Shown: one piece after another, positions 1 through 52,226 of the stretch
Position numbering within the stretch: position 1 is the first letter of the stretch
Layout: every line of letters begins with the position of its first letter
DNA from: a virus
Direction: 5' to 3' (one strand)
DNA: 52,226 nucleotides
Virus record (IMG/VR): IMGVR_UViG_3300028146_000004
Coordinates: 1-52,226 of that record
Notes under the pieces: model-generated
Told to the model about the DNA's origin: nothing
What the model saw: the letters and a program-made list of their open reading frames with translations, nothing else
Databases searched by the model: none
Made by a program: the position numbers and the translations under genes

Positions 1-127
1 GGAGCGATCGCGAACGTCTTGCCCTGCTGCAGCTCGCCCAGCTGACGGTTGACCTCGGAGAGGCGCGCGGCCGTCTTGAGCTCGGCGATCTTGGCGTCCT
101 TCTCCTGCATCTCCGCGAACATCTTCG
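1..127. repeat. Left copy of 127-bp terminal direct repeat
   Basis: Bases 1-127 are identical to bases 52100-52226. The repeat lies inside one protein-coding gene whose reading frame is kept across the junction, so the two ends join into a circle of about 52,099 bp. An exact length of 127 suggests an assembler k-mer overlap rather than a biological terminal repeat. Confidence 0.95.
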
Positions 128-848
128 CGAAGGCCGGCGAGCCCTCGATCAGAGCCTTCAGCTGCGGGTCCTTGGTCGGATCCGGCGTCGGGTCCTTCAG
201 CTGCTTGACCTCGGCCTCGAGAGCCGTCTTCTCGTCGGTCAGCTTCTTGACCTCGTCCGTGTGCTCAGTCAGCTTCTTGAGGACGTCGTCCTCGGTTGCG
301 GCCTCGGCGAGCCCCAGGGACTCCCTCAGCTTCTTCAGATCCACATCAACCTCCGGTGTGGGTGGTGTTGGGGGAGTTCCCGTGAGCTCCGAAAGGTTCA
401 CGGGGAAGAGGTTCTTCATCCACGGGCGGTTGGTCAGGCCACCGCCGTTCAGGACGTTCTCGTGCTTGGTGCCCTGCGGGTCCGTCCACTCGTCGGAGAA
501 GTCCGCGGAGAAGTAGCGGTACTTCTTCTCCTTGATCTCGTTCTTCGCCGTATCTGTGAAGTCGACCTTGATGTGAAGTCCGCTCTGATCGACCTTGGCG
601 TCCTTGACCCATCCCGCAGCCTGGTTGCCCTTGGCTGGATCGGTCTTGTGGTCGTAGTCGATGTCGGGGTCGATACCACGCGTGTGCTGAGTCACGCTGT
701 TCGCCAACGCGGTGAGCTTCGCTGTATCGAAGTTCAGCTCACCGTGAAGCGGATGCTGGTACGTCCCGAACGGCAGAGCGTGGACCCATGTACCGTCGTC
801 ACTCAGGGTCAGCTTGCTGGTGTCAACCCACCAACCATACTCGGCCAT
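1..848 (-). CDS. Mu I-like prohead protease/scaffold, N-terminal part (gene split by window ends)
   Basis: The ATG at 848 lies behind a GAGGGAGGT ribosome site. The frame runs off position 1 and continues at 52099, ending at 51799, which gives about 382 residues in all. The N-terminal half has the DIDYDHKTD...GNQAAGWV region typical of Mu gpI-like proteases (the DYxH-T segment followed by GNxxAAGW). The C-terminal half is charged and helical (KKLTDEKTALEAEVKQLKD), as expected for a scaffolding domain. In Mu-like phages this protein is both the maturation protease and the internal scaffold of the procapsid. It sits between portal and capsid genes, which fits. The exact catalytic residue is not assigned. 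Confidence 0.85.
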   Translation of the reverse strand, partial: MAEYGWWVDTSKLTLSDDGTWVHALPFGTYQHPLHGELNFDTAKLTALANSVTQHTRGIDPDIDYDHKTDPAKGNQAAGWVKDAKVDQSGLHIKVDFTDTAKNEIKEKKYRYFSADFSDEWTDPQGTKHENVLNGGGLTNRPWMKNLFPVNLSELTGTPPTPPTPEVDVDLKKLRESLGLAEAATEDDVLKKLTEHTDEVKKLTDEKTALEAEVKQLKDPTPDPTKDPQLKALIEGSPAFAKMFAEMQEKDAKIAELKTAARLSEVNRQLGELQQGKTFAIA

Positions 849-895
849 CGCTTGTGGTACCTCCCTCTGATGCTAGTATCACGTAGTCAGTCTAG

Positions 896-923
896 TAAAG
901 CAACAATTCACTATATCTCAGTT
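896..923 (-). promoter_or_regulatory. Late promoter-like repeat (TATAGT element), copy 1
   Basis: Read on the minus strand this holds GAGATATAGTGAATTGTTGC, with TATAGT as a possible -10 box, in the gap between portal and protease genes. The same roughly 22-bp sequence recurs at 6281-6303, just upstream of the first gene of the minus-strand operon. Conservation in two non-coding gaps in the same orientation suggests a late promoter or regulator site. No convincing -35 box is visible. Confidence 0.5.
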
Positions 924-2523
924 ACCCTCCCGAGCTGTCGCGACCTGCGTTTGCCCGCGGAGGAGCTACCGGAGGCTTGGTGTTCTGACGTGGCGGGCCA
1001 ACCTTGGGCGGCTTGGGCTTCTGCGGCTTGTTAGCGTCGGTCGCGCCTGGCTGCCCAGGCGGGGCTGCCTGTCCCGGTGGGGTCGGCTGCCCAGGAAGTT
1101 GCGGTGTCGGCGGCTTGCGCAGAGTAGCCATGTCCATCGGCGGCAAGTCGGTCTCCTGCCGAAGCTGAGCCTCCAGCTTGTCGTCAGGAGTGATCAGGCC
1201 CGCACCAACGAAGTTACGAACTGCAAAGCTCAACGTGCGAAGATCGTCCCACTCACCAATACGACGTGCCTTCAGCTGTGGGTACTTGCCCTGTCTGAAG
1301 TTTAGGTCGACAAGCTGAGGGATGACGAACTTGTTGATGATGCTTGCCACCGAATCAGCCATGTACCGCACTGACTTGTAGAACACGTCGACGATCTGGT
1401 CGCGCGTTCGTGGATCCGTCATGAACGGAGCGAGGATGTTCAGCTGCAGCTGCTGGTCGTGGTGCTCGATCGACTTGATCACGTCGACAGGATTGCCTCC
1501 GAGGACCGCGAACAAGATCTCCCAGTTCGGAGGGAGGATGATGTGCGCTCGGTCGTTCGTACGAAGGTTACGACCCATGTCCTCCGCGAGCTGCTTGTCT
1601 GCTGTCGTGAAGCCTGGAGGAAGCTTGATCACAGGAACGCCGATGCCGTGACGTTCCTTCTGGATCGCGTCGATCTTGTACAACGTGTCCTTGTAGTACC
1701 AGTGCTTGTACGCCGACCTGAGGATGCTCGTACCGCTGAGGTCGCCTGCTTCAGCCTCGAAGCTGAAGATCACCAGCTTGTTGATCGGGATGAACTGCCC
1801 GATTCTGGGAAGTGCTCCGTAGCCTGACAACGAGTCCTGAGCCGTTGTGGAATCGTAGATCGCTATGTTACCGTACGGCACGTACGGCTCCATCACGATT
1901 CCAGCCGGACCACCATTCGGATCGTAGATCCACTCCTGGATGTCGAGAGGGTGTCGCGGTGCTAGCTTCCGCAACATGGCCTTACCGCTCTTCGGGTCGA
2001 TCATGTAGACCTTCTCGAAGACCATGTAGCCGTAGTCGAACATCAGGAGGATGTCGCCAAGCAGCTGGTTCCAGTCGACATTCAGCCGGTTGAACAGGTT
2101 GTCCTCGACAAACTTGGCGATGTTGGTATCGACCGCGCTCTCCGAAGCTGGAACCATGAACCAGTGAGCCGACTGGATAGGCGTCTTCACGAGGCGCAAG
2201 GTGCCTCGGACCGCTCCGTCGTTGCGCTTCATGTCGTAGTACTGACGGATGCCGATCTTGTCGCGGAGCTTCGGGTTCAACTCCTGTCGCGTCCACGCCG
2301 TCCACGGGCTCAGCGACGTGTAACCAAACTCCTGAATCGCCGTCCCGATGTCGATGTTCGGCAGGTTAGACAGCTGCACCGAACCGTGTTGCTTCTCAGC
2401 GACAATGATGTACGCGTCAGGTCCCGGCTGGGCGCCAACGAGCTCGTACTCTCGCAGTGCTTCCTCAAGGCGAATGCTGCGCCACTCGCTCAAGCCTTCA
2501 GTGCCCGTGTCCAGCGGGGCCAT
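922..2523 (-). CDS. Portal protein, DUF935/Mu gp29-like
   Basis: 533 residues. The core has the features of the DUF935 portal family: a polar N-terminal segment, then GDILLMFDYGYMVFEKVY (about 155-175) and GTSILRSAYKHWYYKD (about 265-280), a helical stem region around 370-430, and a Pro/Gly/Gln-rich C-terminal tail from about 470 that is probably disordered. The portal forms the dodecameric ring through which DNA is packaged. It lies directly downstream of the large terminase and upstream of the Mu I-like protease, the order seen in Mu-type head modules. The ATG at 2523 follows a GGGAGGT site. Confidence 0.88.
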   Translation of the reverse strand: MAPLDTGTEGLSEWRSIRLEEALREYELVGAQPGPDAYIIVAEKQHGSVQLSNLPNIDIGTAIQEFGYTSLSPWTAWTRQELNPKLRDKIGIRQYYDMKRNDGAVRGTLRLVKTPIQSAHWFMVPASESAVDTNIAKFVEDNLFNRLNVDWNQLLGDILLMFDYGYMVFEKVYMIDPKSGKAMLRKLAPRHPLDIQEWIYDPNGGPAGIVMEPYVPYGNIAIYDSTTAQDSLSGYGALPRIGQFIPINKLVIFSFEAEAGDLSGTSILRSAYKHWYYKDTLYKIDAIQKERHGIGVPVIKLPPGFTTADKQLAEDMGRNLRTNDRAHIILPPNWEILFAVLGGNPVDVIKSIEHHDQQLQLNILAPFMTDPRTRDQIVDVFYKSVRYMADSVASIINKFVIPQLVDLNFRQGKYPQLKARRIGEWDDLRTLSFAVRNFVGAGLITPDDKLEAQLRQETDLPPMDMATLRKPPTPQLPGQPTPPGQAAPPGQPGATDANKPQKPKPPKVGPPRQNTKPPVAPPRANAGRDSSGG

Positions 2524-2637
2524 GTCTTCTACCTCCCACAGGGCGGCTTTGAATAAGTTGCGCCTAAAAAGTTTAGTTAAATGTTCACGTACCGCCTAAA
2601 CCTAAATCGCAAGATCCGTGAAGGCAGATTGTGAAGA

Positions 2638-4116
2638 TTAACGTGTAACTATGCTCAGGTCTGACGAGGAGAAGTACGAATCGTTGCTGCCGAACGCATT
2701 GGCTGCTGCGCTCTGCAGCTCGTCTGCAGTGTAAATCTCGCTCAGCTTGTGACCTGCGCCAAGCTTGAAGAGCATCATGAACGCGTAGCGGATCGCGTCG
2801 AGGGCGTGGTCGTCGTACTTCTGAGCATCTTCCCGTACATTGCGAAGAACACGTCCCGCTGCTGAAGGGGCACGGTAGTTGTTGAACTCCCGGATCGTGT
2901 TACGGCAGCTTGGATCGATGTAGAGCCACGGCTGCTCGATAGGAGTACCGTACTCGTCTGAGACACCCGTTTGCCGAAGCTGAAGGTACGACTTAACCAG
3001 CTCGACGCCTTCGCGCCATCCACTTTGTGCACTGTGCCGCCCCATGGATTGATCTGTAATCTTCGCCGTGCCAGACTTGGATCGTGGGTCTGCATAGCAC
3101 GGCGCAAGCTTGGTAGAGACCGTCAGCACTGATTCAGGCGAAGCTGCGTCGCCGAATGCGAGGTCAATCTTGTAACCGTCTGGCTGTGGGCGATTCTTGA
3201 GGATGGCGATGTGCTCCTCAAGCATCTTGCCACCCTCGTAGTGCTCTCGCCAAACGTACACCTGCCCCCAGGGGCTGATCTGGAACTCGATGCACGCCAA
3301 GGGGTTCGTGAAGCCCCAGTCAAATGCCATGTAATTCGGCCAGTCTGGGCGGTACTTGTGCTGCTTGACGTGGATTACTTCCTGAAACTCGTCGTAGATC
3401 TTGCCTATGAAGGCGTTAAAGAGAGCTGCAATCTCCTGATCGAAGAACGCCGGGAGGACCGTTGCCTTGATGAGCGCGATCTCAGGATCATCCTTGCCAA
3501 GAGGATAGACGTATGGGTTATCCCAGCTAGGAAACTGCCAAGAAGCGTAGTCTCGATACACCTCGTCGGGCGACTGGCCCCATGCCCAGAGGTTGTATAG
3601 CCAGTTGAAACCCTCCGGTGTAGTAGGAAATGTCGCCCACCCTCGCTCATCAGCGAGGGCAGGTCGAATAAAACGCTCCCACGTGTCAGCACGGTGCTTT
3701 GCCGCCTCTGACATGATTGCCCCGTTGAGCTTCTCACCAACCAGGTTCTCTGGGTGGTCCGCACTTCGACACTCAACACGAGTTTGCCAGGGGAATTCAA
3801 TGAACATCTCCCCGCTACGACGGGAATACGCCTTCTTGACGCGCTTGTCTCTGCCCAGCTTCTGCCCGATGATCAAGTCGTCCCAGATGACCCGGAACTC
3901 CTTCTCGGAGAGGTCGTAGGTAGGTCCGACGATCCAGAAGCGCTTCTTCGGCAGGAAGAGTTCGGAACCGAGGTCCCGTGCCGCCATGTGGCTCTTTCCG
4001 AACCGACGACCGCAGCACGGGACCCGGAAACGCTTTCCCGAAGCATGGAACAATGCCTGCTTCGGGTGCGGCTTGTACCCGACCAGGTCAAAGTAGTTCT
4101 GCTTCGACAGCGTCAT
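2638..4116 (-). CDS. terL: Terminase large subunit
   Basis: 492 residues, full length for the family. The ATPase part shows a Walker A-like CGRRFGKS (about 35-42) and a Walker B region NGAIMSEAAK (about 130), where the usual DEA reads SEA. The nuclease part begins at about residue 240 and has its acidic residues in YMAFDWGF, DLAFGDAAS and YDDHALDAIRYAF. The enzyme drives DNA into the procapsid and cuts the concatemer. The start codon overlaps the upstream gene's stop by one base. Portal follows after a 114-bp gap that contains one CCCACAGGG motif. Confidence 0.92.
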   Translation of the reverse strand: MTLSKQNYFDLVGYKPHPKQALFHASGKRFRVPCCGRRFGKSHMAARDLGSELFLPKKRFWIVGPTYDLSEKEFRVIWDDLIIGQKLGRDKRVKKAYSRRSGEMFIEFPWQTRVECRSADHPENLVGEKLNGAIMSEAAKHRADTWERFIRPALADERGWATFPTTPEGFNWLYNLWAWGQSPDEVYRDYASWQFPSWDNPYVYPLGKDDPEIALIKATVLPAFFDQEIAALFNAFIGKIYDEFQEVIHVKQHKYRPDWPNYMAFDWGFTNPLACIEFQISPWGQVYVWREHYEGGKMLEEHIAILKNRPQPDGYKIDLAFGDAASPESVLTVSTKLAPCYADPRSKSGTAKITDQSMGRHSAQSGWREGVELVKSYLQLRQTGVSDEYGTPIEQPWLYIDPSCRNTIREFNNYRAPSAAGRVLRNVREDAQKYDDHALDAIRYAFMMLFKLGAGHKLSEIYTADELQSAAANAFGSNDSYFSSSDLSIVTR

Positions 4117-4361
4117 CAGGCCGGCGGCTCAGCTGGAGGGGTGTCACCCTTTGGCGCGAACGGTCCCGTGTTCGGGATGGAGAACGTGAGGCCGGCCGCA
4201 GCCAGGCTCGTGACGATCAGCGTCTGCCACTCACCAGCCGTCATGCCATCGACACGGAACACGAAGAACAGCGGAACTGCCGTGCCCAGGAAGGCCATCA
4301 TGGCCTTCAGGTGCCCGTTGATAAAATCTACGATCCCCTTCACGTTGCAACACCCTCCCAC
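4116..4361 (-). CDS. Small membrane protein, holin candidate (two TM segments)
   Basis: 81 residues with two hydrophobic stretches (about 20-37 and 48-64) and a Pro-rich acidic C-terminus (PKGDTPPAEPPA). Size and topology resemble class II holins. It lies directly before the large terminase and far from the endolysin at 38975-39943, so a holin role is inferred from topology only. The 36.3-37.2 kb membrane proteins are competing candidates. Confidence 0.55.
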   Translation of the reverse strand: MGGCCNVKGIVDFINGHLKAMMAFLGTAVPLFFVFRVDGMTAGEWQTLIVTSLAAAGLTFSIPNTGPFAPKGDTPPAEPPA

Positions 4362-4391
4362 TATATAGAAGGAATGCAGTTAGCACCATTG

Positions 4392-4631
4392 CTACTGCGG
4401 TATGTACTTGACGACCGCCAGGTTCTCGTTCGGGTCGTCTCGCCGGTCAATGTTCGTGTAGATCTCAGTCGAGGGTGAGGAAAACCGTCCGACTCGGCAC
4501 GTGATCAGGTTGCCAGCGCCGAGCGCGGTGATACGGGCAGTGCGTACTTTCTGGTACGCTGCATTGCCACCTACAGTCTTGGCCACAAAGACCAGGACGT
4601 GCCGGCCGATCTTTGGCTTCCACGTGCTCAT
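4392..4631 (-). CDS. Hypothetical protein, 79 aa
   Basis: I do not recognise a family. The residue pattern is alternating and beta-rich (HVLVFVAKT, ARITALGAGNLITCRV, AVVKYIPQ), compatible with a small beta-barrel. It is on the minus strand in the late operon behind a GAGGAGCTC ribosome site, between a basic Ala/Lys-rich protein and the holin candidate, so a virion or lysis-related role is possible but unproven. Confidence 0.7.
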   Translation of the reverse strand: MSTWKPKIGRHVLVFVAKTVGGNAAYQKVRTARITALGAGNLITCRVGRFSSPSTEIYTNIDRRDDPNENLAVVKYIPQ

Positions 4632-4647
4632 CTGAGCTCCTCAACTG

Positions 4648-5097
4648 CTAGTACGCCTGGCTTCCAGACGAGCTCGGAGTACCCTTGCCGCCTGTGGAGC
4701 TCTTGATCGTGCCGCCGGCGATGCGCTGCCGCTTGCTGTTCACGGCGCTACGTGCCCGCTTCGTGCCGCCGCCACTGGCGCCGCTCGCGCCATCGGCCTG
4801 CATGTTGCTCTTGGTACCCTTGTTGCCGCTTGTCTTCTTGATCGGCGTCGCAGCCGACCGCTTCTTCCCTGGCATCGTCACCTTCTTCAAGTTCGGGTTG
4901 GCCTTCTTCGCTGCTGGTGATGCGCTACGGCTCGCAGCCGCAACCATTGCCTGCCCCTGCTTGAGAGGCACTCCCGCCTTCTTGGCGGCAGAGGCTGCAG
5001 CTGCTGCAAACCCCATGCCCTTTGCCACTCTCTTGCCTCCAGACATTATCCGGTCGGTGTGTACGCCACCGGATCCGGTTGGGTTGTAGACGCCCAT
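4648..5097 (-). CDS. Basic Lys/Ala/Ser-rich protein with capsid-like N-terminus
   Basis: 149 residues, strongly basic and low in complexity (repeats such as KKAG, PAAKKANP, GKKRSAATPIKK), probably disordered and able to bind DNA or RNA. The first residues, MGVYNPTGSGGVHTDRI, resemble the start of the major capsid protein at 50326-51318 (MAVYNPSGGVNVHVDKI). A shared short N-terminal tag could direct this protein to the procapsid or reflect duplication of the capsid N-arm. It could be an internal DNA-condensing virion protein. Function is inferred only from composition and context. Confidence 0.75.
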   Translation of the reverse strand: MGVYNPTGSGGVHTDRIMSGGKRVAKGMGFAAAAASAAKKAGVPLKQGQAMVAAASRSASPAAKKANPNLKKVTMPGKKRSAATPIKKTSGNKGTKSNMQADGASGASGGGTKRARSAVNSKRQRIAGGTIKSSTGGKGTPSSSGSQAY

Positions 5098-5104
5098 CGC
5101 TACT

Positions 5105-5281
5105 CTACTCCCCTGCAGATGCTCGTATTGCCTTGAGCTCTTCCGTCTTGCGGTTCCGCCTCGTCCTAATGGGTGGCGGTGTCTCCTTACGCGGTGTCCT
5201 TGCTACTGCAGCCTCAACGCGCTGCTGCCTCGGCGTAACCGCCGGCTCCTCTTCAAACCGCTGAGCACGTGATCTGCCCAT
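5105..5281 (-). CDS. Small Arg/Glu-rich hypothetical protein
   Basis: 58 residues from the ATG at 5281; a GTG six codons upstream (5299) is possible, but the GAGGGTG site fits 5281 better. The sequence is highly charged and lacks hydrophobic core stretches (RTRRNRKTEELKAIR), so it is probably extended or helical. It ends just upstream of the basic protein at 4648-5097, and the two may work together. No family recognised. Confidence 0.6.
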   Translation of the reverse strand: MGRSRAQRFEEEPAVTPRQQRVEAAVARTPRKETPPPIRTRRNRKTEELKAIRASAGE

Positions 5282-5311
5282 GGTGCTTTTCACCCTCACT
5301 GGTTTAACGGG

Positions 5312-5854
5312 TCAACGGTTAAAGTACACGTTCGTCTGGCCGTGTGCTGCTGTAGCCGGCTTGATCGGCCCGCCCGCGTCGAAGGTACCCCTCGGCCCAC
5401 CAAGGATGTGTGGATCGTACACACCGATGCGGTTGTCTGCAGTCGGCAAAGCGCCTGCTGGGGTAGCCGCCCCCGTGTCGTCGAACGACACAGCTGCGAC
5501 TGCGGAGTACCCGATGAACAGCTCGGAGCCACCGACCCTGCCGTAAATGCCGTAGCGAATGCCAGCCTCACCAGGCAGCGTGATCGTGCACTTGTTGGTA
5601 GTGCCCGCCGCAACCACTGTGGTACCAGCTGCCGAGGCCGCCGTCTCCGCCCCGTTCTGCACGCGGGTGATCTTGTAGCTGTACGTCGCCGCAGTCAGCG
5701 TACCACCCGCCCCCGAGTTCGCCACCGCAGGCGCGCTCGGAGTGCCACCCGGTATGTCACCCTGCCGCTTCAGCACGATGACCGCACGCGTGTTCCCTGA
5801 CACATCTCGTAGAATCACCGACCGCTGTATCTTCGGTGGTATCCTATTCGGCAT
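5312..5854 (-). CDS. Virion surface/decoration protein with Ig/Fn3-like domain
   Basis: 180 residues. After an N-terminal segment of about 35 residues comes a beta-rich domain (about 36-135). Its landmarks AGGTLTAATYSYKIT, TAASAAG, YGIYGRVGG and SFDDTGAATPAGALP match, in order, the N-terminal domain of the tail tube protein at 46664-47941 (AGGALTAGTYKYYIT, TGYKIYRTASGG, SFNDAAVGAPAGAFP). Such Ig-like or fibronectin-like domains are common surface add-ons of phage virions. The C-terminal part (YDPHILGGPRGTFDAGG) is Gly-rich. It is probably a structural or host-surface-binding protein; the exact location in the virion is unknown. Confidence 0.7.
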   Translation of the reverse strand: MPNRIPPKIQRSVILRDVSGNTRAVIVLKRQGDIPGGTPSAPAVANSGAGGTLTAATYSYKITRVQNGAETAASAAGTTVVAAGTTNKCTITLPGEAGIRYGIYGRVGGSELFIGYSAVAAVSFDDTGAATPAGALPTADNRIGVYDPHILGGPRGTFDAGGPIKPATAAHGQTNVYFNR

Positions 5855-5908
5855 TTCTGCTCCTTGTCAACCGGGTGCTTGTCTCAGGCTCCCACAGGGC
5901 CGTAGTCG

Positions 5909-6226
5909 TCAGCGTGCGACCGGGTCGTTCTCGGCGAGCTTGGAGACGAGCGCCATGAGGAGGTCCTCACCAGCACCGCCACTGCTCCAGCTTCCACCGA
6001 CAACGCCGTCGATGATGTACTGAGCAGCCTTCAGCCGAATGCTCTCGTTCGCAGCGTGTGTAGAAAGGAACGCCAGACTCTGTGCCGCCATGGGAGCAGC
6101 GTCCGTCAGGATCTCCCGCGCAAGCTCCATGTTGGTGCGGTCCGGCTTGAGCACTCGCTCCTGCTGCAAGTTGGCGATCGCCTCGTCTGGGATCCAGGAG
6201 AACTGGTCGTCAAATTCGCTAGCCAT
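5909..6226 (-). CDS. Terminase small-subunit candidate
   Basis: 105 residues, mostly helical. The segment LAREILTDAAPMAAQSLAFL...NESIRLKAAQYIIDGVVG (about 36-77) resembles the helical region of some small terminase subunits (the KAAQYIID-x-V pattern). It is the first gene of the minus-strand late operon, 112 bp or more from the divergent leader, in a region that also holds terL. Small terminases bind the packaging start site and recruit TerL. Assignment is by pattern and position only. Confidence 0.5.
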   Translation of the reverse strand: MASEFDDQFSWIPDEAIANLQQERVLKPDRTNMELAREILTDAAPMAAQSLAFLSTHAANESIRLKAAQYIIDGVVGGSWSSGGAGEDLLMALVSKLAENDPVAR

Positions 6227-6279
6227 CAGGCCTCCTCAGTACCTATGCTCTTATGATCAAGCATGCAAGAGTGAAGGGC

Positions 6280-6303
6280 AACAATTCACTATATCTCAGT
6301 AAC
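6280..6303 (-). promoter_or_regulatory. Late promoter-like repeat (TATAGT element), copy 2
   Basis: Same sequence as at 900-923. On the minus strand a TATAGT box (6293 to 6288) lies about 62 bp upstream of the first late gene's start at 6226. The octamer AACAATTC occurs on both sides of the box (around 6280 and 6301). Position and repetition suggest it drives the late operon. Confidence 0.55.
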
Positions 6304-6382
6304 AATTCTCCTGAATTAAGTCGTATTAGCTCATATACCTTCGTATGAGACTAAATTCACGCTAGCTTAGGCTTAGAGAAAC

Positions 6383-6480
6383 GTCTAACCTACCGTCTAA
6401 CGCGCTTAGACTGTTATTAGACTCGATGAATGTGCTATCTACGCCGCTTTAGGTACAGAATCGTCTAACAAACGTCTAAT
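6383..6480. repeat. Cluster of GTCTAAC/GTTAGAC sites
   Basis: Six copies of a short motif lie within 98 bp: GTCTAAC at 6383, 6395 and 6463, GTCTAAT at 6474, and the reverse-strand form TTAGAC at 6406 and 6417. The same heptamer recurs in other gaps (7203, 18196, 18207, 35081, 35092, 35160 and around 46550-46630). It could be the binding site of a phage regulator. Confidence 0.6.
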
Positions 6481-6575
6481 TGAAAAACCACTGCTTACCC
6501 TTGAACACTGGCACTTTGAATTTTGCCTGCTTGCCATTCCAACGCCCGGGCAGGTAAAAGATCTTGAATCTATGA

Positions 6576-6581
6576 TATAAT
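6576..6581 (+). promoter_or_regulatory. -10 box of the first rightward promoter
   Basis: A perfect TATAAT inside an AT-rich stretch, about 245 bp before the first early gene. No standard -35 hexamer is visible at 16-19 bp. The element would give a long structured leader. Confidence 0.5.
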
Positions 6582-6587
6582 ATAGTT

Positions 6588-6716
6588 ATCAGCCAGTTAC
6601 AGTACACGGCTGATGCAGCGTCCATCAGCTACACGCGCGGACGTTCGTCCAACGGTAAACGATCCACGGGCTACGGCCCGACGGATGCTGTATCGGGGAG
6701 ACGGGAAGGTGTAGCT
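6588..6716 (+). ncRNA. Structured leader RNA, function unknown
   Basis: Several pairings can be drawn. CAGCC (about 6589) pairs with GGCTG (6608). CTGATG/CATCAG (6610-6628) forms six base pairs with a seven-base loop. CGGGC/GCCCG (6668-6681) has a four-base loop. AGCTACAC (6627-6634) pairs with GTGTAGCT (6709-6716) and would close the domain, competing with the second hairpin. Parts look like a degraded tRNA (GTTCGTCCAACGGTAAACGA), but there is no T arm. This may be an early leader, riboregulator or tRNA relic. Confidence 0.4.
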
Positions 6717-6720
6717 ACGG

Positions 6721-6741
6721 GTTCTTGATAACTAAACAGTG
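6721..6741 (+). promoter_or_regulatory. boxA-like antitermination leader sequence
   Basis: GTTCTTGATAACTAAACAGT closely resembles the conserved leader of actinobacterial rRNA operons (of the form GTTCTTTGAGAACTCAACAG), which contains the boxA site for Nus-factor antitermination. It stands about 85 bp before the first early gene, where an antitermination signal would help transcription cross the following hairpins. Confidence 0.45.
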
Positions 6742-6826
6742 AGAGTGTTACGTCGACGGGTGGCGTTGTGAGCCCCGGAGGTAAGGGTAGGTAGACATAA
6801 TCCGAACCTTACAGAAGGAGACCACA

Positions 6827-7177
6827 ATGTCCGCTAAGATCAACATCGACGACGAGACCAAGGCCGCTTACCTCGAGCTCCTCGAGGGAGTGCTTACCGA
6901 GGACACGTACACCATTTACGGGCTTGCCAAGGTTGTTAACCTTGTGCTGGCAGCGAACGGAGCCGCTGCGATCCGCCCGCAGATGATGTACAACTACGCC
7001 CGCAACGGCTTGATCGTGAAGGGTGTGAAGATCTTCGGTGAGAACCTCCGGGACCTGACAAAGTCCGAGGTTGCCGAGTTCGTTATCCGGTACATCACGC
7101 GTGCAGGGTACGTCGTCAAGATCAGCGCGCCTGCAGCACAGGACGTCATTCCTGGGCTGGAGGACCTAACCGCCTAA
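6827..7177 (+). CDS. First early protein, HTH-like, unknown function
   Basis: 116 residues behind a strong AAGGAG site. The segment IYGLAKVVNLVL...IRPQMMYNYARNGLI (about 28-65) looks like a small helix-turn-helix or excisionase-like fold. A related pattern (PPQVVYSYIKN) occurs in the protein at 15031-15558. Being first behind the leader and boxA-like site, it is probably expressed early and strongly. It may be a DNA-binding regulator, but this is inferred from one short motif. Confidence 0.75.
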   Translation: MSAKINIDDETKAAYLELLEGVLTEDTYTIYGLAKVVNLVLAANGAAAIRPQMMYNYARNGLIVKGVKIFGENLRDLTKSEVAEFVIRYITRAGYVVKISAPAAQDVIPGLEDLTA

Positions 7178-7188
7178 TTCACCAGTGA

Positions 7189-7217
7189 GGAGGTAGTACT
7201 GAGTTAGACTTACCTCC
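7189..7217 (+). other. Intergenic hairpin with GTTAGAC in the loop
   Basis: GGAGGTA (7189-7195) pairs perfectly with TACCTCC (7211-7217). The loop holds a GTTAGAC copy (7203-7209). A second hairpin, CGATGT/ACATCG, follows at 7245-7265. Both lie between the stop of the first early gene and the ribosome site of the next. Confidence 0.5.
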
Positions 7218-7301
7218 GGGGTTCACAAGGCCACCTGTCGAACACGATGTGATCGTCTTACATCGCCGGTGCCCGTAACGTCAACCGAAAGGAGCGAGGT
7301 T

Positions 7302-7505
7302 ATGGACGCTAAGTGGACGAGGTACCTCGACGAGCAAGACTTGTGGAGGTTGCACAGTGAGACGTGCAACGATTGCACGGATCACCGAGACGAGGACGAC
7401 ATCTGGAGGATCGAGTTGACCGCGACGTGCCCAGTAGGGTGGGAAGCGATCGGTAAGATCCGCCAGATCGAGATCGAGTTGGGAATCGTACCTACTAACC
7501 GGTAA
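7302..7505 (+). CDS. Small early protein with HxxxC-x2-C motif
   Basis: 67 residues starting at the ATG at 7302, chosen because AAAGGAG lies just before it; an in-frame ATG at 7269 has no such site. HSETCNDCTDH and a later Cys could bind one metal ion. Rich in Trp, Asp and Glu. No family recognised. Confidence 0.7.
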   Translation: MDAKWTRYLDEQDLWRLHSETCNDCTDHRDEDDIWRIELTATCPVGWEAIGKIRQIEIELGIVPTNR

Positions 7506-7598
7506 GTAACCCCCACGGGTACCGGCGGTGCAAGATGATCACATCGACAGATCCGAGTCGTGCTAAGACCGGCTGGGCCAACCTGAAAGGAGACGGAT

Positions 7599-7805
7599 AT
7601 GAATGGTTGGCGCGAGGTTAACCCACAAGACGAAGACCTGAATGAGGCCAGAAAGGCAATCCGGGACCTGATGCGTCACGTGCCTACGTGCGGCACCTGC
7701 CAAGCGTGGTCACAATATGACGCCGCGGTGTACACCCTGGCGTGCCTCGAAGGTTGGACGTTGTACCACATCGTGATCAACGGACAGTCCCCAGTCAAGT
7801 TCTAG
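7599..7805 (+). CDS. Small early protein with CGTC motif
   Basis: 68 residues behind GAAAGGAG. HVPTCGTCQAW (about 28-38) gives His and two Cys. A later Cys is in YTLACLEGW. This resembles the neighbouring 67-aa protein in style (paired Cys, Trp-rich), which suggests two diverged members of a small metal-binding family. Function unknown. Confidence 0.7.
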   Translation: MNGWREVNPQDEDLNEARKAIRDLMRHVPTCGTCQAWSQYDAAVYTLACLEGWTLYHIVINGQSPVKF

Positions 7806-7840
7806 TAGCGTAGGCTAACATCCAAGCCCAGCCGGTCCTA

Positions 7841-7858
7841 GGGTGACTCGGATCACCC
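7841..7858 (+). other. Hairpin before the ribosome site of the 7878 gene
   Basis: GGGTGA pairs with TCACCC across a six-base loop, about 10 bases before the GAAAGGAGG ribosome site. Confidence 0.4.
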
Positions 7859-7877
7859 CCGATGAAAGGAGGGTCCC

Positions 7878-8129
7878 ATGGCTAGGGAGATCTACCAGGT
7901 TCACCCGTTCACGGTGCGCCCACTGCTACGGCGTCACGCGAAGCGTGATGTCCAGTTCCAGATGGAACGCCTTGAGCGAGAGGGCCAGATCGAGCCGGTG
8001 TGCGTCAAGCCACCGGTGATGGGCCAGTACGAGATGGATGTAGACCATCCTGACTACTTCTACTGGTCCCCCGAGATCGTGGAGGCCGCGGTACGGCTAG
8101 GTTGGGAGACCATCCTGGTGACGTACTAA
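7878..8129 (+). CDS. Hypothetical early protein, 83 aa
   Basis: 83 residues behind AAAGGAGG. The N-terminal part is basic (RPLLRRHAKRDVQFQMERLEREGQ), and the C-terminal half is aromatic and acidic (YEMDVDHPDYFYWSPEIVEAAVRLGWE). No family recognised. It is the last gene before a strong terminator, so 6827-8129 forms the first early transcription unit. Confidence 0.7.
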   Translation: MAREIYQVHPFTVRPLLRRHAKRDVQFQMERLEREGQIEPVCVKPPVMGQYEMDVDHPDYFYWSPEIVEAAVRLGWETILVTY

Positions 8130-8134
8130 AAGAG

Positions 8135-8165
8135 AGCCCCCGGTGAAAGCCGGGGGCTTTTCTTT
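8135..8165 (+). terminator. Rho-independent terminator
   Basis: AGCCCCCGG pairs with CCGGGGGCT over nine base pairs with a TGAAAG loop, followed by TTTCTTTT. It stands six bases after the stop of the 83-aa gene and closes the first early unit. Confidence 0.9.
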
Positions 8166-8500
8166 TGCCCCCAAAGGGGTCCAAAATTCGGCGCAAACCT
8201 CGCTCCACGCCCCGCTCGGGCCATCGGATCTAAGGTGAAACGTCTTTATCCCCAAAGGGGGCCAAAAATAGGGCGGCGGGTCGCTCCACTCGGGCCTGGG
8301 CCATCGGGGCAGGGAGCGGTACGGCGGCGAAGGGGGTCCAGCGCCCGGGTCTGGCCCCAAGGGGGCCATTTTTAGGGCGGCACCTGCCTACACGGGGGCC
8401 ACGGGGCATCGGAGCCTAAATCCCACATGCCCATAGGGGTCAGATTGCGGGCCGCAGGGAGCGGGATTTAGGCTCAAAAGTACCGGCGAAGGGGCGGGTA
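8166..8500. repeat. Degenerate GC-rich repeat units in the non-coding gap
   Basis: CCCCAAAGGGG-type palindromes followed by GGCCAAAAAT...GGGCGG...CTCCAC...GGGCCATCGG recur near 8168, 8250 and 8354, with a weaker copy near 8428. The units are about 80-105 bp and imperfect. No protein gene is convincing in this stretch. Similar AAAGGGG(T/G)CC words occur at the early promoters downstream, so these could be decayed promoter/operator units. Confidence 0.5.
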
Positions 8501-8535
8501 TCTACCTCCCTATCTATCTCCCGGGAGATAGATAT
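8501..8535. repeat. 24-bp perfect palindrome of the CTCCCTATCTA family
   Basis: TATCTATCTCCC followed directly by its inverted copy makes a perfect 24-bp palindrome (8511-8534), preceded by TATCTACCTCCC. Related sequence recurs at 8653-8675 (GGGGAGATAGATAGGGAGAT) and inside the coding region at 8880-8962. Confidence 0.65.
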
Positions 8536-8740
8536 CCCCACCCTCCTTATAAAGCCTAAGTGTTACTGTGTATAGGCGACCACCTCCTCTCTCCTCTCAC
8601 TATATCCTTGTTAATAAACCTATTAGTATTTGGTTATAGATAAAACCAGGGGAGATAGATAGGGAGATATCAACGGGTCGTTTCAAAAGCACGGAACCGA
8701 GCGACCGGTTTAGACCGATAGATCCTAGAAAATCGACCCC

Positions 8741-8770
8741 TTGTGTTCCAAAGGGGACGTAGTATATAAT
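8741..8770 (+). promoter_or_regulatory. Early promoter
   Basis: TTGTGT (8741-8746), an 18-nt spacer and TATAAT (8765-8770), with CCAAAGGGG between. It lies 34 bp upstream of the gene at 8804. Confidence 0.65.
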
Positions 8771-8803
8771 AGAAATAGAGACCTTAGATCCCGGGAGGAA
8801 GAT

Positions 8804-9310
8804 ATGGGAGACTACGTGTTCCCACTGGTTAGCGATGACGACATTGCCCGAGCGGTAGACAGTGGGCCAAGAAGGCCGCTATCTACCTCCCTACCGGTAA
8901 CGCTACCGGGAGTAAGTAACGAGCCTTCCCTCCCTATCTCCCTATCTACCGGTAGGGAGGGAGGTAATGCCAAAACGTCCAACTCGACGGCCCCAAGTAT
9001 CGGCACAACGACGTCGAAGTATCCCTGGGCTGAATGGCTAGACGGGAAGGCGCACGTAATTGTGCGGGGAACCCACTACTCGGTACCAACTCGGAACATG
9101 GTAGTGCAGCTCCATAACAGGGGGCTGGCGCAGGTTGAGACCATGTACGTGTATACCGAAACGCTCGAGGGTACGGCTGGCATTTACTTCCAGTTCTACA
9201 AGACCAAGGAGGAGCGGGACGAACGTAGGGTGCAGACCAAGAACGAAGAGCGCCTTGCTCGAGAGCGGTATGCCAACGTACGAGCCGAGGACGGCAGGGT
9301 GGATGGCTAA
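8804..9310 (+). CDS. Hypothetical early protein with repeat-derived linker
   Basis: 168 residues from the ATG at 8804, which follows GGGAGGAAG; an upstream in-frame ATG at 8741 overlaps the promoter and is rejected. Residues about 25-60 (RRPLSTSLPVTLPG...PSLPISLSTGREGG) are encoded by the CTCCCTATCTACCGG repeat seen in the gap before the gene, so this linker looks like repeat sequence captured into the frame. The C-terminal part has a compact core (WLDGKAHVIVRGTHYSVPTRNMVVQLHNRG, YVYTETLEGTAGIYFQFY) and then a charged helix. No family recognised. Confidence 0.65.
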   Translation: MGDYVFPLVSDDDIARAVDSGPRRPLSTSLPVTLPGVSNEPSLPISLSTGREGGNAKTSNSTAPSIGTTTSKYPWAEWLDGKAHVIVRGTHYSVPTRNMVVQLHNRGLAQVETMYVYTETLEGTAGIYFQFYKTKEERDERRVQTKNEERLARERYANVRAEDGRVDG

Positions 9311-9515
9311 GTATGATTGGGACCACTTGTGTTGTGGCGAGACCTTTACCCTGTATACCGGATTTGCAGACGATCCCAGTACGTACTTGGACTGTCACCC
9401 TAGAATGTTTGCCACCATACTAGGTCGGATGGCGAGACGAAGAGGGAAGGAGGTCGAACTTGAATTCCTGGGTACGGGAGACAGCGTAACAGGAATCAGG
9501 TTCCGGTGTGTATAA
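9303..9515 (+). CDS. Small early hypothetical protein, 70 aa
   Basis: 70 residues from the ATG at 9303, overlapping the previous stop by eight bases, with a weak AGGGTGG site. Contains a CC pair near the start (DHLCCGETF) and a beta-like C-terminal half (VELEFLGTGDSVTGIRFRCV). No family recognised. Translational coupling with the upstream gene is likely. Confidence 0.6.
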   Translation: MAKYDWDHLCCGETFTLYTGFADDPSTYLDCHPRMFATILGRMARRRGKEVELEFLGTGDSVTGIRFRCV

Positions 9516-9550
9516 AAGTGCCCCCAAAGAGCCCCCCAGATTCGCTCCTT

Positions 9551-9579
9551 TTCCACCACATATGGGGCTGGGATATAAT
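9551..9579 (+). promoter_or_regulatory. Early promoter
   Basis: TATAAT at 9574-9579, with the weak hexamer TTCCAC 17 bp upstream. CCCAAAGAGCCCC, the word found at the other early promoters, lies just before at about 9523-9535. Confidence 0.55.
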
Positions 9580-9627
9580 TATTGTATCACCAACAAGGTG
9601 AGGCGATAACTACAGAGAGGCGAGTCG

Positions 9628-9882
9628 GTGGCTAAGAGAGTGGTTAGTCTCGAAGAGATCGAACACCAGATCGAACAGAGGCTAGGTCTCAGTTACACTG
9701 AGGCGATTCGTATGACGAGTATGATGCGACCCTCGTACATGCGAACCAAGCTCGGTAAGCGTCCGGTGGGGAAGAACATTGATGCGGTACTCAAGCGTTC
9801 TCCCGGGTCTAGTACACACAGTGGATTAGACTTCGTCAAGGCAGTATATGCCGAGCGCACTGGTCAGGAGCCGCTGTACTAG
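9628..9882 (+). CDS. Hypothetical early protein, 84 aa
   Basis: 84 residues from a GTG start behind AGAGAGG. The N-terminus is helical (SLEEIEHQIEQRLGLSYTEAIRM), followed by a basic region. No family recognised. It sits between its own promoter (9574 -10 box) and a hairpin at its 3' end, so it is probably a monocistronic unit. Confidence 0.65.
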   Translation: MAKRVVSLEEIEHQIEQRLGLSYTEAIRMTSMMRPSYMRTKLGKRPVGKNIDAVLKRSPGSSTHSGLDFVKAVYAERTGQEPLY

Positions 9883-9916
9883 AGGCGAGGGGGAGCGAAA
9901 GCTCCCCTTCACCGCC
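9883..9916 (+). terminator. Hairpin terminator candidate
   Basis: GGGGAGC-GAAA-GCTCCCC (9890-9907) has a GAAA tetraloop. Outer bases GGCG/CGCC extend the stem, and CTTTG follows. It directly follows the stop of the 84-aa gene. The U-run is short. Confidence 0.6.
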
Positions 9917-9995
9917 TTTGTAGGTTGCGCACACCTTACAACTTCACACTCTACCTTCGGATCGCGGGGGTTCGACAAGTAGAGAGGAGCCAGTA

Positions 9996-10232
9996 ATGGC
10001 CGCTAAGTTCCACCCACGGGCGATGGCGCAGTTGATCGCGACCATCGTTACGAACCCAGAAGCTCCGGATTACGAAGCGCAGGTCGAGAGGCGGATCGAG
10101 CAAGTAACGGAGTTGGCAGTGGAGTACTACAAGGTGTACCCGATCGAACACAACTGGACCGTGGAGCGAAAGGGTCACACACGGAACAGCCTCAACAACC
10201 GCGCACTACTGTCGAGAGCCAACCTCAGGTAG
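9996..10232 (+). CDS. Hypothetical early protein, 78 aa
   Basis: 78 residues behind AGAGAGGAG. Predominantly helical (AMAQLIATIVTNPEAPDYEAQVERRIEQVTELAVEYYKVYP), with a basic C-terminus (NSLNNRALLSRANLR). No family recognised. Confidence 0.65.
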   Translation: MAAKFHPRAMAQLIATIVTNPEAPDYEAQVERRIEQVTELAVEYYKVYPIEHNWTVERKGHTRNSLNNRALLSRANLR

Positions 10233-10295
10233 TGACGCCGCCCCGCAAGGTTTCATCGCCCTGTGGGGTTCTGAAAGTAGCAGGTGCGCTGAACG

Positions 10296-10313
10296 GGGCT
10301 CTTGAAAGAGCCC
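10296..10313 (+). other. Hairpin upstream of the 10353 promoter
   Basis: GGGCTCT-TGAA-AGAGCCC, seven base pairs with a TGAA loop. It may end the preceding transcript or form part of the operator, since AAAGAGCCC is shared with the other early promoters. Confidence 0.45.
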
Positions 10314-10327
10314 GTGTGTCAAGACTC

Positions 10328-10358
10328 TTGCAGACCCCATATGGTGCTGGGGTATAAT
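10328..10358 (+). promoter_or_regulatory. Early promoter
   Basis: TTGCAG, a 19-nt spacer and TATAAT (10353-10358), then TGAAGTAG. The palindrome CAAGACTCTTG overlaps the -35 box and recurs at the 11361 promoter. Confidence 0.7.
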
Positions 10359-10405
10359 TGAAGTAGAAGCAGGAAGTACTCACAACTACAGAGAGGATCG
10401 AACCC

Positions 10406-10624
10406 ATGAGGATCGAACTTCGAGACGAGGTCGACGTTCACACGATCTGGTTCGCACTCGAGAAGTACTCAGAGGTGCTACTCAAGGATCGTGAGTCGAA
10501 GTACAACGGGGATCCGCGGTACGGCGACGAGGACGAAGAGTTTCTGACGGGAGAGATCGAACAGTGTGGAAACGTGCTCAATCAGCTACGGGAGCAGGGA
10601 TTCGCACCGTTCAAGGGTGAGTGA
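10406..10624 (+). CDS. Hypothetical acidic early protein, 72 aa
   Basis: 72 residues behind GAGAGGATCG. Acidic, with a helical region (HTIWFALEKYSEVLLKDRESKY) and LTGEIEQCGNVLNQLREQG. The general pattern is that of many small actinophage early proteins. No family recognised. Confidence 0.65.
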   Translation: MRIELRDEVDVHTIWFALEKYSEVLLKDRESKYNGDPRYGDEDEEFLTGEIEQCGNVLNQLREQGFAPFKGE

Positions 10625-10629
10625 CTCAC

Positions 10630-10673
10630 GGAGCCGCCTAGTAGTCGTAGGTATCCTTCAATGGAACGGCTCC
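10630..10673 (+). other. Intergenic hairpin before a ribosome site
   Basis: GGAGCCG (10630-10636) pairs with CGGCTCC (10667-10673). GAAAGGAGG follows at once. Homologous spacers at 10990-11033 and 11257-11300 keep the pairing through base changes. Confidence 0.55.
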
Positions 10674-10689
10674 ACGAAAGGAGGCTGAC

Positions 10690-10980
10690 ATGATTGTCAT
10701 CCGAAAGTACGAGGTGTCCATCGAGGAGTCGGTGCTCAAGGCTATCGCCGAGGGTACGGTCCCGAACACCACTTCGATCGATCTGTACGACGCCTGCACG
10801 AGGCTGATCGATCTGGGTAACGCCAGTCGACCGCTCTACCTGGTGCAGTTCGACGGCGTCAAGGACCCGCGGTCCACAGCCATCGGCTGGGACTACGAGT
10901 ACGTAGAAGGCGTCGACGAGATGTTGTACGGGCCGATCACGTGGAAGGGTGAGGAGACCGACATCGACCTCGAGAAGTAG
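10690..10980 (+). CDS. Hypothetical early protein, 96 aa
   Basis: 96 residues behind GAAAGGAGG. Acidic and mixed alpha/beta (MIVIRKYEVSIEESVLKAIAEG, RPLYLVQFDGVKD). No family recognised. It is flanked on both sides by the conserved hairpin spacers. Confidence 0.65.
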   Translation: MIVIRKYEVSIEESVLKAIAEGTVPNTTSIDLYDACTRLIDLGNASRPLYLVQFDGVKDPRSTAIGWDYEYVEGVDEMLYGPITWKGEETDIDLEK

Positions 10981-10989
10981 GCCTCGTAC

Positions 10990-11033
10990 GGGGCGGCCAG
11001 GATATTGCTGGTAGGGTTCAATCCCACCGCTCC
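10990..11033 (+). other. Intergenic hairpin before a ribosome site
   Basis: GGGGCGG (10990-10996) pairs with CCGCTCC (11027-11033) with one G-U pair. Compared with the spacer at 10630-10673 the stem sequence differs but pairing is kept. Confidence 0.55.
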
Positions 11034-11050
11034 ACGAAAGGAGGCGAGTC

Positions 11051-11251
11051 ATGATAGACTTGTCGAAGTACTCGGAGCCAGGCGAGTGTGGATACTGTGA
11101 GAAGCCGGCCGTACTCAACGCGGTAGCTCTCCAGGTATGCCAGGACGAGCACGGTGAGGAGCATACCTTCACCGAGGCCGTCTGCGAGGAGTGTCGTGGC
11201 GAGCTCGAACGCGATACGGGCCTCGGCGGCATGTTCATCCTGCACTGGTGA
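11051..11251 (+). CDS. Zinc-ribbon early protein, 66 aa
   Basis: 66 residues behind GAAAGGAGG. The motif CGYC (about 13-16) and a later CEEC (about 46-49) form a four-Cys zinc ribbon, with a further Cys and two His between. Such small zinc ribbons often contact nucleic acid or RNA polymerase. The specific target is unknown. Confidence 0.7.
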   Translation: MIDLSKYSEPGECGYCEKPAVLNAVALQVCQDEHGEEHTFTEAVCEECRGELERDTGLGGMFILHW

Positions 11252-11256
11252 CGAGA

Positions 11257-11300
11257 GGGTCCGCCGGGTTGTTGACGGTATCCTTCGATGGAACGGGCCC
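11257..11300 (+). other. Intergenic hairpin
   Basis: GGGTCCG (11257-11263) pairs with CGGGCCC (11294-11300) with one U-G pair. The loop shares GGTATCCTTC(A/G)ATGGAACGG with the spacer at 10630-10673. Confidence 0.5.
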
Positions 11301-11336
11301 GCAAAAGAGCCCCAAAGAGCACCCGGTTCAAGACTC

Positions 11337-11366
11337 TTGTAGTCGAAGAGGGTGCTCGAGTATAAT
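11337..11366 (+). promoter_or_regulatory. Early promoter
   Basis: TTGTAG, an 18-nt spacer and TATAAT (11361-11366). CAAGACTCTTG overlaps the -35 box, and CCCCAAAGAGC lies just upstream. Confidence 0.7.
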
Positions 11367-11389
11367 TAGTAGTAGAGAGGAGGTCAACG

Positions 11390-11593
11390 ATGAAGATCGT
11401 GACCATGTGCATAGCGCACGGAGTAGCACTCGAGGGCGAGCCGATGCTGGTTCGTCCGCCAGCCGCGGTGGAACTGAAGGACAACGACGCGAGTTCCTGG
11501 GAGGTAGACACTTCCGAGCAGGTGTGTCCGACAGCCGCCAACAACGGACTGTACTGGTGCAACGCAACGTGGGCTGTGTGCGTCGTTCAGTAG
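11390..11593 (+). CDS. Small early hypothetical protein, 67 aa
   Basis: 67 residues behind GAGGAGG. Contains Cys residues at about 7, 46, 57 and 64 (CIAHG, VCPTAANNGLYWCNATWAVCV), which might bind a metal ion or stay reduced. No family recognised. Confidence 0.65.
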   Translation: MKIVTMCIAHGVALEGEPMLVRPPAAVELKDNDASSWEVDTSEQVCPTAANNGLYWCNATWAVCVVQ

Positions 11594-11601
11594 AACGACC
11601 G

Positions 11602-11629
11602 CCTGTAGTGGTGTCAGAGCCACTACAGG
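11602..11629 (+). other. Ten-base-pair intergenic hairpin
   Basis: CCTGTAGTGG pairs with CCACTACAGG across an eight-base loop, shortly before the GGAAGGAGG ribosome site of the next gene. Confidence 0.55.
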
Positions 11630-11647
11630 TACGGAAGGAGGTACACC

Positions 11648-11863
11648 ATGATCGACGTGGTGGTTGTAGTCTCTGTTCCTGCAACAGAGAAGCTCGAGCC
11701 GGGTTCGGGAGCGCTCCTCAGTCGCGACCGGATGGTGGAGGACGAACCTGCCTACACTCAGGTGTTCCGGTTCGAGTTCGAGGACGATCGGGCGCTGCAA
11801 GCTTCGTTGGCGTGGCTGGGCAACCAGGCAGTCAGCGGAGGGCCGATGATCAACACCGCGTGA
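11648..11863 (+). CDS. Small early hypothetical protein, 71 aa
   Basis: 71 residues behind GGAAGGAGG. Starts with a hydrophobic strand (MIDVVVVVSVPATEKL) and has FRFEFEDDRALQASLAWLGNQAVSGGP. This beta-alpha pattern may be a small ferredoxin-like fold. The stop overlaps the GTG start of the next gene by four bases, so the two are coupled. Confidence 0.65.
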   Translation: MIDVVVVVSVPATEKLEPGSGALLSRDRMVEDEPAYTQVFRFEFEDDRALQASLAWLGNQAVSGGPMINTA

Positions 11864-12048
11864 AGCCCCGCAAGCTTCTCGTGTCAGGCCACGAGGGGTG
11901 CAAGCTCGAGTACACAAACACCTCAATAGAGACCGGAGCGCGCTGCTACTGGTGCCCATTCCACAACGAGTGGGTCTTCGTGTTTCCGGTCGCTAAGGTG
12001 TATCACTACTACGACGGGACAGTAACAGTGTTCCAAATGCCTGGGTAG
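11860..12048 (+). CDS. Small early protein with CYWC motif
   Basis: 62 residues from the GTG at 11860, overlapping the upstream TGA (GTGA). EGCKLEYTNTSIETGARCYWCPFHNEW gives Cys, CxxC and His in a spacing suited to a zinc site, followed by beta-like VFVFPVAKVYHYYDGTVTVFQM. Function unknown. Confidence 0.65.
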   Translation: MKPRKLLVSGHEGCKLEYTNTSIETGARCYWCPFHNEWVFVFPVAKVYHYYDGTVTVFQMPG

Positions 12049-12052
12049 TGAG

Positions 12053-12082
12053 GCCTCGAAGGCCGTCGAAAGCCTTCGAGGC
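12053..12082 (+). terminator. Hairpin, possible terminator
   Basis: GCCTCGAAGG pairs with CCTTCGAGGC over ten base pairs, directly after the stop at 12048. No U-run follows, so it may instead stabilise the 3' end or act like the other intergenic hairpins. Confidence 0.45.
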
Positions 12083-12149
12083 GCTTGACCGTTGAAGGAA
12101 CGAACATCTTAGGGCCCCCTAAGAAGAAACGGTCAGTAAGGAGGGTCTC

Positions 12150-12344
12150 GTGAGGCGTACTCTTGTCTTTGCGTGGAGTGGGCCAAAGGAGTGCGAGGAG
12201 ACCAGGAAGTTGCTAGAGGAGGTAGAACGTGAAGAGGGTACGAGTGGTGGCTCAGTGCGCGCAACACCCCGACTCCGTAGTGTACCTACGAGACGGAGCG
12301 ATGACACTGATCGGGGAGGACAACACGTGGACTCACGAAGGTAG
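12150..12344 (+). CDS. Possible small early gene overlapping the next one
   Basis: A GTG start behind TAAGGAGGG opens 64 residues, of which the first 27 (MRRTLVFAWSGPKECEETRK...) look protein-like. The rest overlaps the better-supported gene at 12229 in another frame and is Arg/Ser-rich. Either a short real gene with a long overlap or a former gene broken by a frameshift. Confidence 0.35.
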   Translation: MRRTLVFAWSGPKECEETRKLLEEVEREEGTSGGSVRATPRLRSVPTRRSDDTDRGGQHVDSRR

Positions 12345-12447
12345 CCAGATGGCTGTCATGGTCGAGTTCGATGCTGGCTTCCTCGAGTGTTCCGAGAACT
12401 ACGCCGACCACGAGCTCTCGTTCCACGTCTCTGAACTCCGACAGTAA
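12229..12447 (+). CDS. Small early hypothetical protein, 72 aa
   Basis: 72 residues from a GTG start behind AGAGGAGG. Starts with RVRVVAQCAQHPDSVVYLRDGAMTLIG and contains Cys and His residues that could form a ribbon-like site. Acidic C-terminal half. No family recognised. Confidence 0.6.
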   Translation: MKRVRVVAQCAQHPDSVVYLRDGAMTLIGEDNTWTHEGSQMAVMVEFDAGFLECSENYADHELSFHVSELRQ

Positions 12448-12531
12448 CCTGCTGAGTCGTTGACAGGCGCAAGTCTGTCAGCGGCTCTGTGGGTTGCTAA
12501 GAGTAGGCGACCCTCAGGCAAGGAGGGTACC

Positions 12532-12918
12532 ATGTCGAATGAGTTCTACCTGACTGCACCGTGCGTCGGTAAGCGTAGCTGCGGTGCGCGGGTCGGGGAG
12601 AAGTGCGTCGACAAGCGTGGAAACGTTCTGCCGCCGTCGCAGTCACACAAGGCGCGGAAGGACGAGTACGAGCACCGCCAGGCCGCCGAGAGCGCAACGG
12701 CAACGTTGCAGTCGCTCGAGCCGGTCGTCGACGAGGAGAGGGCTCGCAAGGTCTTCTACGAGGAGCGGCGACAGGGGAAGATCGCGAACGTTCTCTTCGC
12801 GATCCGATTCGGCCGGGAGGTCATGCACATGCCTCAGGCGCAGCTCGACCAGCGACTGGCCGAGATGATGGTCGACGGTGGCTACGACAGGGCCCTCGAC
12901 CGCCTGCAGCCAGAGTAG
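12532..12918 (+). CDS. Phage zinc-finger protein, 128 aa
   Basis: 128 residues from the ATG at 12532 behind AAGGAGGG; an in-frame ATG 24 codons earlier lacks a site. Residues about 9-45 (TAPCVGKRSCGARVGEKCVDKRGN...SHKARKDEY) match the small zinc finger common in actinobacterial phages and plasmids, C-x5-CGA-x3-G-x2-C followed by His and Arg. The rest is helical and charged. Probably nucleic-acid binding. Confidence 0.7.
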   Translation: MSNEFYLTAPCVGKRSCGARVGEKCVDKRGNVLPPSQSHKARKDEYEHRQAAESATATLQSLEPVVDEERARKVFYEERRQGKIANVLFAIRFGREVMHMPQAQLDQRLAEMMVDGGYDRALDRLQPE

Positions 12919-12924
12919 TACAGA

Positions 12925-12966
12925 GGGTTGGTCGGCATAGGCCGTACGCAGCAAAGCAGCCAACCC
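12925..12966 (+). other. Intergenic hairpin before a ribosome site
   Basis: GGGTTGG (12925-12931) pairs with CCAACCC (12960-12966). GCGAAAGGAGG follows at once, as in the spacers at 10.6-11.0 kb. Confidence 0.5.
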
Positions 12967-12983
12967 GCGAAAGGAGGTACGAG

Positions 12984-13292
12984 ATGTCACTCGCACCTGG
13001 AAAGGGAGCACACCTGGTGCTCAACGAGGCAGTCATGAGCTGGCTCTCTGCGGCGCTCTCGGACGTGCGATCCGTCTACACGGACGAGCTACACGACGAG
13101 ACACCGGAGAAGGTCATCACGGGGCTGCTGGCGGAGGGCGGTAGGTCGTTGCCGTGGGCGTCGGAGAAGGACACCTTCGGCAACAAGGCGTACACGAGCA
13201 TGGTGTACAAGGAGGGTGAGCTGCGGGTGACCGTAGTTCACAACAAGCGGGGCCTCAGCCTCGACATCCGCGAGTGGTTCCAGCCCAGCTGA
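12984..13292 (+). CDS. Hypothetical early protein, 102 aa
   Basis: 102 residues from the ATG at 12984 behind GAAAGGAGG. Mixed alpha/beta pattern (HLVLNEAVMSWLSAALSDVRSVYTDEL, KEGELRVTVVHNKRGLSLDIREWF). The longer frame upstream is a shadow of the zinc-finger gene. No family recognised. Confidence 0.65.
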   Translation: MSLAPGKGAHLVLNEAVMSWLSAALSDVRSVYTDELHDETPEKVITGLLAEGGRSLPWASEKDTFGNKAYTSMVYKEGELRVTVVHNKRGLSLDIREWFQPS

Positions 13293-13348
13293 GCACGTTG
13301 GCACATCTTCGGGGGAGGTGTGCCTCCGTGTCTAGCTTAGGAGGAGCA

Positions 13349-13594
13349 ATGGCAAGCAATGAGGAGGCCTGGTACAAGTTCGCGATCCTGGCTGGGAACG
13401 AGGTGAGAATCGTCGAGGACCTAAACGACGACATCGCCGGCCACGTCCAGAAAGCGTTCCAGAAGTACGGCAACAGTCAGCTCCCGATGGTGAAGCTGGA
13501 AGGTGACCATGCCTTCACGTCGGCGATCTCTGACCGAAACCGGCACATCCAGATGGCGATCATGTACTCCAACATGGCCATCATGTACAAGTGA
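13349..13594 (+). CDS. Hypothetical early protein, 81 aa
   Basis: 81 residues from the ATG at 13349 behind TAGGAGGAG. The C-terminus is Met-rich and repetitive (HIQMAIMYSNMAIMYK). No family recognised. A promoter for the next gene follows within 20 bp of the stop. Confidence 0.65.
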   Translation: MASNEEAWYKFAILAGNEVRIVEDLNDDIAGHVQKAFQKYGNSQLPMVKLEGDHAFTSAISDRNRHIQMAIMYSNMAIMYK

Positions 13595-13609
13595 CACCAA
13601 AGGGCCCCC

Positions 13610-13640
13610 TTGTAGTCCAAAGGGGGCACCGGGTGATAAT
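13610..13640 (+). promoter_or_regulatory. Early promoter
   Basis: TTGTAG, a 19-nt spacer and GATAAT (13635-13640), with AAAGGGCCCCCTTG around the -35 box. The next start codon is only about 20 bp beyond the -10 box, giving a very short leader. Confidence 0.65.
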
Positions 13641-13662
13641 GGGATAGAAGGGAGGTAATGCA

Positions 13663-13824
13663 ATGCACCGAGTCGAAGATAGGGTCGGCATCATGGAGAT
13701 GTGGAAGACTCCTTGGCGCAAGAGGTTCTTCCGTCGTGCGAAGCACCGCTACAGCATGTGGCAGGCTACGTGGGATATACTAGTCAACGTTGGTATATCC
13801 GGGTATACAGCACCAGTACTGTAG
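13663..13824 (+). CDS. Small basic protein, 53 aa
   Basis: 53 residues behind GAAGGGAGG; an alternative ATG at 13658 is in another frame. The N-terminal half is basic and aromatic (WKTPWRKRFFRRAKHRYSMWQATW), followed by a mildly hydrophobic tail (DILVNVGISGYTAPVL), so a peripheral membrane or nucleic-acid role is possible. The stop is followed at 13830 by one CCCACAGGG motif. Confidence 0.55.
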   Translation: MHRVEDRVGIMEMWKTPWRKRFFRRAKHRYSMWQATWDILVNVGISGYTAPVL

Positions 13825-13884
13825 CAATCCCCACAGGGCGGCGACAAAGAGGTGGCGCATTATCAACGATCCCTAACTAAATAC

Positions 13885-13951
13885 GTCCCGGTAGCACTGG
13901 CAGTGCGCGGTTGGAAGATACCGAGCGAGGGTTCGATTCCCTACCGGGGCA
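13885..13951 (+). tRNA. tRNA-like element 1, aberrant
   Basis: Acceptor GTCCCGG/CCGGGGC pairs over seven bases (one G-U), discriminator A, no encoded CCA. T arm AGGG-TTCGATT-CCCT is good. The D arm GCAC-TGGCA-GTGC keeps the GG but its loop is only five bases. The anticodon arm is CGGT-TGGAAGAT-ACCG, four base pairs with an eight-base loop. Total 67 nt, short for a tRNA. Identity cannot be assigned; it may be non-decoding. Confidence 0.45.
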
Positions 13952-13978
13952 CGGAAAGAAATGCACCAAAGAGCCCCC

Positions 13979-14009
13979 TTGCAGTCGAGGTTTGGGGCTC
14001 CTGTATAAT
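13979..14009 (+). promoter_or_regulatory. Early promoter
   Basis: AAAGAGCCCCC runs into TTGCAG, then a 19-nt spacer and TATAAT (14004-14009), followed by TGAAGTAGAG. A clear member of the promoter family; the transcript would carry tRNA-like element 2 in its leader. Confidence 0.75.
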
Positions 14010-14027
14010 TGAAGTAGAGCGAGAGGT

Positions 14028-14081
14028 ATGGCTAAGGAGGTGGTAGCCATGCGGGCGATCAATAAAGCGCCCTGGCGGTAA
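14028..14081 (+). CDS. Possible 17-codon leader peptide
   Basis: ATG GCT AAG GAG ... GCG CCC TGG CGG TAA, with a second in-frame ATG at 14049 preceded by AAGGAGG. It stands just downstream of the 14004 promoter and before tRNA-like element 2. Too short to be sure it is translated. Confidence 0.25.
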   Translation: MAKEVVAMRAINKAPWR

Positions 14082-14207
14082 CAAGCCTCAATCGTTTCGT
14101 GTCACCTGTACCACCTTACAATTGAATCGTGGCCAAGTATCGGCAGAGACATTCCGGGGGAGCCCACGTTATGAGCGTGCGGACGGGATGTGGTGCTTGG
14201 CCACCTA

Positions 14208-14283
14208 GGGGATGTAGCTCATGGAGAGCACTACCGGTAATCGCCGCCGCTTTAGTTCGCAGGTTCGATCCCTGCCATCCCCA
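14208..14283 (+). tRNA. tRNA-like element 2, aberrant
   Basis: Acceptor GGGGATG/CATCCCC and T arm GCAGG-TTCGATC-CCTGC are perfect, with discriminator A. D arm GCTC-ATGGA-GAGC has a five-base loop. The 28 bases between the D and T arms do not form a normal anticodon arm. ACTA/TAGT can pair around a 19-base loop that itself holds a mini-hairpin, CGGT-AATC-GCCG. Total length 76 nt is normal. No anticodon can be assigned. Confidence 0.5.
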
Positions 14284-14314
14284 CGTAAAGTCCATCCGTC
14301 AGGAGGGAACAGCA

Positions 14315-14686
14315 ATGAAGGTAGTACAGTACGACACGGTCCGAATCGTACGCGAGTGGGTCCCGGTCGAGGACATCGAAGATGGTGTGACGCCGGAGCT
14401 CCACGTGCGTACGGTTGTCGAGCAGACGGACGAGGAGCGGTGGATATCCATCATCGACCACGTCGCGGACCACGCGCCCGACTCGCTCGTCACGACCGTC
14501 GTCGTGTACGACGATGAAGGCAAGGCCATCGTCCAGGGCTCCGTCAAGAGCACTCCGGGGCAGATCCGGGCAGAGATGTTCACCGACGCTTCACTCGTGC
14601 CGAACGTGAAGGACGGCGAGCTGTCCTTCACGGATCCGACCGAGGAGACCGTCGGGCAGTACGCGCTTCGGGTGACCGGGGCGTAG
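14315..14686 (+). CDS. Hypothetical early protein, 123 aa
   Basis: 123 residues from the ATG at 14315 behind AGGAGGGA. Beta-rich and acidic with Val/Thr strands (VQYDTVRIVREWVPVEDIEDG, LVTTVVVYDDEGKAIVQGSVKS, YALRVTGA). No family recognised. It is flanked on both sides by tRNA-like elements. Confidence 0.65.
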   Translation: MKVVQYDTVRIVREWVPVEDIEDGVTPELHVRTVVEQTDEERWISIIDHVADHAPDSLVTTVVVYDDEGKAIVQGSVKSTPGQIRAEMFTDASLVPNVKDGELSFTDPTEETVGQYALRVTGA

Positions 14687-14694
14687 GCATCACA

Positions 14695-14770
14695 GCGCTA
14701 GGCCGCCGTTAGGCGGACGCCCTGCCAACCTGGGTGATTGGAAGTGCGGGTTCGAATCCCGTCTAGCGCG
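14695..14770 (+). tRNA. tRNA-like element 3, aberrant
   Basis: Acceptor GCGCTAG/CTAGCGC is perfect, discriminator G. T arm GCGGG-TTCGAAT-CCCGT is good. The D arm CCGCC-GTTA-GGCGG has a four-base loop without GG. The anticodon arm CGCCC/GGGTG has a nine-base loop TGCCAACCT; GCC could be a glycine anticodon, but the loop is two bases too long. 76 nt in all. Confidence 0.5.
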
Positions 14771-14825
14771 CGTACGACAACTTAACACCGCAGCCTGGTG
14801 CATGACTCCACCATCGAGGCTGCAG

Positions 14826-14904
14826 GCTCTAGTGCTCCCGATAGGGTTGCCGCCTTTCTTAGCGGGGTACAACGGAAGTGTAGGTTCGAATCCTACCTAG
14901 AGCC
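14826..14904 (+). tRNA. tRNA-like element 4, aberrant
   Basis: Acceptor GCTCTAG/CTAGAGC is perfect; an extra G at 14825 could pair with C 14904, as in histidine tRNAs. T arm GTAGG-TTCGAAT-CCTAC is perfect. The D region forms only CCC-GATA-GGG. The anticodon-like arm CCGC-CTTTCTTA-GCGG has an eight-base loop. About 14 bases separate it from the T arm. Identity not assignable. Confidence 0.5.
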
Positions 14905-14956
14905 GCGTACAGGGGGTCCCTCCGAAAGAGCCCCCGAAAATCTTCAATGAGCCCCC

Positions 14957-14987
14957 TTGCAGTCCAAGCTGCGGGGTGTGGTATAAT
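14957..14987 (+). promoter_or_regulatory. Early promoter
   Basis: GAGCCCCC runs into TTGCAG, then a 19-nt spacer and TATAAT (14982-14987), then TGAAGTA. It lies 44 bp before the 15031 gene. Confidence 0.75.
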
Positions 14988-15030
14988 TGAAGTAAGCAAG
15001 CAGCAGCGTCAACCAAACTAGGAGGGTATC

Positions 15031-15558
15031 ATGACGCAGGCAACGACCACCCCCGATTTCGAGGATGCCGCCCAGACCGAGGCTCCGACCACGGACGCTC
15101 TGGACCTCGAGGTCAACGACGACGCCAACCTGGACGTCGACGTCCCCAGCGCAGAGGACGGCGACGTGCTCCCCACGGAGGGCGAGGGAACCAAGGCGGA
15201 GTCGGCGCCGGCGAAGGCCGCGCGTCCGAAGGCTCCCGAGGGCTTCGTGAAGCCCGTCGAGTTCGCCAAGCTCCTGTCGGAACACCTGAAGAAGGTCGTT
15301 CCGCCGCAGGTCGTCTACTCGTACATCAAGAACAACCAGGGCGAGTCGGCGAAGAACCCGTTCCCGGTCCACGCGCAGGACGGGTACGACTGGTACATCA
15401 AGCCGGAGGAGGGTCTGGCGTGGTGGGACGCGAAGAACTCGCGTGTCGCCGCTGGCAAGACCGCTCGGGCCGAGAAGGCGGCGAAGGCCGCTGCCAAGGC
15501 GACCGAGGCTCCGACGGTGGAGGCTGAGTCCGCCGCGCCTGTGGAGGAAGCCGAGTAG
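15031..15558 (+). CDS. Acidic early protein with central HTH-like segment
   Basis: 175 residues behind AGGAGGG. The N-terminal 65 residues are very acidic (Asp/Glu/Thr). A central folded segment (about 70-140: KPVEFAKLLSEHLKKVVPPQVVYSYIKNN...DGYDWYIKPEEGLAWWDAK) carries the same PQxxYxY pattern as the first early protein at 6827-7177. The C-terminal 35 residues are Ala/Lys/Glu-rich. The layout suggests a DNA-binding core with charged tails, perhaps DNA mimicry or RNA polymerase contact. The function is not known. Confidence 0.72.
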   Translation: MTQATTTPDFEDAAQTEAPTTDALDLEVNDDANLDVDVPSAEDGDVLPTEGEGTKAESAPAKAARPKAPEGFVKPVEFAKLLSEHLKKVVPPQVVYSYIKNNQGESAKNPFPVHAQDGYDWYIKPEEGLAWWDAKNSRVAAGKTARAEKAAKAAAKATEAPTVEAESAAPVEEAE

Positions 15559-15740
15559 CAGTCGGGGTTCGAGCAGGGCAGGTCCCGAAAGGGGTACGCC
15601 GTCGTAGGCAGCCTGTCCACGAGCACAGGCAAGTAGAGTGAACGAGGCCGTCACTGGCGATGCCGATGGGCGGATAGTAACGATGCTTGCCTGTGCCCCT
15701 GTTCAAGAGCAAACTTCGCTACACGAGTCAGGAGTAGGCA

Positions 15741-15917
15741 ATGACAAGCGACACGAAGACCATCGTCGGCGCTCTCGCGGGTTACTTCAACGAGGGGGGC
15801 GGGAAGCGGCCGCTGGCCGACTTCCAGAAGGAGATCAAGGCTCTGACCGACGCCGAGAAGCAGGAGCTCGCCGAGGGCGCCTGCAAGGTCATGGGATGGA
15901 CTCTCAAGACCGCATAA
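15741..15917 (+). CDS. Small early protein, 58 aa
   Basis: 58 residues behind CAGGAG. Helical, mixed charge: KTIVGALAGYFNEGGGKRPLADFQKEIKALTDAEKQELAEGACKVMGW. The pattern is one often seen in small phage regulatory proteins. The preceding 180-bp gap holds the 10-bp inverted repeat CACAGGCAAG/CTTGCCTGTG (about 15625 and 15685). Confidence 0.6.
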   Translation: MTSDTKTIVGALAGYFNEGGGKRPLADFQKEIKALTDAEKQELAEGACKVMGWTLKTA

Positions 15918-15972
15918 CGACATAGGCCGCGCTCGCCGGCCCAACCGGATTAGTCCTCCGGAGCGAGCACAA

Positions 15973-16043
15973 GCCCTTGTGCATCTGGCGATGCTCCTCC
16001 GAAGGAGGAAATACTAGCCCAGGTTCGATTCCTGGCATGGGCG
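15973..16043 (+). tRNA. tRNA-like element 5, aberrant
   Basis: Acceptor GCCCTTG/CATGGGC pairs at six of seven positions, discriminator G. T arm CCAGG-TTCGATT-CCTGG is perfect. D arm CATC-TGGC-GATG has a four-base loop. The anticodon-like arm CCTCC-GAA-GGAGG has a three-base loop, unlike any normal tRNA. 71 nt. Confidence 0.42.
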
Positions 16044-16144
16044 CGGGCGCTCTGGAGAAGCGCCTACGTTAAACGCATGGCCGGGCGCCCTGCCAAAGTG
16101 GTGTAAGTTGGTCCTTCCCCACTTGTTAGGCTCGGCCATGCCAA

Positions 16145-16239
16145 GGGGAGTGACGGAAAGGCGAGACGTTTGCGGTGGCGGGTGCAGTGTCGGCCCGATG
16201 CTCAACCACCAGTGTGAGGTTCGATTCCTCACCTCCCCA
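16145..16239 (+). tRNA. tRNA-like element 6, long and aberrant
   Basis: GGGGAG pairs with CTCCCC, and T arm TGAGG-TTCGATT-CCTCA is perfect, with discriminator A. The 95-nt length is like serine or leucine tRNAs, but no standard D or anticodon arm is visible. GGTGG (16174) and CCACC (16206) could close an internal domain. Confidence 0.4.
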
Positions 16240-16265
16240 CGCAATGACAGCACTAGGAGGGTGTT

Positions 16266-16811
16266 ATGACAGACGCAGACGGCGTGGATTGGCCGCGAAT
16301 CGAAAAGTTGGTCCTATCCAGCTACACGAAGCGTGGCGCGCAGGCTACGTTTGCTCTGATGTACGGACTCAAGGAGGGTAAAGTGACAGACGCTGACAAG
16401 CTCCTCGCAATGGAGCTTCAGGCCAGGCAGGCACAGGCGGAGCTGCTCGAGAAGCGGACGATCGCGGACCAGCTGCGGGAGTCCCTTCTGCCGATGCAGT
16501 ACGACAGCTCCGTCATCCGGTTCAAGAAGCAGTTCGAAGTTGACGGCAAGCAGTACGCCTACGCCGCCATCTTCGCAGGCGGGCGTTGGTACATCACCGG
16601 CGGCGCCGGCAGTCGTTCCAGCTACGACCTCGACCAGCTGATCCTGTTCCTCGCCTCGGGCAAGGTTCCGACGCGGTACGTGACCAAGATGGTCGAGAGC
16701 CACAGCAACGTGGCAAGCATCACCAAGACGCCGCAGGTCGACGTACGGTACGACAAAGAGCTCCGAATTCCTCTGATCAAGGACGAGTTCACCCAGGAGC
16801 CACCCTTCTAG
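16266..16811 (+). CDS. Hypothetical early protein, 181 aa, two possible starts
   Basis: 181 residues from the ATG at 16266 behind TAGGAGGG. A second in-frame start, GTG at 16383, has an equally strong AAGGAGGG site and a nearly copied opening (MTDADG versus VTDADK), so two products may be made. The C-terminal half is beta-rich (QYAYAAIFAGGRWYITGGAG) and ends with IPLIKDEFTQEPPF. Family not recognised. Confidence 0.7.
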   Translation: MTDADGVDWPRIEKLVLSSYTKRGAQATFALMYGLKEGKVTDADKLLAMELQARQAQAELLEKRTIADQLRESLLPMQYDSSVIRFKKQFEVDGKQYAYAAIFAGGRWYITGGAGSRSSYDLDQLILFLASGKVPTRYVTKMVESHSNVASITKTPQVDVRYDKELRIPLIKDEFTQEPPF

Positions 16812-16835
16812 TCCGTAGAGGAGGGAGGTGACATC

Positions 16836-16859
16836 ATGAAGGACTTCGTCTGGATGTAA
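16836..16859 (+). CDS. Possible seven-residue peptide
   Basis: ATG AAG GAC TTC GTC TGG ATG TAA behind a very strong GAGGGAGGTGA site, between the 181-aa gene and the terminator. If translated it is the smallest peptide of the region. The ribosome site may also simply be a relic. Confidence 0.25.
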   Translation: MKDFVWM

Positions 16860-16923
16860 GGACACCCTAGCGTGACGTAGAAGACTGGGGCACGCTGGTG
16901 GTAGGGGAGCGCAGTCTCCCGGC

Positions 16924-16962
16924 AAAAAGGCTCGGAATCGCGAACCGGTTCCGAGCCTTTTT
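16924..16962. terminator. Strong terminator, usable in both directions
   Basis: AAAAAGGCTCGGAA pairs with TTCCGAGCCTTTTT over 14 base pairs, with an 11-base loop. The A-run and T-run give a U-tract on either strand. Confidence 0.9.
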
Positions 16963-17060
16963 GTTTGCCCTCAAAACGATCTTGATCGACCGTGACACTC
17001 CAGGCCCTGTGGGATTTCCCGCTACACGGCCCGTGTGTTACACCTCTATAAATAGCCCCC

Positions 17061-17091
17061 TTGCGGTCCAACGATTCTCCCGGTATATAAT
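17061..17091 (+). promoter_or_regulatory. Early promoter
   Basis: AGCCCCC, TTGCGG, a 19-nt spacer and TATAAT (17086-17091). The next ribosome site starts about four bases after the -10 box, so the leader is extremely short. Confidence 0.65.
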
Positions 17092-17107
17092 AGAAGGAGG
17101 AGGGAAG

Positions 17108-17329
17108 ATGTTGAAACTGGACTTGTCGCAGGACGACCTTCACCAGATTGACGATGCGCTGGAGGTCGTAGTCACCATTGCGGAGCAGGAGATAGACGGC
17201 CTCATTGAGGAAGACCAAACGCCGGAAACGGTAGAGGACTTCCTCGATGTGGTCTTTACTGCACAGGAAGAACTCGCTACACTCAAGAACCTGCAGCAAC
17301 GGATACAGGAGGCGTTGGATGGCAATTGA
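17108..17329 (+). CDS. Acidic helical early protein, 73 aa
   Basis: 73 residues from the ATG at 17108 behind GGAGGAGGGAAG. Strongly acidic and helical (DDLHQIDDALEVVVTIAEQEIDGLIEEDQTPETVEDFLDVVFTAQ), probably a coiled-coil or helical bundle. The ORF upstream of this ATG overlaps the promoter and is rejected. It overlaps the next gene by 11 bases. Confidence 0.65.
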   Translation: MLKLDLSQDDLHQIDDALEVVVTIAEQEIDGLIEEDQTPETVEDFLDVVFTAQEELATLKNLQQRIQEALDGN

Positions 17330-17795
17330 CGGGAGAGCCTCTACTCGGGGGGAGCCGGAAGCGGTAGACCCTACAGTCATTCCGGCTCTCTTCGAGCATG
17401 CGGTCAAGGTGTTCGAACTCATGTGGAAGCGGTCGAAGCCAGAGCAGCTGAGCGCGTCGAGCTCTGACGGCAAGACCGTGCGAGTGTACGAGGGACACTA
17501 CACGAAGCTGTTCGACGAACTGCTTCTGAGCGTACCTTACTACACGAGCATCAAGAACCAGCTCGTAGGCATGGGCTGCATCGAGCAACTTCGTCGAGGC
17601 GGTGGGAATGCGACGAGCCGGTGGATCTTGTGGAAGCCGCCGGAGCTCGAGGCGTGGAAGGCATACACGCCAAGGAAGGCTCGACGGGGCAATGCGACGC
17701 AGATGATCCAGGGCAACGTGAAGGACCTGCACGATCGCGTTACCCGGCTGGAGGAACTTGTCGAATTCCTAATGAGGAGGGAAAGAGTAGAGTGA
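17319..17795 (+). CDS. Winged-helix-like protein, 158 aa
   Basis: 158 residues from the ATG at 17319 behind ACAGGAGG. The middle (about 58-105: YTKLFDELLLSVPYYTSIKNQLVGMGCIEQLRRGGGNATSRWILWKPP) has the shape of a winged helix, with a recognition-helix-like segment followed by a Gly-rich wing. The C-terminus (VKDLHDRVTRLEELVEFLMRRE) is a likely coiled coil. Possibly a DNA-binding regulator that dimerises. The stop overlaps the next GTG start. Confidence 0.6.
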   Translation: MAIDGRASTRGEPEAVDPTVIPALFEHAVKVFELMWKRSKPEQLSASSSDGKTVRVYEGHYTKLFDELLLSVPYYTSIKNQLVGMGCIEQLRRGGGNATSRWILWKPPELEAWKAYTPRKARRGNATQMIQGNVKDLHDRVTRLEELVEFLMRRERVE

Positions 17796-18118
17796 CCGAC
17801 ACTACGTACGAAGAGGCAAAGCGTTGCTTCCGCTGCAAGGAACCCGGCGAGAAGGTCGGCGAGCGACCCGCTCCACGGCTTCCTGGTATCACTCGAGGTG
17901 CATCGCTACACGTCATCGAGTGTCGCAACGAGCGATGCAGGGCGTTCGGTACTGTCGTCCGGACGATCCAGGTTAACCCGGACGGCACGATTCCACTGAC
18001 AGTGAAGCGGGAGAAGGCTTTCCCGGCAATTCCGGACCTGACGGAAGAAGTGCGCGCCAAGATCGACGAGCAGCTTCGCATGGAGACACACGGCGGAGGA
18101 GAGCTCGGCGGACGTTAG
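17792..18118 (+). CDS. Small zinc-ribbon protein, 108 aa
   Basis: 108 residues from the GTG at 17792, coupled by a GTGA overlap. Two Cys pairs, CFRC (about 12-15) and CRNERC (about 45-50), form a zinc ribbon. The C-terminal half is basic then acidic, ending with HGGGELGGR. Probably nucleic-acid binding. Last gene before the palindrome-rich gap at 18119-18236. Confidence 0.68.
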   Translation: MTDTTYEEAKRCFRCKEPGEKVGERPAPRLPGITRGASLHVIECRNERCRAFGTVVRTIQVNPDGTIPLTVKREKAFPAIPDLTEEVRAKIDEQLRMETHGGGELGGR

Positions 18119-18125
18119 TAGACTC

Positions 18126-18183
18126 TAGAGAGACGAATAGCCACGTAAAGCTACGTAGGGCGTGGACAAGCCTTGTCTCTCTA
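18126..18183. other. Nested inverted repeat
   Basis: TAGAGAGAC (18126-18134) pairs with GTCTCTCTA (18175-18183). Inside are CCACG/CGTGG and the palindrome CTACGTAG. It directly adjoins the repeated palindrome at 18181-18207 and could be a terminator, regulatory RNA or origin structure. Confidence 0.5.
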
Positions 18184-18213
18184 AGGTCTAGTAACGTTAG
18201 ACCTTAGTTAGAC
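18172..18213 (+). repeat. 42-bp palindromic repeat, copy 1 (plus orientation)
   Basis: Contains CTAAGGTCTA and TAGACCTTAG (ten-base arms, seven-base spacer, 18181-18207), plus a following GTTAGAC. By eye it matches 38 of 42 bases of the reverse complement of 35081-35122. It stands just before the replication and modification module. Confidence 0.8.
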
Positions 18214-18236
18214 GTTTACGCGTAGTAGGAGGTTTG

Positions 18237-18713
18237 ATGACAACAAAGCGTGAGCACGCCAGGAAGGTACTGCTCGAGCTGGTAGTGCTTCGGAATGCGT
18301 GGCACAGCCTGTATATCGTCGGCAAGACCGATGAGGAACAGGAGTACGACATCGATCGCGACACTGAACATGGCGCGCTTGCACTCGCCAAGTTCATACA
18401 TGAGATCTTCGACGAGGGCGTCGACAAGATCAACAGTGAGATCTCCCGTGCTATACGCGAAGAGGGCAGGACACCTCACGAGATTTACACATACGCAACT
18501 ACCTGCTTGACCGAAGTAGGTAGACTTGCGGCCTACCGTATGTTCAGGATTGGTCAGCACGTAAAGGACAGGCTGCCGTTTGACGCGCTGTCCCCATGCG
18601 CGTGCGAGATCCTGTACGACGAGGACGTCGAAGCACTACTTAGCGTCCCATTCGACCTTGAAGGGGAAGGATGGGTGATCAAGAACTTCAAGTCGAAGAA
18701 GGAGGCGGAATGA
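18237..18713 (+). CDS. Hypothetical helical protein, 158 aa
   Basis: 158 residues from the ATG at 18237 behind AGGAGG; a TTG one codon earlier is too close to the site. Mostly helical, with many charged residues and a CAC triplet (SPCACEI). First gene of the replication module, with a four-base overlap into the helicase gene, so it may act with that helicase. No family recognised. Confidence 0.7.
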   Translation: MTTKREHARKVLLELVVLRNAWHSLYIVGKTDEEQEYDIDRDTEHGALALAKFIHEIFDEGVDKINSEISRAIREEGRTPHEIYTYATTCLTEVGRLAAYRMFRIGQHVKDRLPFDALSPCACEILYDEDVEALLSVPFDLEGEGWVIKNFKSKKEAE

Positions 18714-20179
18714 AACTCTATCCGTTCCAAAAGGAGCTGGTGGATCGATTCGTCGACACACCATCTGTACTGGTAGGCGACGACATGGGCCTCGGTAAGA
18801 CGTTCGAGGCTCTAGCGTTGGACCTACGACGTCGCACTACACAGCTGCCTGGACGGCAGTTGGAGTATCCGACGCTCATCGTTGCGCCCTTGTCTGTTCT
18901 GGGCGTGTGGGAGTGGCATATCAAGCAGCTATGGCCTGCCGCGAGGGTTGCGGTGATCAACCCGAAGATGCGCGGCAAGTTCATTAGGGAACTAGACTCG
19001 CAGTACCACTACTACATCATCCACTGGGAAGGGGTACGGCTAGTCGAAGAGCTTCAGAAGCGTTCGTGGTGGCACATCGTCGCCGACGAAGCTCACCGGA
19101 TGAAGAATCGGAAGGCGCAGCAAACGTGGGCGCTCAAGAAGCTTCATACCAACTACAAGACGGCACTGTCGGGCACGCCGGCAGACAACGCGCCACAAGA
19201 CCTTTGGTCGTTGTTGAACTGGTTGTACCCAAAGCGGTGGACGAGCTACTGGAGCTACGAGCGTAAGCACGTCAAGTACCAGTGGCACCAAGCAGCCTCA
19301 CAGGCCAACGGCTTCAAGTGTCCTGTGCCTAACTGCGAGGACTTCCACAAGAGTAGCTTCAAGAAGATGGTCGGCGTTGACTACGTCGACGAGCTTCATG
19401 CAGAGATTGCACCGTACTACATGAGGCGGCTGAAGGCAGAGGTGATCAGTGAGCTGCCTGAAAAGTACTACACACAGATCGAAGTGGACCTCGCGCCTAA
19501 GCAGCGCAGGATCTACGATGAGATGCGACATGACATGTTGGCTTGGATTGGGGAACACGAACACGAGCCAATTGCTGCACCCATTGTTGTGGCCCAGCTC
19601 GTCAGGCTCAAGCAGTTCGCTCTGGCGTACGCTGAGCTCGAAGAGGTGCAGGTTCGCAACAGGTCAACGGGTGAAGTACAAGCCAAGACACGCGTCAAGC
19701 TTTCGGAGCCATCTTCGAAGCTGGACGTCGTCTTGGATCAACTACAAGACAACCCTACTAGGCAGTTCGTCGTCTTTAGTGAGTCGAAGCAAGCTATCAA
19801 CCTACTTGCCGCCAGACTCACAAGGGAGAACATCAGTCACGTGGTGCTCACCGGCGATACTGCACAAGCTGATCGTGACAACGTCGTGGCGAAGTTCCAA
19901 GCTGGGAGGGCTCGCGCCTTCTTGGGCACCATACATGCGGGTGGCGAGGGAATTACTCTCACTTCAGCCGACACAGTCATCTTCCTGGATCGTACTTGGA
20001 ACCCAAGTCGAAATAGGCAGGCTGAGGATCGACTGCATCGTATCGGTCAACGGAACGCGGTACAAGTCATCGACATCGTTGCTAGAGACACAGTCGACGG
20101 AGGTCGACTTCAACAGCTCGACCTGAAGTGGTCGTGGCTGAAGGAACTGTTGGGAGATAAGGTGAAGGCAGATGCATGA
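18710..20179 (+). CDS. SNF2-family DNA helicase/translocase
   Basis: 489 residues from the ATG at 18710 (overlapping TGA of the previous gene). Walker A GDDMGLGKT (about 23-31), motif Ia IVAPLSVL, the DEAH box in VADEAHRMKN (about 125), motif III SGTPADN, and the C-terminal RecA fold with FSESKQAINLL, GGEGITLTSADTVIFLD and motif VI RQAEDRLHRIGQ. These identify an SF2 Swi2/Snf2 ATPase, which moves along duplex DNA and does not usually unwind it. A Cys/His stretch (FKCPVPNCEDFHK, about 215) may bind zinc. Such genes are common near phage recombination genes. Confidence 0.92.
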   Translation: MKLYPFQKELVDRFVDTPSVLVGDDMGLGKTFEALALDLRRRTTQLPGRQLEYPTLIVAPLSVLGVWEWHIKQLWPAARVAVINPKMRGKFIRELDSQYHYYIIHWEGVRLVEELQKRSWWHIVADEAHRMKNRKAQQTWALKKLHTNYKTALSGTPADNAPQDLWSLLNWLYPKRWTSYWSYERKHVKYQWHQAASQANGFKCPVPNCEDFHKSSFKKMVGVDYVDELHAEIAPYYMRRLKAEVISELPEKYYTQIEVDLAPKQRRIYDEMRHDMLAWIGEHEHEPIAAPIVVAQLVRLKQFALAYAELEEVQVRNRSTGEVQAKTRVKLSEPSSKLDVVLDQLQDNPTRQFVVFSESKQAINLLAARLTRENISHVVLTGDTAQADRDNVVAKFQAGRARAFLGTIHAGGEGITLTSADTVIFLDRTWNPSRNRQAEDRLHRIGQRNAVQVIDIVARDTVDGGRLQQLDLKWSWLKELLGDKVKADA

Positions 20180-20441
20180 GTACTACCACTCCGAGGGCGT
20201 GACAGACCTTCAGGCGATCCGGCTCGAAGCAAACCGGCGTCTGACCGACAAACGGTGGCCTGAGGAGAGCATCATCCACCTTCACCCCAAGACCGAGCAG
20301 TGCGAGGTCAACAAGCACGAGCATGTCCAGTTTGCTGCTCCGGCAGGACTGGAAGTCCCCGAGCAGAAGGCCGAACCGGCTGAGGAGCAGGGGAAACTTG
20401 ACACATGGAACGATCAAGAGCACGACGGCCCGGCCCTGTAA
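20172..20441 (+). CDS. Hypothetical acidic protein, 89 aa
   Basis: 89 residues, overlapping the helicase gene by eight bases. The N-terminus HEYYHSEGVTDLQAIRLEANRRL may be folded, while the C-terminal 40 residues are rich in Glu, Pro and Gln and probably disordered. No family recognised. Confidence 0.6.
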   Translation: MHEYYHSEGVTDLQAIRLEANRRLTDKRWPEESIIHLHPKTEQCEVNKHEHVQFAAPAGLEVPEQKAEPAEEQGKLDTWNDQEHDGPAL

Positions 20442-20479
20442 TGGGGTCGGGCTGTTCTGCGTTCTGAAGGAGGCAAAGA

Positions 20480-20821
20480 ATGGCTAGATACGTAGTACTC
20501 GAGTTCGACAACGACGCCGAAGCGAACGGCTTCATGTCGACCTTCGGAGACCAGCCTGAAGGGTCGACAGTTAGGATGATCGGCGTGTACCAGAAGCCGA
20601 CCCTGTTCTGCGAGTGTGCAACTCGTAGCGACAAGTCGGTTCGTGGCGCCAAGCACGGTTGGTGGCTCTGCGCTACATGCGCCAAGCCAAAGCGAGGCAA
20701 CATGCAGCACCCACTCAACAAGCTGTCGGCCGCGAAGCCGAGTGAGCAGGCGAAGGAGATGTACCTGGGGGTGAGGGAGCCTCGTGGGCAGGGATACGCC
20801 GTACCGGGAACGACCGCCTAG
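20480..20821 (+). CDS. Cys-rich protein, 113 aa
   Basis: 113 residues behind GAAGGAGG. FCECATRSDKS...WWLCATCAKPK (about 48-82) has two Cys pairs suitable for a zinc ribbon, after a beta-alpha start (RYVVLEFDNDAEANGFMSTFG). Possibly nucleic-acid binding. No family recognised. Confidence 0.65.
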   Translation: MARYVVLEFDNDAEANGFMSTFGDQPEGSTVRMIGVYQKPTLFCECATRSDKSVRGAKHGWWLCATCAKPKRGNMQHPLNKLSAAKPSEQAKEMYLGVREPRGQGYAVPGTTA

Positions 20822-21008
20822 GACTTGCAAGGACTGCCTCGCCCACGTATGGTACGATGGCAGATTCTGGAAGACTGAGATAGGCGAACAAGCGTGCAAG
20901 GATAGCAGGACAGGCTATCACCGACCTGACAACAACCTACGTCCTGGTCAATTCGGGAAAGCGAATCCGCGGAGTGCGAGAGGGAAACCCACAGGGCGGC
21001 CTAAGTGA
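20784..21008 (+). CDS. Small zinc-binding candidate, 74 aa
   Basis: 74 residues from a GTG start behind GAGGGAG, overlapping the previous gene by 38 bases. CKDCLAHVWYDGRFWKTEIGEQACKD...YH gives CxxC, Cys and His. The C-terminus is basic (KANPRSARGKPTGRPK), a possible AT-hook-like tail. One CCCACAGGG motif lies in its last codons. Confidence 0.6.
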   Translation: MGRDTPYRERPPRTCKDCLAHVWYDGRFWKTEIGEQACKDSRTGYHRPDNNLRPGQFGKANPRSARGKPTGRPK

Positions 21009-21020
21009 ATGGAGCGACTC

Positions 21021-21302
21021 ATGTATGAGCATGTAACCCAACTCCTGAGTGACTACGTCACTACGGGAAACATGATCCTGAACCAGTACACGCTGATCGG
21101 CAACATGCTGGTCGCGTTGGGAGCAGGAACGATCGGATGGATGATCGGTTACTTTACGAAGAGACGCCCTGTGCGTAAGCCTCCAGGGCAATGGGACGTG
21201 CCGCCACAAGGGCCTTACGGAACGCGTCCAGGGCTGTACGACTTCGCCCAGCGTTCCCGCACCGTTCTAGACAGTTATAGAGACGATATTAGGACCCCTT
21301 GA
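21021..21302 (+). CDS. Small single-pass membrane protein
   Basis: 93 residues from the ATG at 21021, preceded by GGAG; an ATG at 21009, adjacent to the upstream stop, is also possible. One membrane segment (LIGNMLVALGAGTIGWMIGYF, about 25-45) is followed by basic TKRRPVRK, which predicts an N-out/C-in topology, then a Pro/Gly-rich tail. Its place in a DNA-metabolism operon is unusual; it could tether replication to the membrane or act in superinfection exclusion. Confidence 0.6.
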   Translation: MYEHVTQLLSDYVTTGNMILNQYTLIGNMLVALGAGTIGWMIGYFTKRRPVRKPPGQWDVPPQGPYGTRPGLYDFAQRSRTVLDSYRDDIRTP

Positions 21303-21329
21303 TGTCAACTAGGGCTGTCAGCGTATAAT
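21299..21329 (+). promoter_or_regulatory. Promoter inside the replication module
   Basis: CCCC, TTGATG, a 19-nt spacer and TATAAT (21324-21329). A member of the early promoter family, only 18 bp before the nuclease start codon. Confidence 0.65.
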
Positions 21330-21347
21330 TGGTGATAGGAGGGTAAA

Positions 21348-22673
21348 GTGGAAATCAATGACTACATCACTCTCAAATTGACACATTCGATCCACACAAG
21401 CGAGCGACTCTCGTTCAGAGGTTGCCGACGGCGTTGGAACTGGATCTTCGGTCACGGCTACTACCCGCAGACGACTGCGAAGCCGCTCGAGTTCGGCACG
21501 GCATTCCACAAGGCAATGGAGAAGTGGTATGATCCTGCCTTCTGGAACAAAGACGCAGAGACGAGACTGACGCTCGCTGAACTCGAATTCAAGAACACCT
21601 GCAACCAGCAGAAGGCGACGTACCTCAAGGACCGCGAAGGGAACATCGACGCGGAGGTTGAGGCCGACTTCAAGGAGCGAGTCGAGCTCGGCGTAGGCAT
21701 GTTGCGATACCACTGCAAGAACGTCTCGCCGAAGCTCGACCGTGGGCTTCGTCCAATCCAGACCGAGATCGAGTTCGAAGTCCCAATCACGGACAACAAC
21801 GGCAACCCGATCTGGTGCAAGTGCGACAGCTGCTGGCAACTCTGGCGTAACTCTGATGTGGGCAGAAAAGACATCGACGCTTACATCCAACGTGCTCGAG
21901 ACGACGACGACCGCAAGTGGTGGCAAGCCAAAGGATACGACGATCCATACAAGTTCTTGACGGACAAGTGGTATCGCCACAAGTGGCAAGGTCTTCCCGT
22001 CGCATATGGCGGCCGAATCGACGCGCTCATGCAGGACGAGTACGGACGGATTTGGGTTGTCGACTGGAAGACTGCAGCTCGTCTGTCTGGTCAGGAAGAG
22101 GGAGACTCTCCTGACGAGTTCATCCAGCTCGACGATCAGGTCACCTCGTACTGCTGGGCCATGTGGGTGTTGGGCATCGAGGTCGCCGGCTTCATCCACC
22201 ACGAGATCAAGAAGGCATTCCCGCTTCCGCCAGAGCCGAACAAGGTAAAACGGCAAGGGTGTTGGTATAGCGTCAACAAACAACAGAACACGTCGTATGA
22301 GTTGTACCTCGAGACTATTCGGGAAGGCGATCCTGTCGGCTACGACAGCGGAGCGTACAACGAGTTCCTCGAATACTTGAAGGAGACTGGGCCTCGCTAC
22401 TACAGCCGCAAGCAGGTTGTACGGAGCGAGGCTGAATTGCGTAATGCCGGTTGGAACATCGCGATGGAAGCGATGGAGATGATCCGGCCTAACCTGCCGA
22501 TCTATCCTTCGCCTGGACGATTCGCGTGCTCGTTCTGCGCATTCCGTCAGCCTTGCATCGCAACGAACCGGGACGAAGATGTCGAATACCTCTTCGCCTC
22601 GAGCTACGATGTGCGATCTCGTAGATACTGGGAGCACACGCTTCCTTCGACCGACAGTAAGGGTGGACAATGA
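21348..22673 (+). CDS. RecB/Cas4-like PD-(D/E)XK nuclease
   Basis: 441 residues from a GTG start behind AGGAGGG. The nuclease core shows LEFGTAFHKAMEKW (motif I), YGGRIDALMQDEYGRIWVVDWKTA (the Asp and Asp-x-Lys catalytic pair, about 220-243) and the QLDDQVTSYCWA motif (QxxxY). A Cys early in the protein (RGCRRRW) and FACSFCAFRQPC near the end (about 398-410) give the four ligands of an iron-sulphur cluster, as in Cas4 and AddB nucleases. It probably resects DNA ends for the neighbouring Sak4-like annealing system. Confidence 0.88.
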   Translation: MEINDYITLKLTHSIHTSERLSFRGCRRRWNWIFGHGYYPQTTAKPLEFGTAFHKAMEKWYDPAFWNKDAETRLTLAELEFKNTCNQQKATYLKDREGNIDAEVEADFKERVELGVGMLRYHCKNVSPKLDRGLRPIQTEIEFEVPITDNNGNPIWCKCDSCWQLWRNSDVGRKDIDAYIQRARDDDDRKWWQAKGYDDPYKFLTDKWYRHKWQGLPVAYGGRIDALMQDEYGRIWVVDWKTAARLSGQEEGDSPDEFIQLDDQVTSYCWAMWVLGIEVAGFIHHEIKKAFPLPPEPNKVKRQGCWYSVNKQQNTSYELYLETIREGDPVGYDSGAYNEFLEYLKETGPRYYSRKQVVRSEAELRNAGWNIAMEAMEMIRPNLPIYPSPGRFACSFCAFRQPCIATNRDEDVEYLFASSYDVRSRRYWEHTLPSTDSKGGQ

Positions 22674-23002
22674 AACTTGCTAAGCCGAATCCCAAGATCA
22701 CTCCAGGCGACTACATCAGCACGCCGCAACCGCGCCTGGTGACATCTAGCATGAAGGCGAAGGTCTTCGAGCTGTACAACATCGGCCTTTTCCGTCGTAT
22801 CTTCTACACCGTCGACCACCTCGTCCCCCTCGAGCTCTGCGGAACGAACTCCATCCGCAACCTCTGGCCGCAGCCCAAGAAGGAAGCTCGACTCAAGGAC
22901 CTCGACGAGAACCGGCTCGCTACGGCCGTCCACGCCGGCAAGATGAAGCTGGCCGACGCTCAGCAGGAGATGCTTCAGCTTTGGGGCGGCAGCGCAGCTT
23001 GA
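22670..23002 (+). CDS. HNH-like nuclease domain protein
   Basis: 110 residues, overlapping the nuclease gene by four bases. VDHLVPLELCGTNSIRNLWPQPK (about 48-70) is the DH...N core of a family of small HNH proteins, followed by a typical C-terminal LKDLDENRLATAVHAGKMKLADAQQEMLQLW. It may nick DNA during replication or recombination. It is part of a tightly coupled operon and does not look like a free-standing homing gene. Confidence 0.75.
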   Translation: MKLAKPNPKITPGDYISTPQPRLVTSSMKAKVFELYNIGLFRRIFYTVDHLVPLELCGTNSIRNLWPQPKKEARLKDLDENRLATAVHAGKMKLADAQQEMLQLWGGSAA

Positions 23003-23094
23003 GGTACATAGCATCCTTCATTCTTGCACTAGTCCTAACCGTAGGGTGTGGAGGACTGGTCGTATATCTGGGGATGCTTCTGTTCGTGAAGTGA
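22999..23094 (+). CDS. Possible 31-residue membrane peptide
   Basis: A TTG start overlaps the previous stop (TTGA). The product RYIASFILALVLTVGCGGLVVYLGMLLF is almost entirely one membrane segment. The LTVGC stretch is only a weak lipobox. It fills the gap exactly, which supports it, but the ribosome site is poor. Confidence 0.4.
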   Translation: MRYIASFILALVLTVGCGGLVVYLGMLLFVK

Positions 23095-23131
23095 CTTGCC
23101 CAAACCGATGAGGGCAGAGAAAGGAAAGCAC

Positions 23132-24010
23132 ATGTCCACAATCAGCACGATCAAAGAGCTGACACCAACCACCATCGCGGGACTGAAGCTAGAGAGAGTT
23201 GCAGACGTTCCGCCACACTTCAATATGCTCATCTACGGACGCTCGGGCACTGGGAAGACCTATCTTGCCGGCTCAGCATACGCTGTTCCTGAGATGCGAC
23301 GTGTTCTCTACATCGACATCGAAGGTGGCGTGCTGACGCTACGCAAGGAGTTCCCAGGGGTCGAGCGTGTTCGTATCTCCAGCTGGAAGGAGATGCAGCG
23401 TGTGTACGACGCCTTGTACGCAGGCGGGCATGGCTTCCAGACGGTCATCCTCGACAGCTTGACCGAGATCCAGAAGTTCAACATGGACGAGATCATGCGT
23501 AGGCTGATCGAGTCGAACGAAGCTCGAGACGAAGATGTTCCCTCTCTGCGGGAGTGGGGAAAGAACCTCGAGCAGATCCGACGCTTCGTCCGCGCGTTCC
23601 GAGATCTTCCGCTGAACGTGATCTTCACTGCGCTCGAGCGTGAAGACATGGATCGGCTGAAGAGGCCCATCAAGCTTCCATCCCTGTCAGGCAAGATGGC
23701 CCAGGAGGTCGCCGCCTTCCTGGACATCGTGCTGTACTACAACATCAAGGAGGTCAACGAAGGCGGCGAAACCAAGCAGGTAAGAGTGCTCCAGAGTCAG
23801 GCTACGGAGTCTGTCGTAGCCAAGGATCGCTCAGGCCTGCTTCCACCAGCTCTGATCATTCCGGATCAGGGTACCATGGAGCCACTGTTCGACCTGATCG
23901 TTCGACAGACAGCGTCACGAGCAGCGGCGAAGATCGAGGATGCAAAGCCCAAGCCGGTGACCGGTTTCGACCTAGTAACCGATGCTGAAATTGTCAACGC
24001 AACCAGATGA
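23132..24010 (+). CDS. Sak4-like RecA-fold ATPase
   Basis: 292 residues from the ATG at 23132 behind AAAGGA; an upstream in-frame ATG at 23096 lacks a site. Walker A GRSGTGKT (36-43), followed by LYIDIEGG and Walker B TVILDSL (104-110), is the usual layout of phage Sak4 proteins, short RecA-related ATPases that help single-strand annealing recombination. The neighbouring RecB-like nuclease and SSB-like protein form the usual recombination set. Confidence 0.85.
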   Translation: MSTISTIKELTPTTIAGLKLERVADVPPHFNMLIYGRSGTGKTYLAGSAYAVPEMRRVLYIDIEGGVLTLRKEFPGVERVRISSWKEMQRVYDALYAGGHGFQTVILDSLTEIQKFNMDEIMRRLIESNEARDEDVPSLREWGKNLEQIRRFVRAFRDLPLNVIFTALEREDMDRLKRPIKLPSLSGKMAQEVAAFLDIVLYYNIKEVNEGGETKQVRVLQSQATESVVAKDRSGLLPPALIIPDQGTMEPLFDLIVRQTASRAAAKIEDAKPKPVTGFDLVTDAEIVNATR

Positions 24011-24023
24011 AAAGGAAACCAAA

Positions 24024-24578
24024 ATGACTACTGTTACACCGACCGACGACTTCGAGGACGACGGCCTGTACGTGAACTTCTCAGACGAGGAGGCTGCGTC
24101 CGAAGCTCGTGACATCGAGCCGCTTCCGTCTGGCAAGTACCTCGTTCGGATCACCGACGTGGACATGCGCGAGGTGCAGTCCTCGAAGAACCTCGGCAAG
24201 CCGATGTACAACATCGAGTTCACCGTCATCGGCGACAAGGCCAACGGCCAGTACGTCAACCGCAAGTGCTGGACGATCGCCTGCCTCTTCCCGCCGGCGC
24301 TCTACACCATCTCGCACCTGATGAAGGCGCTGAACATGTCTGTCACCTCCGGCCGCGTTCGCATCCCGAAGCCGGAAGAGCTCATCGACCAGGTCGTCGT
24401 GATCGGCGGCGCCTACGTCGGCGAGCAGGAGGCCAAGGACGGCTCCGGCAAGAAGTACCCGCCGAAGTACGAGGTCAAGTCCATCTTCGCCGAGACCAAG
24501 TGGGCCGAGGTCACCTCCGGCAAGCCTTCGCAGCGCGCCGGCACGGCTACCTCGAAGGGTAGCTCGCTCCTCTCGTAA
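24024..24578 (+). CDS. DUF669/SSB-like single-strand DNA-binding protein
   Basis: 184 residues from the ATG at 24024 behind AAAAGGAAA. After an acidic N-terminus comes PLPSGKYLVRITDVDMREVQSSKNLGKPMYNIEFTVIGDKANGQYVNRKCWTIA (about 35-88), the beta-barrel pattern of DUF669-type phage proteins. The C-terminus is Ser/Gly/Lys-rich. It very probably coats single-stranded DNA for the Sak4-like ATPase next door. Confidence 0.8.
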   Translation: MTTVTPTDDFEDDGLYVNFSDEEAASEARDIEPLPSGKYLVRITDVDMREVQSSKNLGKPMYNIEFTVIGDKANGQYVNRKCWTIACLFPPALYTISHLMKALNMSVTSGRVRIPKPEELIDQVVVIGGAYVGEQEAKDGSGKKYPPKYEVKSIFAETKWAEVTSGKPSQRAGTATSKGSSLLS

Positions 24579-24587
24579 CTGAAGACC

Positions 24588-24637
24588 GGAGCGGAGAGAC
24601 AAGCTTTCAACCGTGGTGGGTTATGTCTCTCCGCTCC
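24588..24637 (+). terminator. 13-bp-stem hairpin, possible terminator or attenuator
   Basis: GGAGCGGAGAGAC pairs perfectly with GTCTCTCCGCTCC around a 24-base loop, followed by CTTCT. It lies between the highly expressed-looking SSB-like gene and the primase gene, a place where partial termination would lower expression of downstream enzymes. Confidence 0.55.
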
Positions 24638-24661
24638 CTTCTAACTGAATAGGAGGTGAGT

Positions 24662-26914
24662 ATGACAGAACCGGCCTCGCCAGAGGAACGTAGGGCGAAA
24701 CAAGATACGTTCTTCAAGATGCTGTTTGGTTTGTCGGAAGGCTTTATTTGTGTGTCCCACAAAAATGCGGCGTCTGGCAAGTGGTCGGAAGAATTCTTCA
24801 AGTATCCTGAAGAGCTGTCACGCATGCTCGATCATGTCGACAGAGTATGTCAGCAGGGCAACACATACTTCTGTCCGCAGCTCCTCAAGTCGAAGAACAG
24901 ACCTCCGGGCGCTAAGAGCGCGAGAACCAAAGACAACGTAGAGACGTGCACAGCTGTCTGGGCGGACCTAGACGGTTGTGCACCTGAGAAGTGCCTTGTG
25001 CCACCCTCGCTGACAATCGAAACGAGCCCCAAACGGTTTCAGGCCCTGTGGGTGTTGAAGGGCACATTGCCGCCAGATGAAGCGGAACAGATCAGCAAGA
25101 ACATCGCATACCACCACGTTGCTGATGGCGCAGACACAGGCGGTTGGGACCTAACACAGCTACTCAGGGTTCCTAATACGTACAACTTCAAGTACTCGAC
25201 GCCAGCAGATGTTCGTCTCATTAAGGTTCTGCGTACGGCCTACGGAGTCGAGGAATTCGATGGGTACGCAGAGTCAAGGATCAACAGCAAGACACATGAC
25301 CCGATGCCGCAAGTCCTGCCGACAGACAGCAGCTACGACGTCATGCAGAAGTACCGTAAGTCGCTCAACCCAGTATGCTTCAGCATCCACGGCACAGCAC
25401 CTGAGCCAGATGCTGACTGGAGCAAGGCGCTTTGGCAGCTTGAGATGCTGTGCTTCGAGGCTGGCATGTCGAGGGAAGAAGTGTTCGTTGTCGCGTCAGA
25501 TGCTAAGTGCAACAAGTATCGGCGCGACAACAAGCAGCCCAGGTTGCTCTGGGAAGAGGTTTGCAAGGCGTACATACTCTCAATTGAAAAGCTCAACATA
25601 CTCGTCCCGGAAACTGAAAAGCTTTCGCCACTCATCAACCAGGCAGAGCTGGACCAGATTGCAGGTCGTGATACGTTTGTCGAGCGGTACATTAGGTGGG
25701 CGAGCGGTCTTGGCGATGCAGCTCCTCAGTACCACCAAGCAGGCGCATTCATCATCCTTAGCGCCCTACTAGCTGGTACGATTCGTCTACCTACATCGTT
25801 CGGAACGATCATGCCGAACCTCTGGTTCATGATCCTAGCCGACACGACGTTGACACGTAAGTCGACGGCAATGGATGTTGCAGTGGATCTGTTGGAGGAA
25901 GTCGATCCAGACGTCCTCCTCGCCACAGACGGTTCAGTAGAAGGTCTCCTGCAGTCATTGGAGATTCGGCCTGGAAAGCCTTCGTTGTTCTTGCGAGACG
26001 AGTTCTCAGGACTTGTCGATGCAATGACAAGGAAGGACTACTATGCCGGCATGGCTGAGTCGCTAACCAAACTGTATGACGGTAAAACGACGAAGCGCGT
26101 ACTGAAGCGAGAGACGGTAACTGTTCGAGAACCTTGTCTGCTCATCTTCGGTGGAGGTATCAAGACGCGTGTACAGAGCCTACTGACGCTCGAGCATGTA
26201 GCATCAGGCTTCGTACCACGTTTCATCTTCATCACGGCTGAGTCGGATGTGACACGGCTACAGCCTCTTGGTCCGCCGACTATGGAGAACATGGACGGCA
26301 GAGACGAACTGCTGCAGGAGCTGCATGAGCTACGGAGCAGATACGTACAGGATCAAGAGATCATCGTCAAAGGCAAGCTGGTAGGCGTCAACCCATCTAG
26401 GTGGGGAGCGTTGCTAACTCCAGAAGCCTGGCAGCGTTACAACCAGCTCGAAGCAACGCTGCTGTATGCAGGCGTCAATAGTGATCAGCCAGACATTATG
26501 ACACCTGTATATGACCGTCTTGCAAAGTCCATACTCAAGGCGTCAGTGCTAATTGCGGCTACTCGAGACCAAGGCGAAGACATCATCGTCGAGCTCGAAG
26601 ACCTCCTCGTGGCGATTAAGTACGGAGAGGGTTGGAGAGCTTATGGAATGGAGATCGTCAACGGCATTGGACGTAGCGCCAACGAGATTCTACTCCAACG
26701 CATCTTCAAAACGATCAAACGTCATCCAGGCATTCCTCGTTCACAGCTGATGCAGTGGTACCATCTCGATGCAAGAAGTGCCGAGATCATATTCATGACG
26801 CTTGAGCAACGTGGATTGATCATGGCAACTAGAATGGGCCGAACATGGGTGTACGAAGCAGTAGGAAGGGTAATAGCAAGTGAGCGGAAAGAAGAAAGCG
26901 GTAGCGATCGTTAG
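24662..26914 (+). CDS. Primase-helicase (RepB-like primase plus DUF3987-type ATPase)
   Basis: 750 residues from the ATG at 24662 behind AGGAGG; a GTG two codons earlier overlaps the site itself. The N-terminal third has TAVWADLDGCAP...IETSPKRFQALWVL (about 98-135) and a later GGWDLTQLLRVPNTYNFK, typical of archaeo-eukaryotic/RepB-type primases. The middle third (about 340-560) is a DUF3987-like ATPase: NLWFMILADTTLTRKST is the P-loop in a non-standard form lacking the usual Gly residues, and PSLFLRDEFSGL is the Walker B. The C-terminus looks like a winged helix. It would prime and unwind at the fork. Codon usage is less biased than in neighbours. Confidence 0.82.
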   Translation: MTEPASPEERRAKQDTFFKMLFGLSEGFICVSHKNAASGKWSEEFFKYPEELSRMLDHVDRVCQQGNTYFCPQLLKSKNRPPGAKSARTKDNVETCTAVWADLDGCAPEKCLVPPSLTIETSPKRFQALWVLKGTLPPDEAEQISKNIAYHHVADGADTGGWDLTQLLRVPNTYNFKYSTPADVRLIKVLRTAYGVEEFDGYAESRINSKTHDPMPQVLPTDSSYDVMQKYRKSLNPVCFSIHGTAPEPDADWSKALWQLEMLCFEAGMSREEVFVVASDAKCNKYRRDNKQPRLLWEEVCKAYILSIEKLNILVPETEKLSPLINQAELDQIAGRDTFVERYIRWASGLGDAAPQYHQAGAFIILSALLAGTIRLPTSFGTIMPNLWFMILADTTLTRKSTAMDVAVDLLEEVDPDVLLATDGSVEGLLQSLEIRPGKPSLFLRDEFSGLVDAMTRKDYYAGMAESLTKLYDGKTTKRVLKRETVTVREPCLLIFGGGIKTRVQSLLTLEHVASGFVPRFIFITAESDVTRLQPLGPPTMENMDGRDELLQELHELRSRYVQDQEIIVKGKLVGVNPSRWGALLTPEAWQRYNQLEATLLYAGVNSDQPDIMTPVYDRLAKSILKASVLIAATRDQGEDIIVELEDLLVAIKYGEGWRAYGMEIVNGIGRSANEILLQRIFKTIKRHPGIPRSQLMQWYHLDARSAEIIFMTLEQRGLIMATRMGRTWVYEAVGRVIASERKEESGSDR

Positions 26915-27677
26915 TGGCGGTCTCGACTCGACGACCTTGGCCTACGATCTCCGTCATACTGGGTACGACGTCGACTTGCTGTCGTTCAACTACGGACAGC
27001 GGCACAAGAAGGAGCTGCAGTTCGCCGCGGCAATCGCCAAGCGGTTCGGCCTGCGACACGACATCATCAACCTGCAACAGCTCAGTAGCATGTTCGCCGA
27101 GAGCGGCTCGTCACTCGTCTCCGACAGCGAGGTGCCGGAGGGTCACTACGCCGAGGACAACATGAAGTCGACGGTCGTACCAAACCGCAACATGATCATG
27201 CTCTCGATCGCAACCGGCATCGCGATCTCACGTGGCGCTGCATGTATAGCAGCAGGCATGCACGCCGGCGACCACTTCATCTACCCGGACTGCCGGCCCG
27301 AGTTCATCAACATCGTCAACGCGGCCATCATGGTCGGCAATGAGGGCTTCCACAGCTTCGACGGCCTACCGATCTTCACTCCCTACATCCACTGGACGAA
27401 GGCCGACATCGCCTTCCGTGCGATGCAGCTCGGCGTGCCTTTCCACATGACGTGGAGCTGTTACAAGGGCGGCGAGAACCACTGTGGTCGTTGCGGTACC
27501 TGCGTTGAGCGGCTCGAGGCCATCTACACTGCAGGCAAGATCTTCGGAGCGCACGGCGACTTCATTCCGCCGGACAACACCGCCTACGACGACAACGAGT
27601 ACTGGAAGGTCGTCATCGCCAAGAAGAAGGCGGAAGACGACGAAGCTCCATTCGACGATCACTCTGAACTGTACTAG
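26880..27677 (+). CDS. queC: 7-cyano-7-deazaguanine (preQ0) synthase QueC
   Basis: 265 residues from a GTG start behind GGAAGG, overlapping the primase gene by 35 bases. SGGLDSTT (12-19) is the PP-loop. C194, C202, C205 and C208 in CYKGGENHCGRCGTC are the zinc ligands. The family uses ATP and ammonia to turn 7-carboxy-7-deazaguanine into preQ0. It is slightly longer than typical bacterial QueC because of an acidic C-terminal tail of about 30 residues. With QueD, QueE, FolE and a DpdA-like enzyme in the same operon, the product is most likely destined for phage DNA and not for tRNA. Confidence 0.95.
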   Translation: MSGKKKAVAIVSGGLDSTTLAYDLRHTGYDVDLLSFNYGQRHKKELQFAAAIAKRFGLRHDIINLQQLSSMFAESGSSLVSDSEVPEGHYAEDNMKSTVVPNRNMIMLSIATGIAISRGAACIAAGMHAGDHFIYPDCRPEFINIVNAAIMVGNEGFHSFDGLPIFTPYIHWTKADIAFRAMQLGVPFHMTWSCYKGGENHCGRCGTCVERLEAIYTAGKIFGAHGDFIPPDNTAYDDNEYWKVVIAKKKAEDDEAPFDDHSELY

Positions 27678-27686
27678 GAGACCAAG

Positions 27687-28010
27687 ATGCCTGAATTCGC
27701 CGAAGCGCCAACTGAGCCAATCAAGTACAACCTGCTCGTCTACGGTGGCCAGGACCGCACCGAGCCCTTGATGAGTCTCACCACGTGGGACGGTTACGAC
27801 ATCAAGGGCGACTGGATCTGCACCTACGGCAACGGCTTGATGATCTCGTTCAAGCTTCCTCCCGAGGCCGACTACATCACCATCTCGGAAATCAAGCCCG
27901 ACCCACTCACCGACCCCATCGGGAGCGTCGACGCGTTGCTCGAGACGACGCAGCCACACGACACCGCGGCTGCAGCTGCGGAGGTGATTCCAGATGAGTC
28001 AGCCGAATAA
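27687..28010 (+). CDS. Unknown protein between queC and queD, 107 aa
   Basis: 107 residues behind AGGAGACC. The first 75 residues look like a beta-sandwich (KYNLLVYGGQDRTEPLMSLTTWDGYDIKGDWICTYGNGLMISFKLP), and the rest is an acidic Ala/Thr tail. It overlaps the queD start by 17 bases. Not recognised. Its coupling to queC and queD makes it a candidate accessory factor of 7-deazaguanine metabolism. Confidence 0.7.
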   Translation: MPEFAEAPTEPIKYNLLVYGGQDRTEPLMSLTTWDGYDIKGDWICTYGNGLMISFKLPPEADYITISEIKPDPLTDPIGSVDALLETTQPHDTAAAAAEVIPDESAE

Positions 28011-28464
28011 CATCGGGACGATCTTCGTCAAGCACAATGCGGAGATCGCTCACCGACTGTCACTGCTCGAGGGCAAGTGCCAACGCATTCACGGGCACTC
28101 GTTCCACATCAAGCTGACGGTCCATGGCATCATGGATGCTCAAGGCATCTGTGCTAGCATCGACTTCGGCAGCCTCAAGAAGCTATTCCGAGGCTACATC
28201 GACTACGAGTGGGATCACCATCTCCACCTGAACGCGGACGATCCGTGGGCCCAAGCCTTCCAACTGCACGACACTATTAATGGTCACAGGCTGCCTGGAC
28301 TCATCACACACCCTGCAGATCCTACGACTGAGAACGTCGCTCGGTGGATCTGCGAGCGCATGTGGAAGGAGCTGAGCTCCTTCTCAGCTGTCAAGGCGAT
28401 CTCGATCGAGATCGAGGAGACTTCCACTAACGGGGCGAAGTGGGTGTGTGCACGTGAAGACTGA
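27994..28464 (+). CDS. queD: 6-carboxytetrahydropterin synthase QueD
   Basis: 156 residues. Zinc ligands H20, H33 and H35 (AEIAH, RIHGHSF), the catalytic Cys at 29 in EGKCQR, WDHHLHLN (about 73-80) with the catalytic Asp/His pair, and PTTENVARW with the substrate-binding Glu are all present, so the enzyme looks intact. It converts dihydroneopterin triphosphate to carboxytetrahydropterin, the second step of preQ0 synthesis. It is a little longer than bacterial QueD (around 120-140). Confidence 0.93.
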   Translation: MSQPNNIGTIFVKHNAEIAHRLSLLEGKCQRIHGHSFHIKLTVHGIMDAQGICASIDFGSLKKLFRGYIDYEWDHHLHLNADDPWAQAFQLHDTINGHRLPGLITHPADPTTENVARWICERMWKELSSFSAVKAISIEIEETSTNGAKWVCARED

Positions 28465-28633
28465 GGTGTGCAGGCCTGAGCGGCCTGTAACCATCACACT
28501 CATATTCGAGAAGGCAGTAGAAGCTCGAGACCTTCTTGAAGAGCTCAAGACGTGGAAGCCGACGCTGGGCTGGTCGCCACTCGTAGCAGACCTCTTCGAC
28601 GCGCTGAAGGAGGCAGCTGACGATGAAGGTTAG
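28448..28633 (+). CDS. Unknown small protein between queD and queE, 61 aa
   Basis: 61 residues from a GTG at 28448 (another GTG at 28454 is possible), overlapping queD and queE at both ends. Sequence such as VTITLIFEKAVEARDLLEELKTWKPTLG is strand-helix-like. No family recognised. The tight overlap suggests the three genes are translated together. Confidence 0.55.
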   Translation: MHVKTEVCRPERPVTITLIFEKAVEARDLLEELKTWKPTLGWSPLVADLFDALKEAADDEG

Positions 28634-29375
28634 CCAGATCTTCGGTCCAACCATTCAAGGCGAAGGTTCGGCGGCAGGTCGCCACTGCCTCTTCGTACGT
28701 ATGTACGACTGCAACCTTCACTGCAAGTGGTGTGACACGGCCTACACCTGGGCGAATACTTCAGGCAAGGCTGCTCTCACCATCGCCAACAAGGTCTTCG
28801 ACAAGGACGATCCCCATCTCGGCCTCAAGGAGATGTCACTCGATGACGTCCTCGGCGAACTTCACGCCCTGTGGGATTACATGAAGACACCGACCATCGT
28901 CGTCTTCTCCGGCGGCGAGCCGATGATGCAGCAGGTCGAGTTGACCGAAGTCGGTCGAGCTCTTCGCAACTGGAACAACGATGTACACGTCGAGACAGCT
29001 GGCACACTTCATCCTCGGTTTGACTTCGACTACATCGTCACGCAGTACAACGTCTCTCCCAAGCTCGCGCACAGCGGCAACCGGCCTGAGCATCGGTACA
29101 AGCCGCACGTGCTCCGAGCCTTGAGCAACACCGGCAAGGCTTGGTTCAAGTTCGTCGTCACCTCCGATACTTCGGACGACGACTTCAAGGAGATCGACTC
29201 CATCGTCAAGGAGTGCCAGATCCCAATCCATCGCGTCATGGTGATGCCTGAGGGCATTACTCAGGAGCACATCATCGACACGGGAAGGAAGATCGTCGAT
29301 CAGGCCTTGAGCCGCGGCTATGGTCTCTCCTTCCGAAGCCACATCGCCCTCTGGCCCAACGACCCCGACAAGTAG
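28623..29375 (+). CDS. queE: 7-carboxy-7-deazaguanine synthase QueE
   Basis: 250 residues. The radical-SAM cluster motif CxxxCxxC is C30, C34 and C37 (CNLHCKWC). The SAM-binding GGE motif is in FSGGEPMM (about 95-102). PTIQGEGSAAGRHCLFVR before the cluster is typical of QueE. The enzyme rearranges carboxytetrahydropterin into carboxydeazaguanine. Length and motifs are normal. It is coupled to the upstream 61-aa gene. Confidence 0.95.
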   Translation: MKVSQIFGPTIQGEGSAAGRHCLFVRMYDCNLHCKWCDTAYTWANTSGKAALTIANKVFDKDDPHLGLKEMSLDDVLGELHALWDYMKTPTIVVFSGGEPMMQQVELTEVGRALRNWNNDVHVETAGTLHPRFDFDYIVTQYNVSPKLAHSGNRPEHRYKPHVLRALSNTGKAWFKFVVTSDTSDDDFKEIDSIVKECQIPIHRVMVMPEGITQEHIIDTGRKIVDQALSRGYGLSFRSHIALWPNDPDK

Positions 29376-29380
29376 GAACC

Positions 29381-29791
29381 ATGAGACAAGATCAGGTAGC
29401 AATGCTCAACGCCGCACGCCGAGGGACAACATTCCCTTCGGTAGCATCGCAGCACAAGATGGAGTCGATCCATCCTACTCAGACGGTCCCAGACGAGGGG
29501 AAGGACAAGCCGCAAGTCGTTCCGAACCGTACGATGCGACGCCGCAGTCGCAAGAGCAAGAAGAACTGGACGTCCAACCCCTACGGCAGGGTCACTGGCT
29601 TGAAGAGTCCGCAGCCACAAGCTTCGCTCTTCACACTCGTAGCCATTCACGTTAGGGACGAAGCCGGCAAGGTCGTTCGCAAGTTCGTCGTACCACGAGA
29701 GAACGTCGACCAGGCGATGCTGGCCAAGTCTCGTTCGGAGCAGAAGGCTGACCTTAAGCCTCGAGTTCACAGAGTCAAAGGCGTAGCATGA
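29381..29791 (+). CDS. Unknown basic protein between queE and folE, 136 aa
   Basis: 136 residues starting five bases after queE, ending in an ATGA overlap with folE. The middle is very basic (NRTMRRRSRKSKKNWTSNPYGR), then comes a small beta-like core (FTLVAIHVRDEAGKVVRKFVVPRENV). The basic stretch suits DNA binding, so it could be a substrate-targeting partner of the DNA-modifying enzymes. This is inference from position and charge. Confidence 0.65.
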   Translation: MRQDQVAMLNAARRGTTFPSVASQHKMESIHPTQTVPDEGKDKPQVVPNRTMRRRSRKSKKNWTSNPYGRVTGLKSPQPQASLFTLVAIHVRDEAGKVVRKFVVPRENVDQAMLAKSRSEQKADLKPRVHRVKGVA

Positions 29792-30513
29792 GTTTCAACC
29801 ACACGCATAAGGGTGTTCCGTGTCAGAACATCTACTGCGCACTTCCGCGAGACACCGGTGTTGGATCTAACGCCGCTACCGAGAAGGAACTCGTCGAGAT
29901 GCCTCGAGCAGAGTTCGAGCGTCATGAAGGGAAGCGCATGAGCAAATTCAACGCGAGTGAGGTCGAGCTGCGCCAAGCGGCCGAGCAGGTTCTGCGAGGC
30001 ACGACCGGCTTGGACACCGACAGTGAGCACGGACGGCACACGCCAGATCGCTTCATCAAGATGTTGCGCGAGCTCACTACGCCAACTCCGATCGAGTTCA
30101 CCACGTTCAAGAACGACGGCATGGACGAGATGATCGTCGTCGAGGCCATCCCGTTCGTCTCGCTCTGCAACCATCACGTCGTTCCCTTCATCGGGAAGGC
30201 GTACATCGGCTACATCCCGGACGACCAAATCGCTGGCCTGAGCAAGTTCGCTCGGGTCGTCCATCACTTCGCTCGGCGTCTGCAAGTGCAGGAGCAGCTC
30301 ACGAAGGACATTGCGGACTTCCTGGAAGAGAACCTCAAACCTCTTGGCGTCGCAGTCGTCCTTCGTGCAGAGCACTTCTGCATGACCATCCGAGGCGTGC
30401 AGGTTCCCGGCACAAAGACGTACACGGCGGCCATGCGCGGCCGCTTCTCGGAACACGAGCGTACTGCCAAGGCCGAGTTCCTGGCCGAGATCAACGGAGG
30501 CAATCATGGCTGA
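29788..30513 (+). CDS. folE: GTP cyclohydrolase I
   Basis: 241 residues. Zinc ligands C127, H130 and C198 (LCNHH, EHFCM), with the family signature LSKFARVVHHFARRLQVQE (about 151-169) and HGRHTPDRFIKM. The enzyme converts GTP to dihydroneopterin triphosphate, the entry step to preQ0. The first 50 residues are an extension not usual in the family, with Cys at 12 and 17. An internal ATG at 29938 (behind GAAGGGAAG) would give the standard length and may be a second start. Confidence 0.93.
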   Translation: MSFNHTHKGVPCQNIYCALPRDTGVGSNAATEKELVEMPRAEFERHEGKRMSKFNASEVELRQAAEQVLRGTTGLDTDSEHGRHTPDRFIKMLRELTTPTPIEFTTFKNDGMDEMIVVEAIPFVSLCNHHVVPFIGKAYIGYIPDDQIAGLSKFARVVHHFARRLQVQEQLTKDIADFLEENLKPLGVAVVLRAEHFCMTIRGVQVPGTKTYTAAMRGRFSEHERTAKAEFLAEINGGNHG

Positions 30514-30817
30514 CGTCCCCGACGGCGAGAACATTGCTCAGACTGTCTTCGACTTGAGCAGCGAGTTCGACGTTCGCTGCGAAGAGCGCCACGCACTCGG
30601 TCAGGAGAAGTACGGCGCCGGAGCTTTCCTCATGGCCGACACGATGGAGATGGCTCTCGAAGAGATCCTCGACCTCGCCAACTACGCTCGCTACACCTAC
30701 ATCAGGGTCCGCCTCTTGCAGGAGAGCATCAGGGCCCAGGTAGCAGCGAACCAACAGCCGTCTGCACAGCAAGGCTTCATCTCGAACAAGGAAGTACACG
30801 GAGGAGGACAGAGTTGA
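30506..30817 (+). CDS. MazG-like/all-alpha pyrophosphohydrolase candidate
   Basis: 103 residues, overlapping folE by eight bases. CEERHALGQEKYGAGAFL...DTMEMALEEILDLANYARYTYIR (about 25-68) follows the R-x-G-x-EKYG ... EExxD-x3-Y pattern seen in phage all-alpha NTP pyrophosphohydrolases. Lying between folE and dpdA, it may adjust nucleotide pools, for example by removing unwanted guanine nucleotides. The family call is tentative because only the core motif is visible. Confidence 0.6.
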   Translation: MADVPDGENIAQTVFDLSSEFDVRCEERHALGQEKYGAGAFLMADTMEMALEEILDLANYARYTYIRVRLLQESIRAQVAANQQPSAQQGFISNKEVHGGGQS

Positions 30818-31569
30818 GGGCTGCACTGATTCCGCCGATGGGAGCTGAGTACTCCGCACTCAGCTCCGACATTCACCTTGTCCTGCCACTCAAGGAGTGT
30901 CGAGACAATCCCGACTACCTCGCAGCGTACCGTCACGCATGGCGTCGAGGTGACTACCTCATCCTCGACAACGGCTGCGCCGAAGGCAAGATCGTCGACA
31001 ATCGAGTACTAATCCAATTCGCGAGAACGATTAACGCTCACGAGGTCGTAGCGCCTGATGTGATGGGCGACGGACCTCTTACACTTCGTCGTACGGTCGA
31101 GTTCGTTCGGTACGTACCCGAAGCTCGTAACTACTCGATCATGGGTGTTCTTCAAGGTGAGAACATCCAACAAGTCCTACGACTCGCTGAGGCATTTGCT
31201 CAGCTACCCACCATCACTGCAGTTGGCATTCCGAAGATTCTCGTGTCAACAATTGACCATGAGGTACGCGCTCGCGTAGCAGCGAACATCCTCAAGGTCT
31301 ACGGCAACCGCTTCGAGATCCACCTGCTCGGTCTCAATAGAGACTTCCAGACAGAAATGCTGGACGTTACGTTCCCTCCTGAGATCCGATCGATGGACTC
31401 AGCGCAACCGTACAAGTTCACCGAAGCTGGCATCGCCATGACGGCCGTCAACGTAACAGGCCGTGGCGAGCTAACAAGGCGTCGGCACGACTACTTCAAA
31501 GCGCCACGCAAGTACGACGCCGGCCTACTAGCTTCGAACATCGAGACGTTTATGAGTTGGTGCCGATGA
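30814..31569 (+). CDS. dpdA: DpdA-like DNA 7-deazaguanine transglycosylase
   Basis: 251 residues from a TTG start that overlaps the upstream stop (TTGA), behind GGAGGAGG. The order of motifs follows tRNA-guanine transglycosylase: LDNG (51-54) in place of the base-binding DSGG, APD (80-82), GVLQG (111-115, compare GIVQGG), GIPK, HLLGL (170-174) and SMDSAQP (193-199), which carries the likely nucleophilic Asp. The protein is short for a tRNA enzyme and lacks an evident zinc site, as known for phage DpdA. It would swap guanine in DNA for preQ0 made by the upstream enzymes. Substrate is inferred from family and neighbours. Confidence 0.85.
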   Translation: MRAALIPPMGAEYSALSSDIHLVLPLKECRDNPDYLAAYRHAWRRGDYLILDNGCAEGKIVDNRVLIQFARTINAHEVVAPDVMGDGPLTLRRTVEFVRYVPEARNYSIMGVLQGENIQQVLRLAEAFAQLPTITAVGIPKILVSTIDHEVRARVAANILKVYGNRFEIHLLGLNRDFQTEMLDVTFPPEIRSMDSAQPYKFTEAGIAMTAVNVTGRGELTRRRHDYFKAPRKYDAGLLASNIETFMSWCR

Positions 31570-33971
31570 AGGCTGAAGCGTCCGGCGCTGACTGTCAGCA
31601 CTGCCCGCTGCGAGACGCCGGGTATGCCCCAACCAAACGCCCACAGGGAGGGCGGCCTCTTTCCAATGGCGAACGAAAGATAGTAATCGTTGGAGAAGCT
31701 CCAGGGTTCGTTGAGACGCAATTCGGTTCGCCCTTCTCGGGACCCTCAGGCAAGCTCCTCAACACCGTACTCAAGTACCAAGGCATCGAACGCAAGGAAG
31801 TGATGCTGACCAATGCATGCCTATGTAGGCCTCCGGATAACGCTACTCCTCCTAAAGCGGCGGTGGTTGCGTGTAAGACTCGTCTCGCGAACGAGATCCG
31901 ACAATTCGCAGGCGATGACGCAGTCGACGTTATTGCTCTTGGCGGGACCGCGGGAACGCTACTGGTGGACGATCCGGGGACAATTACCACGCTACGTGTC
32001 GGTCCTCCAAGGAAGCCCGCCGCGTGGCTTGCGCGTAGCTGGGGAGATGCTTCTGTACAACCTGATGTGCGAGTTATCCCTACCTGGCACCCCGCGTACT
32101 GTCTCCGTAACGCTGACGCGTTCCCGTCCCTCGTTAGCGACATTGGTAAGGTAAGGGAGACCAGCCGTGAGCCTTGGCGTGAACCTGAGTGGAGAATATT
32201 TGACGATCCGGATCGAGCGGTTGCCGTCATCGCTGAGCTGGAGCGAATTGAAGGCCCTCTCGTCATCGACATTGAAGTCGGTTTTGACAAGGACGAGGCC
32301 TTCGACCATCCGAACAACTATTCTCTTCTCTGCGTGGGAATTGCTTTTGCAAGAGGACAGGCAGTGGTTCTGGGTGAGCGTGCACTTGCCGACGACGACG
32401 TGGTCGATGGACTGCGGCGACTCCTACGAAGCCACCGACTCATCGGACACAACGGCAAGTTTGACCTTGCCGGACTTTGGCCAAAGCTCGGAAGCCTCGA
32501 ACTCTGGTTCGACACCATGCTCGCCAGCTATGTCCTCGATGAGCGGCCTGGCCAGCACGGTCTTAAAGTTCTTGCCGTCGAGAAACTAGGAGCTCCGAAG
32601 TACGATGAGGAAATTCGAAAGTACGTGCCTCGCCGAGGAAATTATGGAGATATTCCTCGGCCAATCCTCTACCGGTATAACGCGTACGACGTTGCATGCA
32701 CATGGGAGTTGTACGAGCTGTTCACTGAAAGCATGCATCGACAAGGGCTCCGGGGAGTCCATGACTTTTTGGTCAAAGCAGCCAACCAGCTCATGTACCT
32801 CGAGCTCAATGGGATTGCAATTGACAGAGAGTATATGCGCCGACTCGAGTCCGAATACCTCGAACGGCTCAACGAGATCGAGGTGGAACTGGACCAGATT
32901 GTTAAGGAGTCGACAGGTCATCTAGACGACGGTCCAATGCAGCACATCAACCCGCGTTCACCGGCGCAGGTGAAACTCTACCTGGAGACACAAGGTGTTA
33001 ACGTTCAGTCTACGAACCAGGAAACACTCGAGTTCCTGCTCGAGCGACTGCCTAAGGGGAGTGCCAAACAGCGTTTTGTATCAGTTCTTCTTCGGTACAG
33101 ACGCCAACACAAGCTCTACAGTACATACATCGTTGGAATCCGCAAACGGCTTTACCGCGGACGTATTTACACTACTTACCTTCTCCACGGAACGACAAGC
33201 GGCCGACTGGCAAGTCGGAATCCGAATCTGCAGAACATTGTTCGTGATAAGGAGATCCGACGGCAGTTTGGTGTCACACACCCTGACCACGTACTGATCC
33301 AGTGCGACTACAAACAGGCCGAGGCTCGCGTCATGGCTACGCTCTCTCAGGATGAATACCTAAGAGAGATCCTAAGCCGTAACGAGGAGGGCTACGACTT
33401 CTTCAACGAGCTATCCGATCAGCTATACGGAGTTGGTCAATGGGGTAAAGAGGAGCGCATCAGGACGAAGGCGTTCTTCTACGGCATCGGCTACGGCCGA
33501 GAAGCGTACTCGATCGGGCTCGAGTACGGCCTTGACCCTCGTGAAGCGCAACGACGATACGACGAGTTCGTCGGGCTCATCCCGAACGTTGTCAAATGGC
33601 AAGAGGCTATACGTAGCCAAGTTCTGAGGGGAGAACCTCTTGTCTCACCCTTCGGACGACGCAGACGGTTCTGGCTCATCACCGACCAGAACAAAAAAGA
33701 TGTCCTTAACGAAGCGTTGTCCTATCTGCCGCAATCAACTGCAAGTGACATCTGCCTATCCGCTCTTATTCGCGTGCGACCCTTGCTACGTGGTTTGGGT
33801 TTCCTTCGACTCACAATTCACGATGCTCTCGTTGTTGAGTGTCATGGAGACCGTACCGAGGAAGTGGGACAGCTACTTAGTACGACCATGGCAGCCGAAG
33901 GTCGACACTTTACCGACTATGTTCCTTTCCCAGTAGACATCAGCATCGGCAAGAGTTGGGGAGATCTGTGA
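31566..33971 (+). CDS. Uracil-DNA glycosylase-DNA polymerase I fusion
   Basis: 801 residues from the ATG at 31566 (ATGA overlap with dpdA). Residues 1 to about 200 match family-4 uracil-DNA glycosylase: C10/C13 plus two later Cys for a 4Fe-4S cluster, GEAPGFVETQFGSPFSG, and TWHPAYCLRN. Next comes a 3'-5' exonuclease (LVIDIEVGFDKD, LIGHNGKFDL, YNAYDVACTW). The family-A polymerase follows: motif A QCDYKQAEARVM, motif B RIRTKAFFYGIGYG, and motif C IHDALVVE, where the usual HDE reads HDA. It replicates the phage genome; the glycosylase part may detect uracil in the template. A related N-terminal fusion is known in SPO1-type phages. Confidence 0.93.
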   Translation: MKAEASGADCQHCPLRDAGYAPTKRPQGGRPLSNGERKIVIVGEAPGFVETQFGSPFSGPSGKLLNTVLKYQGIERKEVMLTNACLCRPPDNATPPKAAVVACKTRLANEIRQFAGDDAVDVIALGGTAGTLLVDDPGTITTLRVGPPRKPAAWLARSWGDASVQPDVRVIPTWHPAYCLRNADAFPSLVSDIGKVRETSREPWREPEWRIFDDPDRAVAVIAELERIEGPLVIDIEVGFDKDEAFDHPNNYSLLCVGIAFARGQAVVLGERALADDDVVDGLRRLLRSHRLIGHNGKFDLAGLWPKLGSLELWFDTMLASYVLDERPGQHGLKVLAVEKLGAPKYDEEIRKYVPRRGNYGDIPRPILYRYNAYDVACTWELYELFTESMHRQGLRGVHDFLVKAANQLMYLELNGIAIDREYMRRLESEYLERLNEIEVELDQIVKESTGHLDDGPMQHINPRSPAQVKLYLETQGVNVQSTNQETLEFLLERLPKGSAKQRFVSVLLRYRRQHKLYSTYIVGIRKRLYRGRIYTTYLLHGTTSGRLASRNPNLQNIVRDKEIRRQFGVTHPDHVLIQCDYKQAEARVMATLSQDEYLREILSRNEEGYDFFNELSDQLYGVGQWGKEERIRTKAFFYGIGYGREAYSIGLEYGLDPREAQRRYDEFVGLIPNVVKWQEAIRSQVLRGEPLVSPFGRRRRFWLITDQNKKDVLNEALSYLPQSTASDICLSALIRVRPLLRGLGFLRLTIHDALVVECHGDRTEEVGQLLSTTMAAEGRHFTDYVPFPVDISIGKSWGDL

Positions 33972-34321
33972 GCTACTCAGCGCAAGTTGACTATTGGTTC
34001 GATGAGACTCAGCTCGCCATTGGTAAGTGGTCTCGACACAACTTTCCCAGCTCCGACATCGTCATGTCCACGTTGGGCATCGCTGAAGAAGTCGGCGAAC
34101 TCTGTCGGGCAGTGCTCAAGCGTGCTCAAGCCGTCCGTGGAACTCGTGCTGAGTGGACTATCGAGATGCGCAAGGAGATGGGTGATGTTCTCATCAAGCT
34201 GTTCCAGATCGCTGACCTAGAAGATGTCGACCTGCTTGACATCTTCCGACGTCGTTGGAGCGAAGTACAGCAACGCGACTTCCAGAAGGATCAGATCGGA
34301 CACGGACTACCTAAGGAGTGA
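33968..34321 (+). CDS. MazG-like nucleotide pyrophosphohydrolase
   Basis: 117 residues from a GTG overlapping the polymerase stop. STLGIAEEVGELCRAVLKRAQ...EWTIEMRKEMGDVLIKLFQIADL (about 38-88) has the EExxE and E-x2-D metal-binding motifs of MazG-type enzymes, which hydrolyse NTPs or dNTPs to monophosphates. Directly coupled to the polymerase, it probably shapes the dNTP pool during replication. Confidence 0.82.
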   Translation: MSYSAQVDYWFDETQLAIGKWSRHNFPSSDIVMSTLGIAEEVGELCRAVLKRAQAVRGTRAEWTIEMRKEMGDVLIKLFQIADLEDVDLLDIFRRRWSEVQQRDFQKDQIGHGLPKE

Positions 34322-34327
34322 CCTGTA

Positions 34328-34414
34328 ATGGTACTTCTGCTTAAGGCCCTGAACAAGGTCATGGACGGTATCATCCACATACTGAAGGAGGTAAAGGAGT
34401 GGCTAGGGGCATAG
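34328..34414 (+). CDS. Possible 28-residue peptide
   Basis: ATG at 34328 behind AAGGAGTG, product VLLLKALNKVMDGIIHILKEVKEWLGA. It would be an amphipathic helix and overlaps the start of the next gene by 16 bases. The composition resembles small toxic or membrane-active peptides, but translation is unproven. Confidence 0.4.
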   Translation: MVLLLKALNKVMDGIIHILKEVKEWLGA

Positions 34415-34719
34415 CTGCAAACGTCGGCGATGAACGAGTTTCCAAGAACGGCTACCTGTACCGGAAGACCGAATACGGCTGGGAGCTCGTTCATCGCATC
34501 ATGGCTGAGACCAAGCTCGGCCGCAAGCTTCACGACAACGAGTACGCAACGTTCGGCGACGGCGATCGAACGAACCTCGATCCGAAGAACATCGTCGTCA
34601 GGGTTCGAGGACGTGCATCCATCCGTCGTCGCCTTGCAGCACTTGACGCCCGCATCGCTGAGATGACCGATGCACGCGTGAAGCTCGAACAGAGACTGGA
34701 GACGCAGGAGTCCCTCTGA
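34399..34719 (+). CDS. Degenerate HNH-type protein, 106 aa
   Basis: 106 residues from a GTG behind AAGGAGG. GYLYRKTEYGWELVHRIMAETKLGRKLHDNEYATFGDGDRTNLDPKNIVV (about 18-67) follows the layout of HNH nucleases with the VHHxDGDRxNxxPxNL core. The central His-His is replaced by Thr-Phe here (YATFGDGD), so catalysis is doubtful. A C-terminal helix with a coiled-coil pattern follows. Possibly a DNA-binding remnant of a homing-type enzyme. Confidence 0.65.
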   Translation: MARGIAANVGDERVSKNGYLYRKTEYGWELVHRIMAETKLGRKLHDNEYATFGDGDRTNLDPKNIVVRVRGRASIRRRLAALDARIAEMTDARVKLEQRLETQESL

Positions 34720-35090
34720 TGCCACCCAAAGTAGGTTCCCCTCAACGTGGCGGGTGGCCACACAAGCACCCTAGCCTGAACTGCTACAAGAACCATAAGT
34801 GTCGGTGTGCTGCCTGTAAGGCATTACAGGCAAAGGCAAATGTCGACGCGCGTAGGAAGCGTCGCGAGCGGCAGGCGCAGGGCAAGCATCCGCTACCACC
34901 AAAGTCCGTCAATGCTCAAAAGGCACCCCGCGAGAAGGGTGTTAAGCTCTCGCCAACCGAAGTAGAAAGCCTACGTCGAATGGTGGGCTACGACCCTAAC
35001 AAGGACTACAGACACGAGGACCAACTTGAGACCTGGAAGGAAAAGAAGAGAGTCAAGCACTACGCTAGGCTAACGGTGAAGTCTAACTAA
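34719..35090 (+). CDS. Zinc-finger protein of the GCRC-type, 123 aa
   Basis: 123 residues. SLNCYKNHKCRCAACKALQAK (about 20-40) is the small Cys-rich motif common in actinobacterial phage proteins (CxxxxxCRCxxC). It is followed by a strongly basic helix (DARRKRRERQAQGKH) and a C-terminal domain. Likely a DNA-binding regulator. Its final codons and stop run into the 35081-35122 palindromic repeat. Confidence 0.65.
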   Translation: MPPKVGSPQRGGWPHKHPSLNCYKNHKCRCAACKALQAKANVDARRKRRERQAQGKHPLPPKSVNAQKAPREKGVKLSPTEVESLRRMVGYDPNKDYRHEDQLETWKEKKRVKHYARLTVKSN

Positions 35091-35122
35091 GGTCTAACCT
35101 ATCTAGACCTTAAAGAGACAAG
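35081..35122 (-). repeat. 42-bp palindromic repeat, copy 2 (minus orientation)
   Basis: Contains TAAGGTCTA/TAGACCTTA (nine-base arms, seven-base spacer, 35088-35112). Read on the minus strand it matches 18172-18213 at 38 of 42 positions by eye. Further GTCTAAC sites lie at 35092 and 35160. The first ten bases overlap the end of the zinc-finger gene. Confidence 0.8.
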
Positions 35123-35231
35123 AGGAATCTACCGCCTAAGTAGAAAGCCATGCAGTTTCGTCTAACTAGAGTCTAGCCGTCGGACGTATCTCACATCCCA
35201 CAGAGCGGCTAAAGTCGATGGAGGTGCTCAG

Positions 35232-35441
35232 TTGAAGGTACTTGCACGTACATGGAACAAGAACGCATCAGGCGTGCTCTGGGAAGCACTCTGGTTCTAT
35301 CAGGAAGGTGCGTCGTTCGGACGACGCTTGATCGCTCCTGGTGTGTACGCTCCAGACACCATCTTTGAGAACGAAGAGAACTTCTGGGCCGCCTACGAAA
35401 GCGAGCGGCAGCAGTTCTTCGGAGAGAGGATCAATGGATAA
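35232..35441 (+). CDS. Hypothetical protein, 69 aa
   Basis: 69 residues from a TTG start behind GGAGGTGC; no ATG lies near the site. Aromatic-rich (VLWEALWFYQEGASFGRRL, NFWAAYESERQQFF). It overlaps the RuvC-like gene by eight bases. No family recognised. Confidence 0.6.
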   Translation: MKVLARTWNKNASGVLWEALWFYQEGASFGRRLIAPGVYAPDTIFENEENFWAAYESERQQFFGERING

Positions 35442-35985
35442 CTACAAGGTCACGATCGGCGTGGACCCTGGTGGTACCACCGGCCTTGCTGCATACTACT
35501 ACGAGCTGCAGCAGTGGTACAGAACCCAGATATCGAACTGCGATACCCGTGAAGGCCTTCGGCGTGTCACCAGCATGATCCACGGCATCTACCGGCGCTG
35601 CGAGCCGTTCCTCGCCAAGCCGACTGTCCACATCCTCTGCGAGCAGTTCGACTTCCGGAAAGACGAACAGTTCCGCGACAAGATCGATTACACTGCGCGC
35701 GAGGTGATCGGCGTCCTGAAGTACGAGTTCGGCTTCGTGGACTTCGTACGCCTTGACTTCACGGGCGCTTCCCTCGGCAAAGGCTTCTGGACGGATGACA
35801 AGATTCGCCGTCTGGGCCTGTGGGAGCCTGGAAACAAGCACGCGATGGACGCGACCCGCCACGTGCTCCGCTACCGTACGTTCGAGCGCAACGAACGGGA
35901 CCTGCTTCGACCACTTCGTATGACACAGCTCGACGACTACCGCGAGCACGTACCGATCGACGAAGTAAGGACGGACCTAGTATGA
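35434..35985 (+). CDS. RuvC-like Holliday-junction resolvase
   Basis: 183 residues from the ATG at 35434 behind AGAGAGG. RNase H-fold motifs are in order: VTIGVDPGGTTGLA (Asp about 10), HILCEQF (Glu about 71) and NKHAMDATRHVLRY (Asp about 145). These supply the acidic residues that bind metal and cut four-way junctions. It would resolve recombination or replication intermediates before packaging. Start chosen because the upstream frame is a shadow of the 69-aa gene. Confidence 0.82.
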   Translation: MDNYKVTIGVDPGGTTGLAAYYYELQQWYRTQISNCDTREGLRRVTSMIHGIYRRCEPFLAKPTVHILCEQFDFRKDEQFRDKIDYTAREVIGVLKYEFGFVDFVRLDFTGASLGKGFWTDDKIRRLGLWEPGNKHAMDATRHVLRYRTFERNERDLLRPLRMTQLDDYREHVPIDEVRTDLV

Positions 35986-36263
35986 GTGACTGGCGCGAGA
36001 ACGCTGCGGACCCGGCAGGGCTGGACGCGGCGATCGAGGCGGCCGAGCAGACGTTCGCCGCGAAGTCGCCACCCGGCCGCGTTGGTGGCGAGGAACTGGT
36101 TGCGCTGGCCGCCGCCATCCGCGCTGCCGCTCCCCACCTCCGGGCGGCGGCACTGAACGAGGCGGCGGACGAGATCGACCGGATGCCGCCCTTGGGCATG
36201 GGCATCGTCGGCAAGGTCTCCGGGTGGCTCCGCGTGCGGGCCGGGCGGGAGGCGACGTCGTGA
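35982..36263 (+). CDS. Ala-rich helical protein, 93 aa
   Basis: 93 residues with an ATGA overlap to the resolvase gene. Extremely Ala-rich (AAIEAAEQTFAAK, LVALAAAIRAAAPHLRAAALNEAADEIDRM) and higher in GC than its neighbours, suggesting recent acquisition. Last gene of the plus arm. No family recognised. Confidence 0.65.
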   Translation: MSDWRENAADPAGLDAAIEAAEQTFAAKSPPGRVGGEELVALAAAIRAAAPHLRAAALNEAADEIDRMPPLGMGIVGKVSGWLRVRAGREATS

Positions 36264-36278
36264 CCGACGAGTAAGGCG

Positions 36279-36321
36279 CTGGCCCGCTACCGGAGGAGGG
36301 TGAGTCCAGGTAGCGGGCCAG
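36279..36321. terminator. Convergent terminator hairpin
   Basis: CTGGCCCGCTACC pairs perfectly with GGTAGCGGGCCAG around a 17-base loop. It sits where the plus and minus arms converge and can act on both transcripts. Confidence 0.75.
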
Positions 36322-36350
36322 CTGTCTATATATGGTTCTAGAAACGGATA

Positions 36351-36707
36351 TTAGCTTTGGCTCTCCTCCCTTCTATGTTGTCCCTCACGCTTCCGTACTG
36401 GCTCAATGAGGTCGACAGGCTTCTGCTGGGCAATGCTTAGGAGCCTAATAGGCCACCAGGTCTGAGCCACGTATGCCAGGTACAAAGCTAGGGATACCAC
36501 CTTCCTACCTGGCCAGTCTCCAAAGATCTGGTTGGCAATGATCAGCAGGAACAAGGCGGCTAGATTACTATATACCACCACGAAGAATCTACCTGCGTAA
36601 GTATCTCGCCACCGCCCCCCTGACAGAACCCAGTAACGGGTAACAAAGGTCAGACAACCCACCAATCCCATTATTGTCACCAGCAGTGACAGCATCCTGT
36701 AGATCAT
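36351..36707 (-). CDS. Membrane protein with three TM segments, holin candidate
   Basis: 118 residues. Hydrophobic segments at about 4-24 (RMLSLLVTIMGLVGCLTFV), 42-62 (FVVVYSNLAALFLLIIANQI) and 70-88 (VVSLALYLAYVAQTWW), followed by a charged tail. Last gene of the late operon, close to the endolysin, which suits a holin or spanin-related role, but the hydrophilic tail and size are not decisive. Confidence 0.6.
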   Translation of the reverse strand: MIYRMLSLLVTIMGLVGCLTFVTRYWVLSGGRWRDTYAGRFFVVVYSNLAALFLLIIANQIFGDWPGRKVVSLALYLAYVAQTWWPIRLLSIAQQKPVDLIEPVRKREGQHRREESQS

Positions 36708-36892
36708 CTTGGCCGCACCCCTAATGCTCTCATTATCATTGGTGCGAGGTTGTTCTCACGCATGATTCGGTCTGCACGTCTCTGCAGCTTATCCACACGT
36801 GCGTCATCTGCCTCGATAGCCTCGAGCCGCTCCACTATTTCAGCGGCGTGCTGTTGCGGCTCAGGCCTGCTCCAGGGCAGCTTCCATCTCAT
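36704..36892 (-). CDS. Small charged helical protein, 62 aa
   Basis: 62 residues overlapping both neighbours by four bases. One long charged helix (HAAEIVERLEAIEADDARVDKLQRRADRIMREN), probably a coiled coil. It lies between two membrane proteins and may work with them in lysis. No family recognised. Confidence 0.65.
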   Translation of the reverse strand: MRWKLPWSRPEPQQHAAEIVERLEAIEADDARVDKLQRRADRIMRENNLAPMIMRALGVRPR

Positions 36893-37164
36893 GATGTTCG
36901 CCTCGCCTCTGCAGCGCGAACTCCGTTCGCCTGAGTTTTCAATTCTTCGATCGTGCGGACTGCCACTTCGACAGATGCTATGAGTTTGTCAAATTGCTCA
37001 TCGCGTTTGTCGAGGGCCTTACGAAGGTTCGCAATCAGCTCATCTTTGTCCTTGATACGTTGAATGTGCATCCAGCGTGGTACTAGGTAGCCTAGAGCTA
37101 TGGCAATAACGAACAGAGCAACCAGCGAGCTCGGTCCGTAGTTACCTAGCTCCACGCCAAACAT
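36889..37164 (-). CDS. Single-TM protein with coiled coil
   Basis: 91 residues. A membrane segment (SLVALFVIAIALGYLVP, about 13-29) is followed by a long charged helix (IQRIKDKDELIANLRKALDKRDEQFDKLIASVEVAVRTIEELK). This layout is frequent in proteins of actinophage lysis cassettes next to the lysin. Holin or anti-holin is possible. Confidence 0.65.
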   Translation of the reverse strand: MFGVELGNYGPSSLVALFVIAIALGYLVPRWMHIQRIKDKDELIANLRKALDKRDEQFDKLIASVEVAVRTIEELKTQANGVRAAEARRTS

Positions 37165-37173
37165 GCTTCCCCC

Positions 37174-37875
37174 TTAAAGTGCTATGACCGCTAGACCTCT
37201 GCGGAAGAAGTCTGTATTCGAAGCTGCTGTCGAAGACCTACGATACTTCATGGTGATCGTAGTAGCTCCAGGTGTCAGCCCGGTAAAGGTGGCTGAGGCC
37301 GTTATGGTGATGATGTTCGTGAAGGTGTCAGTACCAGCACTGACGATCATGTTCTGAGTCCAGATGCCAACCAGCGGGTCGTTTGCGTCGACAGGGCTTC
37401 TAGTGTTGGCACCAGACATGGCAACGTTGATCACACCACCCTGCGTAACGTTAGCTCCTGTGGAACTCAGGTACTGCATCTGCGCCGTAGCGAATACAAG
37501 AATCCTACCACTAGACCTGACAGGAACAGTAACCTGAGGGCCAATGGTAGTGAGGTCCTGGTAAGACGTGCTTGTGGCTGTCTCACCAGTTTGAATGAAG
37601 TCGCTGTACACGTATGGCACTTGGTGGAAGCCGGCGCCGCTGGACTCGAGAACTCCAAGTCCGTAGGAACCATCAGCTTGCTTGCCGAGCAGAACTTGAA
37701 CGACACCATTCGGGTCGGTTACTCGGATGGCGCCGCCCTTGACGGTAAGACCGCCTGCGTCGATCGAAGCATTCTGCAGTCGTGGAGATTGTTCGAGAAT
37801 CGCAACACGCCTCTGTAGGTCTGCAATGACCTGATCGATTGGCGCCGCGCCGGTATTGTACTTGTCATCAGCCAT
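37174..37875 (-). CDS. Minor tail/virion protein, 233 aa
   Basis: 233 residues from the ATG at 37875, preferred to the GTG at 37884 because GAGGGTGA lies at the right distance. The N-terminal helix (IDQVIADLQRRVAILEQS) is a likely trimer coil. The next segment, LTVKGGAIRVTDPNGVVQVLLGK, and a beta-rich C-terminus follow (TSYQDLTTIGPQVTVPVRSSGRILVFATAQM). The design is that of a tail-tip or fibre accessory protein. Receptor binding is inferred from position after the tail-tip proteins. Confidence 0.65.
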   Translation of the reverse strand: MADDKYNTGAAPIDQVIADLQRRVAILEQSPRLQNASIDAGGLTVKGGAIRVTDPNGVVQVLLGKQADGSYGLGVLESSGAGFHQVPYVYSDFIQTGETATSTSYQDLTTIGPQVTVPVRSSGRILVFATAQMQYLSSTGANVTQGGVINVAMSGANTRSPVDANDPLVGIWTQNMIVSAGTDTFTNIITITASATFTGLTPGATTITMKYRRSSTAASNTDFFRRGLAVIAL

Positions 37876-37886
37876 CTGACTCACCC

Positions 37887-38978
37887 TCAGACATCTGGAT
37901 CACCTTCAAAGACTAGGTCCGCTTCCTCCGTGTTGTCAGACGCCTGCGGCGTGAGGCTCCACTTCAAGAGCCGCTTGTAGCCGGAGAAACCATTGCCAGG
38001 CCAACGCGGATCCTTGATGACAACTCGACAAGTGTCACCAAGATTGTAGCTTCCGAACTCTGGAGTCAGGTTGCCTTTGACGGTAACCTTAATCACAGCA
38101 ATCGGAGGCCGCTTGATCTGTGATTGCTGCCGTGCAATTCCTTGAATCTGCGTAAGGTCGTCGAGGTCCTTACGAGACACTACTTGGTCATAGCGGGGGA
38201 AGCCTCCAGCCACAAGGTCAGTAGCGACAACCTCCGACACGAGCATGTCAGAGCCCTCACCGTTACCCATGACGAAGACGTTAGTACCTGCATCCGACAT
38301 GTACTCGGTCAAGTAGTACTGGGTGATGTTTCCTGGGTACTCAAACACATTCATGCCAGGCGACTGACCAACACCCAGTGTAGGATACCCTATGACCAGG
38401 TTCTTCTGGTAGTAGGTACCGGTCTTGGATACGCCAATGTACCAGTCGAATCCATCCACAGCGTCAGCGAGTCCTGACATGATGCCGTCGTAGTACTTGA
38501 AGTCGGTCGCGAGGACCGAAACATTCTTGGGCACCACCGTCGTGAATGCTCCAGGCACGATGACGTTGACGTTACTGTTGCCTGTATCAGACTGCATCTG
38601 AGTCCACAGCGAGGAGAAGATGTTACGCTGCTCCACTGCTGTGAACGTCGTGTCTTGACGAATGAGACGCTGCTTCGGGTACTGTTCGAAGCTAAGCGCA
38701 AACAACTGGACGGACTTGGACTGAGCTGAGTAGACACGGCTCCAGATGAATCCGTGCCAGATAGCAATCCCGTTACGCTCGACTGCAATCCAACAGCGCC
38801 CTGGTATGGACGCTGCAAGTAGGTCGGAGTTTTGCATACCGGTTTGGTCCAACTGGAACGTACCTTGCCACTGCCCGCCCTTGTTCATCTGCATGTCCAT
38901 GGTAACGCCGTAGCAAGCAATCTCTGCGAGTTGCTGCTCGCCGCCCATGGTGCCAAAGACGTAGCGGTAGTCGGTCAT
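37887..38978 (-). CDS. Minor tail/baseplate protein (Gp37-like)
   Basis: 363 residues. Starts with MTDYRYVFGTMGGEQQLAEIACYGVTMDMQMNKGGQWQGTF and has a repeated beta pattern, with QGIARQQSQIKRPPIAVIKVTVKG and LGDTCRVVIKDPRW near the end. This matches the general form of siphovirus tail-tip hub proteins of actinophages (the ReqiPepy6 Gp37-like group). It overlaps the endolysin gene by four bases. Confidence 0.7.
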   Translation of the reverse strand: MTDYRYVFGTMGGEQQLAEIACYGVTMDMQMNKGGQWQGTFQLDQTGMQNSDLLAASIPGRCWIAVERNGIAIWHGFIWSRVYSAQSKSVQLFALSFEQYPKQRLIRQDTTFTAVEQRNIFSSLWTQMQSDTGNSNVNVIVPGAFTTVVPKNVSVLATDFKYYDGIMSGLADAVDGFDWYIGVSKTGTYYQKNLVIGYPTLGVGQSPGMNVFEYPGNITQYYLTEYMSDAGTNVFVMGNGEGSDMLVSEVVATDLVAGGFPRYDQVVSRKDLDDLTQIQGIARQQSQIKRPPIAVIKVTVKGNLTPEFGSYNLGDTCRVVIKDPRWPGNGFSGYKRLLKWSLTPQASDNTEEADLVFEGDPDV

Positions 38979-39943
38979 GAGGTCTCAGTCGCCGCCGGCG
39001 TAGCAGGTCCAGACGTACCACTTCCTGAGCCCGTCACAGAGACGCTCACACTGTGCGTGTGGGCTACGAGCCCACCAGCCGGCGGCGTGAGCGCGGCGAT
39101 CATCGCCTTGATCTCGTCGAGTGCGACGAGCGCCTTGTCAGCTTTCTCGTTCGCGTTGTGCGCCGCTTCCCACGCGAAGGCTAGGGCGGTGTCGCGCTGC
39201 TGGCCAACGAAGCCCGCGTTGCCCTGCGTCAGTGCCCACGTGTTCGCGCCCGGTGAGGCGGCCCATTCCTCGGTACCCATGTCTCCTCCTAGTGCTGTCT
39301 TGAGATCGTCGAGCGAGCCCCGGAAGGCGTTCGCGTCGCTTGTTGTCTGTCCTGCGATCGTTGTGTTCGACCCGTACTGCAGGAAGAACACCGACTTGCT
39401 AACTGATGGCGACCATCGTGAGGACTGATCACCAGGGTAGACGCTCGGGTAGTGGCCCGAAGGATTGCTGCCGTAGTCCGATTGCCACCATCCGACTTCT
39501 TGTCCTGACAACGCAGCTCCATACACCCACTTTGGAGAATATCCAAAGCTTCGTGGCAAAGGGATCTTTCCCCCAGAAAGATCCGCCACGCGGTGGTGGA
39601 ACTCATTGATCTGGGCAATCGACGGAACCGTCTGGCCGCTGTAGAACGGTTCGTTGTCCGACTGACAGATGAAGTACGGGAAGTCTCGCCACCAAGGAAT
39701 GCGGGCATCCATCATCTGGATGTACCACGCTGCTTGGTTCCCGATCGACCGGTTGCCCCAGAGGACGTGGTACGTTCCGAGGATCTCACAGCCGAAGCCC
39801 TTCATTGCATTGAGCTTAGCTGCGGCTGTGGGATTCTCGTAGTAGTGGTCGCCGTCCGTGATCTTGCACGTGAAGAACGACAGGCCGTCGAGACTCGCTG
39901 GAGTGTCGTCGTGTGACGACGTATCCCATCCGAAGACCGTCAT
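38975..39943 (-). CDS. Endolysin, GH25-type lysozyme fold
   Basis: 322 residues. The catalytic barrel (about 1-200) has GWDTSSHDDTPASLDGLSFFTCKITDGDHY at the start, GTYHVLWG, and QSDNEPF with the Asp/Glu pair expected at the active site, and closes with FLQYGSNTTIAGQTTSDANAFRG. It hydrolyses peptidoglycan glycan strands. The C-terminus has a helical linker and a Thr/Ser/Gly-rich tail, without an obvious cell-wall binding repeat. Its position among tail-tip genes means it could also be a virion-associated lysin. Confidence 0.82.
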   Translation of the reverse strand: MTVFGWDTSSHDDTPASLDGLSFFTCKITDGDHYYENPTAAAKLNAMKGFGCEILGTYHVLWGNRSIGNQAAWYIQMMDARIPWWRDFPYFICQSDNEPFYSGQTVPSIAQINEFHHRVADLSGGKIPLPRSFGYSPKWVYGAALSGQEVGWWQSDYGSNPSGHYPSVYPGDQSSRWSPSVSKSVFFLQYGSNTTIAGQTTSDANAFRGSLDDLKTALGGDMGTEEWAASPGANTWALTQGNAGFVGQQRDTALAFAWEAAHNANEKADKALVALDEIKAMIAALTPPAGGLVAHTHSVSVSVTGSGSGTSGPATPAATETS

Positions 39944-40164
39944 GTCGTAGCCCCTGGAAAGACGTAACCCGCGATCGGCTCTACGTGCCGGCGGCCACCA
40001 TGTTGTACGTAGCTACAGTCGGTACAGTTGAAGTAGTGACCGTTGGGATCGTTCGCCTCGTCTTCAGGAACTAGTACGTCGTTCTCTTCGTCGTACGTGC
40101 CCCGGCCGGCAGCAACGCACAAAGCGTCATCGTCGCCAGTAAGCACAATATGATACTTGGCCAT
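39940..40164 (-). CDS. Small Cys-pair protein, 74 aa
   Basis: 74 residues overlapping the endolysin start by four bases. A CTDC pair and His residues (YFNCTDCSYVQHGGRRH) could bind zinc. Acidic in the first half. No family recognised. Confidence 0.65.
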   Translation of the reverse strand: MAKYHIVLTGDDDALCVAAGRGTYDEENDVLVPEDEANDPNGHYFNCTDCSYVQHGGRRHVEPIAGYVFPGATT

Positions 40165-40173
40165 GCCTCCCCC

Positions 40174-41292
40174 TTACAAGATGGTACCCAAGCCCGTACC
40201 AGGGTCAGTGCCTAGATCTGTGATCATGAAGTTTACAGGGTTAGTTGCCGTACCTGTAAAGTTAGCCGTGCCTGTGCCACCTGTAATCGCAACTGAGAAC
40301 AGTGCGGACAGAGACTGGTTAGCTCCTGGCACGTAGATACCGGCCAGAGGCGTTCCTTGGTATGGCGCAAACGAGGTCGAGACCTCATCGCCTGATTCAG
40401 CAATCTGCGTAGAACCCGTAGTCGCCGTACCTGCCGAGTTAACCCGAAGACGTCCTGCAACGCTCAGGTTCGCAGCACCGCCAGTGAAGTTCATACCATG
40501 TACCTGTAGCAGGTAGATGTTACCGTTGATGACAGGAACATTGTCCAAGCGGAGGACGCCGATCTCAGCACCCGTTGAGCTGTACGTAGTAGTACGCTGG
40601 ACACGTGCGATGACACCCTTCGGGCCGATCTTCTTCCAGGTCGTACCACCATCGTCGGTCTGCAGGATGCTCGTAGAGTCCGTCTCGTAGATGAGCTGAC
40701 CAGCGTTGACCGTACCTGCTGCTGGGCGCGTAGTGCTGGTACAGACGATCACACCACCCGTAGCTGCCAGATACGTACGCTTGTCCGTGATCTCGTTGTT
40801 GGTGATCGACGTGTCGTTGGCTACGATCGACACCTGCGCCAAGACGATTGAGTTGTTGGGAGCCGCTGGTGCCGAAGGCGAGGCAGCGGGAGTACCTGCA
40901 ACGACGACCAACGAGCTCGCATTGACTGAGCCTGAGTAGGCCTGATCCTGAACCTGGAAGCACACGATGTCAATGCGGTTCAAGGTAGGACTCGAAGCTC
41001 CAATGCTCAGCGTCACGTCAGCGTCGTTGAGGCAGCTGTAGACGCCCTGCTTAGTCCCTTCAGATCCAGGAACTGCAGCTGCTCCGGACTTGACGATTAC
41101 TGCCATCGACGGCGAGCCAGTCTGAGTGACCACCAAGGCGTTGCCAAGTCCTGGGTGCACACCTCCCCGAGCTACTAGGGAAGTGCTACCAGTCTTGCCA
41201 GCTACAAGCAACCCGTGCCAATCACGGAACTGCTCCGCTGTATGCGTCGCACCGGCGTTCTGGAGGAAGCCAGGTGGGTTGATAGCGGCCAT
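40174..41292 (-). CDS. Tail fibre/receptor-binding candidate, 372 aa
   Basis: 372 residues. The N-terminal 180 residues resemble actinophage minor tail proteins (AINPPGFLQNAGATHTAEQFRDWHGLLVAGK, NRIDIVCFQVQDQAYSG, VLAQVSIVANDTSITNNEITDKRTY). The C-terminal 150 residues are beta-rich, Gly/Thr-rich and lack Cys, as in a fibre tip. Likely a baseplate-attached fibre involved in host recognition. Confidence 0.72.
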   Translation of the reverse strand: MAAINPPGFLQNAGATHTAEQFRDWHGLLVAGKTGSTSLVARGGVHPGLGNALVVTQTGSPSMAVIVKSGAAAVPGSEGTKQGVYSCLNDADVTLSIGASSPTLNRIDIVCFQVQDQAYSGSVNASSLVVVAGTPAASPSAPAAPNNSIVLAQVSIVANDTSITNNEITDKRTYLAATGGVIVCTSTTRPAAGTVNAGQLIYETDSTSILQTDDGGTTWKKIGPKGVIARVQRTTTYSSTGAEIGVLRLDNVPVINGNIYLLQVHGMNFTGGAANLSVAGRLRVNSAGTATTGSTQIAESGDEVSTSFAPYQGTPLAGIYVPGANQSLSALFSVAITGGTGTANFTGTATNPVNFMITDLGTDPGTGLGTIL

Positions 41293-41295
41293 AGT

Positions 41296-42807
41296 CTACC
41301 TCCAAGCCGATCTGTACGAAACGGTTAGCTGAGTCGTTCCTGGTGTGCCACTAGCTGCACCGAACGCAATGTTGTTCACACCAGGGTTAAGGAAGAACCA
41401 GTTTGGCGCCTGTAACGTATTTCGCCTATTGATGTTACCATTCAGGTACACCGTCTTGTCGCGTGTGTTGACGGTTAGCGTATCACTTGCTGACAGTGAC
41501 GTGATGAACAGCATGCTCTGACCGGTCGTAGTGTTCGTTACGATCGGATTGTCACACGGCCCCTGAATGACGTACTGTACAGGCGTAGGACGGTTACCTA
41601 TGTTGGTCAGGTTAAATGAGGTACCCGGAAGCGCTCCGCCGCCAAAGTCTACGTTGAACCCGATACCCTCATCTTGCTCGGCCTGATCCCAGGATAGGAT
41701 AGGTGCCACGTTCGTGTTGCCCGCATTGCGGACTGCATTGATCTTAAATCCGCCAGCAGCTGTAACAGCACCATCGAATGCTTCGACGTTGAAGGCTGCA
41801 GGCTCAGCCGTACCCTGTGCCCAAACCTTAGCACGGAACGCGCTTGTCGTTGCTACGCCCTGACCCTGCTCAAGCTCGACACGAACGTTGATCAGCGAGG
41901 CTGCCGTCAATCCACCAACAGTAGTCGCAGCGACGAGAGAAGAGTTGACGCTTGCCACCGTCTTGCTCAAAGCTATCTGAATCGTGTTCGAGGTCGTCCA
42001 GATGAGCTCGGCCCGGTAGTAGTTGCTCGCGTCCACTGCACGTACGTCAAGCAGCGCAGAGATGCTACCGCCCGTAGGTGTAGCAGATAGGAACAGGCCC
42101 TGAACGTACGCGTAGTGGTTTACTACAGCCGTCACGTTAGGCTGTGCTGTGTATACCGTCGTGGTAGACGCGTTGAGAGTGATCTTGGCCTTAGTACCGT
42201 CAGTGGAGAAGTCTGCCGCTGTGCCTGTCAAGGTGTAGGTGTGACCAGTGTCTGCGGTACCCAAGCCGCTCGCCGTGACACGAGAATACGTGTCACGGAA
42301 CGTAACGAAGTTCAACCCGTTGCCAGCTACGCCACCGTAGGCAATGATCGTCGAGGTCAGGTTCGCATCGTAGATTCGAGGGTCCTCGGCATACAAAGCG
42401 CACTGCATGCTTGTGCACCCAATACGTCGAGCTGTGTCCCAATCGTAGTGAACACCTCGAGGCTTAACGAAGAGCAGCCTCTCTGCTACTGAGCCCGGAC
42501 GGAAGTAGAATGGGATCGGTGATTGCACCGGCGCGTAGTTCGCCTTGAGGCTATCGAGGTATCCTTCGATGTTCGACGTGTCGCCATACACCATCCCCTC
42601 GACGATGATGTCGCGGCCCTTCTCGAGCTCGGCGTCGATAAAGCTACCGTCTGCTCCTTCGTGGTCGCGCACTGTCTCTCGATACGGAGCATTGTCCAGT
42701 CCTGACACGCGCGATACGTCGAAGTACGGCGGCAGCGACGTGAGCACACCAAGCCGGACTCCAGTGTCATTCAACTGGAACTCGTACTCGTTAAGTCCTA
42801 TGGCCAC
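41296..42807 (-). CDS. Distal tail (Dit)-like protein, 503 aa
   Basis: 503 residues, four bases after the next gene's start in reverse order. The N-terminus (LGVLTSLPPYFDVSRVSGLDNAPYRETVRDHEGADGSFIDAELEKGRDIIVEGMVYG) has the Dit signature of a tail-adaptor domain, followed by YEDPRIYD-like sequence and a large inserted beta domain (about 165-385). It would form the ring linking tail tube and tip. Stands directly after the tape-measure gene as usual. Confidence 0.8.
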   Translation of the reverse strand: MAIGLNEYEFQLNDTGVRLGVLTSLPPYFDVSRVSGLDNAPYRETVRDHEGADGSFIDAELEKGRDIIVEGMVYGDTSNIEGYLDSLKANYAPVQSPIPFYFRPGSVAERLLFVKPRGVHYDWDTARRIGCTSMQCALYAEDPRIYDANLTSTIIAYGGVAGNGLNFVTFRDTYSRVTASGLGTADTGHTYTLTGTAADFSTDGTKAKITLNASTTTVYTAQPNVTAVVNHYAYVQGLFLSATPTGGSISALLDVRAVDASNYYRAELIWTTSNTIQIALSKTVASVNSSLVAATTVGGLTAASLINVRVELEQGQGVATTSAFRAKVWAQGTAEPAAFNVEAFDGAVTAAGGFKINAVRNAGNTNVAPILSWDQAEQDEGIGFNVDFGGGALPGTSFNLTNIGNRPTPVQYVIQGPCDNPIVTNTTTGQSMLFITSLSASDTLTVNTRDKTVYLNGNINRRNTLQAPNWFFLNPGVNNIAFGAASGTPGTTQLTVSYRSAWR

Positions 42808-45569
42808 TACCTACCCCCTGCCAACAAGAACCCGAGCTCCATCGCGTGCCGCTTCGGATCGATCTCCTGGGTGGTGATGTTGATGTTCTGGTTGTACGCC
42901 GTATTGTTGTTGCTCGCGCCAGCTGTGAGAGTGTTACCTGCGTTCAGTGCTGCGCCTCCTGCAGAGTACCCCAATGCCGCATTCTGCGAAGCCATACCGT
43001 CTGCGAGGTCTCTCACCAGATGCTGTCCAGCGTAGTACAAACTTCCCTGACCCGACAACGGACCCTTCTTCGCTGGCGAGAATGGGAAGAAGTCCTTTAC
43101 AGCCTGAGCGACCTTCTTCAACGTGCCAGGCAAGGCTTCCGCCTTATCCTTGATGCCATTGATGAGACCCTCAAGCAAGTGCTTGCCTGCGTCATACAAC
43201 CACTTTGGCGCATCCGCGAAGAAGTCTGTAATGGCTGCCTTAGCCTCCTCGAACGCAAGCTTGATGATGGCCTTAAAGTCCTTGAACTTGTCCTTCACCC
43301 ATTGCCAGTGCTCCCCCCAGTCCTTGAACCAGTGGATGATGTCGCGGATGATATCGATCAGCCAGATGACGACAAGGCCGATGCCGATGATCGCTCCGAC
43401 GAACACTGTGATGATAGCAATGATCGGACCACCCAAAGCTACGAGTAGGAGGCCTGTGATGACTGCTGCGATGATGGCAAACCACTTGCCCAGGAACATC
43501 AGGCCGTGAATCACCATGTCGACTGTGTCCTTGTGCTCGTGGTAGAACTGTACGAGGTATGTGAACACAGGCTTGACGACGTGGTCGATGACCCAGCCAA
43601 CCATCTTGAAGGCCTCTACCAAACCATCCTTGACGATGTTCGCCACCTGCTTGGCTGAGCCAATGAACTCGCTGTCGAACTTCTGCTGCAGCTCCTTAAT
43701 GACTGGCGCGACCTTCTGCTCGATGACGTCAGCTAGTCTCTGAAGCGGAGGCAGGATGTACTTCTCGAACGCGTCCTTGACAGCCTTGCCGAATGGTACG
43801 ATTACACCAGTCCAGAAGTGCTCAACAGTAGCGGCCGAGCGGGCAATGATGTCCCGGAAGGCCTTGCTTCTCTCGTATGCTACGACGAATATTCCGCCCA
43901 GAGCTATGAGGCCAAGGACGAGCCCTGCTACAGCACCTACGAGGATGAAGAAGCCTGTACCCGCAGTGACAACAGCCGCCGCAATACCTGCGAGGGCTCC
44001 AATCACGATGAGCATGACGCCGCCGACGATCGACAGCACCGACACCAACGCTATGCCAAGAACGATCCATTTCTGCGTGGCTGGACTCAGGTTGTTGAAC
44101 GAGTCGGCGATCTTGTTCAGCCAATGCAGTAGGCCGACCAGGTACGGGTTGACAATCTGCCCGACAGTGATCTTGATGACGTCGAACTTGTTCTTGAGCA
44201 GCTGAGTCTGAGCCGCGACGGTATTACTCATCGTCGCGTAGGCTTGACCGAACTGCCCATTAGCATTCTGCATGTCGTGCAAGAAGCCAATGTAGTCGTT
44301 CAGCTCACCTGGCTTGAGGAGGACCTGGTCCAAGAACCGTCGAGCCTGAATCGTGCCGCCTGCACCCTTGAAGATATCAACCAACGCTCCGACTCGATCT
44401 GCGTTGGGAAGCTTGTTGAGGTAGTCCGAGAGACCCTTCAGGATCTGCTCGAGCGGCAACATGTTGCCCTTGACATCGCGAACCTTGATGCCGAGATTCT
44501 CCATGTTGTTGACGGACTTCGGATTCGAGATCGCGTCGAGCGCACGAGCGAATGACGTAGAAGCCATCGCGGCGCTCAGACCGTTACGAGTCAAGTATGC
44601 TAGACCAGCCGCAACCTCTTGGAAGTCCTGACCAGCGCGAGTCGCCGATGGGACGACACGACCGAACACAGATGCGAACTCGCCGTAGGTACCAACACCC
44701 TTACGCACCAGCTGGAACTGAATGTCGAGGATGTCGTTGACTTTCTCTATTGGCAAGTTGAAGGCGTTCAAGATCGGGATGGTGCCCCGAGTGGCGTCCT
44801 GCAGCGACACCTGACCAGCGACTGCTGTCTTCGCAAAGCCTTCAAGCAGGATAGTTGCCTGCTGCAAGTTAGCACTAGTCGACGAGAAGATGTCGTACAG
44901 AGCTGGCTGAACCTCTTCGAGGGGCACGGCGATCGTGCGTGCGACCTTCAAGCCTGTGTCGGAGATCTGCTTCAGGCTTGCATCGAAGCCATCAACCTGG
45001 GTCTTGGTCAGAGCAACCTGACGCGCATACTCATTCGCGGCATTGGCTGCCGAGAAGAGCATAGCAACACCTAGGCCTCCGGCCAACGCCAAGCCGGAGC
45101 CTACAGTGACAAGCGTTGCAGAGATTTGGTGTAGACCGTTGGCAAACCTAACGCTGGCCCTGTGGGTGCGTTCGAACTCAGACGCTTGCTGTCGCAACTG
45201 GCCAGTGAAGACCGACATCTCCTTGTTGGCCAGCTTATTAGCTCGCTCGAGGTCAGCTGCCTGTGCACGGAGAGCACGAGCATTCTGCATTACACCTTCG
45301 ATGCGTGCAGCAGAAGCTCCAGTGCCCCGCATTGCTGCTGCCCTGTTCGCCTCCAGGGTAGCCTTGTTACGAAGTATGTTAATCTGTCGCGTAGCCGCAA
45401 GCGACTTCTCAGCTTGCTCCTGCTGGAGGATTGAGGCGCGCTGGCGAAGTTGCTGAGCCTGCGCAAGAGCGCCAGCGCGCCCCAGCTCACGACCGAACCC
45501 TCGAACAACACGAGACGCCTCGTCACGAGCCTTGAGGACGAGGTAAATGTTTCGGGTTGCGAGAGCCAT
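42807..45569 (-). CDS. Tape measure protein, TP901-like
   Basis: 920 residues, the longest gene of the tail module. An N-terminal coiled region (1-130), then the TP901-type core (about 190-400, with LQQATILLEGFAKTAVAGQVSLQDATRG and FARALDAISNPKSVNNMENLGI), a run of membrane-like helices (about 490-580 and 685-740), and a Gly/Asn-rich C-terminus. Its length sets the tail length (roughly 1.5 angstrom per residue in this class, so a tail near 130-140 nm). It also helps DNA cross the host membrane. Confidence 0.93.
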   Translation of the reverse strand: MALATRNIYLVLKARDEASRVVRGFGRELGRAGALAQAQQLRQRASILQQEQAEKSLAATRQINILRNKATLEANRAAAMRGTGASAARIEGVMQNARALRAQAADLERANKLANKEMSVFTGQLRQQASEFERTHRASVRFANGLHQISATLVTVGSGLALAGGLGVAMLFSAANAANEYARQVALTKTQVDGFDASLKQISDTGLKVARTIAVPLEEVQPALYDIFSSTSANLQQATILLEGFAKTAVAGQVSLQDATRGTIPILNAFNLPIEKVNDILDIQFQLVRKGVGTYGEFASVFGRVVPSATRAGQDFQEVAAGLAYLTRNGLSAAMASTSFARALDAISNPKSVNNMENLGIKVRDVKGNMLPLEQILKGLSDYLNKLPNADRVGALVDIFKGAGGTIQARRFLDQVLLKPGELNDYIGFLHDMQNANGQFGQAYATMSNTVAAQTQLLKNKFDVIKITVGQIVNPYLVGLLHWLNKIADSFNNLSPATQKWIVLGIALVSVLSIVGGVMLIVIGALAGIAAAVVTAGTGFFILVGAVAGLVLGLIALGGIFVVAYERSKAFRDIIARSAATVEHFWTGVIVPFGKAVKDAFEKYILPPLQRLADVIEQKVAPVIKELQQKFDSEFIGSAKQVANIVKDGLVEAFKMVGWVIDHVVKPVFTYLVQFYHEHKDTVDMVIHGLMFLGKWFAIIAAVITGLLLVALGGPIIAIITVFVGAIIGIGLVVIWLIDIIRDIIHWFKDWGEHWQWVKDKFKDFKAIIKLAFEEAKAAITDFFADAPKWLYDAGKHLLEGLINGIKDKAEALPGTLKKVAQAVKDFFPFSPAKKGPLSGQGSLYYAGQHLVRDLADGMASQNAALGYSAGGAALNAGNTLTAGASNNNTAYNQNINITTQEIDPKRHAMELGFLLAGGR

Positions 45570-45577
45570 GTCTGCTC

Positions 45578-45811
45578 CTAGCTTACCTTGTTCTTAGACC
45601 GTTCAAGCTCCGCCTTCCTCTGATCCGCTAGGAGGACCTGCTCGAGCAAGTATACGAAGTACGCATCTTGATCACGTAGTCCACCTGCTTGTGGAAGACA
45701 CCCCGTAGCTAGACAAAGTCTGACTAGGCTGAGTACCTCTTGCACTTCCAGATCCATCGGCCGACTCATTACTATGGCTGTGTGGATCCGAAAGGTCAGA
45801 GGTGGAATTAT
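45578..45811 (-). CDS. Frameshift extension of tail assembly chaperone
   Basis: After a -1 slip at the GGGAAAA heptamer (45817 to 45811) reading continues for 77 residues to the stop at 45578. The last 63 of these, beginning at an internal ATG at 45769, contain MDLEVQEVLSLVRLCLATG and VYLLEQVLLADQRKAELERS. The fused product would be about 219 residues, the G-T type chaperone needed for tail assembly. The 63-aa segment could also start on its own, but the slippery site and exact frame relation argue for frameshifting. Confidence 0.8.
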   Translation of the reverse strand: MIPPLTFRIHTAIVMSRPMDLEVQEVLSLVRLCLATGCLPQAGGLRDQDAYFVYLLEQVLLADQRKAELERSKNKVS

Positions 45812-46236
45812 TTTCCCTTAGCATCTACCCCTGGAGACTCTTTGGACTGCTTCTCGAAGTCGTTCATCTCGCCGATGAGCGTCGTGATCTCCTGGCCGAC
45901 GCGCGGGTCGAGCTGACGGATGTGTTCGACGTTCTGGAAGTTGAGCTTGTTACCATGCTCGTCCTCCAGGTTGTGATCCATGACGCACTTCTGGATCTCG
46001 AGAATGTTCGCTGCCTCGGAGACCATGGCGATCTCCGCGTCGACGTTGCCGACGGCTTCGGTAGCAAACTTCATCTTCATCGCCTCGGAGTCCTTGGCCA
46101 TCTTCTCGCCATAAGACATCCGACGGAGTTCGATCCAACCTTCCTCGGATGCCGGCGTTGTGTCCGTGGCATCCGCAGCAGGCAGCGTCGTGAGACTGCG
46201 ACGCTCTGTGAGCTTTGAAACTGTTGCCCTTGGCAT
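45808..46236 (-). CDS. Tail assembly chaperone (G-like)
   Basis: 142 residues from the ATG at 46236 behind GGAGGGTGAAA. Helical and charged (GWIELRRMSYGEKMAKDSEAMKMKF, VDAEIAMVSEAANILEIQKC), directly upstream of the tape measure. It ends at a TAA one codon after the slippery GGGAAAA, so most ribosomes stop here and a minority make the longer fusion. The upstream ATG at 46341 overlaps a hairpin and is not used. Confidence 0.82.
   Translation of the reverse strand: MPRATVSKLTERRSLTTLPAADATDTTPASEEGWIELRRMSYGEKMAKDSEAMKMKFATEAVGNVDAEIAMVSEAANILEIQKCVMDHNLEDEHGNKLNFQNVEHIRQLDPRVGQEITTLIGEMNDFEKQSKESPGVDAKGK
45811..45817 (-). promoter_or_regulatory. Programmed -1 frameshift site GGGAAAA
   Basis: On the minus strand the codons AAG GGA AAA TAA contain the heptamer G GGA AAA in the X XXY YYZ form. 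Slipping back one base enters the exact frame of the downstream 63-aa segment. Confidence 0.8.
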
Positions 46237-46320
46237 TTTCACCCTCCAGTATATACGAGTAACACGCGGTCCTGCCTTTAGCAGATCCCACAGGGCCGCA
46301 ACATTCCATTTCCGGATCGA

Positions 46321-46358
46321 GGTGAGGATCGCCTGCGCCATGTCTGACGATCCTCACC
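46321..46358. other. Inverted repeat between tail genes
   Basis: GGTGAGGATC pairs with GATCCTCACC around an 18-base loop, just downstream (in the minus sense) of the acidic 56-aa gene. It has no U-run. It may be an mRNA processing or attenuation site. Confidence 0.5.
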
Positions 46359-46366
46359 TCTCCCCT

Positions 46367-46537
46367 TTACTCGTCCGAGGCGGGCGCCGAGTCGGACGAG
46401 CTCTCCTCCACCGCGGCCTCCCCAGGCTCCGTGTGAAGGGCTTCCTCGAGGGCCTCGGTGCCCGGGTCCTCGGCGGCTTCCACGTTCGCGGTCTCAGTAG
46501 CTTCTTCGGCCGCCATACTCTCTTCGTGCTCGCCCAT
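46367..46537 (-). CDS. Very acidic 56-aa protein
   Basis: 56 residues behind AAGGAGG: MGEHEESMAAEEATETANVE and then Glu/Ala/Ser/Asp-rich sequence to the end, with no basic or aromatic core. Strong ribosome site and position between tail tube and tail chaperone genes support expression. It may be a chaperone or charge-balancing factor of tail assembly. No family can be assigned to such low-complexity sequence. Confidence 0.65.
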   Translation of the reverse strand: MGEHEESMAAEEATETANVEAAEDPGTEALEEALHTEPGEAAVEESSSDSAPASDE

Positions 46538-46663
46538 ACTAGCCTCCTTAGACTTGAGTTAGACGTTCCTGCTTGGCTTTGTACTGAGGTTGCACATTCC
46601 TTTTGTCTCTATGTAGTCTAACCGAGTTAGACGTTGTTTAGACGCTAACGCTAGCCCAAAGAA
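46538..46663. repeat. Gap with GTTAGACGTT and GTCTCT elements
   Basis: Within 126 bp, AGTTAGACGTT occurs twice (about 46557 and 46625), with further TTAGAC/TAGTCTAAC forms and a TTGTCTCT at 46603. The arrangement TTGTCTCT...TAGTCTAAC...AGTTAGACGTT echoes the 42-bp palindromic repeat at 18172-18213, without the AAGGTCTA arms. Confidence 0.55.
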
Positions 46664-47941
46664 CTAGGTGAGCTGCTCCTGCGTCTTGATCGTGATGTTG
46701 TACGAGTTCCCGGAACCGTCGATCGGGATCTGGTACGCGATGCTGGCTCTCACCAGATCACCCTCACCGCTCAGAGCGACCTCGTAGGTGTCCTTGATCG
46801 CAACTGCCGTGAGGAGTGTGATCAGGTTGTTGACGCCCTTCGACGCTGTGATGGTGATCGTCTGGGACGTCAATGCCTTGAAGCCATCGAAGTCGGAGCG
46901 GTTGACGAAGTCACGCTCACACGTGAGGCCCATCGCGCGCTCGCCGTAGCTAACGAACTGGGCACCACGGCCGGTGTTCTTCAGCCGGAACTGCGCAGTG
47001 GCGTTGTCGTTGCACGTCCACTCGAACGTGTCGACGTCGAACACCGCCGAAGCGGTTGGGATCTCGACGCTGTACTGACCCGCGCCGAACGGCACCGTCG
47101 TGGTGAACGCCGGAACGGGTGTGCTCTGGCTCGCTTCGTCCTGGCCGATGATCGACACGCTGAACATCAGCAGGCCGTCGGAGATCGAGAACTTGAACTG
47201 GCTCACGACGCACCCGACGTAACCGAACACGACACCAGTGTTCCGCTCGATCGTAATGCTCAGTGAACGCACCGGAAGACCGGCCGGTGTGGGTGTGAAG
47301 GTGTAGACGAAGTTCGGAGATGAACCCGTCTTGGCACACGAGGTACGAGACGCGAGGAGGAAGTACGGTACGACGTCCTCCAGCGCCTCCATCTCGATGT
47401 CGCCCTCGACGTGAGCGTTGCCCTGGACGGCGCCGATGATGTCAGCCGACTTGCGAATCGGACGACGCCAAACCGTCTCCTGCACGAACTTGAGCGACTC
47501 GTTGTTGAACGGGAAGAACTTCGTCGGAGCGACGTACGTACCAGAGACGCTCGCCGAGTTGATCAGCGGGAACGCACCTGCCGGAGCGCCGACAGCCGCA
47601 TCGTTGAACGACGTGACGGCGCCAAGCGTAGTGAGCAGCAGCTCGGTACCCGTTGCACCGCCAGAAGCCGTCCGGTAGATCTTGTAGCCCGTCGCACCCG
47701 TCAGAGCGTTCCAGGTGAGTGCAGCTGTCAGGTTACCGGCAGAAGTCGTAACCGTGACCTCTGTGGTCGTGCCAACCACGATGGCTGTCTCACCGTTGGC
47801 GTTGATCGCCGTGATGTAGTACTTGTACGTACCAGCCGTGAGTGCACCACCAGCCGCGGGGTTGCCGACGAAGTTCTGGACTGGCCCGAGAACTTCAGCT
47901 GCGATGCCCATCTGACCGGAAGCACCAATATTCTGTGGCAT
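46664..47941 (-). CDS. Major tail tube protein with Ig/Fn3-like N-terminal domain
   Basis: 425 residues. Residues about 25-130 are a surface domain (AGGALTAGTYKYYITAINANGETA ... TGYKIYRTASGG ... SFNDAAVGAPAGAFP) related to the one in the 180-aa protein at 5312-5854. The remainder is a tube fold (VQGNAHVEGDIEMEALEDVVPYFLLASRTS and FDVDTFEWTCNDN onward). Tail tubes build the hollow shaft; the extra domain would decorate its outside. Position upstream of the chaperone genes is typical. Confidence 0.88.
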   Translation of the reverse strand: MPQNIGASGQMGIAAEVLGPVQNFVGNPAAGGALTAGTYKYYITAINANGETAIVVGTTTEVTVTTSAGNLTAALTWNALTGATGYKIYRTASGGATGTELLLTTLGAVTSFNDAAVGAPAGAFPLINSASVSGTYVAPTKFFPFNNESLKFVQETVWRRPIRKSADIIGAVQGNAHVEGDIEMEALEDVVPYFLLASRTSCAKTGSSPNFVYTFTPTPAGLPVRSLSITIERNTGVVFGYVGCVVSQFKFSISDGLLMFSVSIIGQDEASQSTPVPAFTTTVPFGAGQYSVEIPTASAVFDVDTFEWTCNDNATAQFRLKNTGRGAQFVSYGERAMGLTCERDFVNRSDFDGFKALTSQTITITASKGVNNLITLLTAVAIKDTYEVALSGEGDLVRASIAYQIPIDGSGNSYNITIKTQEQLT

Positions 47942-48165
47942 TAGACCTCCCCGGCCTCAGTCGGAGCGTCGGCCGGTACGTCGGGTCCGAGCTCAGCTAC
48001 GAAGTGCATGTTGTCGGGCCAGGCCATCTTCTGGGGCGGCTGACCCATTACCGCCTCGAACTGACGCATCTGCTCAGCCGTGAGCTCCTTGGTCTCACCA
48101 GCTGCGAACGTGCCGACGCCAGGTACCTGACAAGGCAGCTCGGCAGTGACCGTGTACTTGATCAT
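47941..48165 (-). CDS. Hypothetical protein, 74 aa, between tail genes
   Basis: 74 residues overlapping the tail tube start by one base. A small beta-like N-terminus (IKYTVTAELPCQVPGVGTFAAGETKELTAEQ) and an acidic tail. The first half resembles the N-terminus of the 122-aa protein at 49942-50310 in style (a short strand pair, then LTxEQM helix). Possibly a head-tail accessory protein. Confidence 0.65.
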   Translation of the reverse strand: MIKYTVTAELPCQVPGVGTFAAGETKELTAEQMRQFEAVMGQPPQKMAWPDNMHFVAELGPDVPADAPTEAGEV

Positions 48166-48174
48166 TCTTCCTCC

Positions 48175-48654
48175 TCACGCAACTGGTAGAGAGGTCTTGT
48201 TCTTGCCCTGGAAAGTCAGACGCGCTGTTCTGTACAGGGTTTCCCTCTTGAACGTAAAGCCAGATTCATGGTTGATGACGAACCCATAAATCAGTCGCGG
48301 ATTGCCTCCGCTGTCCTTGAGCTGCAGGTCCTGGTGCAACCAGTGCTCGATCTGATAGGCGAGATGGTCTACATCCTTTCGCGTCTGCTGAAGCTCCGCA
48401 ACCGGGTTGTGGTAGACCAGGATGAAGTGTGTGAAGACGTTCTCCGTCATGTTGGGAACGCCAGCTAGGTTCCTTGGACGATCTCCCGACTCGACGCAAA
48501 CCGACGGAGTGCGAGGAAGTCGCTCTTGGTCGCCATAGTATACGTCCGCAGCTGTAAAGGGCAGCGTGTACGCACCAGCCCCAATGCCGGCAACGATCTT
48601 ATCAACCAATGCCTGGTTGATTACCGTCAAGTCTGCAGGGTATGGATACGTCAC
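48175..48654 (-). CDS. Tail terminator/completion protein candidate
   Basis: 159 residues. Mixed alpha/beta with PADLTVINQALVDKIVAGIGAG at the start, RTPSVCVESGDRPRNLAG and VFTHFILVYHNPVAELQQTRKDVDHLAYQIEHWLHQD in the middle. This resembles small tail-terminator proteins that cap the tube and join it to the head. Position just before the tail tube gene supports the call. It overlaps the upstream gene by four bases. Confidence 0.65.
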   Translation of the reverse strand: MTYPYPADLTVINQALVDKIVAGIGAGAYTLPFTAADVYYGDQERLPRTPSVCVESGDRPRNLAGVPNMTENVFTHFILVYHNPVAELQQTRKDVDHLAYQIEHWLHQDLQLKDSGGNPRLIYGFVINHESGFTFKRETLYRTARLTFQGKNKTSLPVA

Positions 48655-49451
48655 AGTTGGTTCCAGTCCCTTCCTACCTCGGAGACCCTACGTTCCATCC
48701 AGGCTATGAAAATCTCCTGGATCGCTTCGACGTCCTCCTCTTGGAACATGATGAAGGGACGTGCGGGAATTACGATCTGCGTCGCACGCCTCTGGTTGGT
48801 CGGGTGAAGCTTACCGGACTCAAGCTGCTTGAGTACCTTGTTGATGTTCGTCGGAGTGAGAGGCTTCCCGAGGCTGCTGACAAGGTTGCGCGCAACGTCT
48901 CTAAGGCTTCCATATCCATTCTGGTGGAGAGCACCATACCAGACGTGCTCGGGTAGACTCTGGATAGAGGCCGACGTGGGTGTGATCTTCCAGATGGAGA
49001 AAGATGTCGCAGCTTCCTCTAGCCTGCCGGAACGCCTCAGGATCGGGTGAGCATTACCACCACGGACCTTAACGGTGTACTCGTGAAGTGGTGCCCACCT
49101 ATCCGGACGACCTTCTTCCTCGAAGTTCTTCCTGATCGACTCCTGCATGTACATGATGGCTTCGGTGATCGGCTCCGAGAAGTCCTGAAACTGCAAGCCG
49201 AGCCTGTCCACGTCCTTGGCGACGATGCCAATACTTGGCTGCAGCTGCCAACCGGCAAGTAGCACGCGTTGCAGCTGTAGGCCGCCGTAGATGGCGTACT
49301 TGACATCAGACGGTCGAAGAGGTCCAACCTGTGGCCCTGGACCTTGGCCACGCCCGAACGTCTGGCCAGGGATTGGAGTCATACTATTGCGGATGCCGTA
49401 CTGGCCCCTGCCACGTGGTATGTTGGGTACGTCACCCCATGGGGTAGTCAT
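48651..49451 (-). CDS. Mu gpG-like virion morphogenesis protein
   Basis: 266 residues. The central section (IMYMQESIRKNFEEEGRPDRWAPLHEYTVKVRGGNAHPILRRSGRL, about 98-145) has the signature of the phage virion morphogenesis/tail completion family related to P2 S and Mu gpG (FxxxGxPxRWxPL ... ILxxSGxL), and IPARPFIMFQEEDVEAI occurs near the end. These proteins join heads and tails. The N-terminal 80 residues are Gly/Pro/Gln-rich and unusual for the family. Confidence 0.78.
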   Translation of the reverse strand: MTTPWGDVPNIPRGRGQYGIRNSMTPIPGQTFGRGQGPGPQVGPLRPSDVKYAIYGGLQLQRVLLAGWQLQPSIGIVAKDVDRLGLQFQDFSEPITEAIMYMQESIRKNFEEEGRPDRWAPLHEYTVKVRGGNAHPILRRSGRLEEAATSFSIWKITPTSASIQSLPEHVWYGALHQNGYGSLRDVARNLVSSLGKPLTPTNINKVLKQLESGKLHPTNQRRATQIVIPARPFIMFQEEDVEAIQEIFIAWMERRVSEVGRDWNQL

Positions 49452-49465
49452 GCCTCACCTCCCTG

Positions 49466-49909
49466 CTAGAAGATCATGCCCATCGAGAAGGCAGCAGGGC
49501 CAAGGGAGGGATCGTCAAACGTCGGATCCATAGCCGACGAAGCATCCGTGGGGTAGTACGCAGGAGTACCTGCAACGTCTGGCACGCCCGGGAGCTGAAT
49601 CGTGCCGTCGATAAGCCCTTCCATGAGCATCTCGGCATTCTGCTTCAACCGGTCGGCGTAGTTGTTTCCCGCCTCGATGTCCTCGCTGTACTGACGATCG
49701 TACAGCCAGGCTACGTACATCTTGGCGATGATGACCTTGACAAGAGCTGGTGTGCTCGTGGTGTCTACCCAGGTCGAGGTTGGGAAGGCAGACAAGCGAC
49801 CGAGAACTTCTGTCTCGATCTGGTCGCTCAGCTTTGTGTCGAGGGTGGAGATAGTCAGCTTCGTACCCTCAACCCATCCCTGGGCGTCAGTGACCGCGAT
49901 GCGTGACAT
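49466..49909 (-). CDS. Head-tail connector, DUF1320/Mu gp36-like
   Basis: 147 residues behind GGAGGGTGG. ISTLDTKLSDQIETEVLGRLSAFPTSTWVDTTSTPALVKVIIAKMYVAWLYDRQYSED (about 20-78) fits the helical core of Mu gp36-type connectors. The C-terminal tail is Pro/Gly/Ala-rich. It would sit below the portal. It lies next to the gpG-like gene as in Mu. Confidence 0.75.
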   Translation of the reverse strand: MSRIAVTDAQGWVEGTKLTISTLDTKLSDQIETEVLGRLSAFPTSTWVDTTSTPALVKVIIAKMYVAWLYDRQYSEDIEAGNNYADRLKQNAEMLMEGLIDGTIQLPGVPDVAGTPAYYPTDASSAMDPTFDDPSLGPAAFSMGMIF

Positions 49910-49941
49910 ATCTCCACCCTCCTTCGACTACAGAGCCGCTC

Positions 49942-50310
49942 TCAGACGGCGGGGGCTGCCGGGTCCGTCGTGCCGGCGGAGGCGTCTGAGGCAGGCTCAG
50001 CCGGCTCTGCAGTCGGGCTCTCAGCCGGGGCTTCCGCCGGAGGAGCAGCAGCCGCAGCGGCCGCCTCAGCAGCCGCCTTGTCGGCCAGCGCCGCGTCGAG
50101 CTTGGCCTGGAGGTCCGCGATGATGGCGTCCTTCTCCACCATGGCCTGGTCGGCCTCGGTGTCGTACTCGGTCAGGACTCCCGCGTTCCAGAGCTCGATC
50201 ATCTGTTCCTTGGTCAAGCCGGTAACTGCCTCACCCGGCTTGAACTCGACGTCCTCTTCTGGCGCACGACCAACCCGAATGAGGTTGACCGCACGATACT
50301 CCTTCGCCAT
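49942..50310 (-). CDS. Hypothetical head protein with Ala/Pro/Glu-rich tail
   Basis: 122 residues. Residues 1-50 are compact (YRAVNLIRVGRAPEEDVEFKPGEAVTGLTKEQMIELWNAGVL), then a coiled segment (KDAIIADLQAKLDAALADK) leads into a low-complexity Ala/Pro/Glu tail. The layout suits a head-fibre or connector accessory protein. It stands directly after the major capsid gene. Confidence 0.7.
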   Translation of the reverse strand: MAKEYRAVNLIRVGRAPEEDVEFKPGEAVTGLTKEQMIELWNAGVLTEYDTEADQAMVEKDAIIADLQAKLDAALADKAAAEAAAAAAAPPAEAPAESPTAEPAEPASDASAGTTDPAAPAV

Positions 50311-50325
50311 CTCGTTCCCTCCAGG

Positions 50326-51318
50326 TCAGGCGATCGCGTTCTTGATCAGGTACGCAGCGATCGCCTTGCCGGCGTCCGCAGTACCCGCGTCGCCCTGGGC
50401 GACCAGCTTGATGTCGTAGTACCTACAGACTCGCACGAGGTCGCTCTTGCGAACCTCCTCGCGCCAGCGGTCGACGTACTGCACGGACCCGCCCGGGTTG
50501 CCGGACCAGCCGAACTCGTACGCGAAGGCCGGAATCTTCAGGCCGGCACGTGGAGGCACCCACGCGAACAGGGCGTCCTTGCCCCAGAGGTAACCGAGCG
50601 TGCTCGGCTGACCTTCGTTCGCGGTGTTGATGCCAACGCCCGGGATGAGGATCTTGTCGATGCCGAGGACGGCGCCGATCAGGTCCGCGCTGACGATGCC
50701 CCGCTCCGAGTACTTGATGCGCTCGATGAAGTCCGGGTGGTCCTCGAGCTTGGCCATCACCTGGTAGGGCAGAACGCCGACGTTCGGGTTCATGAAGATG
50801 CGGCTGTTGACCGTCACCTTCGCGGTCCGCATGTCGGAGATCGGGTCGGAGTTGATGTAGTCGTTCCACTGCTGCGTGCCGACGAGCGTGACCGTCGAGC
50901 CCGACGCGAAGTTGGCGGCCGTAGTCGCCAACGTCTGCATCGCCCTCTCACGACCGAGCATGACACGAGCCGTCACCAGCTCGGTGCCGTCGCGGTCTGG
51001 CGCGAGTGGGTTGTCGGCGTTCCAGCGCTCCTCGTCCGTGATCGGGATCTGGAGGCTGTGCTCGGAGGCGTAGTACGTGTCGGTCGACAGCGCGAGTCCG
51101 GGGATCTCGTTCGCTGCGGTTCCAGGCGCACGCAGGTCGTTGACGACCAGCCAGCCTTCACGACCGAAGATGTAGTACTTGTCCGTCTGCTTCTGGACGG
51201 GCACCAGCGGGAAAAGCTGGTCACCGATCAGACCGGCATTCGGCCACGCGACGGAGATCTGAGTGAGGATCTTGTCGACGTGAACGTTGACGCCACCTGA
51301 AGGGTTGTAAACTGCCAT
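50326..51318 (-). CDS. Major capsid protein
   Basis: 330 residues, GC-rich codons and a strong ribosome site (AAGGGAG), as expected for the most abundant protein. N-arm MAVYNPSGGVNVHVDKIL, then a region typical of phage capsids (DQLFPLVPVQKQTDKYYIFGREGW, ARVMLGRERAMQTLATTAANFASGS, NVGVLPYQVMAKLEDHPDFIERIKYSERGI) and YVDRWREEVRKSDLVRVCRYYDIKLVAQ near the end. The fold is probably HK97-like. The N-arm motif recurs in the basic protein at 4648-5097. Confidence 0.9.
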   Translation of the reverse strand: MAVYNPSGGVNVHVDKILTQISVAWPNAGLIGDQLFPLVPVQKQTDKYYIFGREGWLVVNDLRAPGTAANEIPGLALSTDTYYASEHSLQIPITDEERWNADNPLAPDRDGTELVTARVMLGRERAMQTLATTAANFASGSTVTLVGTQQWNDYINSDPISDMRTAKVTVNSRIFMNPNVGVLPYQVMAKLEDHPDFIERIKYSERGIVSADLIGAVLGIDKILIPGVGINTANEGQPSTLGYLWGKDALFAWVPPRAGLKIPAFAYEFGWSGNPGGSVQYVDRWREEVRKSDLVRVCRYYDIKLVAQGDAGTADAGKAIAAYLIKNAIA

Positions 51319-51338
51319 GCTGTGTCACTCCCTTCAGA

Positions 51339-51782
51339 TCACAGGACCGGCATGCCGGGCGTGAGCAGGACGTCGATGAGGTCGCCGGCGGCCGGCGTGC
51401 CGATGGGAAGCGGGCCGACGACGATGCCGAGCGGGACGTTGGTGGCTACCGCCAGCTTGACGCCGCCCTTGTTGGTCGACGTGCCGGAAGCCGCCACCTT
51501 GGATCCGATCACGATCACGCCAGGCGTGTCGCTGACGCGCACCTTCGAGATGCCCAGCACACGAACATCGGCGTTCGCCTTGCCCGTCGCGACCTTGACC
51601 GCGTCGATGTTCTCCTGCACCACACCGACGCTCGGCGTGGTCGCCGTAGCGTTCAGGTCGATGATACCGGTCGAGCTGCTCTGAGCGACACAACGGTACG
51701 CGGTCACGCCGAGTGAGTCGGACGTGTTGTACGTGGACAAGACCGGGAAGGACTTGTCAAGTACGTAGTTAGCACCAGCCAT
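51339..51782 (-). CDS. Capsid decoration protein, DUF2190-like
   Basis: 147 residues behind GGGGAGGTG. Small-residue-rich beta sequence (NTSDSLGVTAYRCVAQSSSTGIIDLNATATTPSVGVVQENID, VVGPLPIGTPAAGDLIDVLLTPGM) is the form of DUF2190-type cement/decoration proteins often found between protease/scaffold and capsid genes. It would stabilise the shell after expansion. Confidence 0.78.
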   Translation of the reverse strand: MAGANYVLDKSFPVLSTYNTSDSLGVTAYRCVAQSSSTGIIDLNATATTPSVGVVQENIDAVKVATGKANADVRVLGISKVRVSDTPGVIVIGSKVAASGTSTNKGGVKLAVATNVPLGIVVGPLPIGTPAAGDLIDVLLTPGMPVL

Positions 51783-51798
51783 TCTGGTTCACCTCCCC

Positions 51799-52226
51799 TT
51801 ACTGCTTGACGATGTACGAGTGCTCGCGGTGGTTCTCGAACAGCTGCGGGTGCTGCTTCACAACCGTCTCGAGAGCGTCCGCGTAGGAGAGCTTCGCGTC
51901 CTTGTCCATGAGACCCGCGACGAGCTCGTTCAGCTTCGCCGTGGAGTCTCCGTTGTCGTCCTGCCGCCCGCGGTAGCCGCGCTCGGACAGATCGACGAGG
52001 CCCGTGCCGTCGACGACCTTGGCCAGGAAGTCCACGACCTTGGAGCTGACGTCGGCCGGAGCATTCAGCAGGATGGCCTGCAGCTGCTCGCGGGCCGCCG
52101 GAGCGATCGCGAACGTCTTGCCCTGCTGCAGCTCGCCCAGCTGACGGTTGACCTCGGAGAGGCGCGCGGCCGTCTTGAGCTCGGCGATCTTGGCGTCCTT
52201 CTCCTGCATCTCCGCGAACATCTTCG
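51799..52226 (-). CDS. Mu I-like prohead protease/scaffold, C-terminal part
   Basis: Continuation of the gene that starts at 848 and crosses position 1/52099. The apparent start at 52221 is an internal Met. It carries coiled and charged sequence (KDAKIAELKTAARLSEVNRQLGELQQGK), then a helical C-terminal domain (DAKLSYADALETVVKQHPQLFENHREHSYIVKQ) likely to bind capsid or portal during assembly. Frame and sequence agree exactly across the 127-bp overlap. Confidence 0.85.
   Translation of the reverse strand, partial: KMFAEMQEKDAKIAELKTAARLSEVNRQLGELQQGKTFAIAPAAREQLQAILLNAPADVSSKVVDFLAKVVDGTGLVDLSERGYRGRQDDNGDSTAKLNELVAGLMDKDAKLSYADALETVVKQHPQLFENHREHSYIVKQ
52100..52226. repeat. Right copy of 127-bp terminal direct repeat
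   Basis: Identical to 1-127; see the left copy. Only one copy should be counted in the genome. Confidence 0.95.

Follow-up and report, generated by a model that had tools for sequence, protein, structure and literature searches.

Does an uncultured phage that carries genes for preQ0 synthesis beside its DNA polymerase place this base in its own DNA? The question is raised by virus record IMGVR_UViG_3300028146_000004, whose 52,226 nt form the window, that is, the whole stretch of DNA analysed here. We put at roughly 85% the probability that the phage makes preQ0 from GTP with an operon of its own and substitutes it for guanine in its DNA. The kind of system is already known; its base-swapping enzyme is here a compact one. 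No near DNA relatives were found among sequenced phages, and a search for the host through prophage copies gave a single distant match, in a WWE3 MAG, which assigns no host.

A preQ0 operon beside the DNA polymerase

Five genes (queC, queD, queE, folE and the 251-aa ORF) are open on the plus strand, in a cassette at 26880-31569 flanked by a primase upstream and a UDG-PolA polymerase downstream (Table 1), and their coordinates agree with a preliminary description made from the sequence alone. That description had read the cassette as a single overlapping operon adjoining the DNA polymerase; most gene junctions indeed overlap, the one between dpdA and polA included. It had passed over four small ORFs inside the operon, of 107, 61, 136 and 103 aa.

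Table 1. Features of the operon and its borders in the window, with overlaps at junctions from the primase to polA
Feature	Position	Strand	Overlap with next feature (end/start)	Matches and occurrence
Primase-type gene	24656..26914	+	26914/26880	phrog_10514 2e-81; in 37 loci; conserved upstream border of cassette
queC, 7-cyano-7-deazaguanine (preQ0) synthase	26880..27677	+		PF06508 6e-61; TIGR00364 190 bits (cutoff 150)
107-aa ORF, no assigned function	27687..28010	+	28010/27994	no family match; homologues in 7 loci (window counted; nearest relatives only)
queD, 6-carboxytetrahydropterin synthase	27994..28464	+	28464/28448	PF01242 8.5e-23; phrog_2389 1.6e-29
61-aa ORF, no assigned function, poorly conserved	28448..28633	+	28633/28623	homologues in 5 loci (window counted)
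queE, 7-carboxy-7-deazaguanine synthase (radical SAM)	28623..29375	+		phrog_2076 1.4e-52
136-aa ORF, no assigned function	29381..29791	+	29791/29788	homologues in 9 loci (window counted; near relatives only)
folE, GTP cyclohydrolase I	29788..30513	+	30513/30506	PF01227 4e-56
103-aa conserved companion, no assigned function	30506..30817	+	30817/30814	38 loci; directly upstream of dpdA
dpdA-like, compact guanine transglycosylase	30814..31569	+	31569/31557	predicted TGT fold; candidate catalytic D52, D195; H170
UDG-like domain + 3'-5' exonuclease + family A DNA polymerase fusion (polA)	31557..33971	+		PF03167 1.6e-23; PF01612 2.8e-12; PF00476 1.5e-61
MazG nucleotide pyrophosphohydrolase	33968..34321	+		PF03819 1.5e-7; phrog_229

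Motif retention was judged from alignments with relatives and with solved enzymes. QueC, which has 265 aa and no Gat domain, aligns with the QueC structures 2pg3 and 3bl5 and keeps SGGLDS and four cysteines, while QueD aligns with the QueD structures 4ntk/4ntm and keeps GKCQRIHGH and DHH. QueE aligns with 5tgs QueE and keeps CNLHCKWC (CxxxCxxC), and FolE aligns with GTP cyclohydrolase 1 (4uqf) at 9.5e-40 and keeps CNHH and HFC. Strong family matches and these alignments bear out the earlier claim that FolE, QueD, QueE and QueC retain their catalytic and metal ligands. Additionally, when the other predicted ORFs of the window were scanned with Pfam, no QueF, amidotransferase or ArcS-like gene came up, in agreement with the preliminary description, which had recognised no QueF or amidotransferase-like tailoring enzyme. 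Neither QueA nor QueG was found in the window, and Pfam detected no nucleotide kinase gene elsewhere in it. A reading of FolE as QueF was ruled out, as QueF scores fall far below the cutoff and the FolE match is full-length.

Many small genes of this phage have no known function. That the 107-, 61- and 136-aa ORFs have a conserved role is unsupported, as each occurs in few loci and none has a homologue in Bacillus phage BSP7. The alignment of the 103-aa protein contains the invariant residues R28, G32, Y36, G37, E53, D56, N59 and Y60, and its model predicts two long helices (pLDDT 82) that match no fold and no enzyme family; database matches were scattered single weak Pfam hits and a weak PDB hit, 2p06 (E 0.2). 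A role as a MazG-type pyrophosphatase, considered for its ExxDxxNY motif, is unsupported by hhalign (probability 0.2%) and by fold search.

The 251-aa transglycosylase and its compact subfamily

The 251-aa gene starts with TTG, preceded by a GGAGGAGG Shine-Dalgarno sequence, and its product is nearly undetectable with sequence libraries. It scores 16.1 bits against the NCBIfam DpdA model NF041059 (cutoff 200), which we counted against a DpdA reading, and hhalign against four DpdA1 proteins gives weak matches (33-50% probability) in which the catalytic motifs line up. Its AlphaFold model (pLDDT 96, pTM 0.92) has a predicted TGT-type TIM-barrel fold, and Foldseek ranks TGTs first among its PDB matches (E from 3.9e-7 to 6e-6, probability 1.00). 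Additionally, a search with the family profile found 7ui4, a DNA-guanine transglycosylase of solved structure, at 5.5e-5, the HLLG and S-x-D-S motifs lining up, and found no tRNA TGT sequence. The fold and profile matches together place the protein, by sequence and modelled structure, within the DpdA/TGT superfamily; it is not DpdA2-like, a reading ruled out by the presence of the conserved His and the lack of a profile match. The preliminary description had itself named a grouping outside this superfamily as a result that would speak against its DpdA assignment. Superfamily membership thus stands, but the enzyme is not an ordinary phage DpdA: its subfamily is compact and distant, and the CP220 type is part of it.

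The motifs LDNG, GVLQG, HLLGL and SMDS pointed out earlier are all present. Columns invariant across a 62-sequence alignment are D52, N53, E57, D82, T90, H170, G173 and D195. D52 and D195, in DSG- and late S-x-D-S-type motifs, align with DpdA1 D72/D215 and are candidate catalytic residues, and H170 aligns with 9g H196. The CxCxxC...H zinc site, a feature of tRNA TGTs, is absent from the 251-aa protein and from the conserved columns of its family, which we likewise counted against a DpdA reading.

One scan found relatives of the locus at 117 sites in viral contigs, many with the same gene order, and chance is therefore excluded; a scan of viral contigs with the single BSP7 protein returned no relatives. 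The order primase-queC-queD-queE-folE-X-dpdA-polA is shared with BSP7 (MH707430), Weizmannia phage Youna2 (OM293949) and dozens of environmental contigs. The BSP7 and Youna2 operons also have small genes between folE and dpdA but carry a nucleotide kinase in place of the 103-aa gene, and their transglycosylase, in BSP7 a homologue with 31% identity over the core, is annotated merely as a hypothetical protein.

A tblastn chain leads from the window to BSP7 and on to CP220, immuto and phiST, and HMM and tree agree with it. The best viral fold match of the 251-aa protein is phiST (E 1.9e-15), and the homologue in immuto is annotated as a DNA guanine transglycosylase. By alignment, tree and modelled fold, the compact subfamily is common to the window enzyme, BSP7, Flavobacterium phage immuto, Cellulophaga phage phiST and Campylobacter phages CP220/CPt10. 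The enzymes of the last four phages are about 19-21% identical to that of the window and come from other phage types and hosts; queC was not found near dpdA in the examined stretches of CP220, immuto and phiST, whereas the window has it, and immuto has a QueF, which the window lacks. These four transglycosylases are probably the subfamily that Cui et al. in 2023 reportedly named DpdA3 and linked to full replacement. In the literature searched, we came across no published assay of an enzyme from the compact subfamily.

A probable route from preQ0 to modified DNA

The gene content is that of group 2 of Hutinet et al., with FolE, QueD, QueE, QueC and a DpdA-type transglycosylase and with no ArcS, QueF-L/QueF or Gat-QueC. 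In Rosebush and CAjan the minimal set FolE-QueD-QueE-QueC-DpdA gives dPreQ0, and inactivation of CAjan dpdA abolishes dPreQ0 and restores restriction (PMC6884629). Strong homology suggests that in the window FolE would convert GTP to 7,8-dihydroneopterin triphosphate, from which QueD would make 6-carboxytetrahydropterin, QueE 7-carboxy-7-deazaguanine and QueC preQ0. By analogy with DpdA, the 251-aa enzyme would then put preQ0 in the place of guanine; the most likely substrate is DNA, while PolA replicates it or afterwards, and the modification would give resistance to host restriction. Because no QueF, Gat, amidotransferase or ArcS-like gene was recognised, preQ0 would be the simplest base and dPreQ0 the simplest product, although dADG is possible. 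In CP220 and CPt10, dADG replaces 100% of dG (PMC8306585). As the window enzyme groups with theirs, replacement may be near complete, for which we see about even odds, rather than the roughly 30% of Rosebush and CAjan. We infer all four of these properties: modified phage DNA, the identity of the base, the extent of replacement and protection against restriction.

An unrecognised protein, such as the product of the 103-aa companion gene or of some other small ORF, could convert dPreQ0 to another base such as dADG, and the number of small phage genes without known function makes such a tailoring enzyme possible. CP220 and CPt10 carry dADG, not dPreQ0, and in 38 loci the conserved 103-aa gene immediately precedes dpdA, while 80 DpdA1-type control loci lack it. 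However, many members of the compact family do without this gene, the two predicted helices of its product gave no fold or enzyme-family match, and its small size makes an amidohydrolase unlikely; we consider tailoring doubtful. Very improbable is a role in which the cassette raises host tRNA queuosine to aid translation and leaves the DNA unmodified. PreQ0 is a queuosine precursor, and such a role has been suggested for phages that have preQ0 genes without DpdA (PMC6884629), but here the transglycosylase profile matches 7ui4 and no tRNA TGT, in 72 of 78 loci its gene has the polymerase nearby, the DNA of CP220-type relatives is modified, and no QueF, QueA or QueG was found in the window.

Modified DNA could also arise if the compact transglycosylase acted on free dGMP, or another dG nucleotide, instead of on DNA. 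MazG would turn dGTP into dGMP, the modified dNTP would be rebuilt by a kinase of the phage or its host, and PolA would incorporate it, with complete replacement. The MazG and nucleotide kinase genes in or near the cassettes of relatives make such incorporation possible in place of base exchange. MazG is near dpdA in 33 of 78 compact-subfamily loci (2 of 80 DpdA1-type loci) and PolA in 72 (9 of 80), counts that are not independent because the loci are related by descent. MazG in relatives usually sits between folE and dpdA, and in the window directly after polA; a nucleotide kinase adjoins in BSP7, Youna2, CP220, immuto and two further loci (L060, L066) and is fused to MazG in two others (L071, L088). 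For Campylobacter phages, at a time when no DpdA was known in them, a route through modified dGTP was put forward (PMC6884629), and a MazG-type (d)GTPase feeds base replacement in Z-genome phages (PMC8342488). On the other side, MazG and kinases are frequent in phages for other reasons, the nearest relatives of full length (L020, L021, L024, L028) yielded no MazG, and the window has no kinase gene by Pfam, so that a host kinase would be needed. To our knowledge, assayed TGT/DpdA enzymes all act on nucleic acid, which also counts against this route. We judge it unlikely, and slightly more so in the fuller form in which the compact enzyme swaps the guanine of dGMP for preQ0, MazG makes the dGMP, a kinase rebuilds the triphosphate for complete replacement by PolA, and the 103-aa protein is part of the route. 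Exchange of guanine for preQ0, most likely in DNA, is the reading we prefer.

Known systems and implications

Rosebush and CAjan, the 'second group' of Hutinet et al. 2019 (PMC6884629), resemble the window in combining the four preQ0 enzymes with a DpdA/TGT-superfamily enzyme and no recognised tailoring enzyme, with dPreQ0 as the predicted product. The window differs in its compact (251 aa), distant transglycosylase with barely detectable similarity to DpdA1, in its gene order, conserved 103-aa companion and adjoining UDG-PolA polymerase, and possibly in complete replacement, not about 30%. DpdA2 of Vibrio phage nt-1 is likewise a phage TGT-superfamily enzyme beside preQ0 genes, but it has 464 aa and lacks the conserved His (H170 in the window), and profile comparison of the two gave no real alignment. 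The Z-genome cluster (PurZ, MazZ, DatZ, PolA) shares the link between a MazG-type pyrophosphatase and base-replacement genes in PolA phages; the likeness is one of gene content, as base and enzymes differ and the window has no PurZ or DatZ.

With these 117 related loci from one scan, widespread environmental siphoviruses join the phages predicted to carry 7-deazaguanine DNA. Hypothetical proteins of cultured phages such as BSP7 and Youna2 are tied to this predicted function, which opens the prediction to tests in Bacillus subtilis. The finding also bears on whether CP220-type phages, in replacing every guanine, act on finished DNA or go by way of a modified dNTP; concrete candidates here are the linked genes for MazG, the kinase, PolA and the 103-aa protein.

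Operon layout and predicted preQ0 synthesis

All genes of the operon lie on the plus strand, with overlaps at nearly all junctions of the ORF coordinates, in the order queC, 107-aa ORF, queD, 61-aa ORF, queE, 136-aa ORF, folE, 103-aa ORF and the 251-aa, dpdA-like ORF, which begins at a TTG codon with a strong Shine-Dalgarno sequence ahead. Pfam, PHROGs and NCBIfam agree on QueC, QueD, QueE and FolE, and all four retain their functional motifs when aligned to phage relatives and to enzymes of solved structure. Homology confirms, beyond reasonable doubt, the complete preQ0 enzyme set proposed in the preliminary description, and from their sequences the enzymes are probably active.

The window carries siphovirus genes for portal, terminase, major head, tape measure, tail and endolysin, and its near relatives span 52-55 kb. 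It looks like a near-complete siphovirus, and probably ends inside the head-gene block as a circularly permuted genome would.

Features of the window and of loci carrying relatives of the 251-aa transglycosylase
Feature	Position	Remarks
tRNA-like gene (one)	14208-14284	Anticodon loop aatc; ARAGORN, without a definite identity call
DNA helicase	18710-20179	DarB-like antirestriction and methyltransferase families are among the weaker PHROG hits
Operon	26880-31569	
Primase-type gene		Upstream border of operon
103-aa gene	30506-30817 (+)	
251-aa transglycosylase	30814-31569 (+)	
UDG-like domain, exonuclease and family A DNA polymerase, one fusion	31557-33971	Downstream of operon; N-terminal uracil-DNA-glycosylase-like domain, residues 39-187, GEAPG and HP motifs retained; BSP7 polymerase alignable from residue 8 on
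MazG		Next gene after UDG-polymerase fusion
MazG domain fused to thymidylate-kinase-like P-loop kinase	L071:4391-5362; L088:4252-5304	Phages carry the same transglycosylase family
Tandem transglycosylase gene pair in a single phage	L054:8007-9484; L094:7017-8846	

A compact transglycosylase of the TGT/DpdA superfamily

Among PDB structures, the predicted 251-aa model (pLDDT 96, pTM 0.92) most closely matches tRNA-guanine transglycosylases in fold (E 3.9e-7, TM about 0.57), and its family profile matches the DNA-guanine transglycosylase 7ui4 at 5.5e-5; the protein therefore belongs to the TGT/DpdA superfamily, and this structural comparison bears out the earlier proposal of a DpdA-like transglycosylase. 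The best viral fold match is phiST (1.9e-15). The protein scores 16 bits against NCBIfam DpdA (cutoff 200), matched nothing in the PDB as a single-sequence query, and lacks the tRNA-TGT zinc motif. A DpdA2-like (nt-1-type) identity was ruled out: the protein retains the conserved His that DpdA2 lacks, and profile comparison with DpdA2 gave no match.

Searching by tblastn led to Bacillus phage BSP7 and its kin, with identical operon order (primase-queC-queD-queE-folE-X-polA). The BSP7 protein in turn matched Weizmannia phage Youna2, Campylobacter phages CP220/CPt10, Flavobacterium phage immuto (homologue annotated as DNA guanine transglycosylase), Cellulophaga phage phiST and Brevundimonas phages, and an alignment-based scan of viral contigs recovered 117 relatives. 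D52, N53, E57, D82, T90, H170, G173 and D195 are invariant in a 62-sequence alignment, and follow the order of the DpdA1 (9g-type) motifs DSGAF, LDxIGD, HGxGIT and SxDSS. In the tree the protein falls within a supported group of 11 inside a larger clade of 32, all from environmental phages, with deeper branches unsure. As a refinement, the transglycosylase is of the compact CP220/BSP7 type, and the operon that encodes it is conserved and includes additional companion genes.

Conserved companions

QueC, QueD, QueE, FolE and PolA are regular neighbours across the family. Compared with 80 DpdA1-type loci, the 78 family loci more often had PolA (72 versus 9), the 103-aa gene (35 versus 0) and MazG (33 versus 2) near dpdA, counts biased by search profiles trained on the family itself and by common ancestry of loci. 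MazG mostly lies between folE and dpdA; none was found in the window's closest full-length relatives, by a Pfam model that misses some divergent copies. The 103-aa gene is directly upstream of dpdA in 38 loci. Its product has invariant R28, G32, Y36, G37, E53, D56, N59 and Y60, including an ExxDxxNY motif, and two long predicted helices; fold and family searches matched no known fold or family. A nucleotide kinase adjoins the transglycosylase in BSP7, Youna2, CP220, immuto and two viral loci (L060, L066); a Pfam scan recognized none in the window.

Probable product and mechanism, and possible extent of replacement

A Pfam scan of the remaining window ORFs found no tailoring genes (QueF, Gat, ArcS or other), in agreement with the absence of QueF and amidotransferase-like genes noted previously. 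In L058, L061, L079, L084, L093 and L094, QueF-like genes precede the family's transglycosylase gene by a few kb, which suggests that these members use preQ1 or another base.

The operon itself is confirmed, and its interpretation as a guanine-replacement system is supported. The best-supported mechanism has the base exchanged within DNA, where preQ0 would be the substrate of a TGT-type covalent reaction. Because nucleotide-metabolism genes are linked to the transglycosylase, we keep alive the alternative that exchange or assembly takes place on nucleotides, with PolA then incorporating the product.

In phages with the same minimal gene set, dPreQ0 replaces about 28-32% of G (PMC6884629), and CP220 and CPt10 carry dADG in place of 100% of dG (PMC8306585). 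Hutinet et al. assigned such Campylobacter phages to the group lacking DpdA, mentioning for them a route through modified dGTP (PMC6884629). CP220 and CPt10 encode members of the window's compact transglycosylase family. Cui et al. 2023 reportedly named a DpdA3 subfamily tied to complete replacement, a name we take as a lead only. What makes this system of interest is the chance to test how complete guanine replacement comes about.
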